Assembly: GCF_000019165.1 (NCBI RefSeq)
Contig: NC_010337.2
Location: forward strand, 1,822,501 to 1,886,500
Direction: 5' to 3'
Length of the DNA stretch: 64,000 bases
Source of the DNA: Heliomicrobium modesticaldum Ice1
GTDB lineage: Bacteria > Bacillota > Desulfitobacteriia > Heliobacteriales > Heliobacteriaceae
In this document: positions 1 through 64,000 of the stretch, one piece after another
Position numbering within the stretch: position 1 is the stretch's first letter
How the letters are laid out: every line of letters starts with the position of its first letter
Notes under the pieces: generated by a model
What the model was told of the DNA's origin: nothing
Seen by the model: only the letters and a program-made list of their open reading frames with translations
Databases searched by the model: none
Program-made: the position numbers and the translations under genes

Positions 1-1576
<1,576 letters not shown>

Positions 1577-1688
1577 CTTTGCTGCTTTACGACAGATATC
1601 CGCTGTGTAGTTTTCAAGGGGCAAGCCCGTCTTCTATGCGGTTGATGCCAATCTCATATAAGACTAGGTAGAATCTCCTTACCCTTGT

Positions 1689-1763
1689 TCCTCGATAGCT
1701 CAACGGTAGAGCAACCGGCTGTTAACCGGTAGGTTGTAGGTTCGAATCCTACTCGAGGAGCCA
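1689..1763 (+). tRNA. tRNA-Asn (anticodon GTT)
   Basis: A complete cloverleaf is visible. The acceptor arm tcctcga pairs with tcgagga at 1753-1759, and the anticodon loop carries GTT in ctgttaac. The T-loop reads ggttcgaatcc, and the discriminator G is followed by an encoded CCA (1761-1763). It lies about 110 bases after the 23S gene, in the position where a 5S gene is often found, and is probably co-transcribed with the rRNA operon. Confidence 0.97.
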
Positions 1764-1769
1764 GATTGC

Positions 1770-1845
<76 letters not shown>

Positions 1846-1855
1846 AGACGGTATG

Positions 1856-1887
1856 ACGCCTTCAGGAAATTCCTGAAGGCGTTTTTT
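1856..1887 (+). terminator. Rho-independent terminator of the rRNA/tRNA unit
   Basis: The arms acgccttcagga and tcctgaaggcgt form a perfect hairpin with a tiny loop and run into six T residues. It lies 10 bases after the CCA of tRNA-fMet and should end the rRNA-tRNA transcript. Confidence 0.93.
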
Positions 1888-2088
1888 AAGTGCTTGTTTC
1901 GCCCTTTACGTCAAGGTAAAATATGATGCGAGCCCGATTCCTGATTGGAGTATAGAAGCGCAAGAAGTATAGAAGCGCAAAGCGTACAATATGACGGCAG
2001 AGACAGAGGATTTAAATGATCAGAGACAAAACAATAGGCTAAAACAGAAGAAATACGTGATAGCAGGGAAACGTCGGGGTGTGGTTCG

Positions 2089-2514
2089 ATGCGAATTGCG
2101 GTGATCGATGGACAAGGCGGAGGCATTGGCAGGCATATCGTCGAACGGCTCCGGCAAGAGCTGCCTGATCATATCGAGATACTGGGGCTAGGCACCAATG
2201 CGATGGCGACAGCGGCCATGCTGAAGGCCGGCGCCAATGATGGGGCGACTGGAGAAAACGCAATGGTACAGAACCTCCCGGAAGTCGACATCATCGCCGG
2301 TTCTGTCGCCATTTTGATGGCCCACAGCATGCTGGGTGAGTTGACCCCCGCCATGGCGGAAGCCGTCGGGAGGGCCAAGGCGAAAAAAATCCTGATTCCA
2401 TTAAACAGAAGCCGCATCGAGATTGTCGGGGCGAAATCGGATCCGCTGCCCCATCAAGTGCTGGGCTTGGTTCGTCGTATCAAGGAACTTGTGGAGGAGG
2501 AGCGTCATGTGTGA
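2089..2514 (+). CDS. DUF3842 family protein
   Basis: This 141-residue protein starts MRIAVIDGQGGGIG, a glycine-rich loop after a beta strand that recalls a nucleotide-binding Rossmann-like fold. It continues with LGTNAMATAAMLKAGA and DIIAGSVAIL. The pattern fits the DUF3842 family, which is found in anaerobic Firmicutes and has no established function. The 3' end overlaps the start of the CooT-like gene by eight bases, so the two are translationally linked and probably co-transcribed with yebC. A nucleotide- or cofactor-binding role is only an inference from the N-terminal glycine loop. Confidence 0.8.
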   Translation: MRIAVIDGQGGGIGRHIVERLRQELPDHIEILGLGTNAMATAAMLKAGANDGATGENAMVQNLPEVDIIAGSVAILMAHSMLGELTPAMAEAVGRAKAKKILIPLNRSRIEIVGAKSDPLPHQVLGLVRRIKELVEEERHV

Positions 2515-2707
2515 GGCCAATGCCTATCTCCGGAGAAACGGAAAGGACCAACTGATCCTAGAGGCTGTCGATAAACTGATCCCCCAAGCCGGTCAGATAT
2601 CGATGATCAACATCTTTGGTCAGCAAAAGACGCTCAAGGCGCGCATCATCGAATTGGCCTTGGTCGATCACAAGATTATCCTAGAAGAGTTACAGGAGGA
2701 ATTATAG
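2507..2707 (+). CDS. CooT-like small nickel-binding family protein
   Basis: This 66-residue protein begins MCEANAYL and contains [24 protein letters not shown], the typical signature of the CooT family. In Rhodospirillum rubrum, CooT is a small dimeric nickel-binding protein linked to CO dehydrogenase maturation, with Cys2 important for Ni(II) binding; Cys2 is present here. The start at 2507 is preferred over an upstream in-frame start because of the conserved MCE N-terminus and the ggaggagg ribosome site just before it. No CO dehydrogenase or hydrogenase gene is in the window, so its client is unknown. Confidence 0.82.
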
Positions 2708-2711
2708 TCAC

Positions 2712-3479
2712 ATGGCTGGACATTCCAAATGGGCGAACATTAAACACCGGAAAGCGAAGGTAGACGCCCAGAAGGGCAAGATTTTCACCAAAATCGGACG
2801 CGAATTGATTGTAGCGGCACGCCAAGGCGGGCCTGATCCGAACAGCAACTTCCGCCTGAAAATCGCCATCCAAAAAGCAAAAGAGAACAATATGCCCAAC
2901 GACAACATCCAGCGGGCGATCCAACGGGGCGCCGGCGGCACCGAAGGGGCCAACTATGAAGAACTTACCTATGAAGGATACGGTCCCGGCGGCGTGGCCA
3001 TCATGATTGAAGCGATGACAGACAACCGCAACCGCACCGCCGGCGAGATCCGCCACCTCTTTTCCAAAAGCGGGGGCAACCTTGGCGAAACCGGGTGCGT
3101 CTCCTGGATTTTTGAACCGAAAGGCGTCATCCGTTTGGCTGTCACCCCTGAGGCGGGGGCAAAGGTCGTCGACGAGGACGAACTGATGCTGGTCGCCTTG
3201 GAAACGGGTGCACTGGACATCGCTGTGGAAGAGGACGAAGCGGAGGTTTTCACGCTGCCGGAGGAATTGGAGGGTGTTCGTCAAGCTTTGGCTGATGCCG
3301 GCTATGCTGTGCTGTCAGCGGAGGTGACCCTGGTTCCTAAAAACACCATGGAGGTCACTGATAAAGACATTGCCACTAAGCTGATCAAGCTAATGGATGC
3401 TCTTGAAGAACATGACGATGTGCAAAACGCCTATGCCAATTTTAACATTGATGACGCGGTGATGGAGCAAATCGGCTGA
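2712..3479 (+). CDS. yebC: YebC/PmpR family protein (transcriptional regulator or translation factor)
   Basis: The 255-residue protein opens with [20 protein letters not shown], the diagnostic N-terminus of YebC, and has the family motifs [21 protein letters not shown] and [10 protein letters not shown]. Family members act as DNA-binding regulators (PmpR), and some have been tied to relieving ribosome stalling. The start codon is four bases after the CooT-like stop. The gene ends close to a strong hairpin that separates it from the convergent Lrp-type regulator. Length is standard for the family. Confidence 0.95.
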
Positions 3480-3591
3480 TCTCGACTCGATTATCCTTAG
3501 AAACCAAAAAGTTTACGCCCTGTCAGTTCATAAGCGATGAAGAAAGAGGCTTTGAACATCACAAACGAAAGACGGGAAGATAAGTAACAGA

Positions 3592-3633
3592 AAAGGAGTC
3601 CCTAGAGATAGGGGCTCCTTTCGTTGCATTTTT
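3592..3633 (+). terminator. Hairpin terminator downstream of yebC
   Basis: Arms aaaggagtcccta and taggggctccttt pair over 13 positions with a GAGA loop. A T-run follows after an eight-base gap (3629-3633). Because the stem is symmetrical it might also serve transcripts arriving from the right. Confidence 0.75.
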
Positions 3634-3646
3634 ATCGATCGAAGCA

Positions 3647-3741
3647 TCTGCTTCGTTCGAGTGTCTGCTTCGTTCGAGTGTCTGCTTCGTTCGAGTGTCT
3701 GCTTCGTTCGAGTGTCTGCTTCGTTCAAGTGTCTGCTTCGT
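3647..3741. repeat. 17-bp tandem minisatellite
   Basis: The unit tctgcttcgttcgagtg is repeated head to tail: 3647-3663, 3664-3680, 3681-3697, 3698-3714, 3715-3731 (one change, tcaag) and a partial copy 3732-3741. It lies between the yebC terminator and the end of the Lrp/AsnC gene on the other strand. A frame through it reads a repetitive peptide on the minus strand, but there is no start signal and the repeat is better seen as non-coding. Confidence 0.9.
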
Positions 3742-3804
3742 TGATGCGGTATTTCAATAGATCTGCCTGACCGTTGATGAGGATATCCCTCTCAAAAAAA
3801 GCGT

Positions 3805-4275
3805 TCAGGCCGACTGTTCTTCCGTAGGAAGGGGTAGAACCGTTTCTTCTTTGGGAGTGGCTAGGGCGATGGAGGTGCGCGTATGGCTGACACCAGGCAA
3901 GGATAAGATTTGTGTCGTTAAGATCTGCTCCAGTTCGACCGTGTCTTTGACGCGGATTTTCAAGAGAAAGCCGTCTTCGCCGGTGACCCGATGACACTCC
4001 AGTATGTAGGGGCAGCCCAGGATCTGTTCGACGAACTGTGGATAGGAGTTGGGATGATCCAACCGAAGGGAGATGAATGCGGTCAGACCCAGGTCGAGGG
4101 CTTTCGGATTAAGACGCGCCTGAAAACCCTGAATCACCCCTTTTTCCTCCAACTTCTTGATCCGTTCTGCCACAGCGGGAGACGAGAGGCCGACAAGCGA
4201 TGCCAGTTCGGTCTGCGTTACTCGTCCGTTGCGTTGGAGGTGCTGAAGTATTCGGCAATCTACGGCATCATACAT
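3805..4275 (-). CDS. Lrp/AsnC family transcriptional regulator
   Basis: This 156-residue protein has an N-terminal winged HTH (DCRILQHLQRNGRVTQTELA, then GLSSPAVAERIKKLEEKGVI) and a C-terminal RAM/AsnC effector domain with LECHRVTGEDGFLLKIRV. This is the feast/famine regulator layout; family members usually sense amino acids and bind DNA as multimers. I place the start at 4275 (MYDAVDCRIL): read on the minus strand it is preceded by a good aaggagg, whereas the in-frame start at 4311 is not. It is monocistronic and convergent with yebC, so its target is not evident. Confidence 0.93.
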   Translation of the reverse strand: MYDAVDCRILQHLQRNGRVTQTELASLVGLSSPAVAERIKKLEEKGVIQGFQARLNPKALDLGLTAFISLRLDHPNSYPQFVEQILGCPYILECHRVTGEDGFLLKIRVKDTVELEQILTTQILSLPGVSHTRTSIALATPKEETVLPLPTEEQSA

Positions 4276-4476
4276 AAATTTTTGGCCTCCTTGCCTAAAA
4301 CCACCAACCATTTGATAAGAATATATAAAATATGAGAGTGGAAGTCAAGGAAAAACACTTTATTGCTCGAAAAACCTTCGAATGACTCTCCTTTTTCCTT
4401 GCTGGTTAGAATATCTACTGCGTTAAAATGAAAATTTTTTACAAGAAGTCAGTAGAAAGTTCTTGCCGATGAGGAA

Positions 4477-5175
4477 ATGGGGTTTACCGGAGTGTCTTTC
4501 TTTGATAAAACCCTCTCTGCCAGAGAATCAAAGACGTCCCTTGTAACATCTGCGCCCGTTGCGGAATGGACAGCTATAGGGTCTGTCTTATTGGCACTTT
4601 TTATGGTCACCTTCAGCTTGACGGTCATCACCGTTTTCGCCTATGATTTTATGGTCGTCAAAAGCGACGGCGCATGGGCGAACCGGTACGGCAAGGACAT
4701 GCTTCATCAGCCCATCGCGCCGGGTGTCGCCATCACAATTGAAAAAACCTATCGCCTCTGCGGCCATCAGGAGATAGAAAACCTGGAACGACCGGAAGAC
4801 TGGACGGGCCGTCCCTTTCGGGAACTGCTGCAGCGGTATCCGGAAAGTGCCGGTTGGCGCTGGGAACTGCGCCCCGGCCAGATCCGGCTGTTCCGCAGCG
4901 TTGATGGCCTTTGCCCTGATGATGCGGCGAAACGGCACCTGGGGATTGTCGGAGGAGTCGTCGCCGTCATCGTCGGCCCGCCCGGCCTCTATGGCGGGAT
5001 CGATCGCTTAACCGATCTGCCTGCGGAGCGCCTCCCCCGACCCTTATATGAGTTGGCGGAACGGGGCTGGCTTGGTGGGATGACGCCGGAGGAACTCTCC
5101 CTGCTTTTGGATGGCATGGACGAATCTGACGGTCATAAAGAAAAGGATTCAACCGAAGGGCGTCGAAAACCTTAA
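4477..5175 (+). CDS. BofC C-terminal-domain membrane protein
   Basis: This 232-residue protein has one hydrophobic segment at about residues 30-55 (IGSVLLALFMVTFSLTVITV), so it is probably anchored with its bulk outside the membrane. The segment LFRSVDGLCPDDAAKRHLGI followed by VVAVIVGPPG matches the BofC C-terminal domain. In Bacillus, BofC is a forespore-secreted inhibitor of SpoIVB signalling during sporulation. Its position just before ruvC is common in clostridial relatives. The first 30 residues are poorly supported: the gagga before the ATG is too close, so a later start is possible. Confidence 0.7.
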   Translation: MGFTGVSFFDKTLSARESKTSLVTSAPVAEWTAIGSVLLALFMVTFSLTVITVFAYDFMVVKSDGAWANRYGKDMLHQPIAPGVAITIEKTYRLCGHQEIENLERPEDWTGRPFRELLQRYPESAGWRWELRPGQIRLFRSVDGLCPDDAAKRHLGIVGGVVAVIVGPPGLYGGIDRLTDLPAERLPRPLYELAERGWLGGMTPEELSLLLDGMDESDGHKEKDSTEGRRKP

Positions 5176-5202
5176 AACGTATCGAATCAGGGAGGTGGCG
5201 GG

Positions 5203-5691
5203 TTGGTTATCCTGGGGATCGACCCGGGAACAGCCATTTGCGGATATGGTCTGATTGAAGTGCAAGGCAACCGGCTCTCTGCCCTTGCCTATGGCGCTGT
5301 GCGCACCCCGGCCCACACATCCCAGGCTTCCCGGTTGCAAACGATTTTTACCGATTTGGAGGCGATCATCGCCACTTATCGACCAACCCATGTCGCCGTA
5401 GAGGAGCTTTTTTTCAATCGCAATGTTACTACGGCCCTCACCGTCGGGCAAGCCAGGGGCGTCATCCTGCTGGCTGCTGCCCGGGCCGGTCTGTCTGTCC
5501 ACGAATACAAGCCGTCCCAGGTTAAACAGGCCGTTGTCGGCTACGGAAGGGCGGAAAAACAACAGGTGCAACAGATGGTGCGCGTCCTCCTGGCGCTGGA
5601 AGAGATCCCCAAGCCTGACGACGTGGCCGACGCGTTGGCCGTGGCCATCTGTTGCGCCCATAGCCTGACCTGGGGGGTGGCCTGTCGGTGA
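5203..5691 (+). CDS. ruvC: Holliday junction resolvase RuvC
   Basis: The 162-residue protein begins with ILGIDPGTAICGYG, which holds the first catalytic aspartate. It has VAVEELFFNRN (catalytic glutamate) and a C-terminal KPDDVADALAVAICCAH with the acidic pair. RuvC is the endonuclease that cuts four-way junctions with RuvAB. The start is TTG at 5203 after ggaggtg (5191-5197). The stop overlaps the ruvA GTG by four bases, so ruvC-ruvA-ruvB form one unit. Confidence 0.97.
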   Translation: MVILGIDPGTAICGYGLIEVQGNRLSALAYGAVRTPAHTSQASRLQTIFTDLEAIIATYRPTHVAVEELFFNRNVTTALTVGQARGVILLAAARAGLSVHEYKPSQVKQAVVGYGRAEKQQVQQMVRVLLALEEIPKPDDVADALAVAICCAHSLTWGVACR

Positions 5692-6512
5692 TCGCTTTTT
5701 TGCGCGGCCGTCTCGTCGGCTTGGGTGACGATTGTCTGCTTTTAGATGTGTCCGGCGTGGGTTATCGCGTCTTCGTTCCGGCGACGATGCTGGCATCGTT
5801 GCCCCAAGTGGGCAGGGACATATTGATCCATACCTTTTATTATGCGCGGGAGGATCAGGTCAGCCTCTATGGCTTTCTGACGGAGGAGGAGTTGGCCTTC
5901 TTCCGCCTTCTTTTGGAGGTCAGCGGCGTCGGGCCCAAGGTTGGCCTGGGGATCCTTTCCGCTTATTCAGTTGTGGAGGTCCAGCGGGCTATCATCGCCG
6001 AGGATGTGCTCGCCTTGACGCGGATCCCGGGCATCGGGCGCAAGACGGCGCAACGCCTTGTGATCGAATTGCGGGATAAACTGCTCAAACAGGGGGTTCG
6101 CGCCGTGCCCGTCTTTGGAGTGGACCCTTTTCTTGAAGAAGCGTCGTCACAGGAGCAGGATCAGAACGCGCAAGATCCTTTGCAACAAGAGCAATCGCCC
6201 GGCTCGCCAGAAGAGCAATTGCCGGAAAAGGCGTCTTTACAGAATCATTCGCTGAAGGACCCCTCCTCGGACCGGCACGTCCCCGAAGGGACATCGCCAT
6301 TGGCACGCAGGCGAAAAAAAGCGGTTCCTGCCGGAGCCGATCGCATGTGGAAGACCTCCCCCCGCGACGAGGCCTTCTCAGCCCTGCAGGTCTTGGGGTA
6401 TACGGCCAACGAAGCCAGGGACGCTCTGGTGGAAGCAGCGGCCCTTGTTCCGCCGGACGCCGACGTGGAGGCATGGATCAAGGGAGCACTTCGGTTTCTC
6501 GGGTCGCAGTAA
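5688..6512 (+). CDS. ruvA: Holliday junction DNA helicase subunit RuvA, with long linker
   Basis: This 274-residue protein has the RuvA N-terminal OB domain (LRGRLVGLGDDCLLLDVSGV), the two HhH motifs (LEVSGVGPKVGLGIL and LTRIPGIGRKTAQRLVIEL) and the C-terminal domain III (DEAFSALQVLGYTANEARDA). RuvA tetramers bind the junction and load RuvB. Family members are usually about 200 residues. Here a low-complexity Gln/Glu/Ser/Pro linker of about 75 residues (roughly 145-220) separates domains II and III. The GTG start overlaps ruvC. Confidence 0.96.
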   Translation: MIAFLRGRLVGLGDDCLLLDVSGVGYRVFVPATMLASLPQVGRDILIHTFYYAREDQVSLYGFLTEEELAFFRLLLEVSGVGPKVGLGILSAYSVVEVQRAIIAEDVLALTRIPGIGRKTAQRLVIELRDKLLKQGVRAVPVFGVDPFLEEASSQEQDQNAQDPLQQEQSPGSPEEQLPEKASLQNHSLKDPSSDRHVPEGTSPLARRRKKAVPAGADRMWKTSPRDEAFSALQVLGYTANEARDALVEAAALVPPDADVEAWIKGALRFLGSQ

Positions 6513-6526
6513 GGGGGTGAGGTCTT

Positions 6527-7639
6527 ATGGATGAACGGATGATGACCTCAGCCAAGCGGCCTGAGGATCGTGAGACCGAATGGAGCCTGCGGCCGCGGAC
6601 GTTGCGGGAGTATATCGGCCAAGATAAGCTAAAAGAGAACCTGACGGTCTTCATACAGGCGGCGCTGGGACGGCGGGAACCGCTGGATCACGTCCTGCTC
6701 TATGGACCGCCCGGTTTAGGAAAAACGACACTGGCCCAGATCATCGCCCAGGAGTTAGGTGTCCAGTTGCGGGTCACCTCCGGGCCGGCGATCGAGCGAC
6801 CGGGCGACCTGGCGGCCATTTTAACGAATCTGCAGCCGATGGATGTCCTGTTTATTGACGAGATCCATCGACTCAACCGCGCCGTCGAGGAAGTGCTTTA
6901 CCCGGCCATGGAAGACTTTTGCCTGGATATTGTCATCGGGAAGGGGCCAGCTGCCCGGTCGATCCGCATCGATCTGCCCCGGTTTACCCTGGTGGGCGCC
7001 ACGACGCGGGCGGGGATGCTCACGTCGCCCCTCCGAGATCGTTTCGGCGTCATCCACCGCCTGGAATACTACCGGCCTGACGAGTTGGAGTTTATCATCC
7101 TGCGGGCCGCCACCATCCTCGGCGTCACGGCCGAGCCGGAAGGCGCCCGGGAGATCGCGCTCCGCTCGCGGGGAACGCCCCGCATCGCCAACCGGCTGCT
7201 CAAGCGGGTCCGCGACTACGCCCAGGTGCTTTCGGACGGTGTGGTCACAGGGGAGGTAGCGCGGGAAGCCTTGCGGCGTTTGGAGGTCGATCCGCGCGGC
7301 CTCGATACGACAGACCAGCGGCTGCTGGAGGCGCTGATCCGTAAATTTGCCGGCGGACCAGTCGGCGTAGAGACCCTGGCGGCTTCAGTCGGTGAGTCGG
7401 TAGATACGGTCGAAGATGTGGTCGAACCCTACCTGATGCAACTCGGATTCTTGAACCGGACGCCCCGCGGTCGGATGGCCACTATCGCTGCCTGTGCGCA
7501 TCTCGGAGTGCCTGTACCCGCAGGATTGCTGGCGCTCCAGGAAGGGCGCCCAGCTCTTTTGCCGTCGGCAACAGACGACACATCCTCAACGGCCGTCGGC
7601 GCAGCGGCGGAACAGGCGGCCTTATCCTTTGACGAGTAG
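6527..7639 (+). CDS. ruvB: Holliday junction branch migration ATPase RuvB
   Basis: The 370-residue protein has [19 protein letters not shown], Walker [13 protein letters not shown], Walker [11 protein letters not shown], sensor VGATTRAG and the arginine finger region LRDRFG. The C-terminal winged helix carries [14 protein letters not shown] and NRTPRGR. RuvB forms the hexameric motor that drives branch migration on RuvA-bound junctions. The last 35 residues are an alanine-rich tail beyond the usual end. It lies 14 bases after ruvA with a ggggtgagg ribosome site. Confidence 0.98.
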
Positions 7640-8197
7640 GTGACTGTGATGCGGCTGCTGTTGCACACCTGCTGCGCCCCTTGCGGCATTGTTCCCTTTG
7701 ATGTCCTGCGCGAGGAAGGGCATGCGGTGACAGCCTATTATTACAACCCGAACATCCATCCCTACAAGGAGTTCCTCCGGCGAAAAGAGACGTTGGAAGG
7801 CTATGCCGCTTCGATCAACCTGCCCTTGATCGTGGAAGAAGGGTATGCCCTGGAGGACTTCCTACGGCGGGTGGCTGCCGATCCGGCGGGCCGCTGTCCC
7901 CACTGTTACGACCTGCGCCTCCGCAAGACGGCAGAAAAGGCGCGGGAACTCGGTATGGAAGGCTTCAGCACTACCCTGCTGATCAGCCCGTACCAGGACC
8001 ACGAGACCCTGCGGCGCGCCGGTGAGGCAGCCGGTCGCGAGGTGGGCGTGCCCTTCGTCTATGCCGACTTTCGGGCTTCTTTCCGAGAAGGCCAGCAGCG
8101 GGCGCGAGAAAGGGAACTCTACCGGCAGCCCTACTGCGGATGCATTTATAGCGAGAAGGACCGGTATTACAAGCCCAAAGGAGGTTTTAAGCGGTGA
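7640..8197 (+). CDS. queH: Epoxyqueuosine reductase QueH
   Basis: The 185-residue protein has the QueH/DUF208 pattern: LLLHTCCAPCG at the N-terminus, YYYNPNIHPYKEF, GRCPHCYDLRL and a C-terminal YCGCIYS. The paired cysteines bind a [4Fe-4S] cluster and neighbouring iron. QueH performs the last step of queuosine synthesis (epoxyqueuosine to queuosine in tRNA) and is unrelated to QueG. queA and tgt of the same pathway lie about 4-6 kb downstream. The start is GTG at 7640, directly after the ruvB stop; ATG at 7649 is an alternative. Confidence 0.93.
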   Translation: MTVMRLLLHTCCAPCGIVPFDVLREEGHAVTAYYYNPNIHPYKEFLRRKETLEGYAASINLPLIVEEGYALEDFLRRVAADPAGRCPHCYDLRLRKTAEKARELGMEGFSTTLLISPYQDHETLRRAGEAAGREVGVPFVYADFRASFREGQQRARERELYRQPYCGCIYSEKDRYYKPKGGFKR

Positions 8198-8418
8198 TCG
8201 ACGGCGGTTCCTTCGGCAAGTGGCTCATGGTGCTCGGCGCCGGGCTGCTACTGCTGGGCGGATTGTTCTGGTTGCTCAGCCAGTTCGTCTCCCTGGGGAG
8301 ACTGCCCGGCGACATCTCTTGGCAGAAGGGGAATTTCAGCTTTTACTTCCCTTTGGCCAGCAGCCTCTTGCTCAGCCTCCTGTTGACGATCCTGTTGAAC
8401 CTGTTTTTGCGCAGATAG
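8194..8418 (+). CDS. DUF2905 family small membrane protein
   Basis: This 74-residue protein has two hydrophobic helices (about 9-30 and 48-70) separated by LGRLPGDISWQKGNFSFYFP. The motif LPGDI followed by an aromatic strand is typical of DUF2905, a family of tiny membrane proteins often found next to ruvB and queA/queH in Firmicutes. No function is established. Its GTG start overlaps the queH stop by four bases. Confidence 0.88.
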   Translation: MIDGGSFGKWLMVLGAGLLLLGGLFWLLSQFVSLGRLPGDISWQKGNFSFYFPLASSLLLSLLLTILLNLFLRR

Positions 8419-8482
8419 GATAATTTGCCCCTAGAAAAATTGTCCTGGACCCGAACAAATATAATACAAAGAAGGTGACACC

Positions 8483-9241
8483 TTGGCATCCCTGTTGGGC
8501 AGCGGCGTCTTCGCATCGAGGAATCAGGAGCCTGAGAACCTTCTTGTTCGAGCCCGGGAAGGGGACGAGTGTTCCCGCAACGCCTTGATCCGGAAGTTTA
8601 CCCCTTTTGTGCTGAGGGTCACCTCCCAGACGAGCGGACGGTATGTTCGCTTGGGCAGTGATGACGAGGCCAGCATAGCTTTGATTGCGTTTAACGAAGC
8701 AATCACAAGCTATCAGGAAGAAAAAGGTGTCTCCTTCCTGTCCTTTGCGGAGACGGTGATCCGTCGTCGCTTGATCGATTATTTTCGCAAGCAGACGCGG
8801 AGCCAGAAGGAGATCCCCCTGTCGGCCTTCGATTATGAATCGGAGGATGACACGGGGGAGGAAGGGAACAACCGGATGGAGATCAGGCAGGCGACGGCGG
8901 CCTATATGGCTGAGTCAGAAGCGAACGACCGCCGGAACGAGATCCTCTATTACAACAAACTGCTGCAGGAATACGGCATCCGGTTCAGCGAGCTGGTCGA
9001 AGTGGCGCCAAAGCATGAAGACGCCCGCAGGCGGGCGATTCAGGTGGCCCGGCAAGTCGCCGAAACACCGGCCTATCGCGAATACCTGAGACTTAAAGGC
9101 TCGCTGCCCTTGAAGGAACTGGAACGGGATGTCGATGTGAGCCGAAAAACGCTGGAGCGACAGCGGAAATACATTATCGCCGTCGCCATTATTTTCATGG
9201 AGAAACTGGATCATTTGAAGGAATACATAGACAAGGAGTGA
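8483..9241 (+). CDS. sigI: RNA polymerase sigma factor SigI
   Basis: The 252-residue protein has a sigma region 2 (LIAFNEAITSYQEEKGVSFL, then FAETVIRRRLIDYFRKQ) and a SigI-type C-terminal half (GIRFSELVEVAPKHEDARRR) with a predicted HTH (LPLKELERDVDVSRKTLERQ). SigI in Bacillus responds to heat, and in Clostridium thermocellum to polysaccharides through RsgI. An rsgI gene follows directly, as expected for the SigI/RsgI pair. The start is TTG at 8483 after gaaggtg. A promoter-like tataat (8460-8465) lies just upstream. Confidence 0.94.
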   Translation: MASLLGSGVFASRNQEPENLLVRAREGDECSRNALIRKFTPFVLRVTSQTSGRYVRLGSDDEASIALIAFNEAITSYQEEKGVSFLSFAETVIRRRLIDYFRKQTRSQKEIPLSAFDYESEDDTGEEGNNRMEIRQATAAYMAESEANDRRNEILYYNKLLQEYGIRFSELVEVAPKHEDARRRAIQVARQVAETPAYREYLRLKGSLPLKELERDVDVSRKTLERQRKYIIAVAIIFMEKLDHLKEYIDKE

Positions 9242-9320
9242 TTCTCGGCAAAGGACGGAGAAACATACCCCGGGATACACTGTGTCTGATGATTCCAACG
9301 GATAGGAGGTCGGCCGCCAA

Positions 9321-10616
9321 GTGGACCAACGTGGCGTGGTGCTGGAGATTGAGGGGGATGAGGCGATTGTCCTCACCCCCAGCGGTGAATTCCGGCGCCA
9401 GCGCATAGCTCATCCCAAGCCGGAGGTTGGCGATGAAATCCCCCTGTCTTGGGGAAAAACAAACCCTATTCACACAAAGGGGTGGCGGTCCAGCGCGACC
9501 TGGCATTGGATGACGACAGTTGTGGCTGCGACAGTGCTTCTGATGGTCAACCTGACTGGTTTCGGCGGCTTTGGCAGTCAGCCCCTTCAGGAACCTGCCG
9601 CAGACGGTGAGGCAGGCGCCGCCCGCTTTGTGACGGACCAGGCGCCGCCGCAAAGACCGGCCGTCAAGTTCGTTACTGTTGACATCAACCCCTCCATTGA
9701 ACTGGCATTGAATGAAGAAAACCGGGTTATCAACTCCCGTCCGCTCAATGAAGACGGAAAAAAACTGCTCCAGGCGGAAGTGCTGGAAGGACTCGACGCA
9801 GAGGAAGCCCTTTCCCGGATCACCAATGAGGCGATCCATCAGGGGTTTCTGTCTCCTTCTCGCGATAACGTTGTCGTCATCGCCGTCGCCGGGGAGGAAC
9901 GACCTGTTGAAGGGAAGGGCAGCTTGGAATCTCGGTTACGCGATTCAACGCTGCGCCTGTTGCCGCAGAACACGTCATCAGCCAGGCGGGTTCAGGTCGT
10001 CCGGGCGACTGCCGATGCCAGGGAAAAGGCGAGGCAAATCGGTCTGTCTGTCGGCAAGTACGCCATTTTTTTGGAAGCCCTCGATCGCGGGCTGAATGTG
10101 CAAGCAGCTGATCTGAAAAAGGCGTCCATCGCCAATGTCATTGCTGCTGCCGGTGGGGATCCCCTGGATGTCCTGCAAGGCGCTGCCGTCGAGCAGGACC
10201 TGGCAGGCAAAGAGGTGAGGCATCAGGAACGTCTCAAGGCAGCCCTTCAGGAAGCGGCCGAGAGTGCAACGACCGATGTCCGCGTGAACGCGCCGCCGGA
10301 GCCGGCGTTGCCGGGCTCGGACCCCATTGCCGACGGAGCGAAGATGCCCAAAGAGACTGCGCCTTCGAGTGCGCCGGCGATTGAACCCCCGACGGAAACG
10401 CCACCGCCCCCACCGACAATCCCCCCGGCTGAACCCTCGACCGAACGGGATGATGCCCCTTCGCCCAGCCCTGTTGCGCCCGAGCCTAGCGCTCCCCCTT
10501 GTGACAATTCTACCTCTGCGAGCACCTTATTTACTGTCAACCCTGCTGCGCCCGAGCCTGGCGCTCCCCCTTCTGACACCGAATCCAAGCTTGCGCAACC
10601 AGGCGAAATGAAATAG
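9321..10616 (+). CDS. rsgI: Anti-sigma-I factor RsgI family membrane protein
   Basis: This 431-residue protein has an N-terminal RsgI domain (GVVLEIEGDEAIVLTPSGEF) that should bind SigI. One membrane helix follows (about 63-82, TVVAATVLLMVNLTGFGGF), then an outer domain with FVTVDINPSIELALNEENRV, the conserved RsgI periplasmic segment. The last 110 residues are Pro/Ser/Glu-rich, with repeated APEPxAPP units and a (10529 and 10549) near-repeat in the DNA. No carbohydrate-binding or enzymatic sensor module is visible at the C-terminus. The start is GTG at 9321 after ggaggtcgg. Confidence 0.92.
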   Translation: MDQRGVVLEIEGDEAIVLTPSGEFRRQRIAHPKPEVGDEIPLSWGKTNPIHTKGWRSSATWHWMTTVVAATVLLMVNLTGFGGFGSQPLQEPAADGEAGAARFVTDQAPPQRPAVKFVTVDINPSIELALNEENRVINSRPLNEDGKKLLQAEVLEGLDAEEALSRITNEAIHQGFLSPSRDNVVVIAVAGEERPVEGKGSLESRLRDSTLRLLPQNTSSARRVQVVRATADAREKARQIGLSVGKYAIFLEALDRGLNVQAADLKKASIANVIAAAGGDPLDVLQGAAVEQDLAGKEVRHQERLKAALQEAAESATTDVRVNAPPEPALPGSDPIADGAKMPKETAPSSAPAIEPPTETPPPPPTIPPAEPSTERDDAPSPSPVAPEPSAPPCDNSTSASTLFTVNPAAPEPGAPPSDTESKLAQPGEMK

Positions 10617-10631
10617 CGAATGATCCTGTCA

Positions 10632-10666
10632 AAAGAACTGCTGATCGACGCAGTTCTTTCTTTTTT
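10632..10666 (+). terminator. Terminator after rsgI
   Basis: Perfect 10-bp stem aaagaactgc/gcagttcttt, followed by c and six T residues. It ends the sigI-rsgI unit before the SpoIID-like gene. Confidence 0.93.
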
Positions 10667-10753
10667 GACGAAAATAGCAGGCGGACAGGAAAGTGCCCCC
10701 AGTTTGTCGAAAAACAAAGGAAGGTGATTCTACCGAAAGGAGACCAGTGACGA

Positions 10754-12168
10754 ATGAGCGGCAACAAAAGAACAGCATGGGCGATATTTCTGGCCCTCTT
10801 TTCCATTTTCTCTTTGTCAACCGGCCTAGGTCCCGCCGTCGCAGCCGACAGGGAGGACAGGTTCGAACTCCGCGTGCTGCTCGATCAGCGATCTTCCGTC
10901 GATATCCGAGTGTTGTCCGGTACATATCAGTGGTATGATGAGGACTTGCAGACCCCGGTAGAGACCGTCTCTCCCTCCGATGGATGGCGCGCTTTCGCTG
11001 CCGGATCGACCATCCAGCTGGATAAAAACGGCCGATCGCTGGCCAAGGCTTATGGTGGTCCCTTGTTGCTTCAAGCCAAGGGCGCCGGTGAGAATAAGAT
11101 TGAAGTGAACGGTAAAAAATACCGGGGTAGTTTGCGCCTCTATCACCTCCGCTCCCAAGGCGCCAACGGCATGGCGCTGATCAATGTCATCGATGTAGAA
11201 TCTTATCTCTACGGCGTAGTCGGACAGGAGATCGGAATGAACGCCCCGGAAGAGGCGATGAAGGCCCAGGCTGTCGTCTCACGCACCTACGCCTTGCAGC
11301 AGCGGGAGCGTCGAAGGCAGATCGGCGACTATTACGACCTGCGCGCCGACTTGGGGAGCCAGGTGTATAAGGGTGTCGATGGGGAACAGGCACGCGTCCT
11401 CAAGGCTGTTGATGACACGCGCGGACAGGTGATCACTTACGACGGCGCCATCATTGAAGCCGTCTTTCACTCCAACAGCGGAGGCTATACGGAAGACGCC
11501 CGCTTGGTCTGGAACAGCGACGTGCCTTATCTGCGCGGCGTCCCTGCTCCGGAAGACAGGTATGCTGAAGAGTGGGGCGGAACAGCGGCGCTCGCCTATC
11601 ACTGGCGGAAACAACTTACGCCGGATGAGATTGCCCGGAAGACTCAATCCCTGACCGGTAAGGATCTGGGAGAGCTTCAGCGCTTGCGCATCGTTGAGAC
11701 AAGCCGCTCCGGCCGTGTGACCCGCCTGGAAGTCGTAGGATCCCGCGGAACCGTGTCGATCGACCGGACCAAAGTTCGCCAACTGTTGGATACGCCGTCC
11801 ACCAAGTTTACCCTCGCCGATGGCAGCGGCAACTATGTAGCCTTGGGCTATGGTGCCGATGGTATAAAAAAGAACGCTCTCCCCGCAGGCGGGACCTATG
11901 CGATCACCTCATCGGGAGTAGCGGCGGTGAGCAGTGACCCTTATGTCATCACCTCCGACGGAGTCGGTCCGGCGCCCAAAGCGCCGTCGACGACGGCTGC
12001 AGGGATCATTGTCATCGACGGTTACGGCTACGGTCATGGCGTGGGCATGAGCCAGTGGGGCGCCATGGGGCTGGCCCGCAACGGCAAAAGCTACACGGAA
12101 ATCATCGAGCATTATTACAACGCTGATCGCCGCGACGGACGGCTGCAGATCACAAACAACTGGGGGAA

Positions 12169-12172
<4 letters not shown>
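10754..12172 (+). CDS. SpoIID/LytB domain protein (putative lytic transglycosylase)
   Basis: The 472-residue protein has a signal peptide (residues 1-32, ending in AVAA) and the SpoIID domain: VESYLYGVVGQEIG, EEAMKAQAVVSRTYA, VFHSNSGGYTEDA and a C-terminal GYGYGHGVGMSQWGAMGLA. SpoIID proteins cut peptidoglycan glycan strands during engulfment; LytB-type relatives modify amidase activity. It is not necessarily the sporulation spoIID itself, since spoIIID/spoIIQ neighbours are absent. A ribosome site aaaggaga precedes the ATG. The stop overlaps the queA start by four bases. Confidence 0.9.
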
Positions 12173-14428
<2,256 letters not shown>

Positions 14429-14522
14429 TAAGTCGCGAACAAGAAGACGTCAATACCAAACAAAAGGCGTCAAAACCGAGCAGGTCATGTAAGAACCATT
14501 CTGGGAAGGAGGGATTTCCGCC

Positions 14523-14789
14523 GTGATGGATTCGTCGCTCCTGCTGGTTTACCTGGCAGCCATGTTCGGCCTCTTCTACTACCTCTTCATTCGTCCCCAG
14601 AAGAAGGCGCAAAAGGAACACAAGGAAATGCTCGACAAGCTGAGGGTGCATGAGAGGGTCTTGACTGCAGCCGGCATCTACGGCGTCATCACAGAAGTGG
14701 GCGAAGATACGGTCACCGTGAAGATCGCTGAAGGTGTTCAGGTCGATTTCGCCAAGACAGCCATTCTGCGGGTTGTGGACAATAACTGA
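14523..14789 (+). CDS. yajC: Preprotein translocase subunit YajC
   Basis: This 88-residue protein has one N-terminal membrane helix (LLLVYLAAMFGLFYYLFI), then RPQKKAQKEHKEMLDKLRV and a small basic/beta domain (ERVLTAAGIYGVITEVGEDT), the standard YajC form. YajC associates with SecDF at the translocon; secD and secF lie 1.2 kb downstream. A strong aaggagg (14506-14512) precedes the GTG at 14523; ATG at 14526 is an alternative. Confidence 0.95.
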   Translation: MMDSSLLLVYLAAMFGLFYYLFIRPQKKAQKEHKEMLDKLRVHERVLTAAGIYGVITEVGEDTVTVKIAEGVQVDFAKTAILRVVDNN

Positions 14790-14937
14790 AAGGAGCCCTC
14801 TCCTTTGACAAATTACTGCAAGAAGCCTACATGAATAACAGGATTTCTATAAAATTGGTCGAATATGGGTATGCAGGATGGGAATCCGTTATTATGTGAC
14901 TGGTTGCAGTTGCGAACTGTCGAAGGGAGGGGGAAAC

Positions 14938-15138
14938 ATGGACTCTTCGGTGCTTTTGCGCCGAATTCAGCGTAAGCGCAAGGAATTGGAACGATTGGCC
15001 CGAAGATTCGATAGCCGCAACCTGACGAGTGGTGTTGTCTATCGAAAATCCTGCGAACTCGATCGGCTGATTGTCGAATACATGCGCACCAATCGCCAGT
15101 TGGAACTTGATTTTCCGGATTTTCTTCCCGGCCGCTGA
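14938..15138 (+). CDS. Spo0E-like aspartyl-phosphate phosphatase family protein
   Basis: At 66 residues the protein has two predicted helices and the signature SCELDRLIVEYM, matching the Spo0E family SxxLDxLI core. Spo0E-type proteins dephosphorylate Spo0A-P and so delay sporulation. The first helix (RIQRKRKELERLARRF) lacks obvious differences from the family. The start at 14938 follows gggaggggg and is preferred over an in-frame start 60 bases upstream. It has its own terminator and probably its own promoter (ttgaca at 14815-14820). Confidence 0.8.
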   Translation: MDSSVLLRRIQRKRKELERLARRFDSRNLTSGVVYRKSCELDRLIVEYMRTNRQLELDFPDFLPGR

Positions 15139-15162
15139 GCAGACTACTCAGCGGCTTATTTT
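15131..15162 (+). terminator. Terminator overlapping the end of the Spo0E-like gene
   Basis: Stem gccgctgag/ctcagcggc (15131-15139 with 15147-15155), then ttatttt. The stop codon lies within the 5' arm. Confidence 0.85.
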
Positions 15163-15207
15163 CCGTCTTTACCCCAAGAGGAAGGCGAAGGCAAGAGGGA
15201 GATATTC

Positions 15208-15864
15208 ATGACAGTGAGCATCCAGGAGATTCGCGAAAATCCTGAAGTCAGGGCTTACATCGAAAAAGGCGATGAGCGCCTCGCCGTGCTCGGCTTTACC
15301 GAACATGGGTTGCGACACTCTGCTCATGTGAGCGCCCAGGCGGAAGCGATCCTTTCTCACCTGAACTATCCGGAACGTATTGCCGAATTGGCCGCCATCG
15401 CCGGTTACATGCACGACATCGGCAACGCCGTCAGCCGAGATAGCCACGCCCAGATCGGCGCCTTGCTGGCCCGCAGCATCCTGCGGGACATGAAGATGGA
15501 CTTTCGGGAGATCGCGGAAGTGATGGCCGCCATCGGCAACCATGACGAAACGGTGGGACAGGTGATGAACGTCGCAGGTGCAGCCCTCATCTTAGCCGAC
15601 AAGAGCGACGTCCACTACCGCCGAGTCCGGAATAAGGAGCGCGTCGCCTTTGATATCCACGATCGCGTCAACTACGCCGTCCGGGATTCGAAACTCGTCC
15701 TGGAGGGGGCAGACATCTCCTTGACCTTGACGACAGACCCTGACATCAGCCCTGTCCTCGACTATTTTGAGATTTTTTTGCCGCGGATGGTGATGTGCCG
15801 GCGGGCGGCGGCTTTTTTAGATTGTCGCTTTCACCTGGTCATCAATGACGCAAAGATGCTCTAG
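15208..15864 (+). CDS. HD-domain phosphohydrolase
   Basis: The 218-residue protein has the HD-superfamily metal ligands: HGLRHSAHV, GYMHDIGNA (the HD pair) and GNHDETVGQV, followed by ALILADKSDVHYRRVRN. HD proteins of this type are metal-dependent phosphohydrolases; the substrate (nucleotide, ppGpp-like or cyclic dinucleotide) cannot be read from the sequence. A ribosome site with gagggag precedes ATG 15208. It stands between a terminator and the promoter of secD, so it may be transcribed alone. Confidence 0.85.
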   Translation: MTVSIQEIRENPEVRAYIEKGDERLAVLGFTEHGLRHSAHVSAQAEAILSHLNYPERIAELAAIAGYMHDIGNAVSRDSHAQIGALLARSILRDMKMDFREIAEVMAAIGNHDETVGQVMNVAGAALILADKSDVHYRRVRNKERVAFDIHDRVNYAVRDSKLVLEGADISLTLTTDPDISPVLDYFEIFLPRMVMCRRAAAFLDCRFHLVINDAKML

Positions 15865-15892
15865 TTTATTTTTGTAAACCTGGCGCTTTCGT

Positions 15893-15922
15893 TTGACATT
15901 CTTTGAGATTTGGGAGTATAAT
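15893..15922 (+). promoter_or_regulatory. Sigma-A type promoter for secDF
   Basis: TTGACA (15893-15898), an 18-base spacer and TATAAT (15917-15922), both perfect consensus hexamers. Transcription would start about 70 bases before secD. Confidence 0.85.
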
Positions 15923-15996
15923 TCGAATTGTTTCGTATTTCCTGGCAATCATCCGTAGAAAAAAAGCAAACCTTTGCAAGGAGGCAGCGGGCAAAA

Positions 15997-17205
15997 ATGA
16001 ATGCACGCAAACTGCTCCAACTGGTGGCCCTGATTTCGGTCGTGGCCATCGCTGCCGCGCTCAGTTACAATCCGATTGTGCAGAACACAAAGCTCGGGTT
16101 GGACCTGCAAGGCGGTCTGCATGTGGTCCTTCAAGCGGTAGAGACGCCGGACCGCAAGGTAACCCAGGAAGAGATGCAGCAGGTTCATGCGATCATGGAG
16201 CAACGGATCAACGGCTTGGGCGTCGCCGAACCGTTGATCCAGTTGGAAGGCACCAATCGCCTGATCATTGAACTCGCCGGGATCCAGGATCCCGATAAAG
16301 CCGTCGACCTGATCGGCAAAACGGCCCTGTTGACCTTCCGGACAGCCGATGGCCAAACAGTCATCGAGGGCAAGGATCTCAAAGAAGCGAAAGAGGCCTT
16401 GGAACCGGGAAGCAACATGGCCATTGTCCATCTGACCCTCAACAGCGAAGGCGCCAAGAAGTTCGCTGATGTCACCCGAGCCAACGTAGGCAAACAGATC
16501 GGCATCTATCTTGACGAAGACCTGTTGCAAAATCCCACCGTTTCTGAAGCCATCACCGGCGGACAAGCCCGCATCACCGGCTACGGCTCGCTGGAAGACG
16601 CCCGCCGCATCGCCATGCTCCTGAATTCGGGAGCCCTGCCCGTCAAGATGGAGATGGTGGAAAAACGCACCGTCGGTCCTACCCTCGGCGCGGAAAGCCT
16701 AGAGAAAAGCAAGGCGGCAGCCATGATCGGCGTCGGCCTCATCTTCGCTTTTATGTTCCTTTATTACCGCGTTCCCGGCTTTGTGGCCATCGTGTCTCTG
16801 ATTCTCTACTCGGTCATCGTCGTGGGCATCCTGACCTTGCTGAAAGCCACCTGGACATTGCCGGGCATCGCCGGTTTTCTCTTGTCTCTCGGCGTGGCCG
16901 TCGATGCCAACGTCATTATTTACGAGCGGCTGAAAGAGGAGCTTCGAGCCGGAAAAACCTTGCGCACGGCCATTGAAGACGGCTTCCAGCGCGCCTTCAC
17001 CACCATTCTCGACTCCAATGTGACCACCCTGATCTCCATTGTCATCCTTTATTACCTGGGCACCGGTCCCATTCGCGGCTTTGCCGTCACCTTGGGCATC
17101 GGTATCCTCACCAGCATGTTTACGGCGCTCAGCTTCACCCGGATGATGCTGCGTTCGGCTGGCGGAAGCGGCCTCTTTAACAACAAAAAACTCTACGGAG
17201 CCTGA
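15997..17205 (+). CDS. secD: Protein translocase subunit SecD
   Basis: This 402-residue protein has an N-terminal helix, LGLDLQGGLHVVLQAV, a P1-like periplasmic part (EQRINGLGVAEPLIQLEG) and five C-terminal helices with DANVIIYERLKEEL, the RND-type proton-relay motif. SecD works with SecF to pull exported proteins using the proton gradient. It is shorter than E. coli SecD, as usual in Firmicutes. ATG 15997 is preceded by aaggagg (15978-15984); the longer in-frame start lacks one. Confidence 0.97.
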   Translation: MNARKLLQLVALISVVAIAAALSYNPIVQNTKLGLDLQGGLHVVLQAVETPDRKVTQEEMQQVHAIMEQRINGLGVAEPLIQLEGTNRLIIELAGIQDPDKAVDLIGKTALLTFRTADGQTVIEGKDLKEAKEALEPGSNMAIVHLTLNSEGAKKFADVTRANVGKQIGIYLDEDLLQNPTVSEAITGGQARITGYGSLEDARRIAMLLNSGALPVKMEMVEKRTVGPTLGAESLEKSKAAAMIGVGLIFAFMFLYYRVPGFVAIVSLILYSVIVVGILTLLKATWTLPGIAGFLLSLGVAVDANVIIYERLKEELRAGKTLRTAIEDGFQRAFTTILDSNVTTLISIVILYYLGTGPIRGFAVTLGIGILTSMFTALSFTRMMLRSAGGSGLFNNKKLYGA

Positions 17206-17223
17206 TCGGAGGGAGACCCGGAC

Positions 17224-18102
17224 ATGGAAATCATCGGTCGCCGCAAAATCTGGTATGCCCTATCCTTGCTGATCCTGATCCCTGGGTTGATCTCCCTGCT
17301 GCTTCAAGGGTTAAACCTCGGCATCGACTTTACCGGCGGTTCCATGCTACAGCTGAAATTTGAAAGAGCCGTCACTGTCGAAAATGTCCGCGACGTTCTG
17401 GACAAGGCCAATGTTGGTTCCTCCACGATCCAGTTGGCGGAAGGGAACAGCGTCATCGTCCGGACCCATACGCTGGAACAAAGCCAGCGCAACGAACTGG
17501 TTGGCGCGATGAAAACCCAACTAGGCGACCTGACGGTCGAACGGGATGAGAACGTCGGCCCGGTCGTCGGCAAAGAACTGACCCGCAACGCCTTGCTGGC
17601 CTTGTTGCTCGCCATCATCGGCATGGTCGCCTATATCTCTTTCCGCTTTGAATTTAAATTCGCTGTCGCCGCCATCATCGCACTGCTCCATGACATTCTG
17701 GTGGTGACAGGTCTCTTCTCCATCTTCCAAATCGAGGTAGACAGTTCCTTTGTGGCCGCTATCCTCACCGTCTTCGGTTATTCCATCAATGACACCATCG
17801 TCATCTTTGACCGCATCCGGGAGAACCTGCGCAAGAAGAAAAAAGACGAGAACCTGGACGCCCTTGTCAACCGTTCTGTAAAAGAAACGTTGACCCGTTC
17901 CATCAACACGGTTCTCACCGTTATCTTCGTGCTCGTAGCCCTGCTCTTCTGGGGCGGCAATACGACCAAGGTCTTCACCCTGGCCATGTTGCTCGGGGTT
18001 ATCGCTGGCGCCTATTCGTCCATCTTCAACGCCAGCCCTGTCTGGTATGATCTGAAGCAGTGGGAACGGGCGCAGCGGCGGGCGAAAGCGAAAGCGGCGT
18101 AA
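17224..18102 (+). CDS. secF: Protein translocase subunit SecF
   Basis: The 292-residue protein has six predicted membrane helices, LGIDFTGGSMLQLKFE near the N-terminus and NDTIVIFDRIRENLRKKK in the fourth-helix region, the SecF signature. A second conserved block is RSINTVLTVIFVLVALLFWGG. It is 18 bases after secD with ggagggag as ribosome site, so both are expressed together as the SecDF complex. Confidence 0.97.
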   Translation: MEIIGRRKIWYALSLLILIPGLISLLLQGLNLGIDFTGGSMLQLKFERAVTVENVRDVLDKANVGSSTIQLAEGNSVIVRTHTLEQSQRNELVGAMKTQLGDLTVERDENVGPVVGKELTRNALLALLLAIIGMVAYISFRFEFKFAVAAIIALLHDILVVTGLFSIFQIEVDSSFVAAILTVFGYSINDTIVIFDRIRENLRKKKKDENLDALVNRSVKETLTRSINTVLTVIFVLVALLFWGGNTTKVFTLAMLLGVIAGAYSSIFNASPVWYDLKQWERAQRRAKAKAA

Positions 18103-18215
18103 GCGCAGCTTCGGCCATCGCTCTTCGCCTGTCATCAGCGATACATCCTAGAAGCGATGGAAAAGCGAGAAATCACTGCGAATCGCCATAGACTGCAAGT
18201 CAAGAAAAGGTTCTG

Positions 18216-18245
18216 GAAAGCACTCCAGGCAACTGGGGTGCTTTC
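18216..18245 (+). terminator. Possible terminator after secF
   Basis: Hairpin gaaagcactcc/ggggtgctttc with an eight-base loop, about 115 bases after secF. Only tgctt follows, so the T-run is weak. Confidence 0.5.
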
Positions 18246-18325
18246 TGCTTGCGCAAACTGTGCTACAATAGGTGGCGGGAGTGTTTTTGGCTTCCGATCT
18301 TTGAAAGGCTTGGATAAGAAAAGGC

Positions 18326-19252
18326 TTGGACAAAAAGGGGAAAGGGATCGTGGATGAACGGCTGCGGGTAGCGAAGTTATCGGTCTTTTCCAATTTATTG
18401 CTGGTCATCGGCAAGCTAGCCGTCGGTTGGCTGATCGGTTCTGTCAGCGTCATCTCTGAAGGGATTCACTCGGGGCTTGATCTAGTGGCGGCGCTGATCG
18501 CTTTTTTCAGCGTCCGGGAAGCGAGTCGTCCCGCCGACGACAGCCACCAGTTCGGACACGGCAAGATCGAAAACGTGGCGGGGACCATCGAAGCGCTGTT
18601 GATCTTCCTGGCAGCCATTTGGATCATCTACGAGGCGGTTGAGAAGCTCAGCCATGGGGGAATGGCGCCTGAGGCGGGTTGGGGTGTGCTGATCATGGCC
18701 ATCTCAGCCGGCGTCAATTTCTATGTGTCATCGCGGCTGATGGCGGTAGCACGCAAGACCGACTCGGTCGCCCTGGAAGCAGACGCGCTGCACCTCCGCA
18801 CCGATGTATACACCTCGCTGGGTGTCCTGGTCGGCCTCATCCTGCTCAAGCTGACCGGTTGGTGGATCCTCGACCCGCTGGTGGCCATCGGGGTGGCGCT
18901 TCTGATCGTCAAAGCCTCCTGGGACCTGCTGCAAGAGGCTTTTATGCCACTCTTGGACCAGCGGCTTCCCGAAGAGGAAGAGAGTCAGATTCAGGAGCGG
19001 ATTCAGCGCCATGCGGAGAAGTATGTCAACGTTCATGCCATTCGCACACGCCGTTCCGGCGCTGAGCGCCACATCGACATGCATATGGTCTTTTGCAAAC
19101 GGACATCGATTCAGGAGACCCACGAGATCTCCGATCGGGTGGAAGCGGAGATCCAGGAGATCTTCCCCAAGAGCACCGTCCTCGTCCACCAGGAACCCTG
19201 TGATGAACGTTGTGGCGAGTGTCAGTTCGGTCACAAAGAAGGGAGACAATGA
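18326..19252 (+). CDS. Cation diffusion facilitator family transporter
   Basis: This 308-residue protein has six membrane helices, the HSGLD and DSHQFGHGKIEN pattern of metal-site residues, DALHLRTDVYTSLGVLVGL (second metal-site helix) and a cytoplasmic C-terminal ferredoxin-like domain (HIDMHMVFCKRTSIQETHEI). CDF proteins export Zn, Fe, Mn or Co in exchange for protons; the metal cannot be assigned. The cysteine-rich tail CDERCGECQFGH is unusual and could bind metal. The start is uncertain: TTG 18326, or GTG 18350 after aaggggaaaggg. Confidence 0.93.
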   Translation: MDKKGKGIVDERLRVAKLSVFSNLLLVIGKLAVGWLIGSVSVISEGIHSGLDLVAALIAFFSVREASRPADDSHQFGHGKIENVAGTIEALLIFLAAIWIIYEAVEKLSHGGMAPEAGWGVLIMAISAGVNFYVSSRLMAVARKTDSVALEADALHLRTDVYTSLGVLVGLILLKLTGWWILDPLVAIGVALLIVKASWDLLQEAFMPLLDQRLPEEEESQIQERIQRHAEKYVNVHAIRTRRSGAERHIDMHMVFCKRTSIQETHEISDRVEAEIQEIFPKSTVLVHQEPCDERCGECQFGHKEGRQ

Positions 19253-19257
19253 ACCGC

Positions 19258-19279
19258 CCCCCGGAATCCCGGGGGTTTT
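19258..19279 (+). terminator. Terminator after the CDF gene
   Basis: Seven-bp GC stem cccccgg/ccggggg, a four-base loop and four T residues, directly after the stop codon. Confidence 0.75.
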
Positions 19280-19497
19280 CTGCTATATTCTGTGCCGGAG
19301 GAGAGCGATTTTCATGGATGAGAATAGTGTATAGCAAAATCTGGGACAATGTAGGCAGCCTTTCGCAATCGTTGAGGATTTCGATCCCTTTGGAGGATTT
19401 CCGAGTCGCGAAGAGAAGATAGTAATGCCTTTGCCCTTTTTTAGGTTTTCCGAAGCAATATACGACTTGCCGTAAGGCCTTCTCGGGAGGTGAGCAG

Positions 19498-21708
19498 ATG
19501 CAGGTAACCTTGGGACAGTTGTTAAAGCGAGTCCAGAGTTATACGCAAAACCCAGCCGATCTTGAATTCGTCCGCCGGGCCTTTGAATATGCCGATGCAG
19601 CCCACACCGGCCAACTGCGCAAGTCCGGGGAACCCTACATCTACCATCCCATGGCCGTTGCCTATATCCTGGCCGACTTGGAACTGGACGTAGCGACGAT
19701 CGCCGCTGGTCTGCTCCATGACGTGGTGGAGGATACAGCGATCACCCAGGAGCAGTTGGAAAAGGATTTCGGCCCTGAAGTGGCCCTCATGGTCGACGGT
19801 GTGACCAAATTGAGCCGCCTGGAATTTCACTCCAAACAGGAGCAGCAGGTCGAGAGCCTGCGCAAGATGTTCCTGGCTATGGCCAAGGACATCCGCGTCA
19901 TCCTGATCAAGCTGGCCGACCGTTTGCACAACATGCGCACCCTGAAGCATCAGACGCCGGAAAAACAGCGGGAGATCGCTATTGAGACGATCGAGCTTTT
20001 CGCTCCGCTGGCCAACCGGCTCGGGATTTCACGCATCAAGTGGGAATTGGAAGACCTGGCCCTCCGCTACTTGGAACCTGAGACCTACTATGACTTGGTG
20101 ACGCGCATCGCCACCAAGCGGGCTGAGCGAGAGGAGCGCATCAACGAGATCATCGCCATCTTGCGAGAAAAGCTGGCGGCCGTCGGCATTAAGGCGGAGA
20201 TCTCAGGGCGGCCGAAGCATTTCTATTCCATCTATCGCAAGATGACCTCTCAGAAGAAGGATCTCTCCGAGATCTACGATCTGATCGCTGTCCGCGTCCT
20301 CGTCGATTCGGTGAAGGATTGCTACGGCGCCCTGGGGATCATCCATACCATCTGGAAGCCGATCCCCATGCGCTTCAAGGATTACATCGCTACGCCAAAG
20401 ACGAACATGTACCAGTCGCTACACACCACCCTCGTCGGTCCCCTTGGCGAGCCCTTCGAGGTGCAGATCCGCACCGCGGAGATGCACCGGACGGCCGAAT
20501 ACGGCATTGCCGCCCATTGGAAGTACAAAGAAGGCGGGAAGACGCAGGGACGCAGCTTCGAGGAGAAGCTGGCCTGGCTGCGCCAACTGCTCGAATGGCA
20601 GTCCGATCAGAAAGATACGCAGACCTTCATGGAGACCTTGAAGATCGAGTTTTTCTCTGACGCCGTCTTTGTCTTCACCCCGAAAGGGGATGTGATCGAA
20701 TTGCCGGCCGGGTCGACGCCCATCGACTTTGCCTATCGAATTCACTCCAATGTGGGCCACCGCTGCATGGGCGCCAAGGTGAACGGGCGCATCGTCCCCC
20801 TCGATTATCGACTGAACAACGGGGAAATCATTGAAATATTGACGAAAACGACGGCAGGCCACTCGCGGGACTGGCTGAATGTCGTCAAGACCTCGAACGC
20901 CCGCAACCGCATCCGCCAGTGGTTTAAGAAGGAGAAGCGGGAAGAGTTTGTCGAGCGGGGCAAGGAAGCGCTGGAAGCGGAACTGAAAAGACTCAAGCTT
21001 GATCCGGCTGATGTCTTGAAGACCGAGCGGATGCTGGACATCAGCAAGCGTTTCAATTATCAGACTGCGGATGATCTCTACTTCGCCATCGGCGACGGCG
21101 TCTTGACGGTCAACCAGATCATCCTGCGCCTGAAAGAAGAGTTGAAAAAAGAAAAACGCCTGGAAGAGGATCAGGCGCCGCCACCGGAGGTGAAACCTTT
21201 CTCCGGTTTCGGCAAGCCCTCTCAGGGCGTGCGGGTACGCGGCGTGGATAACGTGCTGATCCGCTTCTCCCGTTGCTGCAACCCCTTGCCGGGCGACGAG
21301 ATCATCGGCTATATCACCAAGGGGCGCGGCGTCTCCATCCACCGCGTCGACTGCACCAATGTGGTCAACATGTCCGAAGAGGAGCGGGAACGGATCGTCG
21401 AGGTGGCTTGGGACGCCACCTCCCAAGCCACCTACCAGGTGGAGATAGAGGTCATCGCCATGGACCGCGAGCGGCTGACGACCGATGTGATGCTGTCAGT
21501 GGCGGACACGAAGACATCGATCAACTCCATCTACTCGCGGGCCACAAAGAATAAGATGGCCCAGATCAACATGGTCGTTGAGATCCGCGATCTCGGACAC
21601 CTGAAATTCTTGATGGACAAGGTCTCCAGGGTGCGCGATGTCCTCGAAGTTCGCCGCCTCACGCCCAACACCAAAGCGGAGAGAGACGGCGAATCCCTCT
21701 TGGGTTAG
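19498..21708 (+). CDS. relA: Bifunctional (p)ppGpp synthetase/hydrolase (RelA/SpoT, Rsh)
   Basis: The 736-residue protein has the full Rsh layout: HD hydrolase (ADAAHTGQLRKSGEPYIYHP, then LLHDVVEDTAITQEQLEKDF), synthetase (KHFYSIYRKMTSQKKDLSEI, YQSLHTTLVGPLGEPFEVQI), TGS domain (VFVFTPKGDVIELPAGSTPI), a CC/zinc-finger region (RFSRCCNPLPGDEIIGYITK) and a C-terminal ACT domain. Both catalytic halves look intact, so it should make and degrade (p)ppGpp. The 245-base upstream gap contains no recognisable gene. The ATG follows gggaggtgag. Confidence 0.98.
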   Translation: MQVTLGQLLKRVQSYTQNPADLEFVRRAFEYADAAHTGQLRKSGEPYIYHPMAVAYILADLELDVATIAAGLLHDVVEDTAITQEQLEKDFGPEVALMVDGVTKLSRLEFHSKQEQQVESLRKMFLAMAKDIRVILIKLADRLHNMRTLKHQTPEKQREIAIETIELFAPLANRLGISRIKWELEDLALRYLEPETYYDLVTRIATKRAEREERINEIIAILREKLAAVGIKAEISGRPKHFYSIYRKMTSQKKDLSEIYDLIAVRVLVDSVKDCYGALGIIHTIWKPIPMRFKDYIATPKTNMYQSLHTTLVGPLGEPFEVQIRTAEMHRTAEYGIAAHWKYKEGGKTQGRSFEEKLAWLRQLLEWQSDQKDTQTFMETLKIEFFSDAVFVFTPKGDVIELPAGSTPIDFAYRIHSNVGHRCMGAKVNGRIVPLDYRLNNGEIIEILTKTTAGHSRDWLNVVKTSNARNRIRQWFKKEKREEFVERGKEALEAELKRLKLDPADVLKTERMLDISKRFNYQTADDLYFAIGDGVLTVNQIILRLKEELKKEKRLEEDQAPPPEVKPFSGFGKPSQGVRVRGVDNVLIRFSRCCNPLPGDEIIGYITKGRGVSIHRVDCTNVVNMSEEERERIVEVAWDATSQATYQVEIEVIAMDRERLTTDVMLSVADTKTSINSIYSRATKNKMAQINMVVEIRDLGHLKFLMDKVSRVRDVLEVRRLTPNTKAERDGESLLG

Positions 21709-21792
21709 GATATTTGCTTGATTCGCAGCGGCTCGTATAGAGGGTTCCGATAGACCCCCAGAACGGCCTTTGCTGGATAGGAGGATGTCTGA

Positions 21793-22245
21793 TTGCGCGC
21801 GTTGATCCAGCGGGTGTTGCGCGGGCGGGTGACCGTCGAAGGCAGTGAAGTCGGTGCCATCGGGCCAGGCCTCGTCGTCCTTGTCGGCGCCGGTCAGGGC
21901 GACGGGGAAGCCGATGCCCGCTACGTGGCGGAAAAGATCGCCCACCTGCGCATCTTTGAAGATGAACAGGGCAAGATGAACCGCTCTGTCTCCGATGTGG
22001 GCGGCGAGGTTCTCGTCGTCAGCCAGTTCACCCTTTACGGCGATTGCCGCAAAGGTCGCCGGCCCAGCTTTACCCAGGCGGCGCCGCCCGATGAGGCGCG
22101 CCGCCTTGTCGAAGCGGTCGTAGCGGAATTACGAAAATTCGGCCTCACCGTGGCCACAGGACAGTTCCAGGCCCACATGGTCGTCGAGATCATCAACGAC
22201 GGCCCCGTTACGCTGATGGTAGAAGGAAGAGGAGGCGAATCATGA
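21793..22245 (+). CDS. dtd: D-aminoacyl-tRNA deacylase
   Basis: This 150-residue protein carries the Dtd motifs [36 protein letters not shown] and the C-terminal [25 protein letters not shown] region. It removes D-amino acids (and glycine from tRNA-Ala) from tRNA. The start is TTG 21793 after aggagg. The stop overlaps the next gene by four bases; relA-dtd adjacency is common in Firmicutes. Confidence 0.97.
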
Positions 22246-22868
22246 ACATCCGTCGTTGGGAAGCAGGCATGCTTGCCGCCAACTGCTACCTCGTCCAGTG
22301 CCCCGAGACGGGCGAGGCGGCCCTCATCGATCCCGGCGGCGACGGAGAGATGCTCCTGCGCCGCGCTGAGGAAGCAAAAGCCAAGATCGTGGCCATCATC
22401 AACACCCATGGCCACAGCGACCACATCGCCGCCAACGGCGACATCAAAAAAGCGACCGGCGCGACGATCCTCTGCCATGAAGCGGAGGCGGCGTCCATCA
22501 TCTCTCCTGGCAAAAATCTCTCCCTCTATATCGGCGCGTCCATCACCAGCCCGCCGGCAGACCGGTTGCTCAAGGACGGCGATGTGCTCACCATCGGACG
22601 CACCGTTCGGCTGGAAGTCCTCCACACGCCTGGTCATACAGTCGGAGGCATCTGCCTGAGGGGACAGGGCGTCGTCTTTACAGGAGATACCCTCTTTCAC
22701 GGGTCGATCGGTCGCACCGACCTTCCTGGCGGCTCCTACAACCAAATCCTGCACTCCATCCGGGAAAAACTGCTTGCGCTGCCGGACGACACGGTCGTCT
22801 ATCCCGGTCACGGACCGGAGAGCACCATCGGCTTCGAGCGGGTGAACAATCCCTTTTTGACTGAATAA
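22242..22868 (+). CDS. MBL-fold metallo-hydrolase (glyoxalase II-like)
   Basis: The 208-residue protein has the di-metal motif [10 protein letters not shown], then [32 protein letters not shown] and [13 protein letters not shown], the glyoxalase II-like branch of the metallo-beta-lactamase fold. Such proteins hydrolyse thioesters or act on persulfides. A glutathione substrate is unlikely in this lineage, so the true substrate is open. It is translationally coupled to dtd. Confidence 0.92.
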
Positions 22869-22907
22869 ATATCTGCCATTGATCGCTGATGGCTTGGAGG
22901 TTATCCC

Positions 22908-24461
22908 ATGGATGTCTGCTTGCGGGGGATGCCCCCGGGGTATGGGGTCACCCTGCAAGAAATCCTCTGGATTTATTTCCCCGATGCCCAGTTTGTCGAG
23001 GATGACGACTTTTCGACGGAAGGCGGCTGCGTTGCTGCTGCAGCAGGAACAGCAGAGGTTTGCTTTTGCGAGAAAGCCAAAGACGAAGGACTGCCGATGC
23101 TCGCGGCTCGGTTCTGCCATGCCGGCAGGGTAGGGCTAGGGCAGGCCTTGTTGTCCCCCGATGGCGAGAAGGAGGGTGGCGATAGCGATACTGCTTACGA
23201 CGACCACCGTCGAGAGAGGGAGAACGCCCGCCGCCGTGCCGCAAAGCTCGCCCTCCTGCGGGCATTAGAGGACTACAGCGGCGCACGACCCAACACCTGG
23301 GGGATCCTGACCGGTGTGCGCCCGGCAAAGATCGTCCATCGCCGCCTCGATCAGGGGAAAGACCTGAGATCCATCCGAGCGGAACTGCTTCGCGATTACG
23401 CCCTCCTACCAGAAAAGGCGGATCTGCTCCTGGAGATCGCCCTCCGGCAGCGCCCCTTCTTCTATTCTAGTCCCGACGCTCGCCGCAAGGTCGGCGTTTA
23501 TATCGGCATCCCCTTTTGCCCCACCCGGTGCCTCTATTGCTCCTTCCCCGGCTATGACGTCAAGAAATTCAAAGGCTGGCTGGAGCCCTTTCTTGATTCG
23601 TTGCGGAAGGAGATCGAGGCGGTCGGATCGGCGCTCTGCCAGGCAGGACAACAGGTGCAGCATATTTATATCGGCGGCGGCACGCCGACAGCGTTGTCGT
23701 CGGAACAACTGGAGCGACTGTTCTGTTGGGTCAATAGGCATCTGCGCGGCCCGGAGACGGTAGAATTCACCTTGGAAGGCGGTCGACCGGACACGCTGGA
23801 CCGTGACAAACTACAGCGCGCCTTTGTCGGCGGCGTCAACCGGTTGAGCATCAACCCCCAGTCGATGAACGCCGCTACGCTTAAACGGATCGGCCGTTGC
23901 CACCGGCCCGACGATGTGGTAGAAGCGGTCGAGCTGGCCCGCGCCATCGGCTTTCCGATTATCAACATGGACATGATCATCGGCTTGCCCGGTGAGAACG
24001 CCGATTCTGTCCGCGCCACCCTCGACCGGATCGCGCCGCTTTGCCCCGAAAACCTGACCGTTCACACGATGGCCATCAAGCGGGCTTCGCGGCTGATGGC
24101 GGAGAGGGAACAGTGGAGCCTGCCCGCAGCGGACGAGGTGGAGGCCATGCTGGCTGTCACCCGCTCCGGCGCGCGCGACTTGGGGCTCGTCCCTTACTAC
24201 CTGTACCGGCAGAAGCGCATCCTGGCCAATCAGGAGAATGTGGGCTACACAGTGCCGGGACGGGAGTGCATCTATAACATTCATGTTATGGAGGAACGCC
24301 AGACCATCTGGGGGATCGGCGCCGGCGCCGCGACAAAGATCGTCTGCGCCGAAGACGGCGAGATTCTCGACACCTGGCACAACCCGAAGGATCCCATGAA
24401 CTACGTGGAGCGCCTTGACGGAATCATCGGGCGCAAACTGAAAAAACTGGAGGGAACCTAA
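22908..24461 (+). CDS. hemZ: HemZ-type radical SAM coproporphyrinogen dehydrogenase
   Basis: This 517-residue protein has an N-terminal domain (1-180) typical of HemZ and a radical SAM core with [16 protein letters not shown] (CxxxCxxC at about residue 205), [17 protein letters not shown] and a HemN-like C-terminal part. HemZ is annotated as an oxygen-independent coproporphyrinogen III dehydrogenase and is a paralogue of HemN. Such an enzyme would matter for tetrapyrroles in an anaerobe. Biochemical proof for this branch is thin. The start at 22908 follows ggaggttatccc, and the stop overlaps hisS by one base. Confidence 0.92.
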
Positions 24462-25738
24462 TGCTGATCAGCGCTCCGCGCGGCACTAAGGACATCCTGC
24501 CTGGTCAGTCGCGGCACTGGCAGACCCTGGAGGACACGATCCGGCGCCTCTGCCGCGAATACGGCTATGAAGAGATCCGCACCCCCATCTTTGAGCACAG
24601 CGAGGTCTTCCACCGCGGCGTGGGGGATACGACAGACATCGTCCAGAAGGAAACCTACGACTTTCAGGATCGCGGCGGCCGCGATCTGACGCTGCGCCCC
24701 GAGGGCACCGCCCCGACTGTGCGCGCCCTCCTCGAACATAAGCTCTACGCCGGCTCTTTGCCGGTGAAGCTCTACTATACAGGTCCCATGTTCCGCTTCG
24801 GCCGTCCCCAGACGGTGCGTCTGCGCCAGTTTCACCAGTTTGGCATCGAGGTCTTCGGCGCTTCCGGCCCTCGCGTCGACGCCGAGGTCATCGCTATGGC
24901 CATGGACTTTTACAGCCGGCTGGGCCTTAAGAACCTGGAACTGCTCCTAAACTCCATCGGCTGCCCGGCCTGCCGCCCGGCCTACCGCGAGGCGTTGCAC
25001 CAGTTTTTGCGTCCGAAAGGCGGCGAGCTCTGCGAGGACTGCAAAAAACGGATGGACCGCAACCCCTTGCGGGTATTGGACTGTAAGAACCAGCGCTGCC
25101 AGGAGCTTTCCCAGGGCGCGCCGACGACGGTGAACCACCTCTGTGACGACTGTGCCAACCACTTCGCTGACGTAAAAGAACTCCTCGACGCCGCCGGCGT
25201 CGCCTACAGCCTCGACGACCGCCTTGTCCGCGGCCTCGACTACTACACGAAGACGGCCTTCGAGATCGTCTCGAGGGACATCGGCGCCCAATCCTCCATC
25301 GGCGGCGGCGGCCGCTACGACCACCTCGTCGAGGCCCTCGGCGGTCCGCCTGTGCCGGGCATCGGCTTCGGTCTCGGCCTGGAGCGGGTGTTGTTGACCA
25401 TGAAAAATCAGGGGCTGCTCGACGCCGACAGCCGCGAACAGCGAGACCTCTTCATCGCCCTGGCCGGTGAAGGCACCCAACCGGTTGCCTTCGGCCTCGC
25501 CCAGAAGCTGCGCCAGCGCGGTGTAGCGGTGGAGATGGACTACCTGGAACGCTCCCTGAAAGCTCAAATGAAAACAGCCGACCGCTTCCGCGTTCCCTAT
25601 GTCGTCATCGTCGGCGAAGGGGAACTGAAAGAGGGGAAACTGACCCTGCGCACGATGGCGACAGGGGAGCAGCAGCAGATTCCTCTCGGTGAGGCGGCGG
25701 AGTACCTAGATAACCTCTTCGCAAACCGGGAAAACTAG
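24461..25738 (+). CDS. hisS: Histidyl-tRNA synthetase
   Basis: The 425-residue class II synthetase has [11 protein letters not shown], motif 2 ([17 protein letters not shown], then [20 protein letters not shown]), the histidine-specific [15 protein letters not shown], motif 3 ([13 protein letters not shown]) and the C-terminal anticodon-binding domain. The ATG overlaps the hemZ stop. aspS follows after about 145 bases, the frequent hisS-aspS order in Firmicutes. No T-box is seen upstream. Confidence 0.98.
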
Positions 25739-25882
25739 TGATCATTGCGATCATGAATTTCATTGCGATCAAGGCTTCTTTGTGAGTTAGGATTGCGTTA
25801 CGATCATGGATATAATTTTTGGAGAGAATAGGCGCGGCGGATTGCTCCCTTGCGCTACATAGATGAAAGGACGATTCACCAG

Positions 25883-27700
25883 ATGATGATCGATATGTTC
25901 ACAGGCCTGAAACGATCCCACCGGGGTGGCGACCTGCGCATCGACCACGCCGGCCAAACGGTGACCCTCATGGGCTGGGTTCAGCGCCGCCGCGACCACG
26001 GCGGACTCATCTTTGTCGACCTGCGGGACCGCTCCGGCCTCGTTCAGGTCGTCTTCAGCCCCGAAGTAGGGAAAGAGGCCTTTACCAAAGCCGAGGACGT
26101 TCGCAACGAGTACGTCCTCGCCGTCACGGGCGACGTGCGCCCCCGTCCTGAGGGCACCGTCAACGCCAACCTGCCCAGCGGTCAGATCGATGTCTATGCC
26201 CGCCAGCTCTGGGTCTTAAACAGCGCCAAGACACCGCCCTTTTACATCGAAGACGGGGTGGACGTCGACGAGACGGTGCGCCTCAAGTATCGCTATCTGG
26301 ACCTGCGCCGCCCGGAGATGCAGCGCAACCTGATCATCCGCCACAAGACGGCCAAAGCCATGCGCGACTTCCTCGACCGCAACGGCTTTTTGGAGATCGA
26401 GACGCCCATGCTGACCAAATCGACGCCGGAGGGCGCTCGCGAGTTTATGGTGCCGAGCCGCATCCATCCCGGCGAGTTTTTCGTCTTGCCCCAATCGCCT
26501 CAACTCTACAAGCAGATCCTCATGGTAGCCGGCATGGAGCGCTACTTCCAGATCGTCCGCTGCTTCCGCGATGAAGACCTGCGGGCGGACCGCCAGCCTG
26601 AGTTCACTCAACTCGACATTGAGATGTCCTTCACCCAGATGGACGACCTGCTGACGCTCATGGAAGAGATGGTCGCCCATATCTTCAAAGAGGCCCTGGG
26701 CAAAGAGATCTCCACGCCCTTCCGCCGCATCCCCTACGCCGAGGCGATGGGCCGCTTCGGCTCCGACAAGCCAGACCTGCGTTTCGGTCTCGAACTGATC
26801 GATCTGACGGAAACGGTCAAAGACGTGGAGTTCAAGGTCTTCGCCAGCGTCGTCAAGGGCGGCGGCGAGGTGAAGGCCATCAACGCCAAAGGCTGCGCCC
26901 ACTTCTCCCGCAAGGAGATCGATGATCTGACGAAGGGCGTCGCCGTCTACGGCGCCAAGGGCCTCGCTTACATCCAGATGACCGAGGAAGGCCCCAAGTC
27001 GCCCATCGCCAAGTTCTTCACCGACGAACAGCTTAACGCCGTCCTGGATCGGCTGGGCGCCGAAAAAGGCGACCTGCTCCTCTTCGTGGCGGACAAGCCC
27101 TCTGTCGTAGCCGCCTCCCTCGGCTTCCTGCGTCAGGAACTGGCGCGCCGTCTCAACCTGATCGACTCGGAAAAACTGGAGTTCGCCTGGGTCGTTGACT
27201 TCCCCCTCGTTGAATATGATCCTGAAGAGAAGCGCTACAACGCCATCCACCACCCTTTCACCGCGCCCAAAGACGAAGACCTGGACCTGCTTGACAAAGA
27301 ACCGGGCAAGGTGCGGGCCAAGGCTTATGACCTCGTCCTCAACGGCGTCGAGCTCGGTGGCGGCTCCCTGCGCATCTACCGCCGTGACATCCAGGAAAAA
27401 ATGTTCGCCATCCTCGGCTTGACCGCCGAAGAAGCCTATCAGAAGTTCGGCTTCCTTCTGGACGCCTTCGATTACGGCACACCGCCCCACGGCGGCATCG
27501 CCTTCGGCCTTGACCGCATGATCATGCTGATGACCGGTCGCGACACCATCCGCGACGTCATCGCCTTCCCCAAAACCCAGTCCGCCTCTGATATGATGGT
27601 CGACGCCCCGAGCGCCGTCACCCCTCGCCAGTTGAAAGAGTTGCACATCAAGCTGGACCTTCCCGTCAAAGCACCGAAAGCAGAGCCGGCCAAGAAGTGA
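25883..27700 (+). CDS. aspS: Aspartyl-tRNA synthetase
   Basis: This bacterial-type AspRS of about 605 residues has an OB-fold anticodon domain ([20 protein letters not shown]), catalytic motifs ([40 protein letters not shown]), the bacterial GAD insertion and motif 3 ([20 protein letters not shown]). It might be non-discriminating; the sequence does not settle that. Start choice is uncertain: ATG 25883 or 25895 are likelier than the TTG at 25850, which gives an atypical N-terminus. Confidence 0.97.
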
Positions 27701-28482
27701 AACAACAGGCCTTTGCCAGAACAGAACTGCTCATCGGCGATGAGGGGATCGAACGCTTGGCCAGCGCCAGCGTGGCCGTCTTTGGCGTCGGCGGCGTCGG
27801 TTCTTTCACCGTCGAGGCCCTGGCGAGATGCGGCGTAGGTAGCCTTGTGCTGGTAGACCATGATGAGATCTGCCTGACCAACGTGAACCGACAACTGCAC
27901 GCCCTTCACTCCACCGTCGGCAGGGCCAAGGTGGAGGTCATGGCCGAGCGGGTCAAGGACATCCATCCGCAGGCAAAAGTGACCTGCTACCGCCGCTTCT
28001 ACGGCGTCGAGGCAGGGGAGGAGATCATCACGCCGGAATTGGACTATGTCGTCGACGCCATCGATACGGTGAAGGGGAAACTGACCATCATCGAAAGGGC
28101 GAGAGCGGTCGGCGTCCCTGTCGTCAGCGCCCTCGGCGCCGGGAACAAGCTCGATCCGACCCGCTTCCAAGTGGCTGACATTTACGAGACAACGATGGAT
28201 CCGCTGGCCAAGGTGATGCGCAAGGAACTGCGTAAGCGCGGCGTCGACAAACTGAAAGTGGTCTATTCGACGGAGGCCCCGCGTCCCCTCAGAGGAGAGG
28301 CGGCCTGCGCCGACAACTGCATCTGTCCGCATCCTAAGGGGCCCTTCGGCGCATCATGTAAGCAGAAGCGCCAGATACCGGGGAGCATCTCCTTCGTCCC
28401 TTCCGTGGCCGGTCTGATCGTCGCCTCCGTCGTCGTCCGCGATATCCTAGAGGCCTCCGGTCTCTTGACAGCGGCGAAGTAA
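27697..28482 (+). CDS. tcdA: tRNA threonylcarbamoyladenosine dehydratase TcdA
   Basis: The 261-residue E1-like ATPase has [20 protein letters not shown], the nucleotide loop [39 protein letters not shown] and [14 protein letters not shown], matching TcdA (YgdL/CsdL). It converts t6A37 in tRNA to cyclic ct6A using ATP. In E. coli it works with the CsdA/CsdE sulfur relay. The GTG start overlaps the aspS stop by four bases, so it is coupled to another tRNA gene. Confidence 0.94.
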
Positions 28483-28491
28483 TCTTATACA

Positions 28492-28806
28492 ATGAATATG
28501 GATACGGGGTATGGGTATCTACTGGGGGTGGCGGATCTGGAATGTACCCAATCGAAAGAGGCGCTGATTCGGCGATTGAAGAAGATTGAAGGCCAGATCA
28601 AGGGCATTCAGAAAATGATCGCTGAAGACAAAGCCTGCCTTGACCTACTCGTCCAAGTCGCTGCGGCCCGGGCGGCTATCAACCGGGTTGGCACATTGAT
28701 CATCATGAATCACACCCGCCGGTGCCTTTCCAACGTACCGCTCTCGGGAGAGCAGGAAAAAGCATTGGAGGAACTCGTCGACGTACTTACCAAGTTCACC
28801 AAGTAA
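28492..28806 (+). CDS. CsoR-type metal-sensitive transcriptional regulator (DUF156)
   Basis: The 104-residue helical protein has ALIRRLKKIEGQIKGIQKMI, then Cys49, His74 and Cys78. These are spaced exactly 25 and 4 apart, like the C-H-C copper site of CsoR. Family members repress copper or other metal efflux genes until metal binds. No copper pump or copZ is adjacent, so its regulon lies elsewhere. The start (28492 or 28498) lacks a clear ribosome site, so the first 17 residues are uncertain. Confidence 0.88.
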   Translation: MNMDTGYGYLLGVADLECTQSKEALIRRLKKIEGQIKGIQKMIAEDKACLDLLVQVAAARAAINRVGTLIIMNHTRRCLSNVPLSGEQEKALEELVDVLTKFTK

Positions 28807-28838
28807 AATAAAAATAGTCTGAAGGAGATGGTAGTTCC

Positions 28839-29168
28839 ATGGCTAGCGCAAACGTGGTCGCCCTGACGGACGACAATTTCCGCACTCAGGTCCTGCAGTC
28901 CAGCAAACCGGTGCTCGTCGATTTCTGGGCCGCTTGGTGCGGACCCTGCAAGATGATCGCCCCCATCATCGACGAAGTTGCTGACGCTATGGCCGGCAAG
29001 GCTGTCGTCGGCAAGCTGAACGTCGATGAGAACCGCGCCACCGCCGCCGAGTATGGCATCATGTCCATTCCGACCTTGCTGGTCTTCAAAGGCGGTCAGG
29101 TCGTCGATAAGGCCATCGGCTTCAAACCGAAGGATGAACTGATCAAACTGCTGAACAAACACATCTAA
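28839..29168 (+). CDS. trxA: Thioredoxin
   Basis: This 109-residue protein has the active site DFWAAWCGPCKMIAPIIDEV, the cis-proline segment MSIPTLLVFKGG and the usual compact length. It reduces protein disulfides with thioredoxin reductase. The ribosome site is gaaggag before the ATG. It is followed by a clear terminator. The CsoR-type gene 32 bases upstream is probably in the same transcript. Confidence 0.97.
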   Translation: MASANVVALTDDNFRTQVLQSSKPVLVDFWAAWCGPCKMIAPIIDEVADAMAGKAVVGKLNVDENRATAAEYGIMSIPTLLVFKGGQVVDKAIGFKPKDELIKLLNKHI

Positions 29169-29197
29169 GGGAGCGTCCAAACAAATTGTACATGGAT

Positions 29198-29228
29198 GCC
29201 GGGGCGACAGCTCCGGCTTTTTGCTTTT
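29198..29228 (+). terminator. Terminator after trxA
   Basis: Stem gccgg(gg)/(ct)ccggc around a gacag loop, then tttttgcttttt. Confidence 0.85.
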
Positions 29229-29259
29229 TACGGCGGAACGGGTCCTTTTCAGTGCTTGC

Positions 29260-29288
29260 TTGACACTGCCGAGGTGTGGCTCGATAAT
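29260..29288 (+). promoter_or_regulatory. Sigma-A type promoter for the GGDEF/EAL gene
   Basis: TTGACA (29260-29265), a 17-base spacer and GATAAT (29283-29288), about 50 bases before the coding start. Confidence 0.8.
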
Positions 29289-29340
29289 GTGAATAATGAG
29301 GGCGCAATGTTATCTCGGAAGTGATGGAAAGGAACGCAGA

Positions 29341-31911
29341 ATGACAGATTTGTGCTTAAAAAAACCCCTCATCCTGGTCGCCGACGATGACCCCGCGATG
29401 CGGTTCATGCTGCGGCGCGCTCTAGAAAAAGACGGCTACGCTGTTATAGAAGCCGAGGATGGCGCGGCGGCCTTGGAAGCTTATGAACAGGCAGAACCAG
29501 ACATCGTCTTGATGGATGTTCTCATGCCGGTGTTGGACGGATTTGCCCTTTGCGCACAGCTGCAGACGCTCCCCCGCCACCGTCGCGCTCCCGTGTTGAT
29601 GATCACCGGCCTTGACGACGACGCCTCTGTAGAAAAGGCTTACCAGTCAGGGGCAACCGATTATATCACCAAACCGATCCAATGGGCCGTGCTTCGGCAG
29701 CGGGTGCGCCGGTTGTTGCAGGCGCAGCACACGGAAAAGGCGCTGAAAGCCCGAGAAACACAACTCAGCGCCGTCGCTTCGGCGCTCGGGGAAGGCCTCA
29801 TCGTCCTCGATGCGGAGGGGCGTTTGACCTTCATGAACCCGGAAGCGGAGCGGCTCCTGGGCTGGAGTCTTCCCGAACTGCTGGGGAAAAAGATTCATTC
29901 CATCATCCACAACCGTCGTCCGGAAGGCGATCCCATCGCCGAGGCAGACTGCCTCGTTCTAAAAACAATCGGCGCCGGCGAAACCTACCGCAGCGACGAG
30001 GAATACTTTACCCGCAAGGATGGCGCTCTCTTTCCCGTATCGCTCGTTTCTACCCCGTTGCGTGTCAATGACCGGATCACCGGGGCCGTGACCGCTTTCC
30101 ACGACATCAGCGATCGGAAAAAAGTCGAGGAAAGGCTGTTGCTGGCCGCCAAGGTCATTGAGACTACGACAGAAGGCATCATGATCACCGACGCCGGCGG
30201 TGTCATTGAGTCGGTAAACCCGGCTTTTTGCCGATCCACAGGTTACAGTGAATCTGAGGCAATCGGCAACAGCCCGCGCATCTTAAAATCAGGGCGCCAT
30301 GACGGTGAATTCTACCGTAAGATGTGGAAGGCCTTGCTGGAAACGGGCCAGTGGCAGGGGGAGATCTGGAACCGCCGCAAGAGCGGGGAACTGTACGCCG
30401 CCTGGTTGACGATCAGCGCCATCAAGGACAGCCACGGCCGGACCACCCAGTATGCCGCCATTTTCAGCGACATCACCGAAGACAAGCGCAACCAGGAACG
30501 GATCAAGCATCAGGCTTACCATGACGCCTTGACCGATCTGCCCAACCGACTGCTCTTCATCGACCGCCTGACACAGGCGATCGCTCAGGCGACGCGGAAC
30601 TGTTACATGCTCGCTGTCCTCTTTCTCGACCTGGATCGGTTCAAGCAGATCAACGACACCTATGGCCACGCGCTGGGAGACCTGCTGCTGCAAGGTGTGG
30701 CGGGACGCCTGCGTCGGGCTGTCCGGGACAGCGACACGGTGGCGCGCCTCGGCGGCGACGAGTTTACGATCCTGCTGCCGCAGATCGGCAGCGTAGAAGA
30801 CGCCGCCAAGGTGGCCCAGAAGATCCTGGCCTCCCTCCGCCAGCCATGGTCATTCGAAGGCATACCGTCCTTTTGCATCACTACCAGCATCGGCATCGCC
30901 GTCTGCCCGACTGACGGTGAAGAGGCGGAGACATTGATGCACAACGCCGACGCGGCCATGTACCGAGCCAAGGCGCAGGGGCGCAACCACTATCAACTCT
31001 ATACGCCCGAGTTGAACGCCTGGGCCTTCGAACGGCTGGCTATGGAAACCCGCCTTCGCCGCGCTTTGGACCAGGGCGAATTCGTCTTATACTACCAGCC
31101 GAAGGTGGAAGCGGCCACGGGAAACTGGTGCGCTGTCGAGGCATTGATCCGCTGGCAGCACCCCGATCTGGGGCTGGTCTCGCCGACGGAGTTCCTGCGC
31201 TTGGCCGAGGATACAGGGCTGATCGTGCCTATCGGCGAATGGTGTCTGGAGGAAGCTTGCGTTCGCAACAAGGCTTGGCAGGATGCAGGCTTGCCGCCTG
31301 TGCGGATGGCCGTCAACCTGTCGGCGCGCCAGTTTCAACATCCGAATCTGCTCGCCGCAGTGGAAAAGGCGCTGCAAAAGAGCGGTCTGCCACCTGCCTG
31401 GCTGGAACTGGAGATCAGCGAGGAGGTCATCCTTCGCTTTGCCGATCTAGCCCCCATAGTGCTGGGTGATCTGAAATCGCTCGGCCTAAGCCTGACGATG
31501 GACCAGTACGGAAAGCGCGACAGCCGCATTACGCTATTGCAGAAGCTGCCTATTGACAGAGTAAAAATCGCTGCGTCCCAGGTCATCGATCTGAGCGCCT
31601 GCCATGATGCCCGGAAGAGCGTCAAGGCCTTGATCGCCCTCGCCCGCAGCCTCGATCTGCATGTAGCCGCAGACGGCGTCGGAACGAGAGAACAGTGCGA
31701 TTTTCTGACTGCCGCCGGTTGTGACGAGATACAGGGACACCTCTTCAGCGACCCTTTATCGGCTGAGGAGATGGGCCGGAAAATGGGCGACGAAGCAAAA
31801 CAGGAGAAGGACGCTGAAGTAGAATCAAGGCCAAAGAAAACAGGAACCCTGTTGCCTGATCTGGTTGCCTGTGGGAAGCCGATCCGTTATGATAAGAATG
31901 ATATTGGATAG
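29341..31911 (+). CDS. Response regulator with two PAS domains, GGDEF and a degenerate EAL domain
   Basis: This protein of 856 residues has a receiver domain (1-120; LVADDDPAMRFML, phospho-acceptor in VLMDVLMPVLDG, ITKPIQW), two PAS domains (about 145-260 and 275-385), a GGDEF domain with intact RLGGDEFTIL near residue 470 and an upstream RDSD inhibitory-site motif, and an EAL-type domain. The EAL domain keeps VEALIRW and MAVNLSARQF. However, the DDFGTG loop reads MDQYGK (near 720), LKID reads VKIA and EGVE reads DGVG (near 777). The c-di-GMP cyclase is thus probably active and the phosphodiesterase probably not. ATG 29341 has a ggaaagga ribosome site. Confidence 0.93.
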   Translation: MTDLCLKKPLILVADDDPAMRFMLRRALEKDGYAVIEAEDGAAALEAYEQAEPDIVLMDVLMPVLDGFALCAQLQTLPRHRRAPVLMITGLDDDASVEKAYQSGATDYITKPIQWAVLRQRVRRLLQAQHTEKALKARETQLSAVASALGEGLIVLDAEGRLTFMNPEAERLLGWSLPELLGKKIHSIIHNRRPEGDPIAEADCLVLKTIGAGETYRSDEEYFTRKDGALFPVSLVSTPLRVNDRITGAVTAFHDISDRKKVEERLLLAAKVIETTTEGIMITDAGGVIESVNPAFCRSTGYSESEAIGNSPRILKSGRHDGEFYRKMWKALLETGQWQGEIWNRRKSGELYAAWLTISAIKDSHGRTTQYAAIFSDITEDKRNQERIKHQAYHDALTDLPNRLLFIDRLTQAIAQATRNCYMLAVLFLDLDRFKQINDTYGHALGDLLLQGVAGRLRRAVRDSDTVARLGGDEFTILLPQIGSVEDAAKVAQKILASLRQPWSFEGIPSFCITTSIGIAVCPTDGEEAETLMHNADAAMYRAKAQGRNHYQLYTPELNAWAFERLAMETRLRRALDQGEFVLYYQPKVEAATGNWCAVEALIRWQHPDLGLVSPTEFLRLAEDTGLIVPIGEWCLEEACVRNKAWQDAGLPPVRMAVNLSARQFQHPNLLAAVEKALQKSGLPPAWLELEISEEVILRFADLAPIVLGDLKSLGLSLTMDQYGKRDSRITLLQKLPIDRVKIAASQVIDLSACHDARKSVKALIALARSLDLHVAADGVGTREQCDFLTAAGCDEIQGHLFSDPLSAEEMGRKMGDEAKQEKDAEVESRPKKTGTLLPDLVACGKPIRYDKNDIG

Positions 31912-32030
31912 AAACACTTGTACGAATCGGCGCTTTTTTCTGCGTCAGTCTTCGCTTCCTCCATATCAGGAAAATCCACAATTTAGCATATTACATAACG
32001 CTTCATAGCATTTACTCTTTCCGACGGGCG

Positions 32031-33380
32031 ATGATGGCCATGCACTTAAGTGAAAAACTGCAGATCTTATCGACAGCAGCCAAATACGATGTTTCCTGTT
32101 CCTCCAGCGGCAGCAATCGGGGGAGGAAGGCGGGTACGATCGGCAGCACCGCTTCTTCTGGCATCTGCCACAGCTGGTCTGACGATGGCCGCTGCATCTC
32201 CCTGCTCAAAGTTCTCTTCTCCAACGTCTGCTGCTATGACTGTTCCTTCTGCGTTAACCGCGTCTCCAACGACGTTCCTCGGGCTTCTTTTACACCGGAT
32301 GAATTGGCCGATCTGACGATCAACTTCTACCGCCGCAACTACATCGAAGGGCTCTTCCTTAGCTCCGCCATTGAGAAGGGACCGGACCATACGATGGAGC
32401 AACTGGTACGGACGGTTCGCAAGCTGCGCAAGGAATACCGCTTCAACGGATACATCCACTTAAAGGCCATCCCCGGTGCCGACAGCCGGCTCATCGCCGA
32501 AGCCGGTTCCCTCGTCGACCGGATGAGCGTCAATATCGAACTGCCCACCAGTGAAGGCTTGCGCCGCCTGGCCCCTCAAAAAAAGAAGGAGAACATCCTT
32601 CGGCCGATGGGGCAGATCACCGGCGCCATCGCGCAGAACCGGGAGGAGCGACGGCACTTTCGCCGGACGCCCACCTTTGTCCCGGCAGGTCAGAGCACTC
32701 AACTGATCATCGGGGCGACCCCTGAATCAGATCGGCAGATCTTTACCCTCGCCGAGGGCCTTTACCGCAAGTTTCAACTGAAGCGGGTCTACTACTCAGC
32801 CTATGTCCCTGTCAGCAGCGATCCGCGCCTGCCGGCATTGCCTGCGCCGCCCCTGTTGCGGGAGCACCGGCTCTACCAGGCTGACTGGCTGCTGCGCTTT
32901 TACGACTTTCGGGCCGACGAGATCGTCGACGCCGACAACCCGAACCTGGACCTGGAACTGGATCCAAAGACCGGCTGGGCGCTGCGCCACCTCGGCTTTT
33001 TTCCCGTCGAGGTGAACCGCGCCGATTACCGCACCCTCCTGCGCGTGCCCGGCATCGGTGTCAAGTCGGCCAAGCGCATCCTTGCGGCTCGGCGACTGGG
33101 AAGGATCCACTTTGAACACCTGGGCCGGATGGGCGTCGTCATGAAGCGGGCGCGCTATTTCATCACCTGTAACGGCCGCTATTACGGTGAAATCGGGCCG
33201 GACGCGACCAGCCTCCGGCAACGGCTGGTTATGCCGGAGCAGGGGGCGATCAAAGGAATGGCTGGCGGGGAACAGTTGACGTTATTTGGAGAGGAGATGG
33301 CGATGGAATCGGCGATGGCGACGCTGTTTTTGCCTGCGCCTGTTGAGGAACAGTGGTCGGTAGTGACGGGGGATCTATAG
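32031..33380 (+). CDS. Putative DNA modification/repair radical SAM protein (TIGR03916-like)
   Basis: The 449-residue protein has a radical SAM cluster motif CCYDCSFCVNR (CxxxCxxC near residue 70), YIHLKAIPGADSRLIAEAG in the barrel and MSVNIELPTSEGL. Near the C-terminus it has a helix-hairpin-helix (LRVPGIGVKSAKRILAARRL), a DNA-binding element. This matches the family annotated as putative DNA modification/repair radical SAM proteins. That family normally has a partner protein (TIGR03915) encoded next door; none is seen here. The exact start (32031, 32034 or 32040) is unclear. It stands alone before the cobalamin leader. Confidence 0.88.
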   Translation: MMAMHLSEKLQILSTAAKYDVSCSSSGSNRGRKAGTIGSTASSGICHSWSDDGRCISLLKVLFSNVCCYDCSFCVNRVSNDVPRASFTPDELADLTINFYRRNYIEGLFLSSAIEKGPDHTMEQLVRTVRKLRKEYRFNGYIHLKAIPGADSRLIAEAGSLVDRMSVNIELPTSEGLRRLAPQKKKENILRPMGQITGAIAQNREERRHFRRTPTFVPAGQSTQLIIGATPESDRQIFTLAEGLYRKFQLKRVYYSAYVPVSSDPRLPALPAPPLLREHRLYQADWLLRFYDFRADEIVDADNPNLDLELDPKTGWALRHLGFFPVEVNRADYRTLLRVPGIGVKSAKRILAARRLGRIHFEHLGRMGVVMKRARYFITCNGRYYGEIGPDATSLRQRLVMPEQGAIKGMAGGEQLTLFGEEMAMESAMATLFLPAPVEEQWSVVTGDL

Positions 33381-33471
33381 GGAGCGCCCGATCAGGGGAC
33401 GGCAGCCATGGTCAAGAAGGAATTGTCCGCTTCATCCCGAATAGACTAAACCATTAACCGAATAAGTCTGG

Positions 33472-33635
33472 GAACAGGTCACCTGTCCGGAGGACAGGTG
33501 TGAAAAGGGAAGCCGGTGCAAAACCGGCGCGGTCCCGCCACTGTGAGAGGGAGGCCCCCTGTGCGATGTCACTGGCTAGATGCTGGGAAGACGCAGAGGC
33601 GGCTCATGATCTCGAGCCAGGAGACCTGCCTGTTC
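33472..33635 (+). promoter_or_regulatory. Cobalamin (adenosylcobalamin) riboswitch, first of a tandem pair
   Basis: The conserved core is clear: gccggtgcaaaaccggcgcg, ggtcccgccactgtgag, a peripheral arm, and the B12 box gagccaggagacctgcc at about 33614-33630. P1 closes with gaacag (33472-33477) against ctgttc (33630-33635). A terminator 97 bases downstream can serve as its expression platform. Binding of adenosylcobalamin should favour termination and shut off the corrinoid operon. Confidence 0.95.
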
Positions 33636-33731
33636 TGACACTGCCGGTGTACCTACGCGGATAGGGAGGTGGTCTGCTTTGCCGTTCATGCATCTTCCTC
33701 TTGGGATGCGTCACGGTCCGACTGTGCCATG

Positions 33732-33758
33732 ACCTTAGCCGATAGGCTGAGGTTTTTT
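33732..33758 (+). terminator. Terminator between the two cobalamin riboswitches
   Basis: Nine-bp stem accttagcc/ggctgaggt with loop gata and six T residues (33753-33758). No ORF lies between the first aptamer and this hairpin, so it is most simply the off-switch of the first riboswitch. Confidence 0.88.
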
Positions 33759-33830
33759 GCGTTCCAAGGGCGGATGAAGACATTTTTTTCGTTCCTTCCT
33801 CAATAGGAAAGAAATGACAACTGCATCATA

Positions 33831-33999
33831 CGAACAGGTCGCCTGTCCCGAAGGGCAGGAGTGAAATGGAAAGTCCGGTGCAAAACCGGCGCGGTCCCGC
33901 CACTGTAAGGGTGTGATGAGGCTCTTCCATGTCACTGGCAGCAGGCTGCCGGGAAGACAGCGCTTCAGATGACCCCGAGCCAGGAGACCTGCCTCTTCG
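33831..33999 (+). promoter_or_regulatory. Cobalamin riboswitch, second of a tandem pair
   Basis: A second complete aptamer: gtccggtgcaaaaccggcgc, ggtcccgccactgtaag and the B12 box cgagccaggagacctgcc (about 33975-33992). The core matches the first copy closely, while the peripheral arms differ. The start codon of cbiZ is 45 bases further, and no U-tract terminator is visible before it. Translational control of the aaggaggag ribosome site is therefore a reasonable inference. Reads as a two-stage gate with the upstream copy. Confidence 0.95.
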
Positions 34000-34043
34000 T
34001 GCTTACCGGCAACCGCCAACGACACACCAAAGGAGGAGACACC

Positions 34044-34868
34044 ATGGCATACAGGGGCGTCACTACCGGGATGGGAAGTCTCCATAGAAATGCGGAAAGC
34101 GCCTTGGCGTTCATCCGCCGCTATTGCCCGGAAAGGACGCCGGGAAGCTGGCTCTCCCTCCTTCCCGGACTGCGCGGTCGCCTCGAAAAAGAGTGCATCC
34201 TCATCGCCGCCGATATGCCCTGGCGCTGTGTCAGTTCAGGCATCCTCGGTGGGGGGATCAGCGACAAACGTTTTTTTGTCAACCGGCAGGTGCACAAAAA
34301 TTACAATGAATGTCAGCCGCAAGGCGAGACGATCGCTTTTCTGACGGGCGCTTTCCCCGATTGCCCCATCGATCAAACGACTGCGTTGATGACAGCCGCC
34401 CGGGTCTCTCAGGCGGCCTGGATGCAGAACCGTTGCGGCCCTATCGGCCTCTCGGTGGTGGTGACAGCTGGTGTGCGCAACGCCTGCGCCGCCGGCGTCA
34501 CCCCCTGCTGGGAAAGGACACCGGAAATCGGGACGATCAACATCATGGCTTTTCTGGATAACTCACTCACCGACGGGGCACTGATCAACGCCGTACAGAC
34601 CATCACAGAAGCGAAAAGCCGGGTATTGCGGGAATTGCGTATCTGTTGCGCCCAGACAGGCGACTGGGCCACCGGCACAGGTACCGACGCTGTGGTGGTG
34701 GCAGCCCGGCCCGGCGGTGAGCCGCTGGCCTATGCCGGGCCGACGACACGGCTTGGCGCCTTGCTCGCTGCCACCGCCGGCGCAGCCCTGCGGCAGGCTG
34801 TTCAAGCCTACTTGAGCGCAACAGGCCGCCGTGCAGGTCAAGCGAAAGAAGCGACAGGGGCAAAGTAA
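34044..34868 (+). CDS. cbiZ: Adenosylcobinamide amidohydrolase CbiZ
   Basis: The 274-residue protein has the CbiZ family pattern: WRCVSSGILGGGI near the N-terminus, SVVVTAGVRNACAAG, INIMAFLDNSLTDGALINAV and the C-terminal GTGTDAVVVAARPGG. CbiZ cleaves the aminopropanol/nucleotide arm of corrinoids such as adenosylcobinamide to yield cobyric acid, so that foreign corrinoids can be rebuilt. ATG 34044 follows aaggaggag; a longer in-frame start would lie inside the riboswitch. It leads the B12-controlled operon. Confidence 0.94.
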   Translation: MAYRGVTTGMGSLHRNAESALAFIRRYCPERTPGSWLSLLPGLRGRLEKECILIAADMPWRCVSSGILGGGISDKRFFVNRQVHKNYNECQPQGETIAFLTGAFPDCPIDQTTALMTAARVSQAAWMQNRCGPIGLSVVVTAGVRNACAAGVTPCWERTPEIGTINIMAFLDNSLTDGALINAVQTITEAKSRVLRELRICCAQTGDWATGTGTDAVVVAARPGGEPLAYAGPTTRLGALLAATAGAALRQAVQAYLSATGRRAGQAKEATGAK

Positions 34869-34969
34869 ATAAAGCAAACGAAGCAGAGAAGGCAGACGAA
34901 GGAAAGGACATAAAGGGGATTCAGCCCAAAAGACAGGGCGAAAACACAGATAAATGAACAGGAGGATGG

Positions 34970-37900
34970 ATGGTCTTGCATTACTTTTATCGTGCCAATC
35001 AGAGCGGCCGAAAAACAGCGGCGCTGGCGATGGTTTTCCTGCTCCTTTGGAGCCTTTGCCTGCCCCTTTTCACAGCCCATGCGGCGTCGGGAGTTCCCTC
35101 CGTCCAGGCCGGGCAGCTGGCCGGCAAGGCCGTCGATTTCATCTGCAATCAGGTGAAGAGCGGAGAACCTGTTGATGGTTATACGGCTGCCGTGTTGATC
35201 GCGGCAAAGGAGGATCTGGGCGCAGCCAAATGGACGCCGCCTTATTCCTTATCTGTGAAAGAACAACGGATATCTGAGGCGGATGCCCTTGCGATCGGGC
35301 CTGAACTGGGAAGCAAAAACAACCTGATTACCTATCTTTTGGCCAATCAAAATAGCGACGGCAGTTTCGGTCCCTTTGCCAACGAGTATGGGACCAAGGT
35401 CAGCCTGGAAGCTTTGGCCCGGATCAAAAGCGATGTCCCCGTTGGTCCCCTGAAGGAACGGGTCGAACAGGCGATCGAAAAAGGGGTTCACTTTCTGCGG
35501 GAGCGCTTTGCCCAGAGCGATGAAGCCTATTCGAACACCGGGTTCGCTTCTTTTGACGCCCGCTTTGTTTCTGCGCTCGCCCTTGCCGGTGAGGACTTGA
35601 CGCAAGCCTACTGGCAGAAAAAGGGAAAAACGCTGCGCGAGCAGGCTGTCGCCGATGCTGTCTATGCTGCCGACAATCCTGATGGTAAGAGCGTCACCGA
35701 GTTGTCCAAGCACCTGACGGCCCTGTATCAGCTAGAGCCAAACCACGAAAAGATCAACGCCCTTGCGGAAGCCATTCGCAATCAGAAGCAGACCGTCGAC
35801 GACGGCGTCCGCTTCGGCGCATCCCTCTATGATGACGTCGCCGTATTGCAGGCGCTGGGACAAAGCAACCAACTGGCGGGCATCGAGCCGGCGAAGGTCC
35901 TCAACTATATCAACCGGTTCCGCACAGACCACAGTGATGACTGGGGAACGCCGGCAGGGAGCGCCTACGGCAGTTATAGCCCCAAAGAACCGGAACTGAC
36001 GGCCCAGGTGTTGTCAGCCCTTTCCGGATTTAGAGCGGGAGCGGACATCGACAAGGCCATCGATGCCATCCAGACCTACCTCAAAGCGATCCAGCATAAG
36101 GATACGGCGGCCATCCCTGTTTCCGGCGACAGCACTACCGCCACCGCCGAAACGCTGATCGCCTTGAAGCGGCTCGGCCTCCCCTATGAGCAATACGGAG
36201 GAGACGATGGAGGCTGGTCGAAGGCGCCTCGTGTCAAACCGTTGGCGCTTTCCCTCATGGCGATGCAGGCGCTGCAGGAAAAGGAACGCGCCCACAAGCT
36301 GGCAGACTTGCTCCTGGCCCGTCACACAGCGCAGGACGGCTTTTCCAACAGCATCTACAGCGACAGTTGGGCCTATCTGGCCTTGGAGGAAGCTGGAAAA
36401 ATTGCTGAAATCAAGGAAAGCGCCCGCGCCTATCTGTTGAACAAGCAACGACAGAACGAATCGGACAAAGGCGCTTGGGGCGAATCTTTTGGCGGCGCTT
36501 TCTATGCCGACTTCATGTCGACGGCCCAGGCGATCCGGGCGCTAAAAGGTCTGCCCGGGATGGATGGCGATGCTGCTGTTCAACAGGCGATAGCTGACGG
36601 ACTGGCCTACTTGAAGAGCAAGCAACAGGCAGACGGCAGCTTCGGCGGCTCCTTCGACGATCCCGTCGTCGACACGGCGGAAATGATCGTCACCATGCAA
36701 AAGCTCGGTCTGAATCCCGGTGAATTGAAAAACAGCAACCAACAGAGTCCCGTCGATTGGATGTTGACGAAGGCCCTCAACAAGGACGGCAGCTTCGGCG
36801 GCAGCAAGAACGTTTTTGGCGCTACGGAAGCCCTGGCCGCTTACCTGGTGCTAAACGGCCTGCCTTCCGGCGTCGGGTCGGACGGCGGGATCACTCCGCA
36901 GGATGACACAGCCGATGTGTACGTCGCTGTGATCGGCAGATCTGGCGAGAGACTTTTCGGTCCTGCCGCTGTCAAGGTGAGCCTAAAGGGTCGCTGGGGA
37001 ATGACCGTCCTGGGGGCGTTAGAGCGCACCGGTTTGCACTACGCTGACCGAGGCGGTTTCGTGACCTCTATCGCCGGTCAAGCCAACCAGGGGATGTCCG
37101 GTTGGATGTACAAGGTGAACGAAGTCACCCCGATGGCAGCAGCCAAAGATCAGGCGGTGAAATCGGGAGACGAAGTGATCTGGTGGTACAGCGTGGATAT
37201 GAACAACCCCGGACCGACCTGGGACGATGTAATCAGCGGCAAGTCGCTGGGAAGCGTACCGCAGCCGACGAATACGGTTCCGACCAGTATCACTGAACAA
37301 ATCAAGCATTTTCCTCAAGTGTTGCAGGCATCGGATAAAGCGATTCAAGCCTTGGAGCGTTTGAAAAAAGAGGCCGCCTCGACTGCGCTGGCACAGGAAA
37401 GACCTGTCGAGGCGATCGACAGCGGTTTAGTGGCCCTGGTGGTGGTGGGCGAGTTTCAGCCGCTTACCGAAGCGGCCTACCAACAACAGCAGCGTGAACA
37501 GGCTGATAATCGCCTGCTCTTGCAGCAGGAGGTACAGGCCGATCAAGGAGCGGTCATCGCCGATGCCAAGGGAGAAGTCGCCCTGGCGGTGCCAGCCAAG
37601 GCGTTGAGAAGGGACATGAAAGTGACCATCCAGGAAACGGCGCCGCCTTCGGCGACTGAGCAATCAGCGCAACAGGCGCCGGCAGGGTTTCGGTTCCTCT
37701 CGTCCCTCTACCGCTTTGGTCCAGACGGAACGACCTTTGCCGAACCGGTCACCGTCGCCTTGCGCGTGGCGCTGCCCCCGGAAGTAAGCCCGAAAGATGT
37801 GTCGCTGGCTGTCTTTGATGTAAAATCCAAGGCCTGGATGGCCGTGCCTGCCGTCTACGACGCTGTCAAAGGCGTGTTCCTGACGCAACTTCGTCATTTT

Positions 37901-38488
37901 TCCGACTATGCTGTCTTGGCAAGAGCGATGCCCGAGGCGCTTCCGGTTATGGCGAAAGTCCAAGCACCCTTTGCCGATCTGACGGGGTTCGAGTGGGCTG
38001 CCGAGAGCATTCGGCGGTTGTCTGAGGCCGATATCCTCCGCGGTGTTGCGCCGGACAGGTTCGAACCGGGTCGGACCGTCACGCGGGCTGAGTTCACCGC
38101 TTTGCTCGTCCGCAGCCGGCGCCTGCCAACATCAGGCCAGGCGAATTTCTGCGATGTGCAGCCTGGGGATTGGTTCGCCCCGGTAGTGGCCGCCGCTGCC
38201 GAGGCCGGTATCGTCAATGGAGACCCTGATGGTGCTTTTCGGCCCCATGACCGCATCACCCGGGAAGAGATGGCTGTCATGTTAGGCAAATCGCTCCGTT
38301 GGCAGCAGACAGAGACGGGAGGGGCGCCCTTCACCGATCAGGAGGCGATTTCGCTTTGGGCACGCCCTTGGGTCGCCCAAGCGGTCAAGCAAGGCCTGTT
38401 GCGCCGATATGAAGACGGCAGCTTCCGGCCCCGGGCAGAGGCCAACCGCGCCGAGGCGGCGACGCTCATCGACAAGTTGGTGCAGTAA
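34970..38488 (+). CDS. Surface protein: toroid-like repeats, DUF4430 and three SLH domains (putative transcobalamin-like corrinoid-binding protein)
   Basis: This 1172-residue protein has a signal peptide (cleavage near AHAASG, residue 40). Residues 60-640 carry spaced QNSDGSFGPF, QQADGSFGGS and NKDGSFGGS motifs, the pattern of alpha/alpha-toroid (terpene cyclase/prenyltransferase-like) folds. Residues about 645-755 form a DUF4430 domain (VLGALERTGL, GWMYKVNEV, VIWWYS), the type classed as transcobalamin-like C-terminal. Residues 1000-1172 contain three SLH repeats for wall attachment. Toroid plus DUF4430 is the architecture of animal intrinsic factor and transcobalamin. Riboswitch control and the ECF genes support corrinoid capture; ligand binding itself is inferred. 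Ribosome site aggagg precedes the ATG by four bases. Confidence 0.85.
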   Translation: MVLHYFYRANQSGRKTAALAMVFLLLWSLCLPLFTAHAASGVPSVQAGQLAGKAVDFICNQVKSGEPVDGYTAAVLIAAKEDLGAAKWTPPYSLSVKEQRISEADALAIGPELGSKNNLITYLLANQNSDGSFGPFANEYGTKVSLEALARIKSDVPVGPLKERVEQAIEKGVHFLRERFAQSDEAYSNTGFASFDARFVSALALAGEDLTQAYWQKKGKTLREQAVADAVYAADNPDGKSVTELSKHLTALYQLEPNHEKINALAEAIRNQKQTVDDGVRFGASLYDDVAVLQALGQSNQLAGIEPAKVLNYINRFRTDHSDDWGTPAGSAYGSYSPKEPELTAQVLSALSGFRAGADIDKAIDAIQTYLKAIQHKDTAAIPVSGDSTTATAETLIALKRLGLPYEQYGGDDGGWSKAPRVKPLALSLMAMQALQEKERAHKLADLLLARHTAQDGFSNSIYSDSWAYLALEEAGKIAEIKESARAYLLNKQRQNESDKGAWGESFGGAFYADFMSTAQAIRALKGLPGMDGDAAVQQAIADGLAYLKSKQQADGSFGGSFDDPVVDTAEMIVTMQKLGLNPGELKNSNQQSPVDWMLTKALNKDGSFGGSKNVFGATEALAAYLVLNGLPSGVGSDGGITPQDDTADVYVAVIGRSGERLFGPAAVKVSLKGRWGMTVLGALERTGLHYADRGGFVTSIAGQANQGMSGWMYKVNEVTPMAAAKDQAVKSGDEVIWWYSVDMNNPGPTWDDVISGKSLGSVPQPTNTVPTSITEQIKHFPQVLQASDKAIQALERLKKEAASTALAQERPVEAIDSGLVALVVVGEFQPLTEAAYQQQQREQADNRLLLQQEVQADQGAVIADAKGEVALAVPAKALRRDMKVTIQETAPPSATEQSAQQAPAGFRFLSSLYRFGPDGTTFAEPVTVALRVALPPEVSPKDVSLAVFDVKSKAWMAVPAVYDAVKGVFLTQLRHFSDYAVLARAMPEALPVMAKVQAPFADLTGFEWAAESIRRLSEADILRGVAPDRFEPGRTVTRAEFTALLVRSRRLPTSGQANFCDVQPGDWFAPVVAAAAEAGIVNGDPDGAFRPHDRITREEMAVMLGKSLRWQQTETGGAPFTDQEAISLWARPWVAQAVKQGLLRRYEDGSFRPRAEANRAEAATLIDKLVQ

Positions 38489-38516
38489 TCCTGCAACAGT
38501 CTAGGAGGTGAAGGCG

Positions 38517-39248
38517 ATGGGCAAGAAAATCGGCTGGCATTGGGGATTTTTGCTGGTTCTCTTGGCCCTGTTGTTTGGGGCTGTCTCTCTTTCCGGAAAC
38601 AGCGGCACATCGGAGAACATACAGACGGCGCTGAGCACCGCTGCCGATAGGGATGCTTACGAGAAAGCCCAAGGGGCGGTCGCGAAAGAGCCACCTGTTC
38701 TACAGAACACCTCCACTCAACCGAGTGAGGAAGGAACGCAAAAGGGCGTTCCTTCCTCGCCTGCTTCCAAGGAGCTGACGAAAGGCGTAGAAAAGGCCCC
38801 TTCAGGGATGAGCAAGTCAGCCGAGATTCCTGCAGTGACAGGCGGCAAGGAGGCAAAGGGAGAAACAGAGGCTTCTGTAGATAAAGAAATCCCTAAGGGT
38901 CTCTCTGTGTCGATTGCCGTCGTCGGCCAAAAGGGAGAACTGCTTTTCGGACCGGAGAGCGTCTTGATCAAAGACGATAACCGTTGGGGTAAAACGCCCC
39001 TGGGAGCGCTGGAGGCGACAGGATTGCGGTATGGCATGGGCGCAGGTTTCGGAAGTTTTGTCACCAGCATCAACGGCCAGGTTAACCAGGGGATGCGCGG
39101 TTGGATGTACAAAGTCAATGATGAGACGCCCATGGTGGCCGCCAACCAAAAAGCAGTGCAAAGGGATGATCGGATCATCTGGTGGTACAGCAATGAGATG
39201 GATGCGCCGAGCCCCGATTGGGAGGCGCTGCTGCAACAGAAACGATGA
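38517..39248 (+). CDS. DUF4430 protein, membrane-anchored or secreted (putative corrinoid-binding)
   Basis: The 243-residue protein has an N-terminal hydrophobic helix (WGFLLVLLALLFGAVSLSG) without a lipobox cysteine. A charged Ser/Glu/Lys-rich spacer follows (about 35-125), then one DUF4430 domain (PLGALEATGLRYG, GWMYKVNDETP, IIWWYSNEMD). The domain closely resembles that of the preceding surface protein. It lacks the toroid and SLH parts. It may be a membrane-side acceptor passing corrinoid to the ECF transporter; this is inference. ATG 38517 is chosen with aggagg eight bases before. The stop overlaps ecfT as ATGA. Confidence 0.82.
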   Translation: MGKKIGWHWGFLLVLLALLFGAVSLSGNSGTSENIQTALSTAADRDAYEKAQGAVAKEPPVLQNTSTQPSEEGTQKGVPSSPASKELTKGVEKAPSGMSKSAEIPAVTGGKEAKGETEASVDKEIPKGLSVSIAVVGQKGELLFGPESVLIKDDNRWGKTPLGALEATGLRYGMGAGFGSFVTSINGQVNQGMRGWMYKVNDETPMVAANQKAVQRDDRIIWWYSNEMDAPSPDWEALLQQKR

Positions 39249-40195
39249 CCGATGCAGCGCAACGGCGGAATCAGCCGATTCATGTTTTAGAGAGCGCATC
39301 GATACTGACCACCTTGCATCCGGCGGCTGCCTTGACCTATGCTGTCTCACTCCTCTTTCTACTCATGTTCATCGACCACCCCCTCTTTCTCGCCGGCGCT
39401 CTCGCGGTTCAAGCCGTCACGATCGCGGCCTTGGGCCGGTGGGCAAAATGGAACGAGGCGATGGGCTTCGCTCTGCCCATGAGTACGCTGATCCTGCTCA
39501 TCAACCCGCTCCTGGTGCGGTCTGGGGAGACGGTCCTCTGGAGCGGACCGACCATCCCGTTGCTGGGACCGCTGTTCATCACCATGGAAGCTGTGGCCTA
39601 CGGCGCGGCTATGGCCTTGAAACTGCTCAATGTCCTCAGCCTGTTTTTTATTTACAGCGGCATGCTCTCACCTGACGATCTGCTGCATCTCTTCTCCAGG
39701 GTGGCCTTTCGCTCGACTATGGTGATCTCCTTGGCGACGCGGCTTTTTCCGACGATGCGCCGGCGGCTGGAACAGATCCGTCAGATCCAGGAAATGCGGG
39801 GCGTACGTTTTGACGAGGGGACCATCGGGGAGCGGGTGGGCAAGTATGCCGGACTGGTGGAAGCGCTGCTCTTGGCATCACTGGAAGATTCGTGGGAAAC
39901 GGCAGAGGCAATGGAGGCGCGCGCCTTCGGCGTCGGCCCCCGTACGAGTCACCGCCGTAAGCGTTGGCGGCGGCGCGACAGCCTCTGTATGGGCGGGGCG
40001 ATCCTGTCCCTCGCTGCTGCTGTCGCGGGCGCCTGGGAGGGTATGCTGCTCTACGCCTATTACCCGGCCCTCGCTCCCCTTCACGGTGATGTTAAGACGC
40101 TTACGGCTTTGGCCTCTATCCTGGCGGGGTTGCTGGTCCCGGTAATCCTGCATTGGGGGTGTCGCAAATGGACCTTTATTCGCTCCGCGATCTGA
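39245..40195 (+). CDS. ecfT: ECF transporter transmembrane component EcfT
   Basis: This 316-residue integral membrane protein has several helices and the EcfT coupling motifs: RRLEQIRQIQEMRGV near residue 180 and EAMEARAFGVG near 225, the two Ala-Arg-Gly-type helices that contact the ATPases. EcfT couples ATP hydrolysis to toppling of the S component. ATG 39245 overlaps the previous stop. The 3' end overlaps the ATPase gene by 28 bases, so translation is tightly coupled. Confidence 0.92.
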   Translation: MTDAAQRRNQPIHVLESASILTTLHPAAALTYAVSLLFLLMFIDHPLFLAGALAVQAVTIAALGRWAKWNEAMGFALPMSTLILLINPLLVRSGETVLWSGPTIPLLGPLFITMEAVAYGAAMALKLLNVLSLFFIYSGMLSPDDLLHLFSRVAFRSTMVISLATRLFPTMRRRLEQIRQIQEMRGVRFDEGTIGERVGKYAGLVEALLLASLEDSWETAEAMEARAFGVGPRTSHRRKRWRRRDSLCMGGAILSLAAAVAGAWEGMLLYAYYPALAPLHGDVKTLTALASILAGLLVPVILHWGCRKWTFIRSAI

Positions 40196-41931
40196 GCTAT
40201 TTCTATCCTGAAAAAAGGCAGCCTGCCTTGCGCATCAACAGCTTGCGCATCGAAGACGGGGAGTTTGTCCTGGTGTCCGGCTTATCTGGATCGGGAAAAT
40301 CAACGCTGGCTCGGGCCTTGGCGGGGCTCGTTCCCCGTTTTTACGGCGGCCGGTTCAGCGGCGAACTGCGTTATCAAGGCCGCCTGCTGATCGATCTGCC
40401 GCGGCGAGAACTCGCCCGGGAGGTGGCCATCGTCTTTCAAGATCCGGAAAAGCAACTGGTCATGACCGAGGCGGAAGCGGAAATCGCCTTCGGATTGGAG
40501 AATCTAGGCCTTTCCCCAGCTGATATGGCGGCGCGGATCGCCGAGGTGATGAGCTTCTTTCAACTGTCTGCGCTCAAAGGGCGGGAGATCTGGACATTGT
40601 CCGGCGGACAGCAGCAGAAGGTGGCCCTCGCGTCGGCGCTGGCCATGCAGCCGCGCGTCCTCATCCTCGATGAGCCCACATCCCAATTGGATCCGGCAGC
40701 CGCCGAGGAAATCCTGAGTCTTGTCAAGCGGCTGAATGAGGACTTGGCGATGACCATCGTGCTGGTGGAGCAGCGCCTGGACCGGTGCTTCCATCTGGCC
40801 GACCGCGTCTTGTACATGGAAGAAGGGGCTATCGTTTTTAACGGTTCGCCTGGGGAGATGGCCCAGTGGGGCGCCTGTCGAGCGGGCACCCTTGCGCCAC
40901 CGGTGGCTCGTTTCTTTGCCGGAATGGGCCTGTCGCCTGTTCCGATTACCGTCAAAGCCGGGCGCAAAGCCCTTGCGGCGCTGCTCTCTCGGGAAGGCGA
41001 ACCGGAACGAGCACTCTCTCTATCCCCGCCGACAACCTCCAATGCATCGAACCTTCCGGAGCTAGCCACGTTGAAGGGCCGGAAGGGAGTTCCGCCAGCT
41101 AACGCTGCTGTATCGCTGGATCGGATCTGGTTTAGCTACCCTGACGGGTGGGAGGCGTTGCAGGATGTCAGCCTGAGCGTCGCGCCGGGAGACTTTTTGG
41201 CGCTCCTGGGGCCGAACGGCGCCGGCAAATCGACACTCTTGCGGCTCATCGCCGGGTTGTTAAAACCGGGGCGGGGCCGCTGTTCCTTATCATCGGCAAA
41301 GCAAGGGGTTCGCTCCCTCCATGCCGGTGGGCGGATCGGCTACCTGGCTCAAAACCCGAACGACTACCTGCTTCAGGACACGGTAGAAGCGGAAGTGGCC
41401 TTCGGGCGACGCAATTTTGGCCTCCCCGACGACGGGACGGTGGAGAGGCTTTTGCAAGAGCTCCGACTCGAAGCCTACCGCGGCGTTCACCCTCGCGATC
41501 TGAGCGGCGGGGAACGGCAGCGGGTAGCCATCGCCGCCGTCTTGGCCACCGATCCGGAAATCCTCTTGCTCGACGAACCGACGCGGGGGATGGATGAGCA
41601 GCTGAAAGACGAACTGGGCGCGCTGTTGCGACGGCGGATGGATGGTGGGGCCGCTGTAATCCTTGTTACCCATGATGTGGAGTTTGTCGCCCGCCACGCG
41701 ACGCGCGTGGCGATCCTTGACGGCGGCAGGGTGGTCAGAGAGGGCGGTTTGTTGACCGTGCTGGGGGAGTCGCTCTTTTACTCGACCCAGATCAGCCGCC
41801 TGTTTCGCCATGCAGCGCCTCAGCTCCTGACGCCGGAAGCCGCCTGGGCAGCTTTTCGGGATGTAGGTCGGCAGGCGCGCAAGCAAGCGGAGGGAAGGGA
41901 GGCGGACGTCCATGTGGCCTGCTTGGCCTAA
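40168..41931 (+). CDS. ecfA: ECF transporter ATPase, fused EcfA-EcfA'
   Basis: The 587-residue protein contains two complete ABC ATPase domains. Domain 1 (1-240) has GLSGSGKSTLARAL, LSGGQQQKVALASAL and LILDEPTSQLDPAA. Domain 2 (about 315-560) has LGPNGAGKSTLLRLI, LSGGERQRVAIAAVL and LLLDEPTRGMD. ECF modules usually use two separate ATPases, A and A'; here both are on one chain. The ATG at 40168 is preferred to an in-frame TTG upstream. It lies between EcfT and the S component in one operon. Confidence 0.95.
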   Translation: MDLYSLRDLSYFYPEKRQPALRINSLRIEDGEFVLVSGLSGSGKSTLARALAGLVPRFYGGRFSGELRYQGRLLIDLPRRELAREVAIVFQDPEKQLVMTEAEAEIAFGLENLGLSPADMAARIAEVMSFFQLSALKGREIWTLSGGQQQKVALASALAMQPRVLILDEPTSQLDPAAAEEILSLVKRLNEDLAMTIVLVEQRLDRCFHLADRVLYMEEGAIVFNGSPGEMAQWGACRAGTLAPPVARFFAGMGLSPVPITVKAGRKALAALLSREGEPERALSLSPPTTSNASNLPELATLKGRKGVPPANAAVSLDRIWFSYPDGWEALQDVSLSVAPGDFLALLGPNGAGKSTLLRLIAGLLKPGRGRCSLSSAKQGVRSLHAGGRIGYLAQNPNDYLLQDTVEAEVAFGRRNFGLPDDGTVERLLQELRLEAYRGVHPRDLSGGERQRVAIAAVLATDPEILLLDEPTRGMDEQLKDELGALLRRRMDGGAAVILVTHDVEFVARHATRVAILDGGRVVREGGLLTVLGESLFYSTQISRLFRHAAPQLLTPEAAWAAFRDVGRQARKQAEGREADVHVACLA

Positions 41932-42616
41932 ACTGCAAGTTCCGCTCATCCTGGCGCTGGCCGCCGGTTCCCTCTTTGCCAGTCTGATCGGAAGAAACAT
42001 CGTCGGACGGCAGGGTTGGGGATTGTTGGCTCTGGAGATGGTCTTTCTGGCGCTGCTGCTGCTCTTCTGGGCTTTTGAGCGAAAAGAGATCTGTTCCCGC
42101 GAACTCGCCATGATCGCCGTCCTGGGCGCGCTGGCGGCAGTGGGCCGGATCCCTTTTTCCGCCTTGATGGGCATCCAGCCGGTCACCTTTTTGACGGTCC
42201 TCTCCGGCGCAGTCTTCGGTCCCCGGGCAGGGTTCATGGTCGGGGCGACGGCAGCGCTCGTGTCCAATTTTTTTCTCGGCCAGGGACCCTGGACGCCTTG
42301 GCAGATGTTCAGTTGGGGCATGGCCGGCCTGTCGGCAGGCTTGCTGACACGCTTTTTTCCGGACATTGGGCGGCTTTGGATGCTCGCCTTTCTCTTTGCC
42401 TGGGGTTATCTCTACGGGTGGATAATGAACTTCTGGCACTGGAGCGCCTTTGTCCATCCCCATACAGGGCAGTCCTTCTTGCTCACTTATCTGGCCAGCC
42501 TGTCCTTTGACACGGTCCATGCCATCGGCAACTGCCTCTTTTACGCCCTTTTTGGTAAACGATTTACGATGATACTCCAGCGTTTTCGCAATAAGCTGCA
42601 GGTGGCGGTGTCATAA
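41912..42616 (+). CDS. ECF transporter S component, probably for cobalamin/corrinoids
   Basis: This 234-residue membrane protein has about six helices, with RELAMIAVLGALAAVGRIPF and GIQPVTFLTVLSGAVFGPRAG typical of ECF substrate-binding S components. The CbrT-like assignment for cobalamin rests on the riboswitches, cbiZ and DUF4430 neighbours rather than on a decisive motif. It overlaps the ATPase gene by 20 bases. Having its own T and A partners makes this a dedicated (group I) ECF system. Confidence 0.87.
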   Translation: MWPAWPKLQVPLILALAAGSLFASLIGRNIVGRQGWGLLALEMVFLALLLLFWAFERKEICSRELAMIAVLGALAAVGRIPFSALMGIQPVTFLTVLSGAVFGPRAGFMVGATAALVSNFFLGQGPWTPWQMFSWGMAGLSAGLLTRFFPDIGRLWMLAFLFAWGYLYGWIMNFWHWSAFVHPHTGQSFLLTYLASLSFDTVHAIGNCLFYALFGKRFTMILQRFRNKLQVAVS

Positions 42617-42760
42617 AAAGGACTTTCAAAGGGAAAAAGCGTGGGCGGTTCAAGAGCATTTGGCGCAATGGGCGATAGCGCGGTGCTTGGCACCAGCAGG
42701 CGGAGATGATAAGTTAAAAGGAGGGGGACTTGCGCTCTTTTACATAGGAGGTTTGAATTT

Positions 42761-44257
42761 TTGATTCAACGCGAACGAATCCAAGTCCTTAACGCTGGCT
42801 CTGCTCAGGCGGGTCGGTATGTTCTCTATTGGATGCAAGCCAGCCAGCGGGCTGAATACAACCATGCCTTGGAATACGCCATCGGGGAGGCCAACAAACT
42901 GGGCCTGCCCGTGCTCGTTTTCTTCGGCCTGACAGGAGGCGTACCCGGCGCAAATGCGCGTCATTACCGTTTCTTGTTGGAGGGGCTCTGCGATGTTCGG
43001 GAGGCCTTGCAACGCCGGGGCATCGCCATGATCATCCGGCGCATTCCTCCGGTGGAGGGTGTCGTCGCGCTCGCCCGGCGGGCCGCCCTCGTCGTCACTG
43101 ACCGAGGCTACCTGCGCTACCAGCGCCAGTGGCGGGAGGCTGCCGCCGCCCGGATCGACTGTCCCTTCATCCAAGTGGAAAGCGATGTCATCGTCCCTGT
43201 CGAGACGGCGTCGCCGAAAGAGGAGTATGGGGCGGCCACGTTTCGGCCCAAGATCAAAAGGCTGCTGGACACTTTCCTGGTTCCATTGGAGGAGCGGGAT
43301 ACGGATTGCCCAGCTCCGGATGTTGAAGCATTGCTCGATGAGGCGCTTCCCGGAGAACCGGTTTTTGCCGACTCCGCTACCCCCCTGTCGTCGATCGTGA
43401 CTGCCCTGTCCGTCGACGCCTCCATCTCCCCGGCCAGGGGCTGGCGGGGCGGTTCAAAAGAAGCCCACCGTCGCCTTGACGATTTCCTGGGCAAGAAGCT
43501 CTTCCGTTATCATGAAGACAAAAAGGACCCCTCCCTCGACGGCCTCTCTGAGCTGAGCCCCTTCCTGCATTTTGGCCAGATCTCACCGTTGGAGGTGGCA
43601 TTGAAGGCCCGGCAGGCTGTTGCAACAGACCTATCCCTTGATGGAACGGGCTTATCCCTCGATGGCACAGGCCCATCCCCCGTCGGTGTGGGCCCATCTC
43701 CCAACCCCGGTCTGGCTGCTTTTTTGGAAGAATTGATCGTCCGCCGCGAACTGGCCATGAACTTCGCCTACTACAATCCCGCCTATGACCAATTCGCCGC
43801 CCTGCCCGCCTGGGCGCAGGCAACACTGCATAGCCACCGGCTCGATAGCAGAGAATTCAACTATACAAAGGCGGAATTGGAGAACGCCTGCACCCATGAC
43901 CGCTACTGGAACGCCGCCCAGACCGAACTTGTCCTGCGCGGCAAGATGCACGGCTACATGCGCATGTACTGGGGCAAGAAGATCCTCGAATGGACGGCCG
44001 ATCCGGAGAGGGCCTACCGGATCGCCGTCGAACTGAACGACACCTACGCCCTTGACGGGCGCGATCCCAACGGCTACACCGGCATCGCCTGGTGTTTCGG
44101 CAAACATGACCGGCCCTGGGGCGAGCGGGCCATCTTTGGCAAGGTCCGTTACATGAACGCCGCCGGCCTGCGCCGCAAATTCGACATCGAGGCCTATGTC
44201 CGGAAGGTGGAGAACTTGGTCGAAGAGAACGAAAAAAACGGTAAAAGCGGGGTTTGA
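42761..44257 (+). CDS. phr: Class II deoxyribodipyrimidine photolyase
   Basis: The 498-residue protein has YVLYWMQASQRAEYNHALEY at the N-terminus and the class II C-terminal block TELVLRGKMHGYMRMYWGKK. It uses light and FADH to split cyclobutane pyrimidine dimers. At about residues 288-315 there is a low-complexity insertion with repeated SLDGTG units that is not expected in the family. The start is TTG 42761, nine bases after aggagg. The gene follows a 140-base gap after the ECF operon and ends inside the promoter of the next unit. Confidence 0.94.
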   Translation: MIQRERIQVLNAGSAQAGRYVLYWMQASQRAEYNHALEYAIGEANKLGLPVLVFFGLTGGVPGANARHYRFLLEGLCDVREALQRRGIAMIIRRIPPVEGVVALARRAALVVTDRGYLRYQRQWREAAAARIDCPFIQVESDVIVPVETASPKEEYGAATFRPKIKRLLDTFLVPLEERDTDCPAPDVEALLDEALPGEPVFADSATPLSSIVTALSVDASISPARGWRGGSKEAHRRLDDFLGKKLFRYHEDKKDPSLDGLSELSPFLHFGQISPLEVALKARQAVATDLSLDGTGLSLDGTGPSPVGVGPSPNPGLAAFLEELIVRRELAMNFAYYNPAYDQFAALPAWAQATLHSHRLDSREFNYTKAELENACTHDRYWNAAQTELVLRGKMHGYMRMYWGKKILEWTADPERAYRIAVELNDTYALDGRDPNGYTGIAWCFGKHDRPWGERAIFGKVRYMNAAGLRRKFDIEAYVRKVENLVEENEKNGKSGV

Positions 44258-44313
44258 CAAATCCCGAGTGCCATGGTAAACTATACCCCAAGAAATCCTA
44301 TTAAATTAGTAGG
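44254..44313 (+). promoter_or_regulatory. Promoter and palindromic operator of the isc operon
   Basis: TTGACA (44254-44259, overlapping the phr stop), a 17-base spacer and TAAACT (44277-44282). Just downstream is the near-perfect palindrome cctattaaattagtagg (44297-44313). Its position between the -10 and the Rrf2-family gene fits an autorepression site. The site identity is inferred from symmetry and location. Confidence 0.75.
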
Positions 44314-44438
44314 GTATGCGCGGGACCTGTCCCCGATGGCGTTACAGAGTAGACAGCGAGCGGATCGCCAAACTTTTTACCAGAACGCCCCAGAAATCGA
44401 ACCAGAGCAAGACAGCGATACGACCGAGAGGTGGTGCC

Positions 44439-44891
44439 ATGAAACTCTCGACGAAGGGACAATACGGTGTGCGAGCCATGTTCGAACTGGCCATGCAGTA
44501 CGGCCAGGGACCCGTCTCCTTGAAGCTTGTGGCCGAGCGCCAGGACATATCGGAGCATTACCTCGAACAGATCATCGCCGGATTGCGCAAAGCCGGCCTC
44601 GTCAACAGCATCCGGGGCGCCCAAGGGGGCTACGTCCTCGCCAGGGATCCCGCCGAGATCACTGTCGGCGACATCATCCGCGTCCTCGAAGGACCGGTGG
44701 CCCCCGTCGACTGTGTCAACGACGACATCCCCGAGCGCTGCACCCGCGCCAGCCAGTGCATCTCCAAGCGGGTCTGGGCCAAGGTGCGCGACTCGATCGA
44801 ACAGGTCATCGATTCCATCACACTGGCGGACATGTGCAAAGACGCTGAAAAGATGAAGTATGACGAGGGCGCCTTCATGTACCACATCTAG
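44439..44891 (+). CDS. iscR: Rrf2/IscR-type transcriptional regulator
   Basis: This 150-residue protein has the Rrf2 winged HTH (MKLSTKGQYGVRAMFELAMQ, then ISEHYLEQIIAGLRKAGLV and GAQGGYVLARDPAEI). Its cysteines lie at about residues 89, 98, 104 and 131; three (CVNDDIPERCTRASQC) are in the region where IscR ligates a [2Fe-2S] cluster. It probably represses the following iscS-iscU genes when clusters are sufficient. ATG 44439 follows gagaggtgg; the longer frame upstream covers the operator and is not coding. Confidence 0.93.
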   Translation: MKLSTKGQYGVRAMFELAMQYGQGPVSLKLVAERQDISEHYLEQIIAGLRKAGLVNSIRGAQGGYVLARDPAEITVGDIIRVLEGPVAPVDCVNDDIPERCTRASQCISKRVWAKVRDSIEQVIDSITLADMCKDAEKMKYDEGAFMYHI

Positions 44892-44946
44892 CGAAACAGA
44901 CAGACTTTTTCGCTGCGCCCATTTGAAAATCGGAGGAGAGAGAGCC

Positions 44947-46113
44947 ATGCGACGCGTCTACCTCGATCACGGCGCGACCACGCCCGTCCATCCCGCAGTC
45001 ATCGAAGCCATGGTCGACTGTATGCAAAACCATTTCGGCAACCCGTCGAGCGTCCATTCCTTCGGCCGGGAGGCGAAAAAGCTCCTGGAAGAGGCGCGGG
45101 CGAAGGTGGCCCACCTGATCGGCGCTCGACCGGAAGAGATCATCTTCACCAGCGGCGGCACCGAGGCCGACAACTTGACCATCTTCGGCGTCGCCCGGGC
45201 CATGCGCAAAAAGGGCAACCACGTCATCACCTCGGCGGCGGAGCACCACGCCGTCCTCGACGCCTGCCAGGCGCTGACCAAAGAAGGCTTTGAAGTCACC
45301 GTGCTGCCTGTCGATAAATACGGCATGGTCCGCGTCGAGGACGTGAAGGCGGCCCTCAAGCCGGAGACCGTCTTGGTCACGATCATGCATGCCAACAACG
45401 AGGTCGGCACGATCAACCCCATCAAGGAGATCACCCAACTCGTCAAGGCCCATGGCGCCGTCATGCACACCGATGCCGTCCAGACCGTCGGCAAAATCCC
45501 CGTCGACGTGAACGACCTCGGCGTAGACCTCCTGTCCCTCTCCTCCCACAAGATCTACGGCCCCAAGGGGGTCGGTGCCCTCTATATCCGCAAAGGGACC
45601 AAACTGTTCCCCCTCTCCCACGGCGGCGGTCAGGAGCGCAAGCGCCGCCCCGGCACGGAAAACCTGCCTGGCATCGTCGGATTCGGCAAGGCCGCCGAGA
45701 TCATGGCCCGCGAACTGCCTGAAGAAATGGGGCGCATGGGTCGACTGCGCCAACGCCTGATCGAGGGTCTGCTGGCCATCCCCGAGGTGCAACTGAACGG
45801 CCACCCCACTGAGCGTATCCCCATCAACGTGAACGTGTCGATCAAATACATCGAAGGTGAATCGCTGCTGCTGATGCTGGACATGAAAGGCATCGCTGCC
45901 TCCTCCGGCTCTGCCTGCACCTCCGGATCCCTGGATCCCTCTCACGTCCTGCTCGCCATGGGCATCTGCCACGAAGTGGCCCACGGCTCGCTGCGGCTGA
46001 CGCTGGGACGGGACAACACCGAGGAAGATATTGAATATGTGCTGGACGTGCTGCCGCCGATCGTCGAACGGCTGCGGGCCATGTCCCCGCTCTATGCCAA
46101 CAAGGAGGGCTGA
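44947..46113 (+). CDS. iscS: Cysteine desulfurase (IscS/NifS)
   Basis: The 388-residue PLP enzyme has VYLDHGATTPVHPAVIEAM, TSGGTEADNLTIFGVA, the PLP-lysine region LSLSSHKIYGPKGVGALYIR and the catalytic cysteine loop SSGSACTSGSLDPSHVLLAM. It releases sulfur from cysteine for Fe-S cluster assembly and tRNA thiolation. ATG 44947 follows ggaggagag. The order regulator-iscS-iscU-mnmA is the usual Firmicute sulfur-relay cluster; iscU starts three bases after the stop. Confidence 0.97.
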   Translation: MRRVYLDHGATTPVHPAVIEAMVDCMQNHFGNPSSVHSFGREAKKLLEEARAKVAHLIGARPEEIIFTSGGTEADNLTIFGVARAMRKKGNHVITSAAEHHAVLDACQALTKEGFEVTVLPVDKYGMVRVEDVKAALKPETVLVTIMHANNEVGTINPIKEITQLVKAHGAVMHTDAVQTVGKIPVDVNDLGVDLLSLSSHKIYGPKGVGALYIRKGTKLFPLSHGGGQERKRRPGTENLPGIVGFGKAAEIMARELPEEMGRMGRLRQRLIEGLLAIPEVQLNGHPTERIPINVNVSIKYIEGESLLLMLDMKGIAASSGSACTSGSLDPSHVLLAMGICHEVAHGSLRLTLGRDNTEEDIEYVLDVLPPIVERLRAMSPLYANKEG

Positions 46114-46115
46114 GC

Positions 46116-46493
46116 ATGTATACCGATAAAGTGATGGATCACTTTATGAACCCTCGCAACGTCGGCGAGATTGAAAACGCCAGCGGCGTCGGCGAAGTGG
46201 GCAACGCCTCTTGCGGCGACATCATGCGTATTTATCTTGACGTTGAGGACAACATTATCAAAGACGTGAAGTTTAAAACCTTCGGCTGCGGCGCCGCCAT
46301 CGCCACCAGCTCCATGGTGACAGAGCTGATCAAGGGCAAGACCATCGACGAGGCGCTGGGGTTGACGAACAGAGCCGTCGCCGACGCCCTCGGCGGCCTG
46401 CCGCCCCAAAAGATGCACTGCAGCAACCTGGCCGCCGACGCGCTCCATAAAGCCATCGCCGATTACAAGGCGAAGCAGGAGGCGAAGAGGTAG
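46116..46493 (+). CDS. iscU: Fe-S cluster assembly scaffold IscU/NifU
   Basis: This 125-residue protein starts MYTDKVMDHFMNPRNVGEIE and has the three scaffold cysteines in GNASCGDIMRIY, FKTFGCGAAIATSSMV and PQKMHCSNLAADAL. It receives sulfur from IscS and iron to build clusters. The aspartate of the CGD motif is present. It is in the same transcript as iscS. Confidence 0.97.
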   Translation: MYTDKVMDHFMNPRNVGEIENASGVGEVGNASCGDIMRIYLDVEDNIIKDVKFKTFGCGAAIATSSMVTELIKGKTIDEALGLTNRAVADALGGLPPQKMHCSNLAADALHKAIADYKAKQEAKR

Positions 46494-46712
46494 CGGAGAT
46501 GCCCCTTGCAGCGGCGCCTCTAAGGGCGAAGGCGGCCGGATGCCGAGTGCGGCTTGACTGAATCGCATCGGATTCAGAACCCGGATGGGCCTTGCCTGTC
46601 CGGGATGTCGCTGTACCGCCTGTAGCTATCGAAATGATCATCAGAACCGATCGGCCGAAAGGATTACCGGAAAAGTGAACATGAAATAGATAATCGAAAG
46701 AACGGGATTCAA

Positions 46713-47870
46713 GTGAAAGAGACCGTAGTAGTGGCGATGAGCGGCGGCGTCGATTCTTCTGTGACGGCCGCTCTTTTGTTGGAACAAGGCTATGACGTGA
46801 TCGGCGTGACCTTGCAGATCTGGCCGAAAGACGCCCCGGAAGGCGCCGAAGGGGGCTGCTGCTCCTTGTCGGCCGTCGAGGACGCCAAGCGGGTCGCCTC
46901 TAAACTGGGCGTCCCTCACTATGTGCTGAACTTCCGCGACTACTTTGAAACGGAGGTCATCGAATACTTCGGCCGCGAGTATTTGGCCGGCCAAACGCCC
47001 AACCCTTGCATTCGCTGCAACCGGGTGATCAAGTTCGAGGGCCTTTTGCAAAAATCGCTCGCCCTCGGCGCTGCCAAAGTGGCCACCGGCCATTACGCCC
47101 GCATCGAGCAGGACAGTGCCACGGGCCGCTACCGCCTGGGCCGGGGCATTGACGCGAACAAAGACCAGTCCTACGCCCTCTTTAACATGACCCAGGAGCA
47201 GCTCTCCCGGACGCTCTTCCCGCTGGGCGGTTTTACCAAGCCGGAGATCCGTGAAAAGGCGGCCCAACTGGGCCTGGCCGTCGCCTCCAAGCCCGACAGC
47301 CAAGAGATCTGCTTCATCCCCGACAACGACTACCGGCGCTTCTTGGAGGAACGCTACCCCGACCACCGCTTCCAGCCTGGTCCCTTCGTCGATCAGGAGG
47401 GCAATGTCATCGGCACGCACCGGGGGTTGCCCTTTTACACGGTAGGCCAGCGCAAGGGCCTGGGCGTCGCCTTCGGCTTTCCGGCCTACGTGATCGCCCT
47501 CGATGTGGAACACAACGCCGTCGTCATCGGCCCTGACGAGGCGGTGAAAGGCCGGCGGCTCCTGGCCGACGACCTCAACTGGATCGACATTGCGGGCCTG
47601 AAAGCGCCGATGGAAGTGGAGGCCAAGATCCGCTACAGCGCCTCACCGGCAATAGCGGTCATCTCTCCCGTCAAAGACGGTTCCGCCGTCATCGTAGAAT
47701 TCGCTGCGCCCCAGCGGGCGATCACGCCGGGACAAGCCGTCGTCTTTTACCGGGGCGATTGGGTCGTCGGCGGCGGCACCATCGTTCGCAACCTGGATCT
47801 GAAGCTGCCCGAGATCCGTCATCCCGAGCCGAAGCCAGTGAAAGGCGTCAAGGCGAAAGGACGAGTATAA
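46713..47870 (+). CDS. mnmA: tRNA-specific 2-thiouridylase MnmA
   Basis: The 385-residue protein has the PP-loop VVAMSGGVDSSVTAALLLEQ, the catalytic cysteine in GQTPNPCIRCNRVIKF, GHYARIEQD and the second cysteine in SQEICFIPDNDY. It thiolates U34 of Lys, Glu and Gln tRNAs using sulfur relayed from IscS. The start is GTG 46713. The 219 bases before it show no clear promoter or terminator, so read-through from iscU is possible. Confidence 0.97.
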   Translation: MKETVVVAMSGGVDSSVTAALLLEQGYDVIGVTLQIWPKDAPEGAEGGCCSLSAVEDAKRVASKLGVPHYVLNFRDYFETEVIEYFGREYLAGQTPNPCIRCNRVIKFEGLLQKSLALGAAKVATGHYARIEQDSATGRYRLGRGIDANKDQSYALFNMTQEQLSRTLFPLGGFTKPEIREKAAQLGLAVASKPDSQEICFIPDNDYRRFLEERYPDHRFQPGPFVDQEGNVIGTHRGLPFYTVGQRKGLGVAFGFPAYVIALDVEHNAVVIGPDEAVKGRRLLADDLNWIDIAGLKAPMEVEAKIRYSASPAIAVISPVKDGSAVIVEFAAPQRAITPGQAVVFYRGDWVVGGGTIVRNLDLKLPEIRHPEPKPVKGVKAKGRV

Positions 47871-47956
47871 AAGCCGTCCGCTGCCGTCAACAATAGATCA
47901 TGGAAAAGTTCCCAAAAGCCGCTTCAACGCTAACATGAGGGGAGACCGCCGCAGCA

Positions 47957-48685
47957 GTGCGAAAGGGAAGAGATATCATTCACCTGCCTGTGGTTCACTC
48001 TGCGACGGGCAAGACCGTCGGCCGGGTCACCGATTTGATCGTCAACACCAGGGAAGGCCGGGTGACGGGGTTGCTGCTGGCGGCAGAAGGGGAAAGCGCC
48101 AACCGGCGCATCGATTGGACGCAGGTCATCTATGATCGGGACGTGATCCGGACCGAAGCGGAGCCAGCGCCTCATGACCCGGCGTCGCTTGAGCCGAAGC
48201 CACATGATCGAGCGGGACATGATTCTGCGTCCCACGAATCGGCCGGTCATGCGCTAGCGATGCAAGAGCCAGCGGGTCATGCGCCTGATGATCAGGCGCC
48301 TTTGTCTAACGTCCCAGCGGCTTACGATCTGGTCAATCATGAGCCCCCAACTGACGATCAGGTTCGTCATGAGCAAGCGCCTTGCGAACCAGCACATGAG
48401 CAGGCATCGCCTGGCGAACCGTCTCCGGCGACTCCGGTCCTCCTCTGCCTGTCTCGTTGTGAGGGCCATCCCGTGCGGACCCAGGCAGGCCGTCCCTTGG
48501 GGCAGGTGGGCGACATCCTCTTTGACCCTGCCCAGGGCCAACTCACGGCGGTAGAGGTTTCTGATGGCCTGATGCAGGACCTGCTTACAGGGCGGCTCCA
48601 GCTTCCCTGGCCGGACGTAACAGAATGGCGGGCCGATACGGTCATCGTGGCTGATCACTGGCAGGACGCGTGGCAGCGGGAATAG
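47957..48685 (+). CDS. Protein with two PRC-barrel domains and a His/Ala/Pro-rich linker
   Basis: This 242-residue protein has a PRC-barrel at about 4-65 (IIHLPVVHSATGKTVGRVTD) and a second at about 155-240 (HPVRTQAGRPLGQVGDILFD, then LPWPDVTEW). Between them is a low-complexity stretch of about 85 residues with recurring GHAP/SHES-like units and more than ten histidines. PRC barrels occur in RNA-processing and photosynthetic reaction-centre H subunits and in YlmC-type sporulation proteins. No specific role can be given. The start is GTG 47957 near ggggagac. Confidence 0.78.
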   Translation: MRKGRDIIHLPVVHSATGKTVGRVTDLIVNTREGRVTGLLLAAEGESANRRIDWTQVIYDRDVIRTEAEPAPHDPASLEPKPHDRAGHDSASHESAGHALAMQEPAGHAPDDQAPLSNVPAAYDLVNHEPPTDDQVRHEQAPCEPAHEQASPGEPSPATPVLLCLSRCEGHPVRTQAGRPLGQVGDILFDPAQGQLTAVEVSDGLMQDLLTGRLQLPWPDVTEWRADTVIVADHWQDAWQRE

Positions 48686-48702
48686 CAAAGGGAGGGACTT
48701 CC

Positions 48703-48894
48703 ATGAGCTGCCCTGTCTGTGGCGGGAAGCAGGTTGGCAAGGTCGGCGTGAACCAGTTCTACTGCTGGAATTGCTTTATCGAGTTCAACGAGCGGAATGA
48801 GATCTTCGAGGTCGCCGAAGACGGCAGCCTGATGGCCCTGGAGCCCGATCCGCCGTTGATGGATCTCGATGGGGCGAATGCGGCGCCGGTGTAA
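48703..48894 (+). CDS. Small zinc-ribbon protein
   Basis: The 63-residue protein has CPVCGGKQVGKVGVNQFYC followed by WNC, giving two CxxC knuckles at the start, then an acidic tail ending DLDGANAAPV. It probably binds one zinc. The ATG at 48703 follows gggaggg, 17 bases after the PRC-barrel gene. I do not recognise a named family. A terminator lies about 110 bases downstream. Confidence 0.8.
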   Translation: MSCPVCGGKQVGKVGVNQFYCWNCFIEFNERNEIFEVAEDGSLMALEPDPPLMDLDGANAAPV

Positions 48895-49004
48895 AATTGG
48901 GCGAAGGTTGCGCTGTCTCGATGGGACGAACGCTGCGCCCTAGGGAAAAGGGAGCTTGCGGCGCGAATCCTGCGCCGATTTCGAATAAGGCGTTGAGTGG
49001 AAGG

Positions 49005-49031
49005 AAAAGCCCGCGTCATAGGCGGGCTTTT
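49005..49031 (+). terminator. Terminator upstream of the AI-2E family gene
   Basis: Ten-bp stem aaaagcccgc/gcgggctttt with loop gtcatag. It would end the PRC-barrel/zinc-ribbon transcript. Being inside the longest version of the next ORF, it argues that the next gene starts later. Confidence 0.78.
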
Positions 49032-49071
49032 CGGATTCTCCGGCGAAAAACATGTGGAGGTGGAGACGGCG

Positions 49072-50094
49072 TTGCCGAAAGGCCGTTGGCGCATCCTGCT
49101 TGTAGCTGGATTCTGGGCGATCGTGCTCCTGCTGTCGTACCTGTTGCGGCAGACCTTGGTTCCCTTTGCCGTGGCTTTCGTGCTGGCTTATCTGCTCTAT
49201 CCCGGCGTGGTCTGGTTGGAAAAAGGGGGGCTAAGCCGCGTGGTGAGCATCCTCGCCGTCTTCGCCGTCGTCTTCGGCGGTTTTGCCAGTCTCATCGCCT
49301 TCGGCATGCCGCGCATCTTCAGCGAACTGAACCGCTTCAGTGTCCAGCTTCCTCAATACACCCAGCAAATGCAGGCATGGCTCGCCCGCATCCAGCAGGA
49401 CATGATTCAGTCCGGCTTCCCGCCAGGCATTCAACAGGTCTGGAGCGACACCCTCGCCCGGGGGGAAGCGACGATTCTGGCGGCGGTGCGCTGGCTCCTG
49501 GAGAGCGCCGTCAGCCTCGCTGAAAACGCCTTCGACATCGTCCTGATCCCGGTCATGAGCTTCTATTTCCTTCGCGACTGGGAAGCCATCGGCAAGGGGA
49601 GCTTAAACCTCGTCCCCCAGAACCTGCGCGCTCATGTGCAGATCGTCGGCGGGGAAGTGAACCGCATATTGCGGGCCGTTGTCCGCTGCAACTTCCTTAT
49701 GGCCCTCGTCGTCGGCGTGCTGACCACCGTCGGTCTCACCCTGATCGGCCTCGAATACAGCCTGCTCATCGGCATCATCGCCGGCATCGCCGATCTGATC
49801 CCCTACTTCGGCCCCCTCATCGGCATGGTTCCGGCATTGGTCGTCGGCCTGCTCGAATCGCCGCGGCTTGCCCTCTATGCCGTCCTGATCATGATCGTCG
49901 TCCAGCAGATCGAAGCAAACCTGCTCTCGCCGAAGCTCTTGGGCGACTCAGTGGGACTCCATCCCTTGGCCGTCATCTTCGCCCTCCTCGCCGGCGGACA
50001 CCTCTTTGGCATCGTCGGCCTGCTCCTGGCCGTGCCGGTGGTGGCGGTTGGAAAAGTGGTGGGGCGGTATGTGCTGTTGAAGGTGTTGGTGTGA
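49072..50094 (+). CDS. AI-2E family transporter
   Basis: This 340-residue protein has about seven membrane helices with LIPVMSFYFLRDWEAIGKG, IIAGIADLIPYFGPLIGMVP and NLLSPKLLGDSVGLHPLAVI, all typical of the AI-2E (TqsA/YdiK) family. Members export autoinducer-2 or act as Na+/H+ antiporters; the substrate here is unknown. TTG 49072 (MPKGRWRILLV) has ggaggtgg about eight bases upstream. The longer frame from 48997 would span a terminator hairpin. Confidence 0.9.
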   Translation: MPKGRWRILLVAGFWAIVLLLSYLLRQTLVPFAVAFVLAYLLYPGVVWLEKGGLSRVVSILAVFAVVFGGFASLIAFGMPRIFSELNRFSVQLPQYTQQMQAWLARIQQDMIQSGFPPGIQQVWSDTLARGEATILAAVRWLLESAVSLAENAFDIVLIPVMSFYFLRDWEAIGKGSLNLVPQNLRAHVQIVGGEVNRILRAVVRCNFLMALVVGVLTTVGLTLIGLEYSLLIGIIAGIADLIPYFGPLIGMVPALVVGLLESPRLALYAVLIMIVVQQIEANLLSPKLLGDSVGLHPLAVIFALLAGGHLFGIVGLLLAVPVVAVGKVVGRYVLLKVLV

Positions 50095-50109
50095 TACTTA
50101 ACATAACAA

Positions 50110-50140
50110 GGGTGAGGTCAGGGTAAGGGTGAGGTTAGGG
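50110..50140 (+). other. G-run motif (possible quadruplex)
   Basis: Four GGG runs at 50110-50112, 50121-50123, 50127-50129 and 50138-50140 separated by 8, 3 and 8 bases, with a gggtgagg repeat. It lies 16 bases after the AI-2E gene. Folding is not demonstrated. Confidence 0.45.
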
Positions 50141-50210
50141 TATGACCCCAGTCTTGTCTTGGCCTTTCAACTGGTTCGCGAGCTGGAGGTCTCGATCGGA
50201 GAACCGTTCT

Positions 50211-50319
50211 GTTACAGACCGGAGCAAGCTGAACCCGGTCTGTGACTGCCGTAGCCTGACATCCCCGCGACGAGCAAATGAGTTACAGACCGAAGCAAGC
50301 TGAACTTAGTCTGTGACTG
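50211..50319. repeat. Pair of 38-nt repeats, each an inverted repeat
   Basis: Copies at 50211-50248 and 50282-50319 share gttacagaccg, agcaagctgaac and gtctgtgactg. Within each, acagaccgg and ccggtctgt (copy 1) or their diverged forms (copy 2) can fold as a hairpin around agcaagctgaa. They resemble REP-type palindromes and end 12 bases before the IS1182-type element. Confidence 0.8.
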
Positions 50320-50330
50320 GCAAGTCCTAA

Positions 50331-52248
50331 AAGAGGCCGTCTAGAAAATAAGCAAATTCCCTAGCCAGCCCTTGCAAAAGCATGATTTTTTAATACAAAC
50401 AGCAAAAAACTAGAGTCTTTTTATCGGTCTCACCGGCCCTTTTTGAGGATTTTCCTCAAAAAGGGCAGATCTCCCCCTTGCACCTTATGCGGCTTTTTTG
50501 AAAGCAACACCGCGTAAGGCACTCACCTCCAACACCATGGTTGCATTCTTATCATTTCGTAGACGGTTGAGTTTTTGAAAGTTCGCCGCTAACGCGCTGA
50601 GCCGGGCGGCATAAGCCAGATTTCGTTTTCCGATACGGCGAACCCGGCGCAGTCCGTAACGGTTGACCAGTTCATTTTGCTTGGCTTCGATGCGGCTGCG
50701 AAGACGCATCTGTTCCTTATAGATTTTCGTTTGGGAGTGCTTTGCCGCCTCGAGCATGACACCATAGGCGTTGTGAATAAAAATCGTGCGCCGATGTTTC
50801 TTTTCTTTAAAACAGGTCGTGTAACGAGGGCAGTGCTTGCAATCATGGTCCTTGGCGCGAAGCACGAAGTTCTTCCCATCTGCCACTTCCGAATAGGTGG
50901 TGATGACTTTTCCTCTCGGGCAGATCAGTTGTGTTTGGTCTTCGGAAACTTGAAATCCCTCGCCCGCGAGGATATCACATTTTGTCTTTGGTGAAAGTGG
51001 CGCCACTACGTCAATGCCTTTTTCCTTGAGGGTGACACGGTCATCGCCCGCACCATAGTGGGTATCTCCAATGATCGTCGGGTTTTCTACACAATCGGTG
51101 GGAAGCTGATCCGCTAACGGCACCAGACTGGAGCCGTCATAGTCGTTGGCTTTCATGGCCTCGGCGGCGGCGATAAATCCGGAATTTCCGACTTCGACGA
51201 TGGCCATCTTATACCCGCGCCATTTCGTCTTGCCCTTACAACCGAAACGGGCTTCGCTGTCTACAGCCGAAACTATCATATCTTTGACAGAACCGCCGGG
51301 GGCTATCTCAAGAGTTCCATCATCTTTCCGAATGATTCGTTCACGGAGGATACGGCAAAGCAAAAGGGCGTAATGAATGACATCGGGCTTCTTCTTCCAC
51401 GAAGCCTCCGATGACTCCACGTAGGCCAGCAGTTCGTCAGCCTCGCTGACCACTTCAACAAGCCGTTCCATTTTGGCCTTATCGTCCAGGTTATGCTCTT
51501 TCACTTCCGTCACTGTTTCCAGGTAACGTACCGCCCGAGGGGCATGGGGGATTGCATGCCATGGAACACTGTATTGCTTCGCCAAAAGACGCACCAACAG
51601 GCGCATGGCTTGGCGGATCAGTTCGATGGTCGTGGGGGCACTGATGGGAGCTATGACATGGGTCGTGTCCGTTATCCAAGGTTCTTTCCCTGTCAAAACG
51701 CCCAGGTAGTACATCAACCGGATAAAGCGATCGAGATAGACCTTATCAAGTTCCTTTTGGATGAGCCGTTGCCGGTGGACGCCAAAATTGGCGTGATCAA
51801 TGCCCGGTTCATCGAGGGCCATTCCTAACGCAAACTTGACCTCGATGTTCACACGTGTCTGTGCTTCCATCCCCCGGTCTGTTTCGCCCAGCATTTCCTG
51901 TAACATGCAGGCCATCGTCATCTGCCGGGCCGCATGACTGGGACGTCCGTTGTCAAGGCAATAGAGACCTGTAAAATCCTCCGGTTGTATTAATAGGGGC
52001 GCCAATTCACGAAACAGGCGAAAGACGGAATCGGCAGGCACAAGTTGGTCCCAGAGGGCTGCAAAGTCGTAAAAGCTAACTTGGGGGTCCACATCGAATC
52101 GAAACAAGGTACATCGCCTCGCTATAAACAGTCTTTGTACCTATATCCTTCGACGCGAAGAGTCGAATTCCCTTTAAATTCCACCAATTTCCATATAAAA
52201 ACGTCTTGCTTTTTGCCCTCTCTTGAGGGGGTTTTTAGACAGACTCTT
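50331..52248. mobile_element. IS1182-type insertion sequence
   Basis: The ends aagaggccgtctagaaaa (50331-50348) and gtttttagacagactctt (52231-52248, inverted) match at 14 of 18 positions and bracket a single transposase gene on the minus strand. A hairpin aaaaaggg(c)/(g)ccctttttgagg near 50440-50465 lies next to the gene end. No clear target duplication is visible. Its right end abuts the truncated IS110-type gene. Confidence 0.8.
50485..52107 (-). CDS. IS1182-type transposase
   Basis: The 540-residue protein has an N-terminal DUF772-like domain (RQMTMACMLQEMLGETDRGM, then DHANFGVHRQRLIQ) and a DDE catalytic core with ITDTTHVIAP, IIGDTHYGAGDDRV and a C-terminal zinc-like CKHCPRYTTCF plus RLRSRIEAKQNELVNRYGLR. 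This order is that of IS1182-family transposases. The reading frame is intact and full length, so the element could still be mobile. Confidence 0.93.
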   Translation of the reverse strand: MFRFDVDPQVSFYDFAALWDQLVPADSVFRLFRELAPLLIQPEDFTGLYCLDNGRPSHAARQMTMACMLQEMLGETDRGMEAQTRVNIEVKFALGMALDEPGIDHANFGVHRQRLIQKELDKVYLDRFIRLMYYLGVLTGKEPWITDTTHVIAPISAPTTIELIRQAMRLLVRLLAKQYSVPWHAIPHAPRAVRYLETVTEVKEHNLDDKAKMERLVEVVSEADELLAYVESSEASWKKKPDVIHYALLLCRILRERIIRKDDGTLEIAPGGSVKDMIVSAVDSEARFGCKGKTKWRGYKMAIVEVGNSGFIAAAEAMKANDYDGSSLVPLADQLPTDCVENPTIIGDTHYGAGDDRVTLKEKGIDVVAPLSPKTKCDILAGEGFQVSEDQTQLICPRGKVITTYSEVADGKNFVLRAKDHDCKHCPRYTTCFKEKKHRRTIFIHNAYGVMLEAAKHSQTKIYKEQMRLRSRIEAKQNELVNRYGLRRVRRIGKRNLAYAARLSALAANFQKLNRLRNDKNATMVLEVSALRGVAFKKAA

Positions 52249-52250
52249 AT

Positions 52251-53273
52251 AATCTGTTGGAATTATTCGGGATTGAAGCTTGGGTGGTCAATGCGCAGCA
52301 TATTAAAATGGTTCCTGGGCGAAAGACGGACGTTAAAGATGCGGAGTGGATTGCGAGCTTGATGCGGCACGGGCTTCTGAAACGAAGCTTTATTCCGAAC
52401 CGACCTCAGCGGGAACTTCGGGAATTACTCCGATATCGCAAAAGCATGATTGATGAACGAAGTCGAGAACTGAACCGAATGCAAAAAGTTCTCGAAGGAG
52501 CCAACATTAAGCTGGCATCCGTCGCTTCGGATATCCTTGGTGTATCATCTCGCAAGATGATCGAAGGTATCATTGAAGGTCAGTCTACACCGGAGGAACT
52601 TGCTCAACACGCCAAAGGGCGGATGAAAGCGAAGAAAGATGAATTGGCCAAAGCATTGGATGGATTGGTGGGACCTCACCAACAAATGATGCTGAGCGAG
52701 CAATTGAAACATCTTGACTACCTGGATGAGCAAATCAAACGATTGGATCATGCCGTAGCTCGCCAAATGAACATGGCGGAAGAATTGATCCAGCTCCTTG
52801 ATACCATACCGGGTGTGGGTCGTCGTACAGCAGAGCATCTGCTGGGGGAGGTCGGACTCGATATGTCCCGATTTCCCGACGCGGCGCATTTAGCCTCTTG
52901 GGTGGGTATGGCTCCAGGGAATAACGAAAGTGCCGGAAAGCGAAAGTCCGGGAGGACACGTAAGGGAAATAAGCATCTTCGCAGCGCATTGGTCGAAGCA
53001 GGGCGTGCAGCAACTAGAACGAAAGATACCTTTCTTTCCGCCATGTACCACCGAATCGCGGCTCGACGTGGAAAAAACCGAGCGGCCCTCGCGGTGGGAC
53101 ATCGAATTCTCGTGATCTTCTATCACATTGTTACAAATCGTGAACCGTATAAAGAGCTCGGGGCAAATTATCATGACCAGCGGCGAAAGCAGTCTGTGGT
53201 GAATCGGACCGTGAAACGTCTTGAAGCCATGGGATATAAGGTAACGATTGAGGAAACAAGTCAGGCCGCATAA
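52251..53273 (+). pseudogene. IS110-type transposase, 5'-truncated
   Basis: About 340 residues remain, beginning in mid-domain with NLLELFGIEAWVVNAQHIKM and continuing PGRKTDVKDAEWIASLMRHG, typical of the IS110 RuvC-like (DEDD) transposase. The C-terminal transposase_20 domain is present (LLDTIPGVGRRTAEHLLGEV, WVGMAPGNNESAGKRKSG). The first 70 or so residues, with the first catalytic Asp of the GIDVHK-type motif, are missing. The break falls exactly at the end of the IS1182-type element. The missing part is not found on the other side of that element, so a deletion or rearrangement accompanied the insertion. Confidence 0.88.
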
Positions 53274-53618
53274 AAATGATGTTGATATTTACAGGTAATG
53301 TTTTCTAGGCGGTTTAGCAATGGGCTGTCCCGGGCATCCTATTGTATTTTTTTGGAAAAGTTTTCAGGGTAGTTTCACTGGATGACCCGCTATGTAGGGG
53401 ATATCCAGCAACTCTCGGTCAGGCAATCCCAGCAGCTTTTGGGCATTTTAGGCCAGCGTAAACAGGGTTGAACCGCGCGAGTCCCGCCGGAGAGACTTAG
53501 CGGAGATTGCAGAAAAAGGCGATCAGAAGTGTAAAAATTGATTGTGAAGATCGGTGCGAAAAAGGATTTTTCTCGGTAAGCGCCAATAGATAAGTGTCAA
53601 TAGCAAGGAAACGAGGGA
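53274..53618 (+). other. Non-coding region after the IS110 remnant and before the fmdE-type gene
   Basis: This 345-base stretch has no convincing ORF. The left part is presumably the right end of the IS110-type element; its boundary cannot be fixed. The right part holds small complementary segments (for example agtc...gact near 53481-53502 inside ccgc...gcgg) that could belong to a structured leader for the following operon. I could not match it to a known riboswitch class. Confidence 0.5.
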
Positions 53619-53676
53619 GCCATGAAGGTTCCAATGCCTTAGCAGAAGCAGAGGCTTGGTTCTTCGTGGCTTTTTT
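53619..53676 (+). terminator. Long imperfect hairpin with U-tract (possible attenuator) before the fmdE-type gene
   Basis: gccatgaagg...ccaa(t)gcc pairs with ggc-ttgg...cttcgtggc over about 20 positions and is followed by six T residues. It lies 50 bases before the start codon. A terminator here, ahead of an operon, suggests attenuation of that operon; it could alternatively just close the IS110 region. Confidence 0.65.
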
Positions 53677-53726
53677 GTTTGTCTAGATTCGTATGCCTAG
53701 AAGAAGCACGAAAGGTGGACGCTCCA

Positions 53727-54383
53727 ATGAACCTTCAACAGGACAATCAACAGGACAATCAAGTGGATACCCGGAACTGGCAGGAACAAGAGCGCTGGCA
53801 ACAATGTGTGCGCTTTCATGGTCATGCCTGTCCCGGCTTGGCCATCGGCTTTCGGCAGGCGCTCATCGCCATGGAGGCGCTGAAAGTGAAGCGCGACGGC
53901 GATGAGGAACTCTTCGCCGTTATCGAGACGGACGCCTGCGGCGCGGACGCCGTCCAGTGGTTGACCGGGTGCACGATCGGCAAAGGCAATCTGATCTATC
54001 GCGATCGGGGTAAGCACGCCCTGACACTGGCCGATCGAAAGAGCTGTCAAGCCGTCCGCGTGGTTACCCTTCCTGGCGAATCGCATAGGGATAGACGGAG
54101 TGCCGAACTCCGGGCCAAGGTGATGGCTGGGGAGGCCACGCCAGAGGAACGATCCGAGTGGAGCCGTTTGCAACAGGCGCGCATGAACGATTTGCTGCGC
54201 ATGCCGGTTGAAGCCTTGTTCCGGATTACAGCGGTTCCCATGCCTCCGGTGCAAAAAGCCAGACTCTTCAATACGGTTGTCTGTAGCCGCTGTGGCGAGC
54301 CCCTGGCCGAGTCACGGGCGCGTTTGGCTGATGGCAAGCCTGTTTGCCTTGATTGCCACCCTGACTACAGCCGAGGTTGGTAG
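53727..54383 (+). CDS. FmdE family protein with C-terminal zinc ribbon
   Basis: This 218-residue protein has the FmdE core: VRFHGHACPGLAIGFRQALI, VIETDACGADAVQWLTGCTI and GKGNLIYRDRGKHAL. It is followed by a C-terminal ribbon VVCSRCGEPLAES...PVCLDCHP. FmdE domains occur as a subunit of formylmethanofuran dehydrogenase and in bacteria near molybdenum/tungsten and metal-transport genes; the function is not firmly known. Cys and His of FHGHACPG probably bind metal. ATG 53727 has aaaggtgg upstream. It leads an Opp-type ABC operon, 11 bases before the binding protein. Confidence 0.9.
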   Translation: MNLQQDNQQDNQVDTRNWQEQERWQQCVRFHGHACPGLAIGFRQALIAMEALKVKRDGDEELFAVIETDACGADAVQWLTGCTIGKGNLIYRDRGKHALTLADRKSCQAVRVVTLPGESHRDRRSAELRAKVMAGEATPEERSEWSRLQQARMNDLLRMPVEALFRITAVPMPPVQKARLFNTVVCSRCGEPLAESRARLADGKPVCLDCHPDYSRGW

Positions 54384-54394
54384 AAGGAGGGGCA

Positions 54395-55993
54395 ATGATG
54401 AAAGCATGGACGAAGCAGACAGCCCGCCCTCTGGCCGGCCTTGTGACAACCCTGTTTCTGGTTATGACCTTGCTGTCCGGATGTGTCGGCCAACCGGCGC
54501 AGAAGGCGGTTCAAAGCGGGCCAATCGACACCTATACCATTGCCGATCCCCGGGGCGACTGGGGTTTTCCCTCTCCCTGGGGCCACTACCAGCGGGGGCC
54601 CGGTTATCTGCGCATGAGTTTTCTCTACGATACGCTGATCTGGAAAGACGAGCAGGGCTTTACGCCTGCCTTGGCCAGTCATTGGAGTTACGATGAAGGG
54701 ACCAAGGCCTACCGTTTTGCACTGCGCGATGACGCCCTTTGGCATGACGGACAAAAAGTCACTGCCGGCGACGTTCTGTTCACCTTTGAGTATATGAAAA
54801 AGCATCCCTATCCATGGGTTGACTTGAGCGAAGTGGAGAAGGTGGAGGCTGTCGACGCGCAAACAGTGCAGATCACTCTCAAGAGGCACTACGCGCCTTT
54901 TCTGGAGAACGTTGCCGGTGCCTTGCCCATCCTGCCCCGCCACATCTGGGCTGCGATTGAAAGACCGGAAGAGCATGCCGAAAAAGAAGTGCTCATCGGC
55001 TCCGGTCCTTACCGGCTCGTCGATTACAGCAAGGAGCACGGTACATACCTCTATCAGGCCAACGACCGCTATTACGGCGGCAAGCCGAAGGTGGCGCAGA
55101 TCCGTTTTGTGAAACTGAATGAAAGCATGGCCGCTGCCGCGCTGACCAAGGGGGAGGTGGACGCGGCCCAAATTCCGGGAGAGACGGCGGAGCAAATGAG
55201 GCAAGTCGGCATGCAGGTGATCCGAGGGCCTCATTTCTGGAACGCCAAGCTGATGTTCAATCACCAGAAGGCGCCGTTTTCAGACAAAGCTTTTCGCCAG
55301 GCCCTGGCTTATACGATTGACCGTCAGGAACTGGTGGCCAAATCGCTGCGCGGACAAGGCGCTCCGGCCAGTCCTGGCCTGATCCCGCCCGACAGCCCTT
55401 GGCATGAGCCGCAGGTGACGCCTTACACTGCCGATCTGGAGAAAGCCAGGGAGCTGTTGGCGTCGCTGGGATATTTTTTGGAACAGGGGAGCCTGGTCAA
55501 AGAGTGTCGGGAACTGTCTTTGGAACTCCTCTGTTCGCCTGATAACGGGCGCGACGGGGAGATCATCAAAGAGCAATTGGCCCGCATCGGGATCAAGGTC
55601 CGCGTAAAAAGTCTGGAAGCCAAGACCGTGGACGCCAAGGTCGGCGCATGGGATTTTGACCTGGCCGTCAGCGGTCATGGGGGCATCGGCGGTGACCCGC
55701 AGTTTTTCAGCAGGATGATCACCGGGCAGGGCTTTCTCAGTGCCCGCTACAACGACAACAGCCGGTTGAATGCATTATTGAATGAACAACTGTCCGCCAT
55801 GGATGAAGAGAAACGCAAGGAACAGGTGCGGGAGGCTCAGCGTATCTACGCGGAGGATCTGCCGGCCTTGAGCCTCTACTACCCCACAGACTACTGGTGC
55901 CATAACGGCAAGGTAAACCTCTTTTACACACAGGGCGGCATCTCCGTCGGCATCCCGCTGCCCCTCAATAAACTGGCTTTCGTGCGGCCCTGA
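54395..55993 (+). CDS. ABC transporter substrate-binding lipoprotein, family 5 (peptide/nickel type)
   Basis: The 532-residue protein has a lipoprotein signal with lipobox LLSGC at about residue 29, then the family-5 fold: LIWKDEQGFTPALASHWSYD, YRFALRDDALWHDGQKVTAG DVLFTFEYMK and FRQALAYTIDRQELVAKSLR. Relatives bind oligopeptides, nickel chelates or opines. The ligand cannot be told from sequence. It follows an FmdE-type gene and precedes permease and ATPase genes, forming a full importer. The start is ATG 54395 or 54398 after aaggagg. Confidence 0.93.
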   Translation: MMKAWTKQTARPLAGLVTTLFLVMTLLSGCVGQPAQKAVQSGPIDTYTIADPRGDWGFPSPWGHYQRGPGYLRMSFLYDTLIWKDEQGFTPALASHWSYDEGTKAYRFALRDDALWHDGQKVTAGDVLFTFEYMKKHPYPWVDLSEVEKVEAVDAQTVQITLKRHYAPFLENVAGALPILPRHIWAAIERPEEHAEKEVLIGSGPYRLVDYSKEHGTYLYQANDRYYGGKPKVAQIRFVKLNESMAAAALTKGEVDAAQIPGETAEQMRQVGMQVIRGPHFWNAKLMFNHQKAPFSDKAFRQALAYTIDRQELVAKSLRGQGAPASPGLIPPDSPWHEPQVTPYTADLEKARELLASLGYFLEQGSLVKECRELSLELLCSPDNGRDGEIIKEQLARIGIKVRVKSLEAKTVDAKVGAWDFDLAVSGHGGIGGDPQFFSRMITGQGFLSARYNDNSRLNALLNEQLSAMDEEKRKEQVREAQRIYAEDLPALSLYYPTDYWCHNGKVNLFYTQGGISVGIPLPLNKLAFVRP

Positions 55994-56001
55994 ACGAGAG
56001 A

Positions 56002-56985
56002 GTGATGTTTTTGGGCAAGTCTTCACGAAAAGGCCTCCTCACGCATCTCTTCGCGTTGCTTGTTCTGATAACGCTGAATTTTGTTCTGCCTCGTTCGATG
56101 CCGGGGGATCCTTTACAGGCCCTTGGGGAAGAGGCGTTGCTGTGCATGAGTGAGGAGACTAAGGCTGAACTGATCCGCCGTATGGCCCTGGACCAGCCCT
56201 TGTCGGCTCAGTTTGTCTCATATTGGGTGAACCTGCTGCAGGGCGATCTGGGCTACTCTTACGCCTATCAGGCGCCCGTCAGCGCCGTCATCGGTGGCGC
56301 CCTTCCCTGGACGTTGGCCCTGACAGGTGTGTCCCTGTTGCTTTCCTTCTCGATTGGTCTGTTGGCGGGCATCTATTCCGGCTGGCGCCGCGGCCATCCT
56401 GTCGATCGCGGCCTCTCCTTGGCCATGGTGGCTCTCAGCGGTTTGCCCAACTACTTCATCGGCGTGCTCTTGCTGTTGCTCTTCGCCGTCCAGCTAGGCT
56501 GGTTCCCGCTTTCGGGCGCCGTGACCGCTTATGCGGGATGGACAGGGCTGCGCTGGCTCGGTGATGTGATCGCCCACATGATCCTCCCGGTCGTCGCCTT
56601 GACCTTGGCCACTTTGCCCGAGTTTTATTTGTTGACTCGCAGCGCCATGGTGAACATCCTGGACGCGCCCTTCATGCGGACGGCCCGAGCGAAGGGCGTC
56701 GGTCCCTGGAGACTCCAATTTCGCCATGGCGGGCGTAATGCGTTGCTCCCTTCTGTGGCCCGGCTGGGTGTCTTGGCCGGCAAGGCGTTGACCGGGGCAT
56801 TGTTTGTAGAGATGGTTTTTGCCTACCCGGGCTTGGGCCATGTGATCCATCAGGGGTTGCTGTCCAGGGATTACCCCTTGGTGCAGGGCCTCTTCTTCAT
56901 CGTCGCCTGCCTGGTGATCACCTGCAACCTGCTGGCGGACAAGCTGCTGCAAAAGCTGGATCCGAGGGTCAACGATGCATATTAA
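56002..56985 (+). CDS. ABC transporter permease, DppB/NikB type
   Basis: This 327-residue protein has six membrane helices. It also has the RSMPGDPLQALGEE N-terminal motif and ARAKGVGPWRLQFRHGGRNA, the EAA-loop that contacts the ATPase in the OppB/DppB family. GTG 56002 or ATG 56005 are possible starts. It is eight bases after the binding-protein stop and overlaps the next permease by 11 bases. Confidence 0.93.
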   Translation: MMFLGKSSRKGLLTHLFALLVLITLNFVLPRSMPGDPLQALGEEALLCMSEETKAELIRRMALDQPLSAQFVSYWVNLLQGDLGYSYAYQAPVSAVIGGALPWTLALTGVSLLLSFSIGLLAGIYSGWRRGHPVDRGLSLAMVALSGLPNYFIGVLLLLLFAVQLGWFPLSGAVTAYAGWTGLRWLGDVIAHMILPVVALTLATLPEFYLLTRSAMVNILDAPFMRTARAKGVGPWRLQFRHGGRNALLPSVARLGVLAGKALTGALFVEMVFAYPGLGHVIHQGLLSRDYPLVQGLFFIVACLVITCNLLADKLLQKLDPRVNDAY

Positions 56986-57832
56986 TTACCGCCAACGCTT
57001 TATTTCCCATCCCCTCGGGCGGCTGGGGCTGACGCTGGCTGCCGCTTTCGCCGCCCTTTGTCTCATCGGACCTTGGCTGTCTCCCTATGCGCCGCAGGCT
57101 ACTTCTTATGCCCTTTTTGCGCCCCCCTCGGGGGAACACTGGCTGGGCACCAACGATGTGGGCCAGGACATTCTGGCCTGTCTGCTTGCCGGCGGTCGCA
57201 CCTCCTTCCTGGTAGCCCTCGGGGTGGCTTTTTCATCGACGGCCCTCGCCTGCCTTGTCGGCGCTCTTTCGGCCATGGGCGGGGGCTGGGTCGACCGGTT
57301 GCTGATGAGGTTGACCGATGTGCTGCTGGCTGTACCTCATCTGGTGCTGATCCTGTTGGTCTCCACCTACCTCAGTCCATCGCCTTGGTTGGAGATCGCC
57401 CTCTTCTCGCTGCTGCTCTGGGGACCGGGGGCGCGGGTGATCCGAGCGCAGGCGCTGTCGCTGAAAGAAAGGGCGGCTGTCTATGCGGCCGCTGCTTTTG
57501 GCGCCGGGAAGAGCTATCTCTTTGCTCGCCATATCTTTCCCGATCTGGTTCCCCTCCTGTCGGTGCTGTTCTTGCAGGGCGCCCGGCAGGCCGTCTTCAT
57601 GGAGGCGGGACTGTCTTTTATCGGCTTGGCGGACCCCAATACGGTCAGTTGGGGCGCCATGATCCGCCATGCTCTCGGTTTTACCTATCTGGAAGTGTGG
57701 ATGTGGTGCCTCTTGCCTGTCGGCGCCGCCCTGTCCGTGACGATGGTGGCCTTGACCTGCATCGGTCACGCCCTGGAAGAAATGGTCAAACCACCTGTGG
57801 AGGGTCATGGGGTTGAAGATTTGTATCCGTGA
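56975..57832 (+). CDS. ABC transporter permease, DppC/NikC type
   Basis: The 285-residue protein has GTNDVGQDILACLLAGGRTS, the typical DppC motif, and the EAA-loop AAAFGAGKSYLFARHIFPDL. GLADPNTVSWGAMIRHAL near the C-terminus is also family-typical. With the DppB-type partner it makes the membrane channel. Its end overlaps the ATPase gene by 26 bases. Confidence 0.93.
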   Translation: MHINYRQRFISHPLGRLGLTLAAAFAALCLIGPWLSPYAPQATSYALFAPPSGEHWLGTNDVGQDILACLLAGGRTSFLVALGVAFSSTALACLVGALSAMGGGWVDRLLMRLTDVLLAVPHLVLILLVSTYLSPSPWLEIALFSLLLWGPGARVIRAQALSLKERAAVYAAAAFGAGKSYLFARHIFPDLVPLLSVLFLQGARQAVFMEAGLSFIGLADPNTVSWGAMIRHALGFTYLEVWMWCLLPVGAALSVTMVALTCIGHALEEMVKPPVEGHGVEDLYP

Positions 57833-59552
57833 TGTACAGGTTTGCTTTGGAGGCAAGGAGATAATCGGCGGTGTGGACCTGGACATCGCCCGGGGAGAAT
57901 CTGTCGCCGTCATCGGTGAATCAGGGGCCGGCAAGACGACGTTGGCCCTCTCCTTGATGGGCCTGAGCGAGGGAGAGAAGGCAGGGGCCATCGTCGTCGA
58001 GGGGTTGCCCTTTGGCGAAGCGGAGACAGATCTGCTGCGTCTGTCTGAGGAGAAGTGGCGCGAACTGCGGGGTCGGCACTTTGCCATGGTTTTCCAAAAC
58101 ACAGCGAATGGGCTTAACCCGGTGATCCCTGTGCTCGACCAGGTGGCCGAGGCGGTCTTCGTCCACGGTCTGGCGTCGCCGGAAGGCGCCCGCAAAGAAG
58201 CGCGCCAGGCGCTCGTCAAAACCGGTTTTCCCTCCCGGCGGCAGAATGCCTACCCCCATCAATTGAGCGGCGGCCAGCGGCAGCAGGTGATGCTGGCGAT
58301 GGCGCTGGTCAATAACCCTGATTTTTTGATTTTAGATGAGCCGACTGCTTCCCTCGATCCCATCACCCGTAGCGAGATCCTTGACTGCCTGAAAGGGTTG
58401 CAGCGGGAGCGGGCGATGCTGGTCATCACCCATGACCTGGCTACGGCGTCGGCCCTCTGTCAACGGGTGGCGGTGATGTACCGGGGACGGATCGTCGAGG
58501 AAGGAGCCCTTTCCGATGTCTTTTCCAGACCGGGTCACCCCTATAGCCGGGCGTTGCTCCGGGCTTATCCCAATATGACGACGACGAAGGACATTCAGGG
58601 AATCCGCGATGAATGGGAGGCAATGCTGCTATCTTCCCCGGCGGAGGGATATGCCGAAGCGACGCAGGGGGCGAGTCGGCCGCGCCTGCTGCGGGGCTGC
58701 GCCTTTCGACCTCGCTGCACCCAGGCGGTGGACCGCTGCGCGACGGAAAGTCCGGCCCTTCAAGGGCGGGAAGGCCGCAAAATCGCTTGTCACCGGGGCG
58801 GTGTTATTCCCTTGATCCGCGTCGAAGGTCTCAGCAAGTCCTTCGGTTCTGTCACAGCCGTGGCGGGGCTGTCCTTTTCCTTGGCCGAAGGGGAAACGCT
58901 GGCGATTGTCGGTCAGAGCGGATCAGGGAAAAGCACCATCGCCCGGTTGATCATGGGTTTGGAAAAAGCGGAGGCAGGACAGCTTTTTTTTGAAGAGGCG
59001 CCGGTCAGCGCGCGGGGAAAGGATTTTTACCGGAAGGCGCAACTGATTTTTCAGCATCCGCAAGATGCCGTCAGCCACCGCATGACAGTGAGGGAGGCCC
59101 TTCTCGAACCGCTCGTCATCCAGGGGCTGGGCAGTAGGGAGGAGCGGGAAGAGCGGATCAAAAAAGCCCTTGTCGAAGTGGGCTTTTTCCCCTCAGAAGC
59201 CCTTCTTTCCGCCTATGTTCACTACCTCAGTGGCGGGGAGGCCCAGCGCCTGGTTATCGCCCGAGCGCTGATCCTGAATCCCAAACTGCTGATCGCCGAT
59301 GAACCCACGTCGGCCCTGGATACTCTGGCTCAGGCGCGTATCTTGAAACTGCTCATGCACCTGCAGGAGCAGCGTGGGTTGGCCATGATCTTTATCACCC
59401 ATGACCTGGCGCTGGCCCGGAAAGTCAGTGACCGCATCCTGGTGCTTCAAGAAGGGCAGGTGGTGGAGGAGGGGCTGTCCTGGCAGGTGACAGGCATGCC
59501 ACAGATGCCCTATACGCAGCGCCTGATCGCGGCGGCGCCACGGTTGTTGTAA
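57807..59552 (+). CDS. ABC transporter ATPase, fused DppD-DppF type
   Basis: This 581-residue chain holds two ABC domains. Domain 1 (1-250) has GESGAGKTTLALSL, LSGGQRQQVMLAMAL and LILDEPTASLDP. It ends in the oligopeptide-type C-terminal CAFRPRCTQAVDRC motif near residue 300. Domain 2 (about 335-580) has GQSGSGKSTIARLI, LSGGEAQRLVIARAL and LIADEPTSALD. Two separate ATPases are usual; fusion halves the gene number. It is the last gene of the operon. Confidence 0.95.
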   Translation: MGLKICIRDVQVCFGGKEIIGGVDLDIARGESVAVIGESGAGKTTLALSLMGLSEGEKAGAIVVEGLPFGEAETDLLRLSEEKWRELRGRHFAMVFQNTANGLNPVIPVLDQVAEAVFVHGLASPEGARKEARQALVKTGFPSRRQNAYPHQLSGGQRQQVMLAMALVNNPDFLILDEPTASLDPITRSEILDCLKGLQRERAMLVITHDLATASALCQRVAVMYRGRIVEEGALSDVFSRPGHPYSRALLRAYPNMTTTKDIQGIRDEWEAMLLSSPAEGYAEATQGASRPRLLRGCAFRPRCTQAVDRCATESPALQGREGRKIACHRGGVIPLIRVEGLSKSFGSVTAVAGLSFSLAEGETLAIVGQSGSGKSTIARLIMGLEKAEAGQLFFEEAPVSARGKDFYRKAQLIFQHPQDAVSHRMTVREALLEPLVIQGLGSREEREERIKKALVEVGFFPSEALLSAYVHYLSGGEAQRLVIARALILNPKLLIADEPTSALDTLAQARILKLLMHLQEQRGLAMIFITHDLALARKVSDRILVLQEGQVVEEGLSWQVTGMPQMPYTQRLIAAAPRLL

Positions 59553-59633
59553 CGAGTGGTCGCGAAAAAGGGAGGAGGGCAGGAGGGAATCAGGCTTTTT
59601 CGTCGTACAGTCTAGTAGATGGCAGCAAGACTC

Positions 59634-59737
59634 CTTCGGTCTGCAGGTACTATGCAAGATCTGCCCCTTGCCGCCTTCGGCCTGCAGAGATCTCTTCGGC
59701 CTGCAGAGATCCCATCGGCCTGCGGAGAACCCTTCGG
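59634..59737. repeat. Short degenerate 19-bp repeats
   Basis: Units cttcggcctgcagagatct (59675-59693), a copy differing at the last base (59694-59712) and a diverged copy catcggcctgcggagaacc (59713-59731) lie in tandem. A related cttcggtctgcag is at 59635. They fill much of the 230-base gap between the ABC operon and the MBL gene; no gene is seen there. Confidence 0.75.
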
Positions 59738-59784
59738 AGGGGACGGTCCCTCAAGTCGCGGGTCAATGAAACAGGAGTGTCAAA

Positions 59785-60672
59785 GTGGTGATAAAATGCC
59801 ATGAAGAGAGGAAAGGAAAAGGTTTGGCTCAGCTAGGCTTTGAGGTGACCTTTTGGGGGGTAAGGGGTTCCTTGCCCGTGCCGGGACCATTGACGACTCA
59901 ATACGGCGGCAACACCGCCTGCGTCCAGGTGCGGATCGGTGAGCGCGACTTTATCATTGATGCGGGATCCGGTCTCTACCATTTGGGACAGGCCTTGCTC
60001 AAAAACAACAGCGGACCGATCCGGGGCGCCTTTCTCATCTCTCACATCCACTGGGATCACATCCAGGGCTTTCCCTTCTTTGGGCCTGCTTTCGCTGACC
60101 AAAACCGCTTCGCCCTCTATGGTCAGGCGAAGTTGGGACGCACCTTTGCCGATCTGTTTCGGGGGCAGATGCAGCCCCCGTATTTTCCAGTCCTCTTGGA
60201 AGCGATGGGGGCGCAACTGGATTTTCACGACCTGTCCGGCGGCGAAGTGCTTGACTTTGACGATGGGATCACTGTGCGGACGGTCTTGACCAACCACCCC
60301 GATGGCTGCCTTGCTTACCGGATTGAGCAGGGCGGCCGTTCTTGCTGTTATCTGAGCGACACGGAACACTGCGCCTCGGTAGACCCGGTGCTGAAAGCTT
60401 TCATCGCCGGCGCTGACTTGGTCATCTACGACGCCTGTTACACTGATGAGGAATACAAGGGTGAAGGGTTGCAACCGTCTCGGAAGGGCTGGGGGCATTC
60501 TACCTGGCAAGAAGGCGTCAAACTGATGCAGGCGGCTGGGGCCAAGACCTTAGTCCTCTTCCATCATGCCGTTGAACGAACCGACGCCGATATGCAGCGG
60601 ATCGAAGAAATGGCGAAGGCAGCCTACCCCGATTGTCTGGCGGCGCGGGAAGGGATGACGATCCGCCTGTAG
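59785..60672 (+). CDS. MBL-fold metallo-hydrolase
   Basis: The 295-residue protein has FWGVRGSLPVPGPLTTQYGG, FIIDAGSGLYHLGQALL, the metal motif ISHIHWDHIQGFPFF and SDTEHCASVDP, in the beta-CASP-free MBL group seen in PhnP-like and response-associated hydrolases. The substrate is unknown. GTG 59785 is seven bases after aggag; TTG 59824 is an alternative start that also has a ribosome site and trims the poorly conserved first 13 residues. Confidence 0.88.
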   Translation: MVIKCHEERKGKGLAQLGFEVTFWGVRGSLPVPGPLTTQYGGNTACVQVRIGERDFIIDAGSGLYHLGQALLKNNSGPIRGAFLISHIHWDHIQGFPFFGPAFADQNRFALYGQAKLGRTFADLFRGQMQPPYFPVLLEAMGAQLDFHDLSGGEVLDFDDGITVRTVLTNHPDGCLAYRIEQGGRSCCYLSDTEHCASVDPVLKAFIAGADLVIYDACYTDEEYKGEGLQPSRKGWGHSTWQEGVKLMQAAGAKTLVLFHHAVERTDADMQRIEEMAKAAYPDCLAAREGMTIRL

Positions 60673-60723
60673 CGATCACCTGCCAGCGAAGCCGGGAACA
60701 GGGCGGAGGAAGATACTGACGCC

Positions 60724-60752
60724 TTGACAGCTTTTTTCGACCATGCTAAGAT
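60724..60752 (+). promoter_or_regulatory. Sigma-A type promoter of lysA leader
   Basis: TTGACA (60724-60729), a 17-base spacer and TAAGAT (60747-60752). Transcription would begin about 40 bases before the lysine aptamer. Confidence 0.85.
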
Positions 60753-60796
60753 GACTCCAGGTTTATCACAAGTTCATAGAGATGCCTCATCTCCAT

Positions 60797-60949
60797 CGAG
60801 GTGAGGTAGAGGCGCGGTTATCAAGAGTAGCTCCGGGAAGGTCCAACGGCATGGACAGCGCACCGGAGGGAAAGGGATCGCCGCCGAAGTTCGGGTTTGC
60901 CACACCTGGGCTGGGTCTGCAGTGAAGAACTGCAGGACTGTCACCGTCG
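60797..60949 (+). promoter_or_regulatory. Lysine riboswitch (L-box)
   Basis: The conserved core is present: aggtagaggcgcgg, caagagtagctcc, ggagggaaagggatcgccgc, gccgaag and gggctgggtctgcag...ggactgtcacc. P1 pairs cga-ggtga (60797-60804) with tcacc-g-tcg (60941-60949). It lies between a good promoter and a terminator ahead of lysA, so lysine should cause premature termination. Confidence 0.94.
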
Positions 60950-61069
60950 GAACATTCCCACTCCTGAATCGGCCTATTTCGCTCGATGACGGAGGTTTCA
61001 CGGTGGAGCGCTATCTTACGAGATGATTGGGAATCGGAGAGCGGCATTCGCAGGCGTTGACACTAACCG

Positions 61070-61096
61070 CCGCCGGGAATGACCCCGGCGGTTTTT
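61070..61096 (+). terminator. Riboswitch-controlled terminator before lysA
   Basis: Eight-bp GC stem ccgccggg/cccggcgg with five T residues, 84 bases before lysA. It is the likely expression platform of the lysine aptamer. Confidence 0.88.
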
Positions 61097-61179
61097 GTTT
61101 TGCCACGAATAAATGCCATTCAATTCCAAACGGCCATATAAAGAAATTAAGCACATTGTGATGAGGGGAGTCGGCAACA

Positions 61180-62493
61180 TTGAAACTACATGGAACTGCT
61201 ACCATCAACGAACGGGGAAATCTGGCCATCGGAGGCTGTGATGCCACAGACTTGATCAAGGAGTTTGGCAGCCCCTTGTATGTGATGGATGAAGCCCATC
61301 TGCGGGAAAACTGTCGGAAGTACTATCAGGCTTTCAGCGCCTCCGGCGCCGGCGAGGTGCTCTTCGCCTCGAAAGCCTTCATGACCATGGCCATGTGCCG
61401 CCTGGTGGAGCAGGAAGGGCTGGGGCTCGACGTCGTCTCCGGCGGCGAACTGTACACGGCCCGTCGCGCCGGCTTTCCCATGGAAAAGGTCTATTTTCAC
61501 GGCAACAATAAGACGCCGGCTGAGCTGCGGCAGGCGATCGAATACGGTGTCGGCCATATCGTCGTCGACAACCTCTATGAAGCTGACTTGCTGAATGCTA
61601 TCGCCGGTGAGACGGGCGCTCTGGTGCGGGTGCTCCTTCGCATCACCCCGGGCATCGACTGCCATACCCATGAGTTCGTCCGCACCGGCCAGATCGATTC
61701 CAAGTTCGGCTTCACCCTGCCTACCGGTCAGGCCCTTGCCGGTGTGAAAGCCGTCCTGGAGCGCGGCAACCTGATTTACGACGGCCTCCACTGCCACATC
61801 GGCTCTCAGATCTTCGAGTTGGAATCCTTCGGCTACGCCGCCGAGGTGATGATGACCTTCATTGACGAGATCCGCCGGGAGACGGGCGTCGAAACGGCTA
61901 TCCTCAACCTGGGCGGCGGCTTCGGTATCCGCTACACCGAGGCCGACACCCCTGGCGACGTGGCCGAATACGCCCGCATCGTGCTCTCTGCCGTCGCCTT
62001 GGAGGCGGAAAAGCGCGGCCTGCCCACACCGAAGGTCCTCGTCGAGCCGGGCCGCTCTATCGTCGCCACGGCGGGCACGACCCTCTACACGGTCGGCTCG
62101 GTTAAGGAGATCATCGGCGTCCGCAAGTATGTCGCCGTCGACGGCGGCATGACCGACAACCCCCGTCCGGCCCTCTACGGCTCCCGCTATGAATCGATGC
62201 TGGCCAACAAGGCCACCCAAGAGCCCGAAGAGGTCGTCTCTGTCACCGGTAAGTGCTGCGAATCGGGCGACATGCTCCTCTGGGACGTGTCCCTGCCCAA
62301 AGTCGAGTCCGGCGATATCCTCGCCGTCTCCTGCACCGGCGCCTACAACTACACCATGTCCATGAACTACAACCGCATCGGTCGCCCTGCCGTGGTCTTT
62401 GTCCGCGATGGCAAGGCGGCGGTCGTCGTCGAACGGGAGAGCCTCGATGATCTGATCCGCAACGACCGGATCCCTCCGTACCTGCAACGGTAG
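61180..62493 (+). CDS. lysA: Diaminopimelate decarboxylase
   Basis: This 437-residue fold-III PLP enzyme has FASKAFMTMAMCRLVEQEGL with the PLP lysine, GLHCHIGSQIFELESF, ILNLGGGFGIRY, VEPGRSIVATAGTTLY and the substrate-site CCESGDMLLWD. It makes L-lysine from meso-diaminopimelate. TTG 61180 follows gaggggag. The lysine riboswitch upstream confirms its control by the end product. Confidence 0.97.
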   Translation: MKLHGTATINERGNLAIGGCDATDLIKEFGSPLYVMDEAHLRENCRKYYQAFSASGAGEVLFASKAFMTMAMCRLVEQEGLGLDVVSGGELYTARRAGFPMEKVYFHGNNKTPAELRQAIEYGVGHIVVDNLYEADLLNAIAGETGALVRVLLRITPGIDCHTHEFVRTGQIDSKFGFTLPTGQALAGVKAVLERGNLIYDGLHCHIGSQIFELESFGYAAEVMMTFIDEIRRETGVETAILNLGGGFGIRYTEADTPGDVAEYARIVLSAVALEAEKRGLPTPKVLVEPGRSIVATAGTTLYTVGSVKEIIGVRKYVAVDGGMTDNPRPALYGSRYESMLANKATQEPEEVVSVTGKCCESGDMLLWDVSLPKVESGDILAVSCTGAYNYTMSMNYNRIGRPAVVFVRDGKAAVVVERESLDDLIRNDRIPPYLQR

Positions 62494-62614
62494 AACGAAC
62501 CGGTCCGATCCGCAAGCGGCGAATCCCCCTTGGTAAAGGCTGCGCCCACAATGATGCGGCGCGATTCAGTGACCATCGCTGTTTGACGGGTACCGACGAA
62601 AGGTGGTGAAGCAC

Positions 62615-62734
62615 ATGTCGGAAAAGTTCTACGAGATGATGATCGAACAGATGAATCAGTCCCAGAATCCCCAAGCGGTACGCTCGGGAACCGACGATGC
62701 CGCTGACACCACGCCGGAAAAAAGCGGCCGGTAA
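62615..62734 (+). CDS. Small hypothetical protein (39 residues)
   Basis: ATG 62615 follows aaaggtggtg with good spacing and opens a 39-residue frame that begins MSEKFYEMMIEQMNQSQN and ends PEKSGR. It is acidic and has no membrane segment. Good translation signals and a terminator just downstream support a real gene. It is not recognised as a known family. Confidence 0.6.
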   Translation: MSEKFYEMMIEQMNQSQNPQAVRSGTDDAADTTPEKSGR

Positions 62735-62768
62735 TCGAAGGATGTATTGAATCAAAACGGTGATAAAA

Positions 62769-62797
62769 GCGGTGGCGCTGATGCCGCCGTTTTTTTT
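62769..62797 (+). terminator. Terminator after the lysA/small ORF unit
   Basis: Stem cggtggc/gccgccg (62770-62776 with 62783-62789) followed by eight T residues. Confidence 0.88.
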
Positions 62798-62901
62798 ATT
62801 CCGGAAGGGCCTCCATCCTCAGCAAAAGGGCAAGAAGTGGAAAGAATCAAAGCGCCTATGCTATAATGTACGTTATGAGATGAGCAAGGAGGCGGACAAC
62901 G

Positions 62902-64000
62902 GTGGAGATCATCCTCACACACAACAATACCGATTTCGACGGCCTGGCCGCGTCTTTTGCCGCCTCCAAGCTCTATCCACGGGCGATCCCGGTCCTCGCA
63001 GGCAAATTGAGCGCCAATGTACAGGAGTTCATGGCGCTGCATAAAGATACACTGGGATTCAAGACGATCAAGGACATCCCGTCCCAGCAGGTGAAAAGGG
63101 TCATCCTCGTCGACACGAAGATGGCCTCCCGGGTGGGGCCCTTAGGACAGCTGACGCAAAAGCCGGATGTGGATGTGCACATCTATGACCACCATCCCGC
63201 CGGCGCCGACGATACGCCGGCGTCGCAACTGGTGCGGGAGGATGTGGGCGCCGTCACGACGATCCTCGTCGAGATCCTGCGCCGCCGCCACTGCCGGCTC
63301 ACACCCTTTGAAGCGACGGTGCTCGCCCTGGGCATCTACGAAGATACGGGCGGGCTCATGTTTTCCACCACCACCGAGCGCGATGCCGCCGCCGTGGCCT
63401 ACCTGCTCGGCCGCGGCGCCAACCTGTCTGTCATCAACGAGTTTATCGACAGGCCCCTCTCGAAGGAACAGAAGGAACTGCTCCGGGAACTGACGTCGCG
63501 TTCCGTCGTTCTGGTCATCCACGGCATCCGGGTGGTCGTCACATCGGCGGAGCTGAATGAGTATGTAGAGGGACTCTCCCATCTCGTTCACCGTCTGGGC
63601 GACATCGAGAGCCCCGACGTGATGGTGGCGGTCGTGCGCATGCATGACCGGGTCCATGTGGTGGCCCGCAGCCGCATCGAGGCGGTGCGGGTCAACACGT
63701 TGCTTCAGCCCCTTGGCGGTGGCGGGCATGGCGCAGCGGCGGCCGCTTCGATCAAGGGGGGCGATGCTGCGCTGACCTTGGAGCAACTGGTGCGCAGCCT
63801 CTACGATACGATCCGGCCCCAGCGGGGCGCCCGGGAGATCATGTCTTCGCCGGTGAAGACGATCACACCCGATACGACCGTCGATGACGCCGGCAAGGTC
63901 ATGCTCCGCTACGGCCATACGGGGCTGCCTGTCGTCGAAGGCGATCGGCTGGTGGGCGTCATCAGCCGCAGAGACTTTGATAAGGCCTATATCCATGGTT
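62902..64000 (+). CDS. DHH-CBS protein, N-terminal part of a putative A-adding/CCA tRNA nucleotidyltransferase (cut by window edge)
   Basis: At least 366 residues are seen and the frame runs off the right end. The DHH phosphoesterase-like domain has LTHNNTDFDGLAASFAASKL, VDTKMASRVGPLG, HIYDHHPAGADDTPASQLVR and the DHHA1-like GGGGHGAAAAASIKGG. A CBS domain follows (REIMSSPVKTITPDTTVDDA). DHH plus CBS domains precede the nucleotidyltransferase head in one class of bacterial poly(A) polymerase/A-adding enzymes, which is the best guess. The GTG start at 62902 has aaggagg nine bases before it. Confidence 0.85.
   Translation, partial: MEIILTHNNTDFDGLAASFAASKLYPRAIPVLAGKLSANVQEFMALHKDTLGFKTIKDIPSQQVKRVILVDTKMASRVGPLGQLTQKPDVDVHIYDHHPAGADDTPASQLVREDVGAVTTILVEILRRRHCRLTPFEATVLALGIYEDTGGLMFSTTTERDAAAVAYLLGRGANLSVINEFIDRPLSKEQKELLRELTSRSVVLVIHGIRVVVTSAELNEYVEGLSHLVHRLGDIESPDVMVAVVRMHDRVHVVARSRIEAVRVNTLLQPLGGGGHGAAAAASIKGGDAALTLEQLVRSLYDTIRPQRGAREIMSSPVKTITPDTTVDDAGKVMLRYGHTGLPVVEGDRLVGVISRRDFDKAYIHG

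Follow-up and report, generated by a model that had tools for sequence, protein, structure and literature searches.

A cobalamin-riboswitch operon of Heliomicrobium modesticaldum with a predicted wall-attached, transcobalamin-like corrinoid capture protein and a CbrT-type ECF importer

Bacterial proteins in which a toroid is combined with an SLBB (DUF4430) domain were predicted in 2007 to scavenge vitamin B12 together with a paralogue and CbiO/CbiQ, and their hosts were described, in the parts of that paper used here, as usually lacking key enzymes of B12 synthesis (Burroughs et al. 2007, PMC1796856). In the portion of the literature on Lactobacillus delbrueckii used here, ECF-CbrT (6FNP) is described as a transporter whose S component, CbrT, carries cobalamin and cobinamide and is encoded in the cluster nrdJ-cbrS-cbrT-pduO (PMC5997447). 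We note that cbrS may be a DUF4430 gene. To our knowledge, the route of B12 through the thick Gram-positive wall to an ECF importer has not been worked out. The system proposed below would work like an SLH protein that is anchored to the wall, where it captures a tetrapyrrole to pass it on; the binding domain of that protein, a NEAT domain, and its ligand are unrelated.

We analyzed a window of 64,000 nucleotides of Heliomicrobium modesticaldum Ice1 (NC_010337.2, positions 1,822,501-1,886,500 of the forward strand); all coordinates are positions in this window. We established the anatomy of an operon spanning 33459-42616, with all its features on the + strand. It contains two cobalamin riboswitches and the genes of CbiZ, a toroid/DUF4430/SLH protein, a small DUF4430 protein, EcfT, fused EcfAA' and an S component. 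A sequence-only reading had claimed one coupled operon with these components; Rfam and Pfam confirmed the parts, and the junctions confirmed that the operon is real. The SLH gene is followed after 19 bp by the small DUF4430 gene, which meets EcfT in an ATGA overlap at 39245, from which the EcfT start was deduced. Overlaps of 28 bp and 20 bp join EcfT to EcfAA' and EcfAA' to the S component. The gap between CbiZ and the SLH gene is 101 bp, so "coupled" holds less strictly at that junction. We found no sigma-70-like promoter in 33300-35000 (0 sites, 0.6 in shuffles) and no terminator downstream in 42500-42900, and therefore the two ends of the operon are not fixed.

Animal transcobalamin, intrinsic factor and haptocorrin have a single toroid, are soluble and depend on receptor uptake. 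As in these carriers, the toroid encoded here precedes a beta domain that has their fold; unlike them, the operon combines an apparent nested double toroid with an SLH anchor and an ECF importer. The systems of Burroughs et al. share with it a secreted alpha/alpha toroid with a DUF4430-type beta-grasp domain, a paralogous SLBB protein in the operon and CbiO/CbiQ neighbours, whereas riboswitches, S component, CbiZ and SLH anchoring are present here and are not mentioned in the parts of that paper used here, with 0 occurrences of "S-layer" and "SLH" in its main text (PMC1796856). Compared with L. delbrueckii, the operon has a related S component, EcfT and ATPases. According to the portion of that work used here, the L. 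delbrueckii ECF module is common to several S components, whereas here it is operon-encoded, and no toroid or SLH protein is mentioned there, whereas both are present here (PMC5997447). The core idea was thus already published in 2007 as a prediction (PMC1796856), and the interpretation of the sequence-only reading, supported in outline, was largely anticipated. The links to CbrT, riboswitches, SLH anchoring and CbiZ, the nested toroid and a species-specific deletion are added here.

The gene at 34970-38488 encodes a secreted protein of 1172 aa. Pfam detected SLH in three stretches (1.3e-29), a squalene-cyclase-type toroid match (6.1e-7) and DUF4430 (PF14478, E 3.3e-14, 53.5 bits). The small DUF4430 protein (38508-39248, 246 aa) carries the same domain (E 2.1e-15, 57.3 bits; cut-off 23.8 bits), and by the family model both secreted proteins belong to the transcobalamin-like clade of the SLBB superfamily (beta-grasp). 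In a structure model of the ectodomain (mean pLDDT 90.4) the top Foldseek match was transcobalamin (4zrp_A, E 3.4e-7, 397 columns, with low TM-scores of 0.20/0.34). A terpene cyclase came close behind (E 4.4e-7), and transcobalamin, haptocorrin or intrinsic factor made up 15 of the 32 matches at E <= 0.001. The superposition on intrinsic factor proposed in the sequence-only reading was performed with VIA-align (Z 17.7-17.8, model residues 5-703 aligned). The toroid preceded the beta domain and both were matched in one chain, in agreement with the claimed transcobalamin-like layout, but the relative placement of the domains differed (rmsd 18.5-18.7 A over 318-323 residues, in a ligand-free model with a linker of pLDDT 39).

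Intrinsic factor ranked 37 and 43 among the best 50 VIA rows of the ectodomain, and there were no transcobalamin or haptocorrin rows among these 50, a list that is not a search and excludes nothing. The highest scores of the toroid were with class II cyclases (Z 21.1), and the fold is a widespread one. Since class II terpene cyclases lead the VIA rows, followed by sugar epimerases and glycosidases (Z 17-21), the N-terminal half might be read as having the toroid fold of cyclases and glycosidases and serving at the surface as an enzyme or for binding polysaccharide, with DUF4430 being incidental. We consider this very improbable, because the protein is secreted and riboswitch-linked, because in most loci the toroid shares its frame with DUF4430 and is accompanied by an ECF transporter of CbrT type, and because Foldseek puts transcobalamin first. 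It is also opposed by the absence of DxDD, the catalytic motif of class II terpene cyclases: a search of the SLH protein for this acid motif (D.DD) found none, and on this ground we reject a catalytic class II terpene cyclase. Neither the ectodomain nor the small DUF4430 protein reached transcobalamin in sequence searches of the PDB (single-sequence and profile), and the kinship of both proteins to it was reached only by fold comparison of the models.

There also seems to be a second toroid nested in the ectodomain, as judged from short and long forms of the protein and from the aligned ranges. We defined as short those forms in which the alignment covered under 130 residues within 90-350; there were 20, of which L101 is truncated by the end of its contig and L142 is possibly incomplete.

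In the small DUF4430 protein we observed a hydrophobic segment at the N-terminus and no lipobox. All 16 Foldseek matches of its beta domain at E <= 0.001 were transcobalamin, haptocorrin, intrinsic factor or 3u7z. The VIA scores against these structures were Z 11.3-12.8 in 15 rows (rmsd 1.9-4.2 A over 93-100 residues), and the next was 7.2. The beta domain of the transcobalamin fold is therefore recognizable in this model, and the established fold relationship supports the view that DUF4430 shares its fold with the beta domain of transcobalamin and intrinsic factor.

The remaining genes encode EcfT (39245-40195, CbiQ-like, PF02361 1.4e-13), EcfAA' (40168-41931, two ABC_tran stretches in one protein, TIGR04520 3.4e-110) and an S component with an N-terminal extension of approximately 62 aa (41912-42616, ECF_trnsprt 4.4e-11). 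Thus, the EcfT and two ATPase domains of a CbrT-type ECF transporter are present. The S component matched 6fnp_A with 4e-13 (residues 63-228 against 10-175 of 182), while the next solved S component followed at 0.12, and we regard it as homologous to CbrT. There were four ECF_trnsprt matches in the host genome, three over the cut-off, with the S component of the operon among them.

Further, we found the linkage to be conserved across genomes. A strong CbrT relative (E <= 1e-12) was present in 110 of 120 genomes with DUF4430 and in 4 of 278 without it (398 genomes, relatedness ignored). The same gene set, which the sequence-only reading had proposed to look for in other Firmicutes, recurred across Bacillota, in genomes named Moorella, Pelotomaculum, Syntrophomonas, Desulfotomaculum and others; some of these hosts have corrinoid-dependent metabolism. 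We selected 40 loci for their DUF4430 matches. Of these, 36 had a cobalamin riboswitch on the same strand within 5 kb upstream (24 from 37 rows that were hand-picked, as lying on the contigs of the loci, from a shortened list made with strict filters, and 12 more on rescanning the 16 loci without a hit). This corresponds to 36 of the 38 loci with upstream DNA, L070 and L072 having at most 206 bp of it. In L053 and L083 the distance from the riboswitch to the SLH gene downstream of it is 5.4 and 5.2 kb, respectively; for L053 it falls to 3.5 kb when a second toroid/DUF4430 frame is taken as the reference. EcfT, EcfA and CbrT occurred together in 35 of the 40 loci, toroid, DUF4430 and SLH were on a single frame in 34, and the small DUF4430 gene was present in 37. 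Within the genus all three genomes have the system, and a search with the ectodomain gave no match in five of six other family members; the system thus appears patchy within the family of the host. Some cassettes have a separate toroid-only protein.

Ten DUF4430 genomes had no strong CbrT relative, and loci were taken for nine of them (all except G227). The Rfam scan covered 11 of 16 loci, with those of eight exceptional genomes (L163 and L169-L172 were left out). We detected RF00174 in L164, L166 and L167 and AdoCbl-II in L161 and L162, i.e. in five of the eight genomes. L168 had no riboswitch, and methionine-synthesis genes (MTHFR and a sub-cut-off Met_synt_B12 match) lie there beside DUF4430. 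Neither a riboswitch nor another B12 sign was found in L157 and L165. In the ninth genome (G246) RF00174 precedes the large protein (L082). A tie of DUF4430-ECF to a different ligand, which the sequence-only reading had named as evidence against itself, was sought among the exceptional loci and not found. The imported ligand could still be a non-corrinoid, namely cobalt or a vitamin such as folate or riboflavin: EcfT resembles CbiQ, NCBIfam gave weak folate and riboflavin matches for the S component (2.9e-6 and 1e-4, far under cut-off), and two of the eight exceptional loci are those lacking a B12 sign. The chance of this is slight, given the match of the S component to CbrT, a separate CbiM/CbiQ/ABC ATPase set elsewhere in the host genome, and riboswitches by DUF4430 in five of the eight exceptional genomes with methionine-synthesis genes in one more.

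We consider it probable that the operon serves corrinoid salvage and import. Import of corrinoids is well supported by the riboswitches, the CbrT-type S component, the co-occurrence and the neighbours. Cobalamin would turn the operon off via the two riboswitches. The SLH protein on the wall would trap cobamides or cobinamide between its alpha/alpha toroid and the beta-grasp domain of transcobalamin type. Through the hydrophobic segment at its N-terminus, together with a flexible linker, the small DUF4430 protein is putatively tethered to the membrane; it would receive or shield the corrinoid and present it to the CbrT-type S component, and the dedicated EcfT/EcfAA' motor would drive uptake. 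Inside, CbiZ may cut off either the nucleotide loop or the aminopropanol arm, which would allow the cell to rebuild its own cobamide. Should corrinoid binding prove true, the system would be the counterpart of transcobalamin in bacteria and lend support to a proposal made in 2007, in the part of that paper used here, by which the B12 carriers of animals were acquired from Gram-positive bacteria (PMC1796856).

Behind other cobalamin riboswitches, the host genome has genes for corrin-ring synthesis as well as one for BzaB, whereas the hosts in the parts of the 2007 paper used here usually lack key enzymes of B12 synthesis (PMC1796856). No BtuF-type binding protein was detected in the genome of H. 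modesticaldum (0 PF01497 matches, control positive in 13 of 14 genomes), which speaks for the import system proposed here. Because of the corrin-synthesis genes the need for import is less obvious, and together with BzaB they make salvage and remodelling by CbiZ a better fit than auxotrophy. They also speak for a corrinoid system with no relay. In such a system the role of the SLH protein would be to store corrinoid at the wall or to retain it there, the cell's own included, with the small DUF4430 protein acting separately as a binding subunit in the ECF complex. In the simpler loci L158 and L160 a small DUF4430 gene adjoins a CbrT-like gene and the stretch has no SLH gene, which suggests that the small protein is functional without the wall protein; among the three scanned loci with CbrT, L158 has RF00174, and L159 and L160 have none. 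We find this arrangement unlikely, as two DUF4430 genes accompany one ECF unit in most loci (full ECF in 35 of 40) and control by cobalamin riboswitches would suit uptake more than storage. For the preferred capture and hand-over, one tentative possibility is that the beta domain closes the wall toroid as a lid, and that the membrane-tethered copy displaces this lid and removes the corrinoid, docking on the CbrT-type S component. In this case the nested toroid might be a second site or gate, and cassettes with a toroid-only protein might build a transcobalamin from two chains.

Finally, we analyzed the leader region, for which Rfam confirmed the cobalamin riboswitches of the sequence-only reading as two aptamers and the start of the first was corrected to 33459. 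We established the sequences of riboswitch 1 (33459-33647, RF00174, 125.8 bits) and riboswitch 2 (33819-34010, RF00174, 110.8 bits; gathering score 31.5 for both). A terminator-like hairpin with a 10-bp stem and T run lies 3' of riboswitch 1 (33731-33754). The pattern alone is weak, because four such sites were found in the region and 2.0 in shuffles; counterparts are present at the equivalent place in both congeneric genomes. The counterpart of riboswitch 2 also has a hairpin 3' in both relatives, while in H. modesticaldum it is missing, as judged from the terminator scan and the comparison with relatives. This points to a deletion specific to H. modesticaldum at this operon, an addition to prior knowledge.

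CbiZ (34044-34868, adenosylcobinamide amidohydrolase family, PF01955 8.7e-55, 186.1 bits, cut-off 27 bits) was present in 49 of 398 genomes, in 9 of the 40 selected loci and in 7 of 71 named loci. It is therefore an optional part, and the latter two counts rule it out as a fixed part of the cassette. A good ribosome site precedes 34044, which makes this start more likely than 33969. Identity searches gave no assignment for a 355-aa gene of relatives. The N-terminus of CbiZ retains a residual match to the neighbouring gene of relatives (63% over 33 residues, E 7.3e-5), and, by this match and by alignments, approximately the first 33 codons of CbiZ derive from this gene, which the relatives keep.

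A plus-strand operon was found at 33459-42616 of the window (G000:C1:1822501-1886500, from the host genome of 3,075,407 bases). It contains two cobalamin riboswitches, CbiZ (34044-34868), ECF transporter genes and two DUF4430 (PF14478) proteins, and all the parts named in the sequence-only reading were present, so the architecture had been described correctly. The large secreted protein (34970-38488, plus strand, 1172 aa) combines a toroid, DUF4430 and three SLH repeats and, from our reading of its sequence, would carry an N-terminal signal sequence. The small DUF4430 protein (38508-39248, plus strand, 246 aa) has a hydrophobic N-terminal stretch and no lipobox. Among the small DUF4430 proteins of 41 loci, window included, such a stretch was detected in 38/38 by a simple hydropathy score, and 8/38 matched the lipobox pattern. 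EcfT (39245-40195), fused EcfAA' (40168-41931) and the S component (41912-42616) follow, also on the plus strand. The gap between CbiZ and the SLH gene is 101 bp; from the SLH gene onward the genes are probably co-translated, since they are spaced by 19 bp or overlap. The same-strand flanking genes, encoding a radical SAM/helix-hairpin-helix protein (32031-33380) and a photolyase-like protein (42761-44257), are retained in both congeneric genomes. A lysine riboswitch (RF00168, 108.3 bits) is located at 60799-61021.

Among solved structures, the S component matched 6FNP best (CbrT chain, residues 63-228 of the S component, 4e-13), and the next one scored 0.12. 6FNP is ECF-CbrT, for which transport of cobalamin and cobinamide has been shown (PMC5997447). 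No BtuF-type (PF01497) protein was detected in the host genome; the control search was positive in 13/14 genomes. Across 398 genomes of the phylum, PF14478 was present in 120 and a CbrT-like protein (E <= 1e-12) in 114: 110 genomes had both, 4 only CbrT, 10 only DUF4430 and 274 neither (Fisher p 2e-80, uncorrected for genome relatedness; co-occurrence per genome, not adjacency). Some CbrT-like matches lie inside open frames of ~800-1060 aa (e.g. on contigs G310:C29, G176:C59 and G240:C184), where CbrT may be fused to further components of the ECF system.

The same gene set was sought in other genomes of the phylum, and it recurs. We sampled 40 loci, selected for DUF4430 matches (mostly adjacent pairs). 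Profiles derived from the proteins of the window detected EcfT in 36 of them, EcfA in 36, CbrT in 35 and the small DUF4430 protein in 37. Toroid, DUF4430 and SLH shared a single frame in 34/40, and a same-strand cobalamin riboswitch lay at most 5 kb upstream in 36/40 (24 in the first scan, 12 on rescan). CbiZ, found in 9/40, is an optional member of the cassette. Of 71 named loci, many at contig ends, the three-part protein was present in 57 and a complete set of ECF genes in 52. The ectodomain (the toroid/DUF4430 part of the SLH protein) was matched at full length in 3/3 genomes of the host genus; one of six other family members matched its C-terminal part and five gave no match, so the system is patchy in the family. 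Cassette genes were also seen in two metagenome-assembled genomes, labelled Deltaproteobacteria (L111, a stretch without a CbrT match) and Armatimonadetes (L113), which may reflect transfer or mis-binning.

A toroid-only frame was present in 22/40 selected loci and absent from the window; such a protein could pair in trans with the small DUF4430 protein. Examples of toroid frames without DUF4430 are L047 7571-8863, L055 10766-12139 and L052 5273-6862. The L055 protein contains a Cu_amine_oxidN1 domain, and in eight loci such frames have SLH repeats. In two simpler loci without an SLH gene, L158 and L160, a short DUF4430 gene adjoins a CbrT-like gene. L158 has a cobalamin riboswitch upstream, and the start of its next gene resembles that of an ATP:cobalamin adenosyltransferase; an Rfam scan found no cobalamin riboswitch in L159 or L160.

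A different ligand for DUF4430-ECF associations elsewhere would have spoken against the corrinoid reading, and nine of the ten DUF4430 genomes without a strong CbrT match were checked for it; no other vitamin was indicated. Rfam scans of eight of them placed RF00174 by the DUF4430 gene in three and AdoCbl-II in two, and no B12 sign was found in two. In the remaining one of the eight (L168), MTHFR lies next to the DUF4430 gene, as does a B12 methionine synthase activation domain that scored below cut-off. In the ninth genome (G246), RF00174 precedes the large protein. In L161 (6357-7394) and L162 (5886-7009) the AdoCbl-II riboswitch lies beside a short DUF4430 gene and a hydrophobic-looking neighbour. 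This neighbour had no match in Pfam at E 0.01 and may be a corrinoid S component not yet recognised as such.

The small DUF4430 model had block-mean pLDDT of at least 92 across residues 131-246. Foldseek matched it to 16 PDB chains at E <= 0.001, every one of them transcobalamin, haptocorrin, intrinsic factor or 3u7z, and these gave VIA-align Z of 11.3-12.8, against 7.2 for the next structure. The 3u7z protein comes from Ruminococcus gnavus and carries the description "putative metal-binding protein"; since its fold falls in one group with DUF4430 and the beta domain of transcobalamin, it may bind a corrinoid.

For the ectodomain, the model (741 residues, 40 sequences) had mean pLDDT 90.4 and pTM 0.76. 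Its best Foldseek match was transcobalamin (E 3.4e-7), but with low TM-scores (0.20 and 0.34); the three animal carriers made up 15/32 matches at E <= 0.001, with terpene cyclases interspersed from rank 4. For the toroid, VIA-align ranked class II terpene cyclases first (Z 21.1, residues 77-364). Superposition on intrinsic factor matched both domains (Z 17.7-17.8), yet at an rmsd of 18.5-18.7 A, so in the model the toroid and the beta domain are each transcobalamin-like, and their closing into a sandwich is hypothetical. Two observations suggest a second toroid nested within the first: the ranges that align (77-364 against 5-593), and the existence of a short class, 20/39 relatives, without most of residues 61-380 (L101 among them cut by a contig end). 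Animal B12 carriers have one toroid, unlike this apparent nested pair, whereas squalene-hopene and class II cyclases likewise have one toroid inserted into another; the DxDD acid of cyclases is absent from the large protein.

The host genome has five cobalamin riboswitches, two of them in this operon. The others precede CbiM, followed by a transposase, CbiQ and an ABC ATPase (L173 1001-5797; G000:C1:563500-568296); two ThiC-like genes (L174 1191-4372; G000:C1:2074690-2077871); and cbiD, E/T, L, F, G, H and J type genes. At L173 the transposase gene splits CbiM from CbiQ and the ATPase. Both L174 proteins had BzaB (lower-ligand synthesis) as best NCBIfam match; the second exceeds the BzaB cut-off, the first falls below it and above a ThiC cut-off. 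By these genes the host is predicted to encode enzymes for the corrin ring, and it probably makes its benzimidazole lower ligand itself. For such a host, salvage with CbiZ remodelling makes sense, and strict auxotrophy less so.

The transcobalamin-like import reading is probably right in outline, but its central idea is not new. In the part of their text available, Burroughs et al. 2007 (PMC1796856) proposed that Gram-positive proteins combining a toroid with SLBB bind B12 via both domains, noted a second SLBB paralogue in the operon and accompanying CbiO and CbiQ, and proposed that animals got their carrier from such bacteria. Available portions of a Lacticaseibacillus proteome study (PMC9963975) list an "additional lipoprotein component of putative cobalamin ECF transporter" and, separately, a DUF4430 protein beside rtpR. 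In the literature searched, which covered few subscription journals, no study was found that assays a DUF4430 protein from bacteria for binding of corrinoids. To this the present analysis adds that the system is strongly linked to CbrT and to cobalamin riboswitches, is anchored by SLH repeats and includes CbiZ as an option. It further adds an apparent nested double toroid, a separate toroid partner in many loci, and the presence of corrin-synthesis genes in the host.

One change was specific to the window species (window 33819-34250 compared with L046 2684-4899 and L047 13178-15302). The two congeneric genomes have a tandem pair of riboswitches, a terminator-like hairpin behind each, and a 355-aa gene between riboswitch 2 and CbiZ. 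The window keeps the riboswitch 1 hairpin (33731-33754) and lacks both the second hairpin and most of the 355-aa gene, whose first ~33 codons now form the start of CbiZ (63% identity, 33 residues). Hairpin-pattern sites numbered 4 in the window against 2.0 in shuffles, which is near chance, and 4 against 1.3 and 7 against 1.7 in the relatives; the case for hairpins therefore rests on conserved place and sequence. With its hairpin missing, riboswitch 2 of the window may be decaying, or may exert its effect at the ribosome site. A distant relative of the 355-aa gene (35-37% identity) is present in the host at G000:C1:987749-988903.

Follow-up and report, generated by a model that had tools for sequence, protein, structure and literature searches.

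Two riboswitches for the same ligand appear to stand in series before one operon in Heliomicrobium modesticaldum Ice1; what does the second one contribute? Same-ligand tandem riboswitches are usually explained by a steeper response, an explanation that has rarely been tested in a natural pair. The original prediction, read from the sequence of a 64,000-nt stretch of the genome (the window), proposed a two-stage gate before cbiZ, with transcriptional control by the first riboswitch and translational control by the second. We compared the locus with its counterparts in the two other members of the genus that we examined, G004 (the nearer sister) and G003, giving three species with one genome per species. 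Our analysis makes it reasonably probable that the tandem was ancestrally a pair of terminating OFF switches, that the platform of the second has been deleted here, and that copy 2 gives little or no regulated output.

Two aptamers and the platform of copy 1

A covariance-model scan with the Rfam cobalamin family (RF00174; gathering score, 31.5) bears out the two full aptamers in series. Both matches are full length (model positions 1–189) and far above the gathering score, with 125.8 bits (E = 3.4e-31) for copy 1 and 110.8 bits (E = 6.6e-27) for copy 2:

33459–33647, + strand: cobalamin (AdoCbl) riboswitch aptamer, copy 1 (RF00174; sister orthologues 129.2 and 130.7 bits)
33819–34010, + strand: copy 2 of the cobalamin riboswitch aptamer, with an intact core but no expression platform (RF00174; sister orthologues 122.3 and 120.7 bits)

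Among the five RF00174 matches in the genome, only these two are adjacent to each other. The predicted combination of near-identical cores and differing arms is also seen: the shared cores show up as direct repeats (35, 30, 27 and 20 nt) spaced 360–363 nt apart, yet identity over the whole aptamers is 69%. Both copies have the B12 box and L5 (UCCCG), GAGCCAGGAGACCTGCC and GGTCCCGCC, and, judging from sequence, both probably bind corrinoids.

The original prediction had named a separate promoter between the copies as evidence that would count against it. A crude search for sigma-70-type promoters returned no match in 33000–34300, neither for such an internal promoter nor for the main one. Upstream of the tandem lies a gene for a radical-SAM/HHH protein, and the 79 nt between this gene and aptamer 1 (33380–33458) contain a block, GAAGGAATTGTCC, that is conserved in the three species; no recognisable sigma-70 promoter was found in this region.

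Downstream of aptamer 1, the leader contains the following elements:

33652–33665, + strand: P13/L13 hairpin of copy 1, CCTA[CGCGGA]TAGG, identical in both sisters
33731–33758, + strand: intrinsic terminator of copy 1 (hairpin 33731–33754, T run 33753–33758, −16.2 kcal/mol)
33791–33815, + strand: short hairpin located after terminator 1 and before aptamer 2 (three-species alignment, read by eye)

The terminator, a hairpin followed by six T, is where it was predicted; its position is the same in both sisters, and it is conserved across the three species. L5 of copy 1 reads GUCCCGC, and the CGG of L13 is able to kiss the CCG of L5, so copy 1 has both parts of a complete switch, a P13/L13 able to kiss L5 and a terminator. 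The stem of the 33791–33815 hairpin is maintained in the sisters despite base changes.

In corrinoid riboswitches, the L5 consensus is UCCCG, and L5/L13 kissing holds P13 so that the terminator can form, whereas an unliganded riboswitch pairs the 3′ side of P13 with the 5′ arm of the terminator, a platform model tested by mutation in another corrinoid riboswitch (PMC10653944). By analogy, copy 1 is most naturally read as an OFF control of transcription, and we infer that termination is regulated there. When corrinoid is plentiful, aptamer 1 would bind it, L5 would kiss L13, P13 would be held, and the terminator at 33731–33758 would form; under corrinoid shortage, the terminator 5′ arm would instead be taken up by the 3′ side of P13 and transcription would enter the operon. 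Such an antiterminator appears when the copy 1 leader of G004 is folded: UAGGG, from the 3′ strand of P13, is predicted to base-pair with CCUUA in the terminator arm. The pairing is seen in G004 only and not in the copy 1 folds of H. modesticaldum or G003. Of the two copies, copy 1 by itself has the strongest support as a switch.

A double terminator in the sisters and two probable deletions in the window

The region between aptamer 2 and the operon contains the following features:

34005–34012, + strand: deletion junction; relative to G004, about 167 nt with the copy 2 P13/L13 and terminator are missing
34032–34037, + strand: Shine-Dalgarno (SD) sequence GGAGGA of the first gene (sequence; folding)
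34044–34868, + strand: cbiZ, adenosylcobinamide amidohydrolase (Pfam CbiZ, 8.7e-55; tblastn and junction analysis)
34970–42616, + strand: rest of the operon, namely an SLH/DUF4430 protein, a DUF4430 protein, ECF T (CbiQ-like), a double ATPase and an S component (Pfam, NCBIfam, sister synteny)

Copy 2 has no P13/L13 able to kiss its L5, whereas both sisters have one. No hairpin of at least 4 bp was found in 33995–34043. The whole stretch from aptamer 2 to the ATG at 34044 also lacks a terminator-like site, in agreement with the predicted lack of a U-tract before the start codon.

Both sisters carry the orthologous tandem with the same flanking genes; the sister genus in the order lacks both the pair and cbiZ. 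In a tree of aptamers, the copies 1 of the three species form one clade (support 0.96) and their copies 2 another (0.91), indicating that both copies were present in the genus ancestor and that the tandem predates the genus. The aligned leaders match from aptamer 1 through the end of aptamer 2, terminator 1 included. After aptamer 2, both sisters have ACCTACGGAGGATAGGGAGGTG, the same element as after copy 1 (ACCTACGCGGATAGGGAGGTG). Specifically, the P13/L13 kissing-loop hairpin of their copy 2 is CCTA[CGGAGGA]TAGG, and its terminator, CCCCCAG...CTGGGGGTTTTT, has a folding energy of −19.3 kcal/mol in G004 and −16.8 kcal/mol in G003; the leader with SD and ATG comes only after this terminator. 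In both sisters, each aptamer thus has a platform to itself and the leader holds two complete riboswitches, as in pseudo-cooperative tandems. The window departs from this arrangement in that the second platform is missing: the SD leader adjoins the end of aptamer 2 directly, 167 nt that G004 has are lacking, and B12 box and ATG lie 58 nt apart, versus 225 nt in G004 and 186 nt in G003.

Five coding segments give the topology ((H. modesticaldum, G004), G003), with 1230 sites at which H. modesticaldum and G004 agree against G003, 467 sites specific to H. modesticaldum and 342 specific to G004. Since H. modesticaldum and G004 are closest relatives, the platform common to G004 and G003 was ancestral and its loss occurred in the H. 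modesticaldum lineage. By parsimony over the three species, the inherited tandem would have comprised two complete transcription-terminating OFF switches in series before a corrinoid salvage and uptake operon, and a clean deletion in H. modesticaldum would have removed the whole expression platform of the second. The lack of a U-tract before the start codon is accounted for by this lineage-specific deletion.

The tandem does precede cbiZ, as predicted, and this too appears to result from a lineage-specific deletion. In G004 and G003, a gene encoding a 355-aa protein sits between the tandem and cbiZ (L031:3074-4141). In the window, the first ~30 codons of this gene (34044–34133; MAYRGVTTGMGSLHRNAESALAFIRRYCPE; in G004, MLYPGVTTGIGSLPHGDVESAMAVIRHFCPE) run in frame into cbiZ, a junction which indicates that a second deletion removed most of the 355-aa gene and produced a chimeric cbiZ. 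The 355-aa protein has no match in Pfam, NCBIfam or PDB; its start, TTGIGSLPH, recalls MetE-type methyltransferases. A diverged paralogue of the gene is present elsewhere in the H. modesticaldum genome (G000:C1:987749-988903; 35–37% identity) and also in both sisters. Judged by its annotation, cbiZ with the downstream genes, the first of which encodes a large SLH/DUF4430 protein, is a probable corrinoid salvage and uptake operon. Elsewhere in the window, a lysine riboswitch (RF00168, 108.3 bits) lies at 60799–61021 on the + strand.

Readings of the second aptamer

Aptamer 2 would still be transcribed and probably still folds, with no L13, terminator or evident SD-masking element to act through. 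Its regulated output is thus most likely small or nil, as we infer from the missing parts; copy 2 is probably vestigial, and has possibly been re-used, translation included. Its core and B12 box are intact with no visible decay, so some use may persist. Aptamer 2 has 11 changes specific to the H. modesticaldum lineage versus 3 for G004, a difference that is not significant (p about 0.09, worked by hand); we did not retain relaxed selection as a reading of it, the H. modesticaldum lineage being faster across the noncoding stretch. A sign of decay at core G 33870, a base shared by 89 of 90 aptamers, proved to be an artefact of alignment register: two strong aptamers of the sister genus have TGGAAA as well, and J3/4 is AAA in 11 of the 90.

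Three leads on P13/L13 elements were set aside. An automatic search for L5/L13 complements was too permissive, with 4–5 bp matches almost everywhere; counting any post-aptamer hairpin as P13 was uninformative in general, such a hairpin being present in 98% of shuffled sequences; and new L13-like loops in the start of the cbiZ coding region (for example, AGGGGC against GUCCC) were judged to be chance. A stricter L13 pattern is present in 70 of 90 aptamers, versus 41% of shuffles.

The two-stage gate of the original prediction survives in its first half: copy 1 has a P13/L13 and a transcriptional platform in the terminator at 33731–33758. Its second half, translational control by copy 2, is not supported, given the deleted platform, the missing hairpin and an SD that is predicted to open. 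A re-purposed copy 2 that blocks cbiZ translation when corrinoid is bound, while copy 1 ends transcription, is an unlikely arrangement, though one with some features in its favour: the aptamer 2 core is retained, the deletion has brought the SD at 34032 to a distance from the aptamer similar to that of the former P13/L13 region, and SAM-II/SAM-V bi-mechanism tandems exist (PMC9481103). Against these stand the lack of a P13-like hairpin, a match of GGA to L5 of only 3 bp and a last aptamer helix that stops about 30 nt before the SD. In addition, folding models predict the opposite of what an OFF switch requires. Unconstrained, the SD pairs with 33990–33996 or 33923–33928 and its mean opening is 0.02–0.05, whereas enforcing aptamer 2 raises the predicted opening from 0.04 to 0.36–0.47; such single-sequence folds ignore pseudoknots and are weak evidence for SD accessibility. 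That the platform deletion itself gave rise to a functional gate on both transcription and translation, with the SD region replacing L13 in a former double-terminator tandem, strikes us as rather unlikely; if true, it would be an evolutionary route from a pseudo-cooperative to a bi-mechanism tandem, caught in one species.

The same folds could be read with the opposite sign, copy 2 being an ON-type translational element: G33995C in P1 gives CCUCUU, complementary to the SD, and ligand would stabilise P1 and free the SD. The pairing of 33990–33996 with 34032–34037 dominates the unconstrained fold of aptamer 2 with the leader to 34104; the lineage-specific C33995 contributes to it, the sister base raising the predicted opening from 0.04 to 0.14–0.24; and activating corrinoid riboswitches exist (PMC10653944). 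We nevertheless consider this element improbable, since its sign is opposite to that of copy 1, a C·C mismatch in P1 is ordinary drift, an anti-SD match of six pairs with one G·U easily arises by chance, folds predicted from a single sequence are unreliable for a pseudoknotted RNA, and folds of the short leader show no effect (0.34 versus 0.36).

Another reading has copy 2, like copy 1, work at the level of transcription, but by way of Rho-dependent termination or RNA decay in place of an intrinsic terminator; we consider it quite improbable. In its favour, a proposal exists for a translational B12 riboswitch accompanied by termination through Rho or by decay (PMC11260477), and the deletion leaves an unstructured, C-rich leader at 34005–34030; the ancestral platform, however, used intrinsic termination. 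Finally, an assembly error as the source of both the platform deletion and the gene deletion is extremely unlikely: although a single genome of the species was compared, it is one contig of 3,075,407 bases with 99.99% completeness, and the two separate deletions have clean junctions, an open in-frame fusion and no sign of repeat collapse.

The locus among known tandems

A survey that defined pseudo-cooperative and bi-mechanism tandems counts 26 AdoCbl doublets, and its table gives bi-mechanism only for SAM combinations (PMC9481103). Beyond the three genus loci, 12 of the 82 genomes of the class that we scanned contain about 19 further same-strand pairs with less than 400 nt between the matches. 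The original suggestion that the arrangement is less common is therefore only half right: AdoCbl doublets as such are known. After the second aptamer of the 19 pairs, a terminator was found in 15 by script and in one by eye, two were marginal with a broken U-tract, and one had none. Two terminators in series are the rule among the pairs of the class, and the window is an exception.

One 2.3-Mb genome of the class (G053) has four separate tandem cobalamin pairs, on contigs C21, C23, C24 and C125, and another (G022) has three. G003 holds a further same-strand pair (G003:C15:51016-52785), 1.3 kb apart, the second match being weak (50.9 bits). At L077 (G065:C13), the second aptamer has no clear terminator and the L13 region, GAGGTGATTTTATG, runs into the start codon; this pair is a better candidate for transcription-plus-translation control than the window.

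The nearest known systems are the pseudo-cooperative AdoCbl tandems (PMC9481103), with which the window shares two AdoCbl aptamers in one leader, a terminator after the first and the same expected ligand. The sisters, with a terminator after each aptamer, match these tandems fully, whereas the second riboswitch of the window is without an expression platform. The SAM-II/SAM-V bi-mechanism tandem (PMC9481103) likewise has a terminator after aptamer 1 and aptamer 2 near the start codon, but the window has the same RNA class twice, no translational platform was found in it, and its arrangement arises by loss. In the metE leader of Priestia megaterium, the corrinoid riboswitch resembles copy 1 in its L5 (UCCCG), its P13/L13 and the antiterminator model in which the P13 3′ side pairs with the terminator 5′ arm; that leader joins a SAM and a cobalamin riboswitch, and copy 2 of the window is without all of these parts (PMC10653944). 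The SAM-I/AdoCbl NOR gate of metE leaders also places two riboswitches in series before one operon, but with different ligands, while both of those in the window are of the AdoCbl type (PMC9481103).

The tandem of the window thus belongs to a known kind, and its twist is the lost platform of the second riboswitch. Close relatives have the same tandem before the same operon with and without the second output module, which makes the contribution of the second switch directly testable. What happens to an aptamer once its platform is gone is likewise testable.
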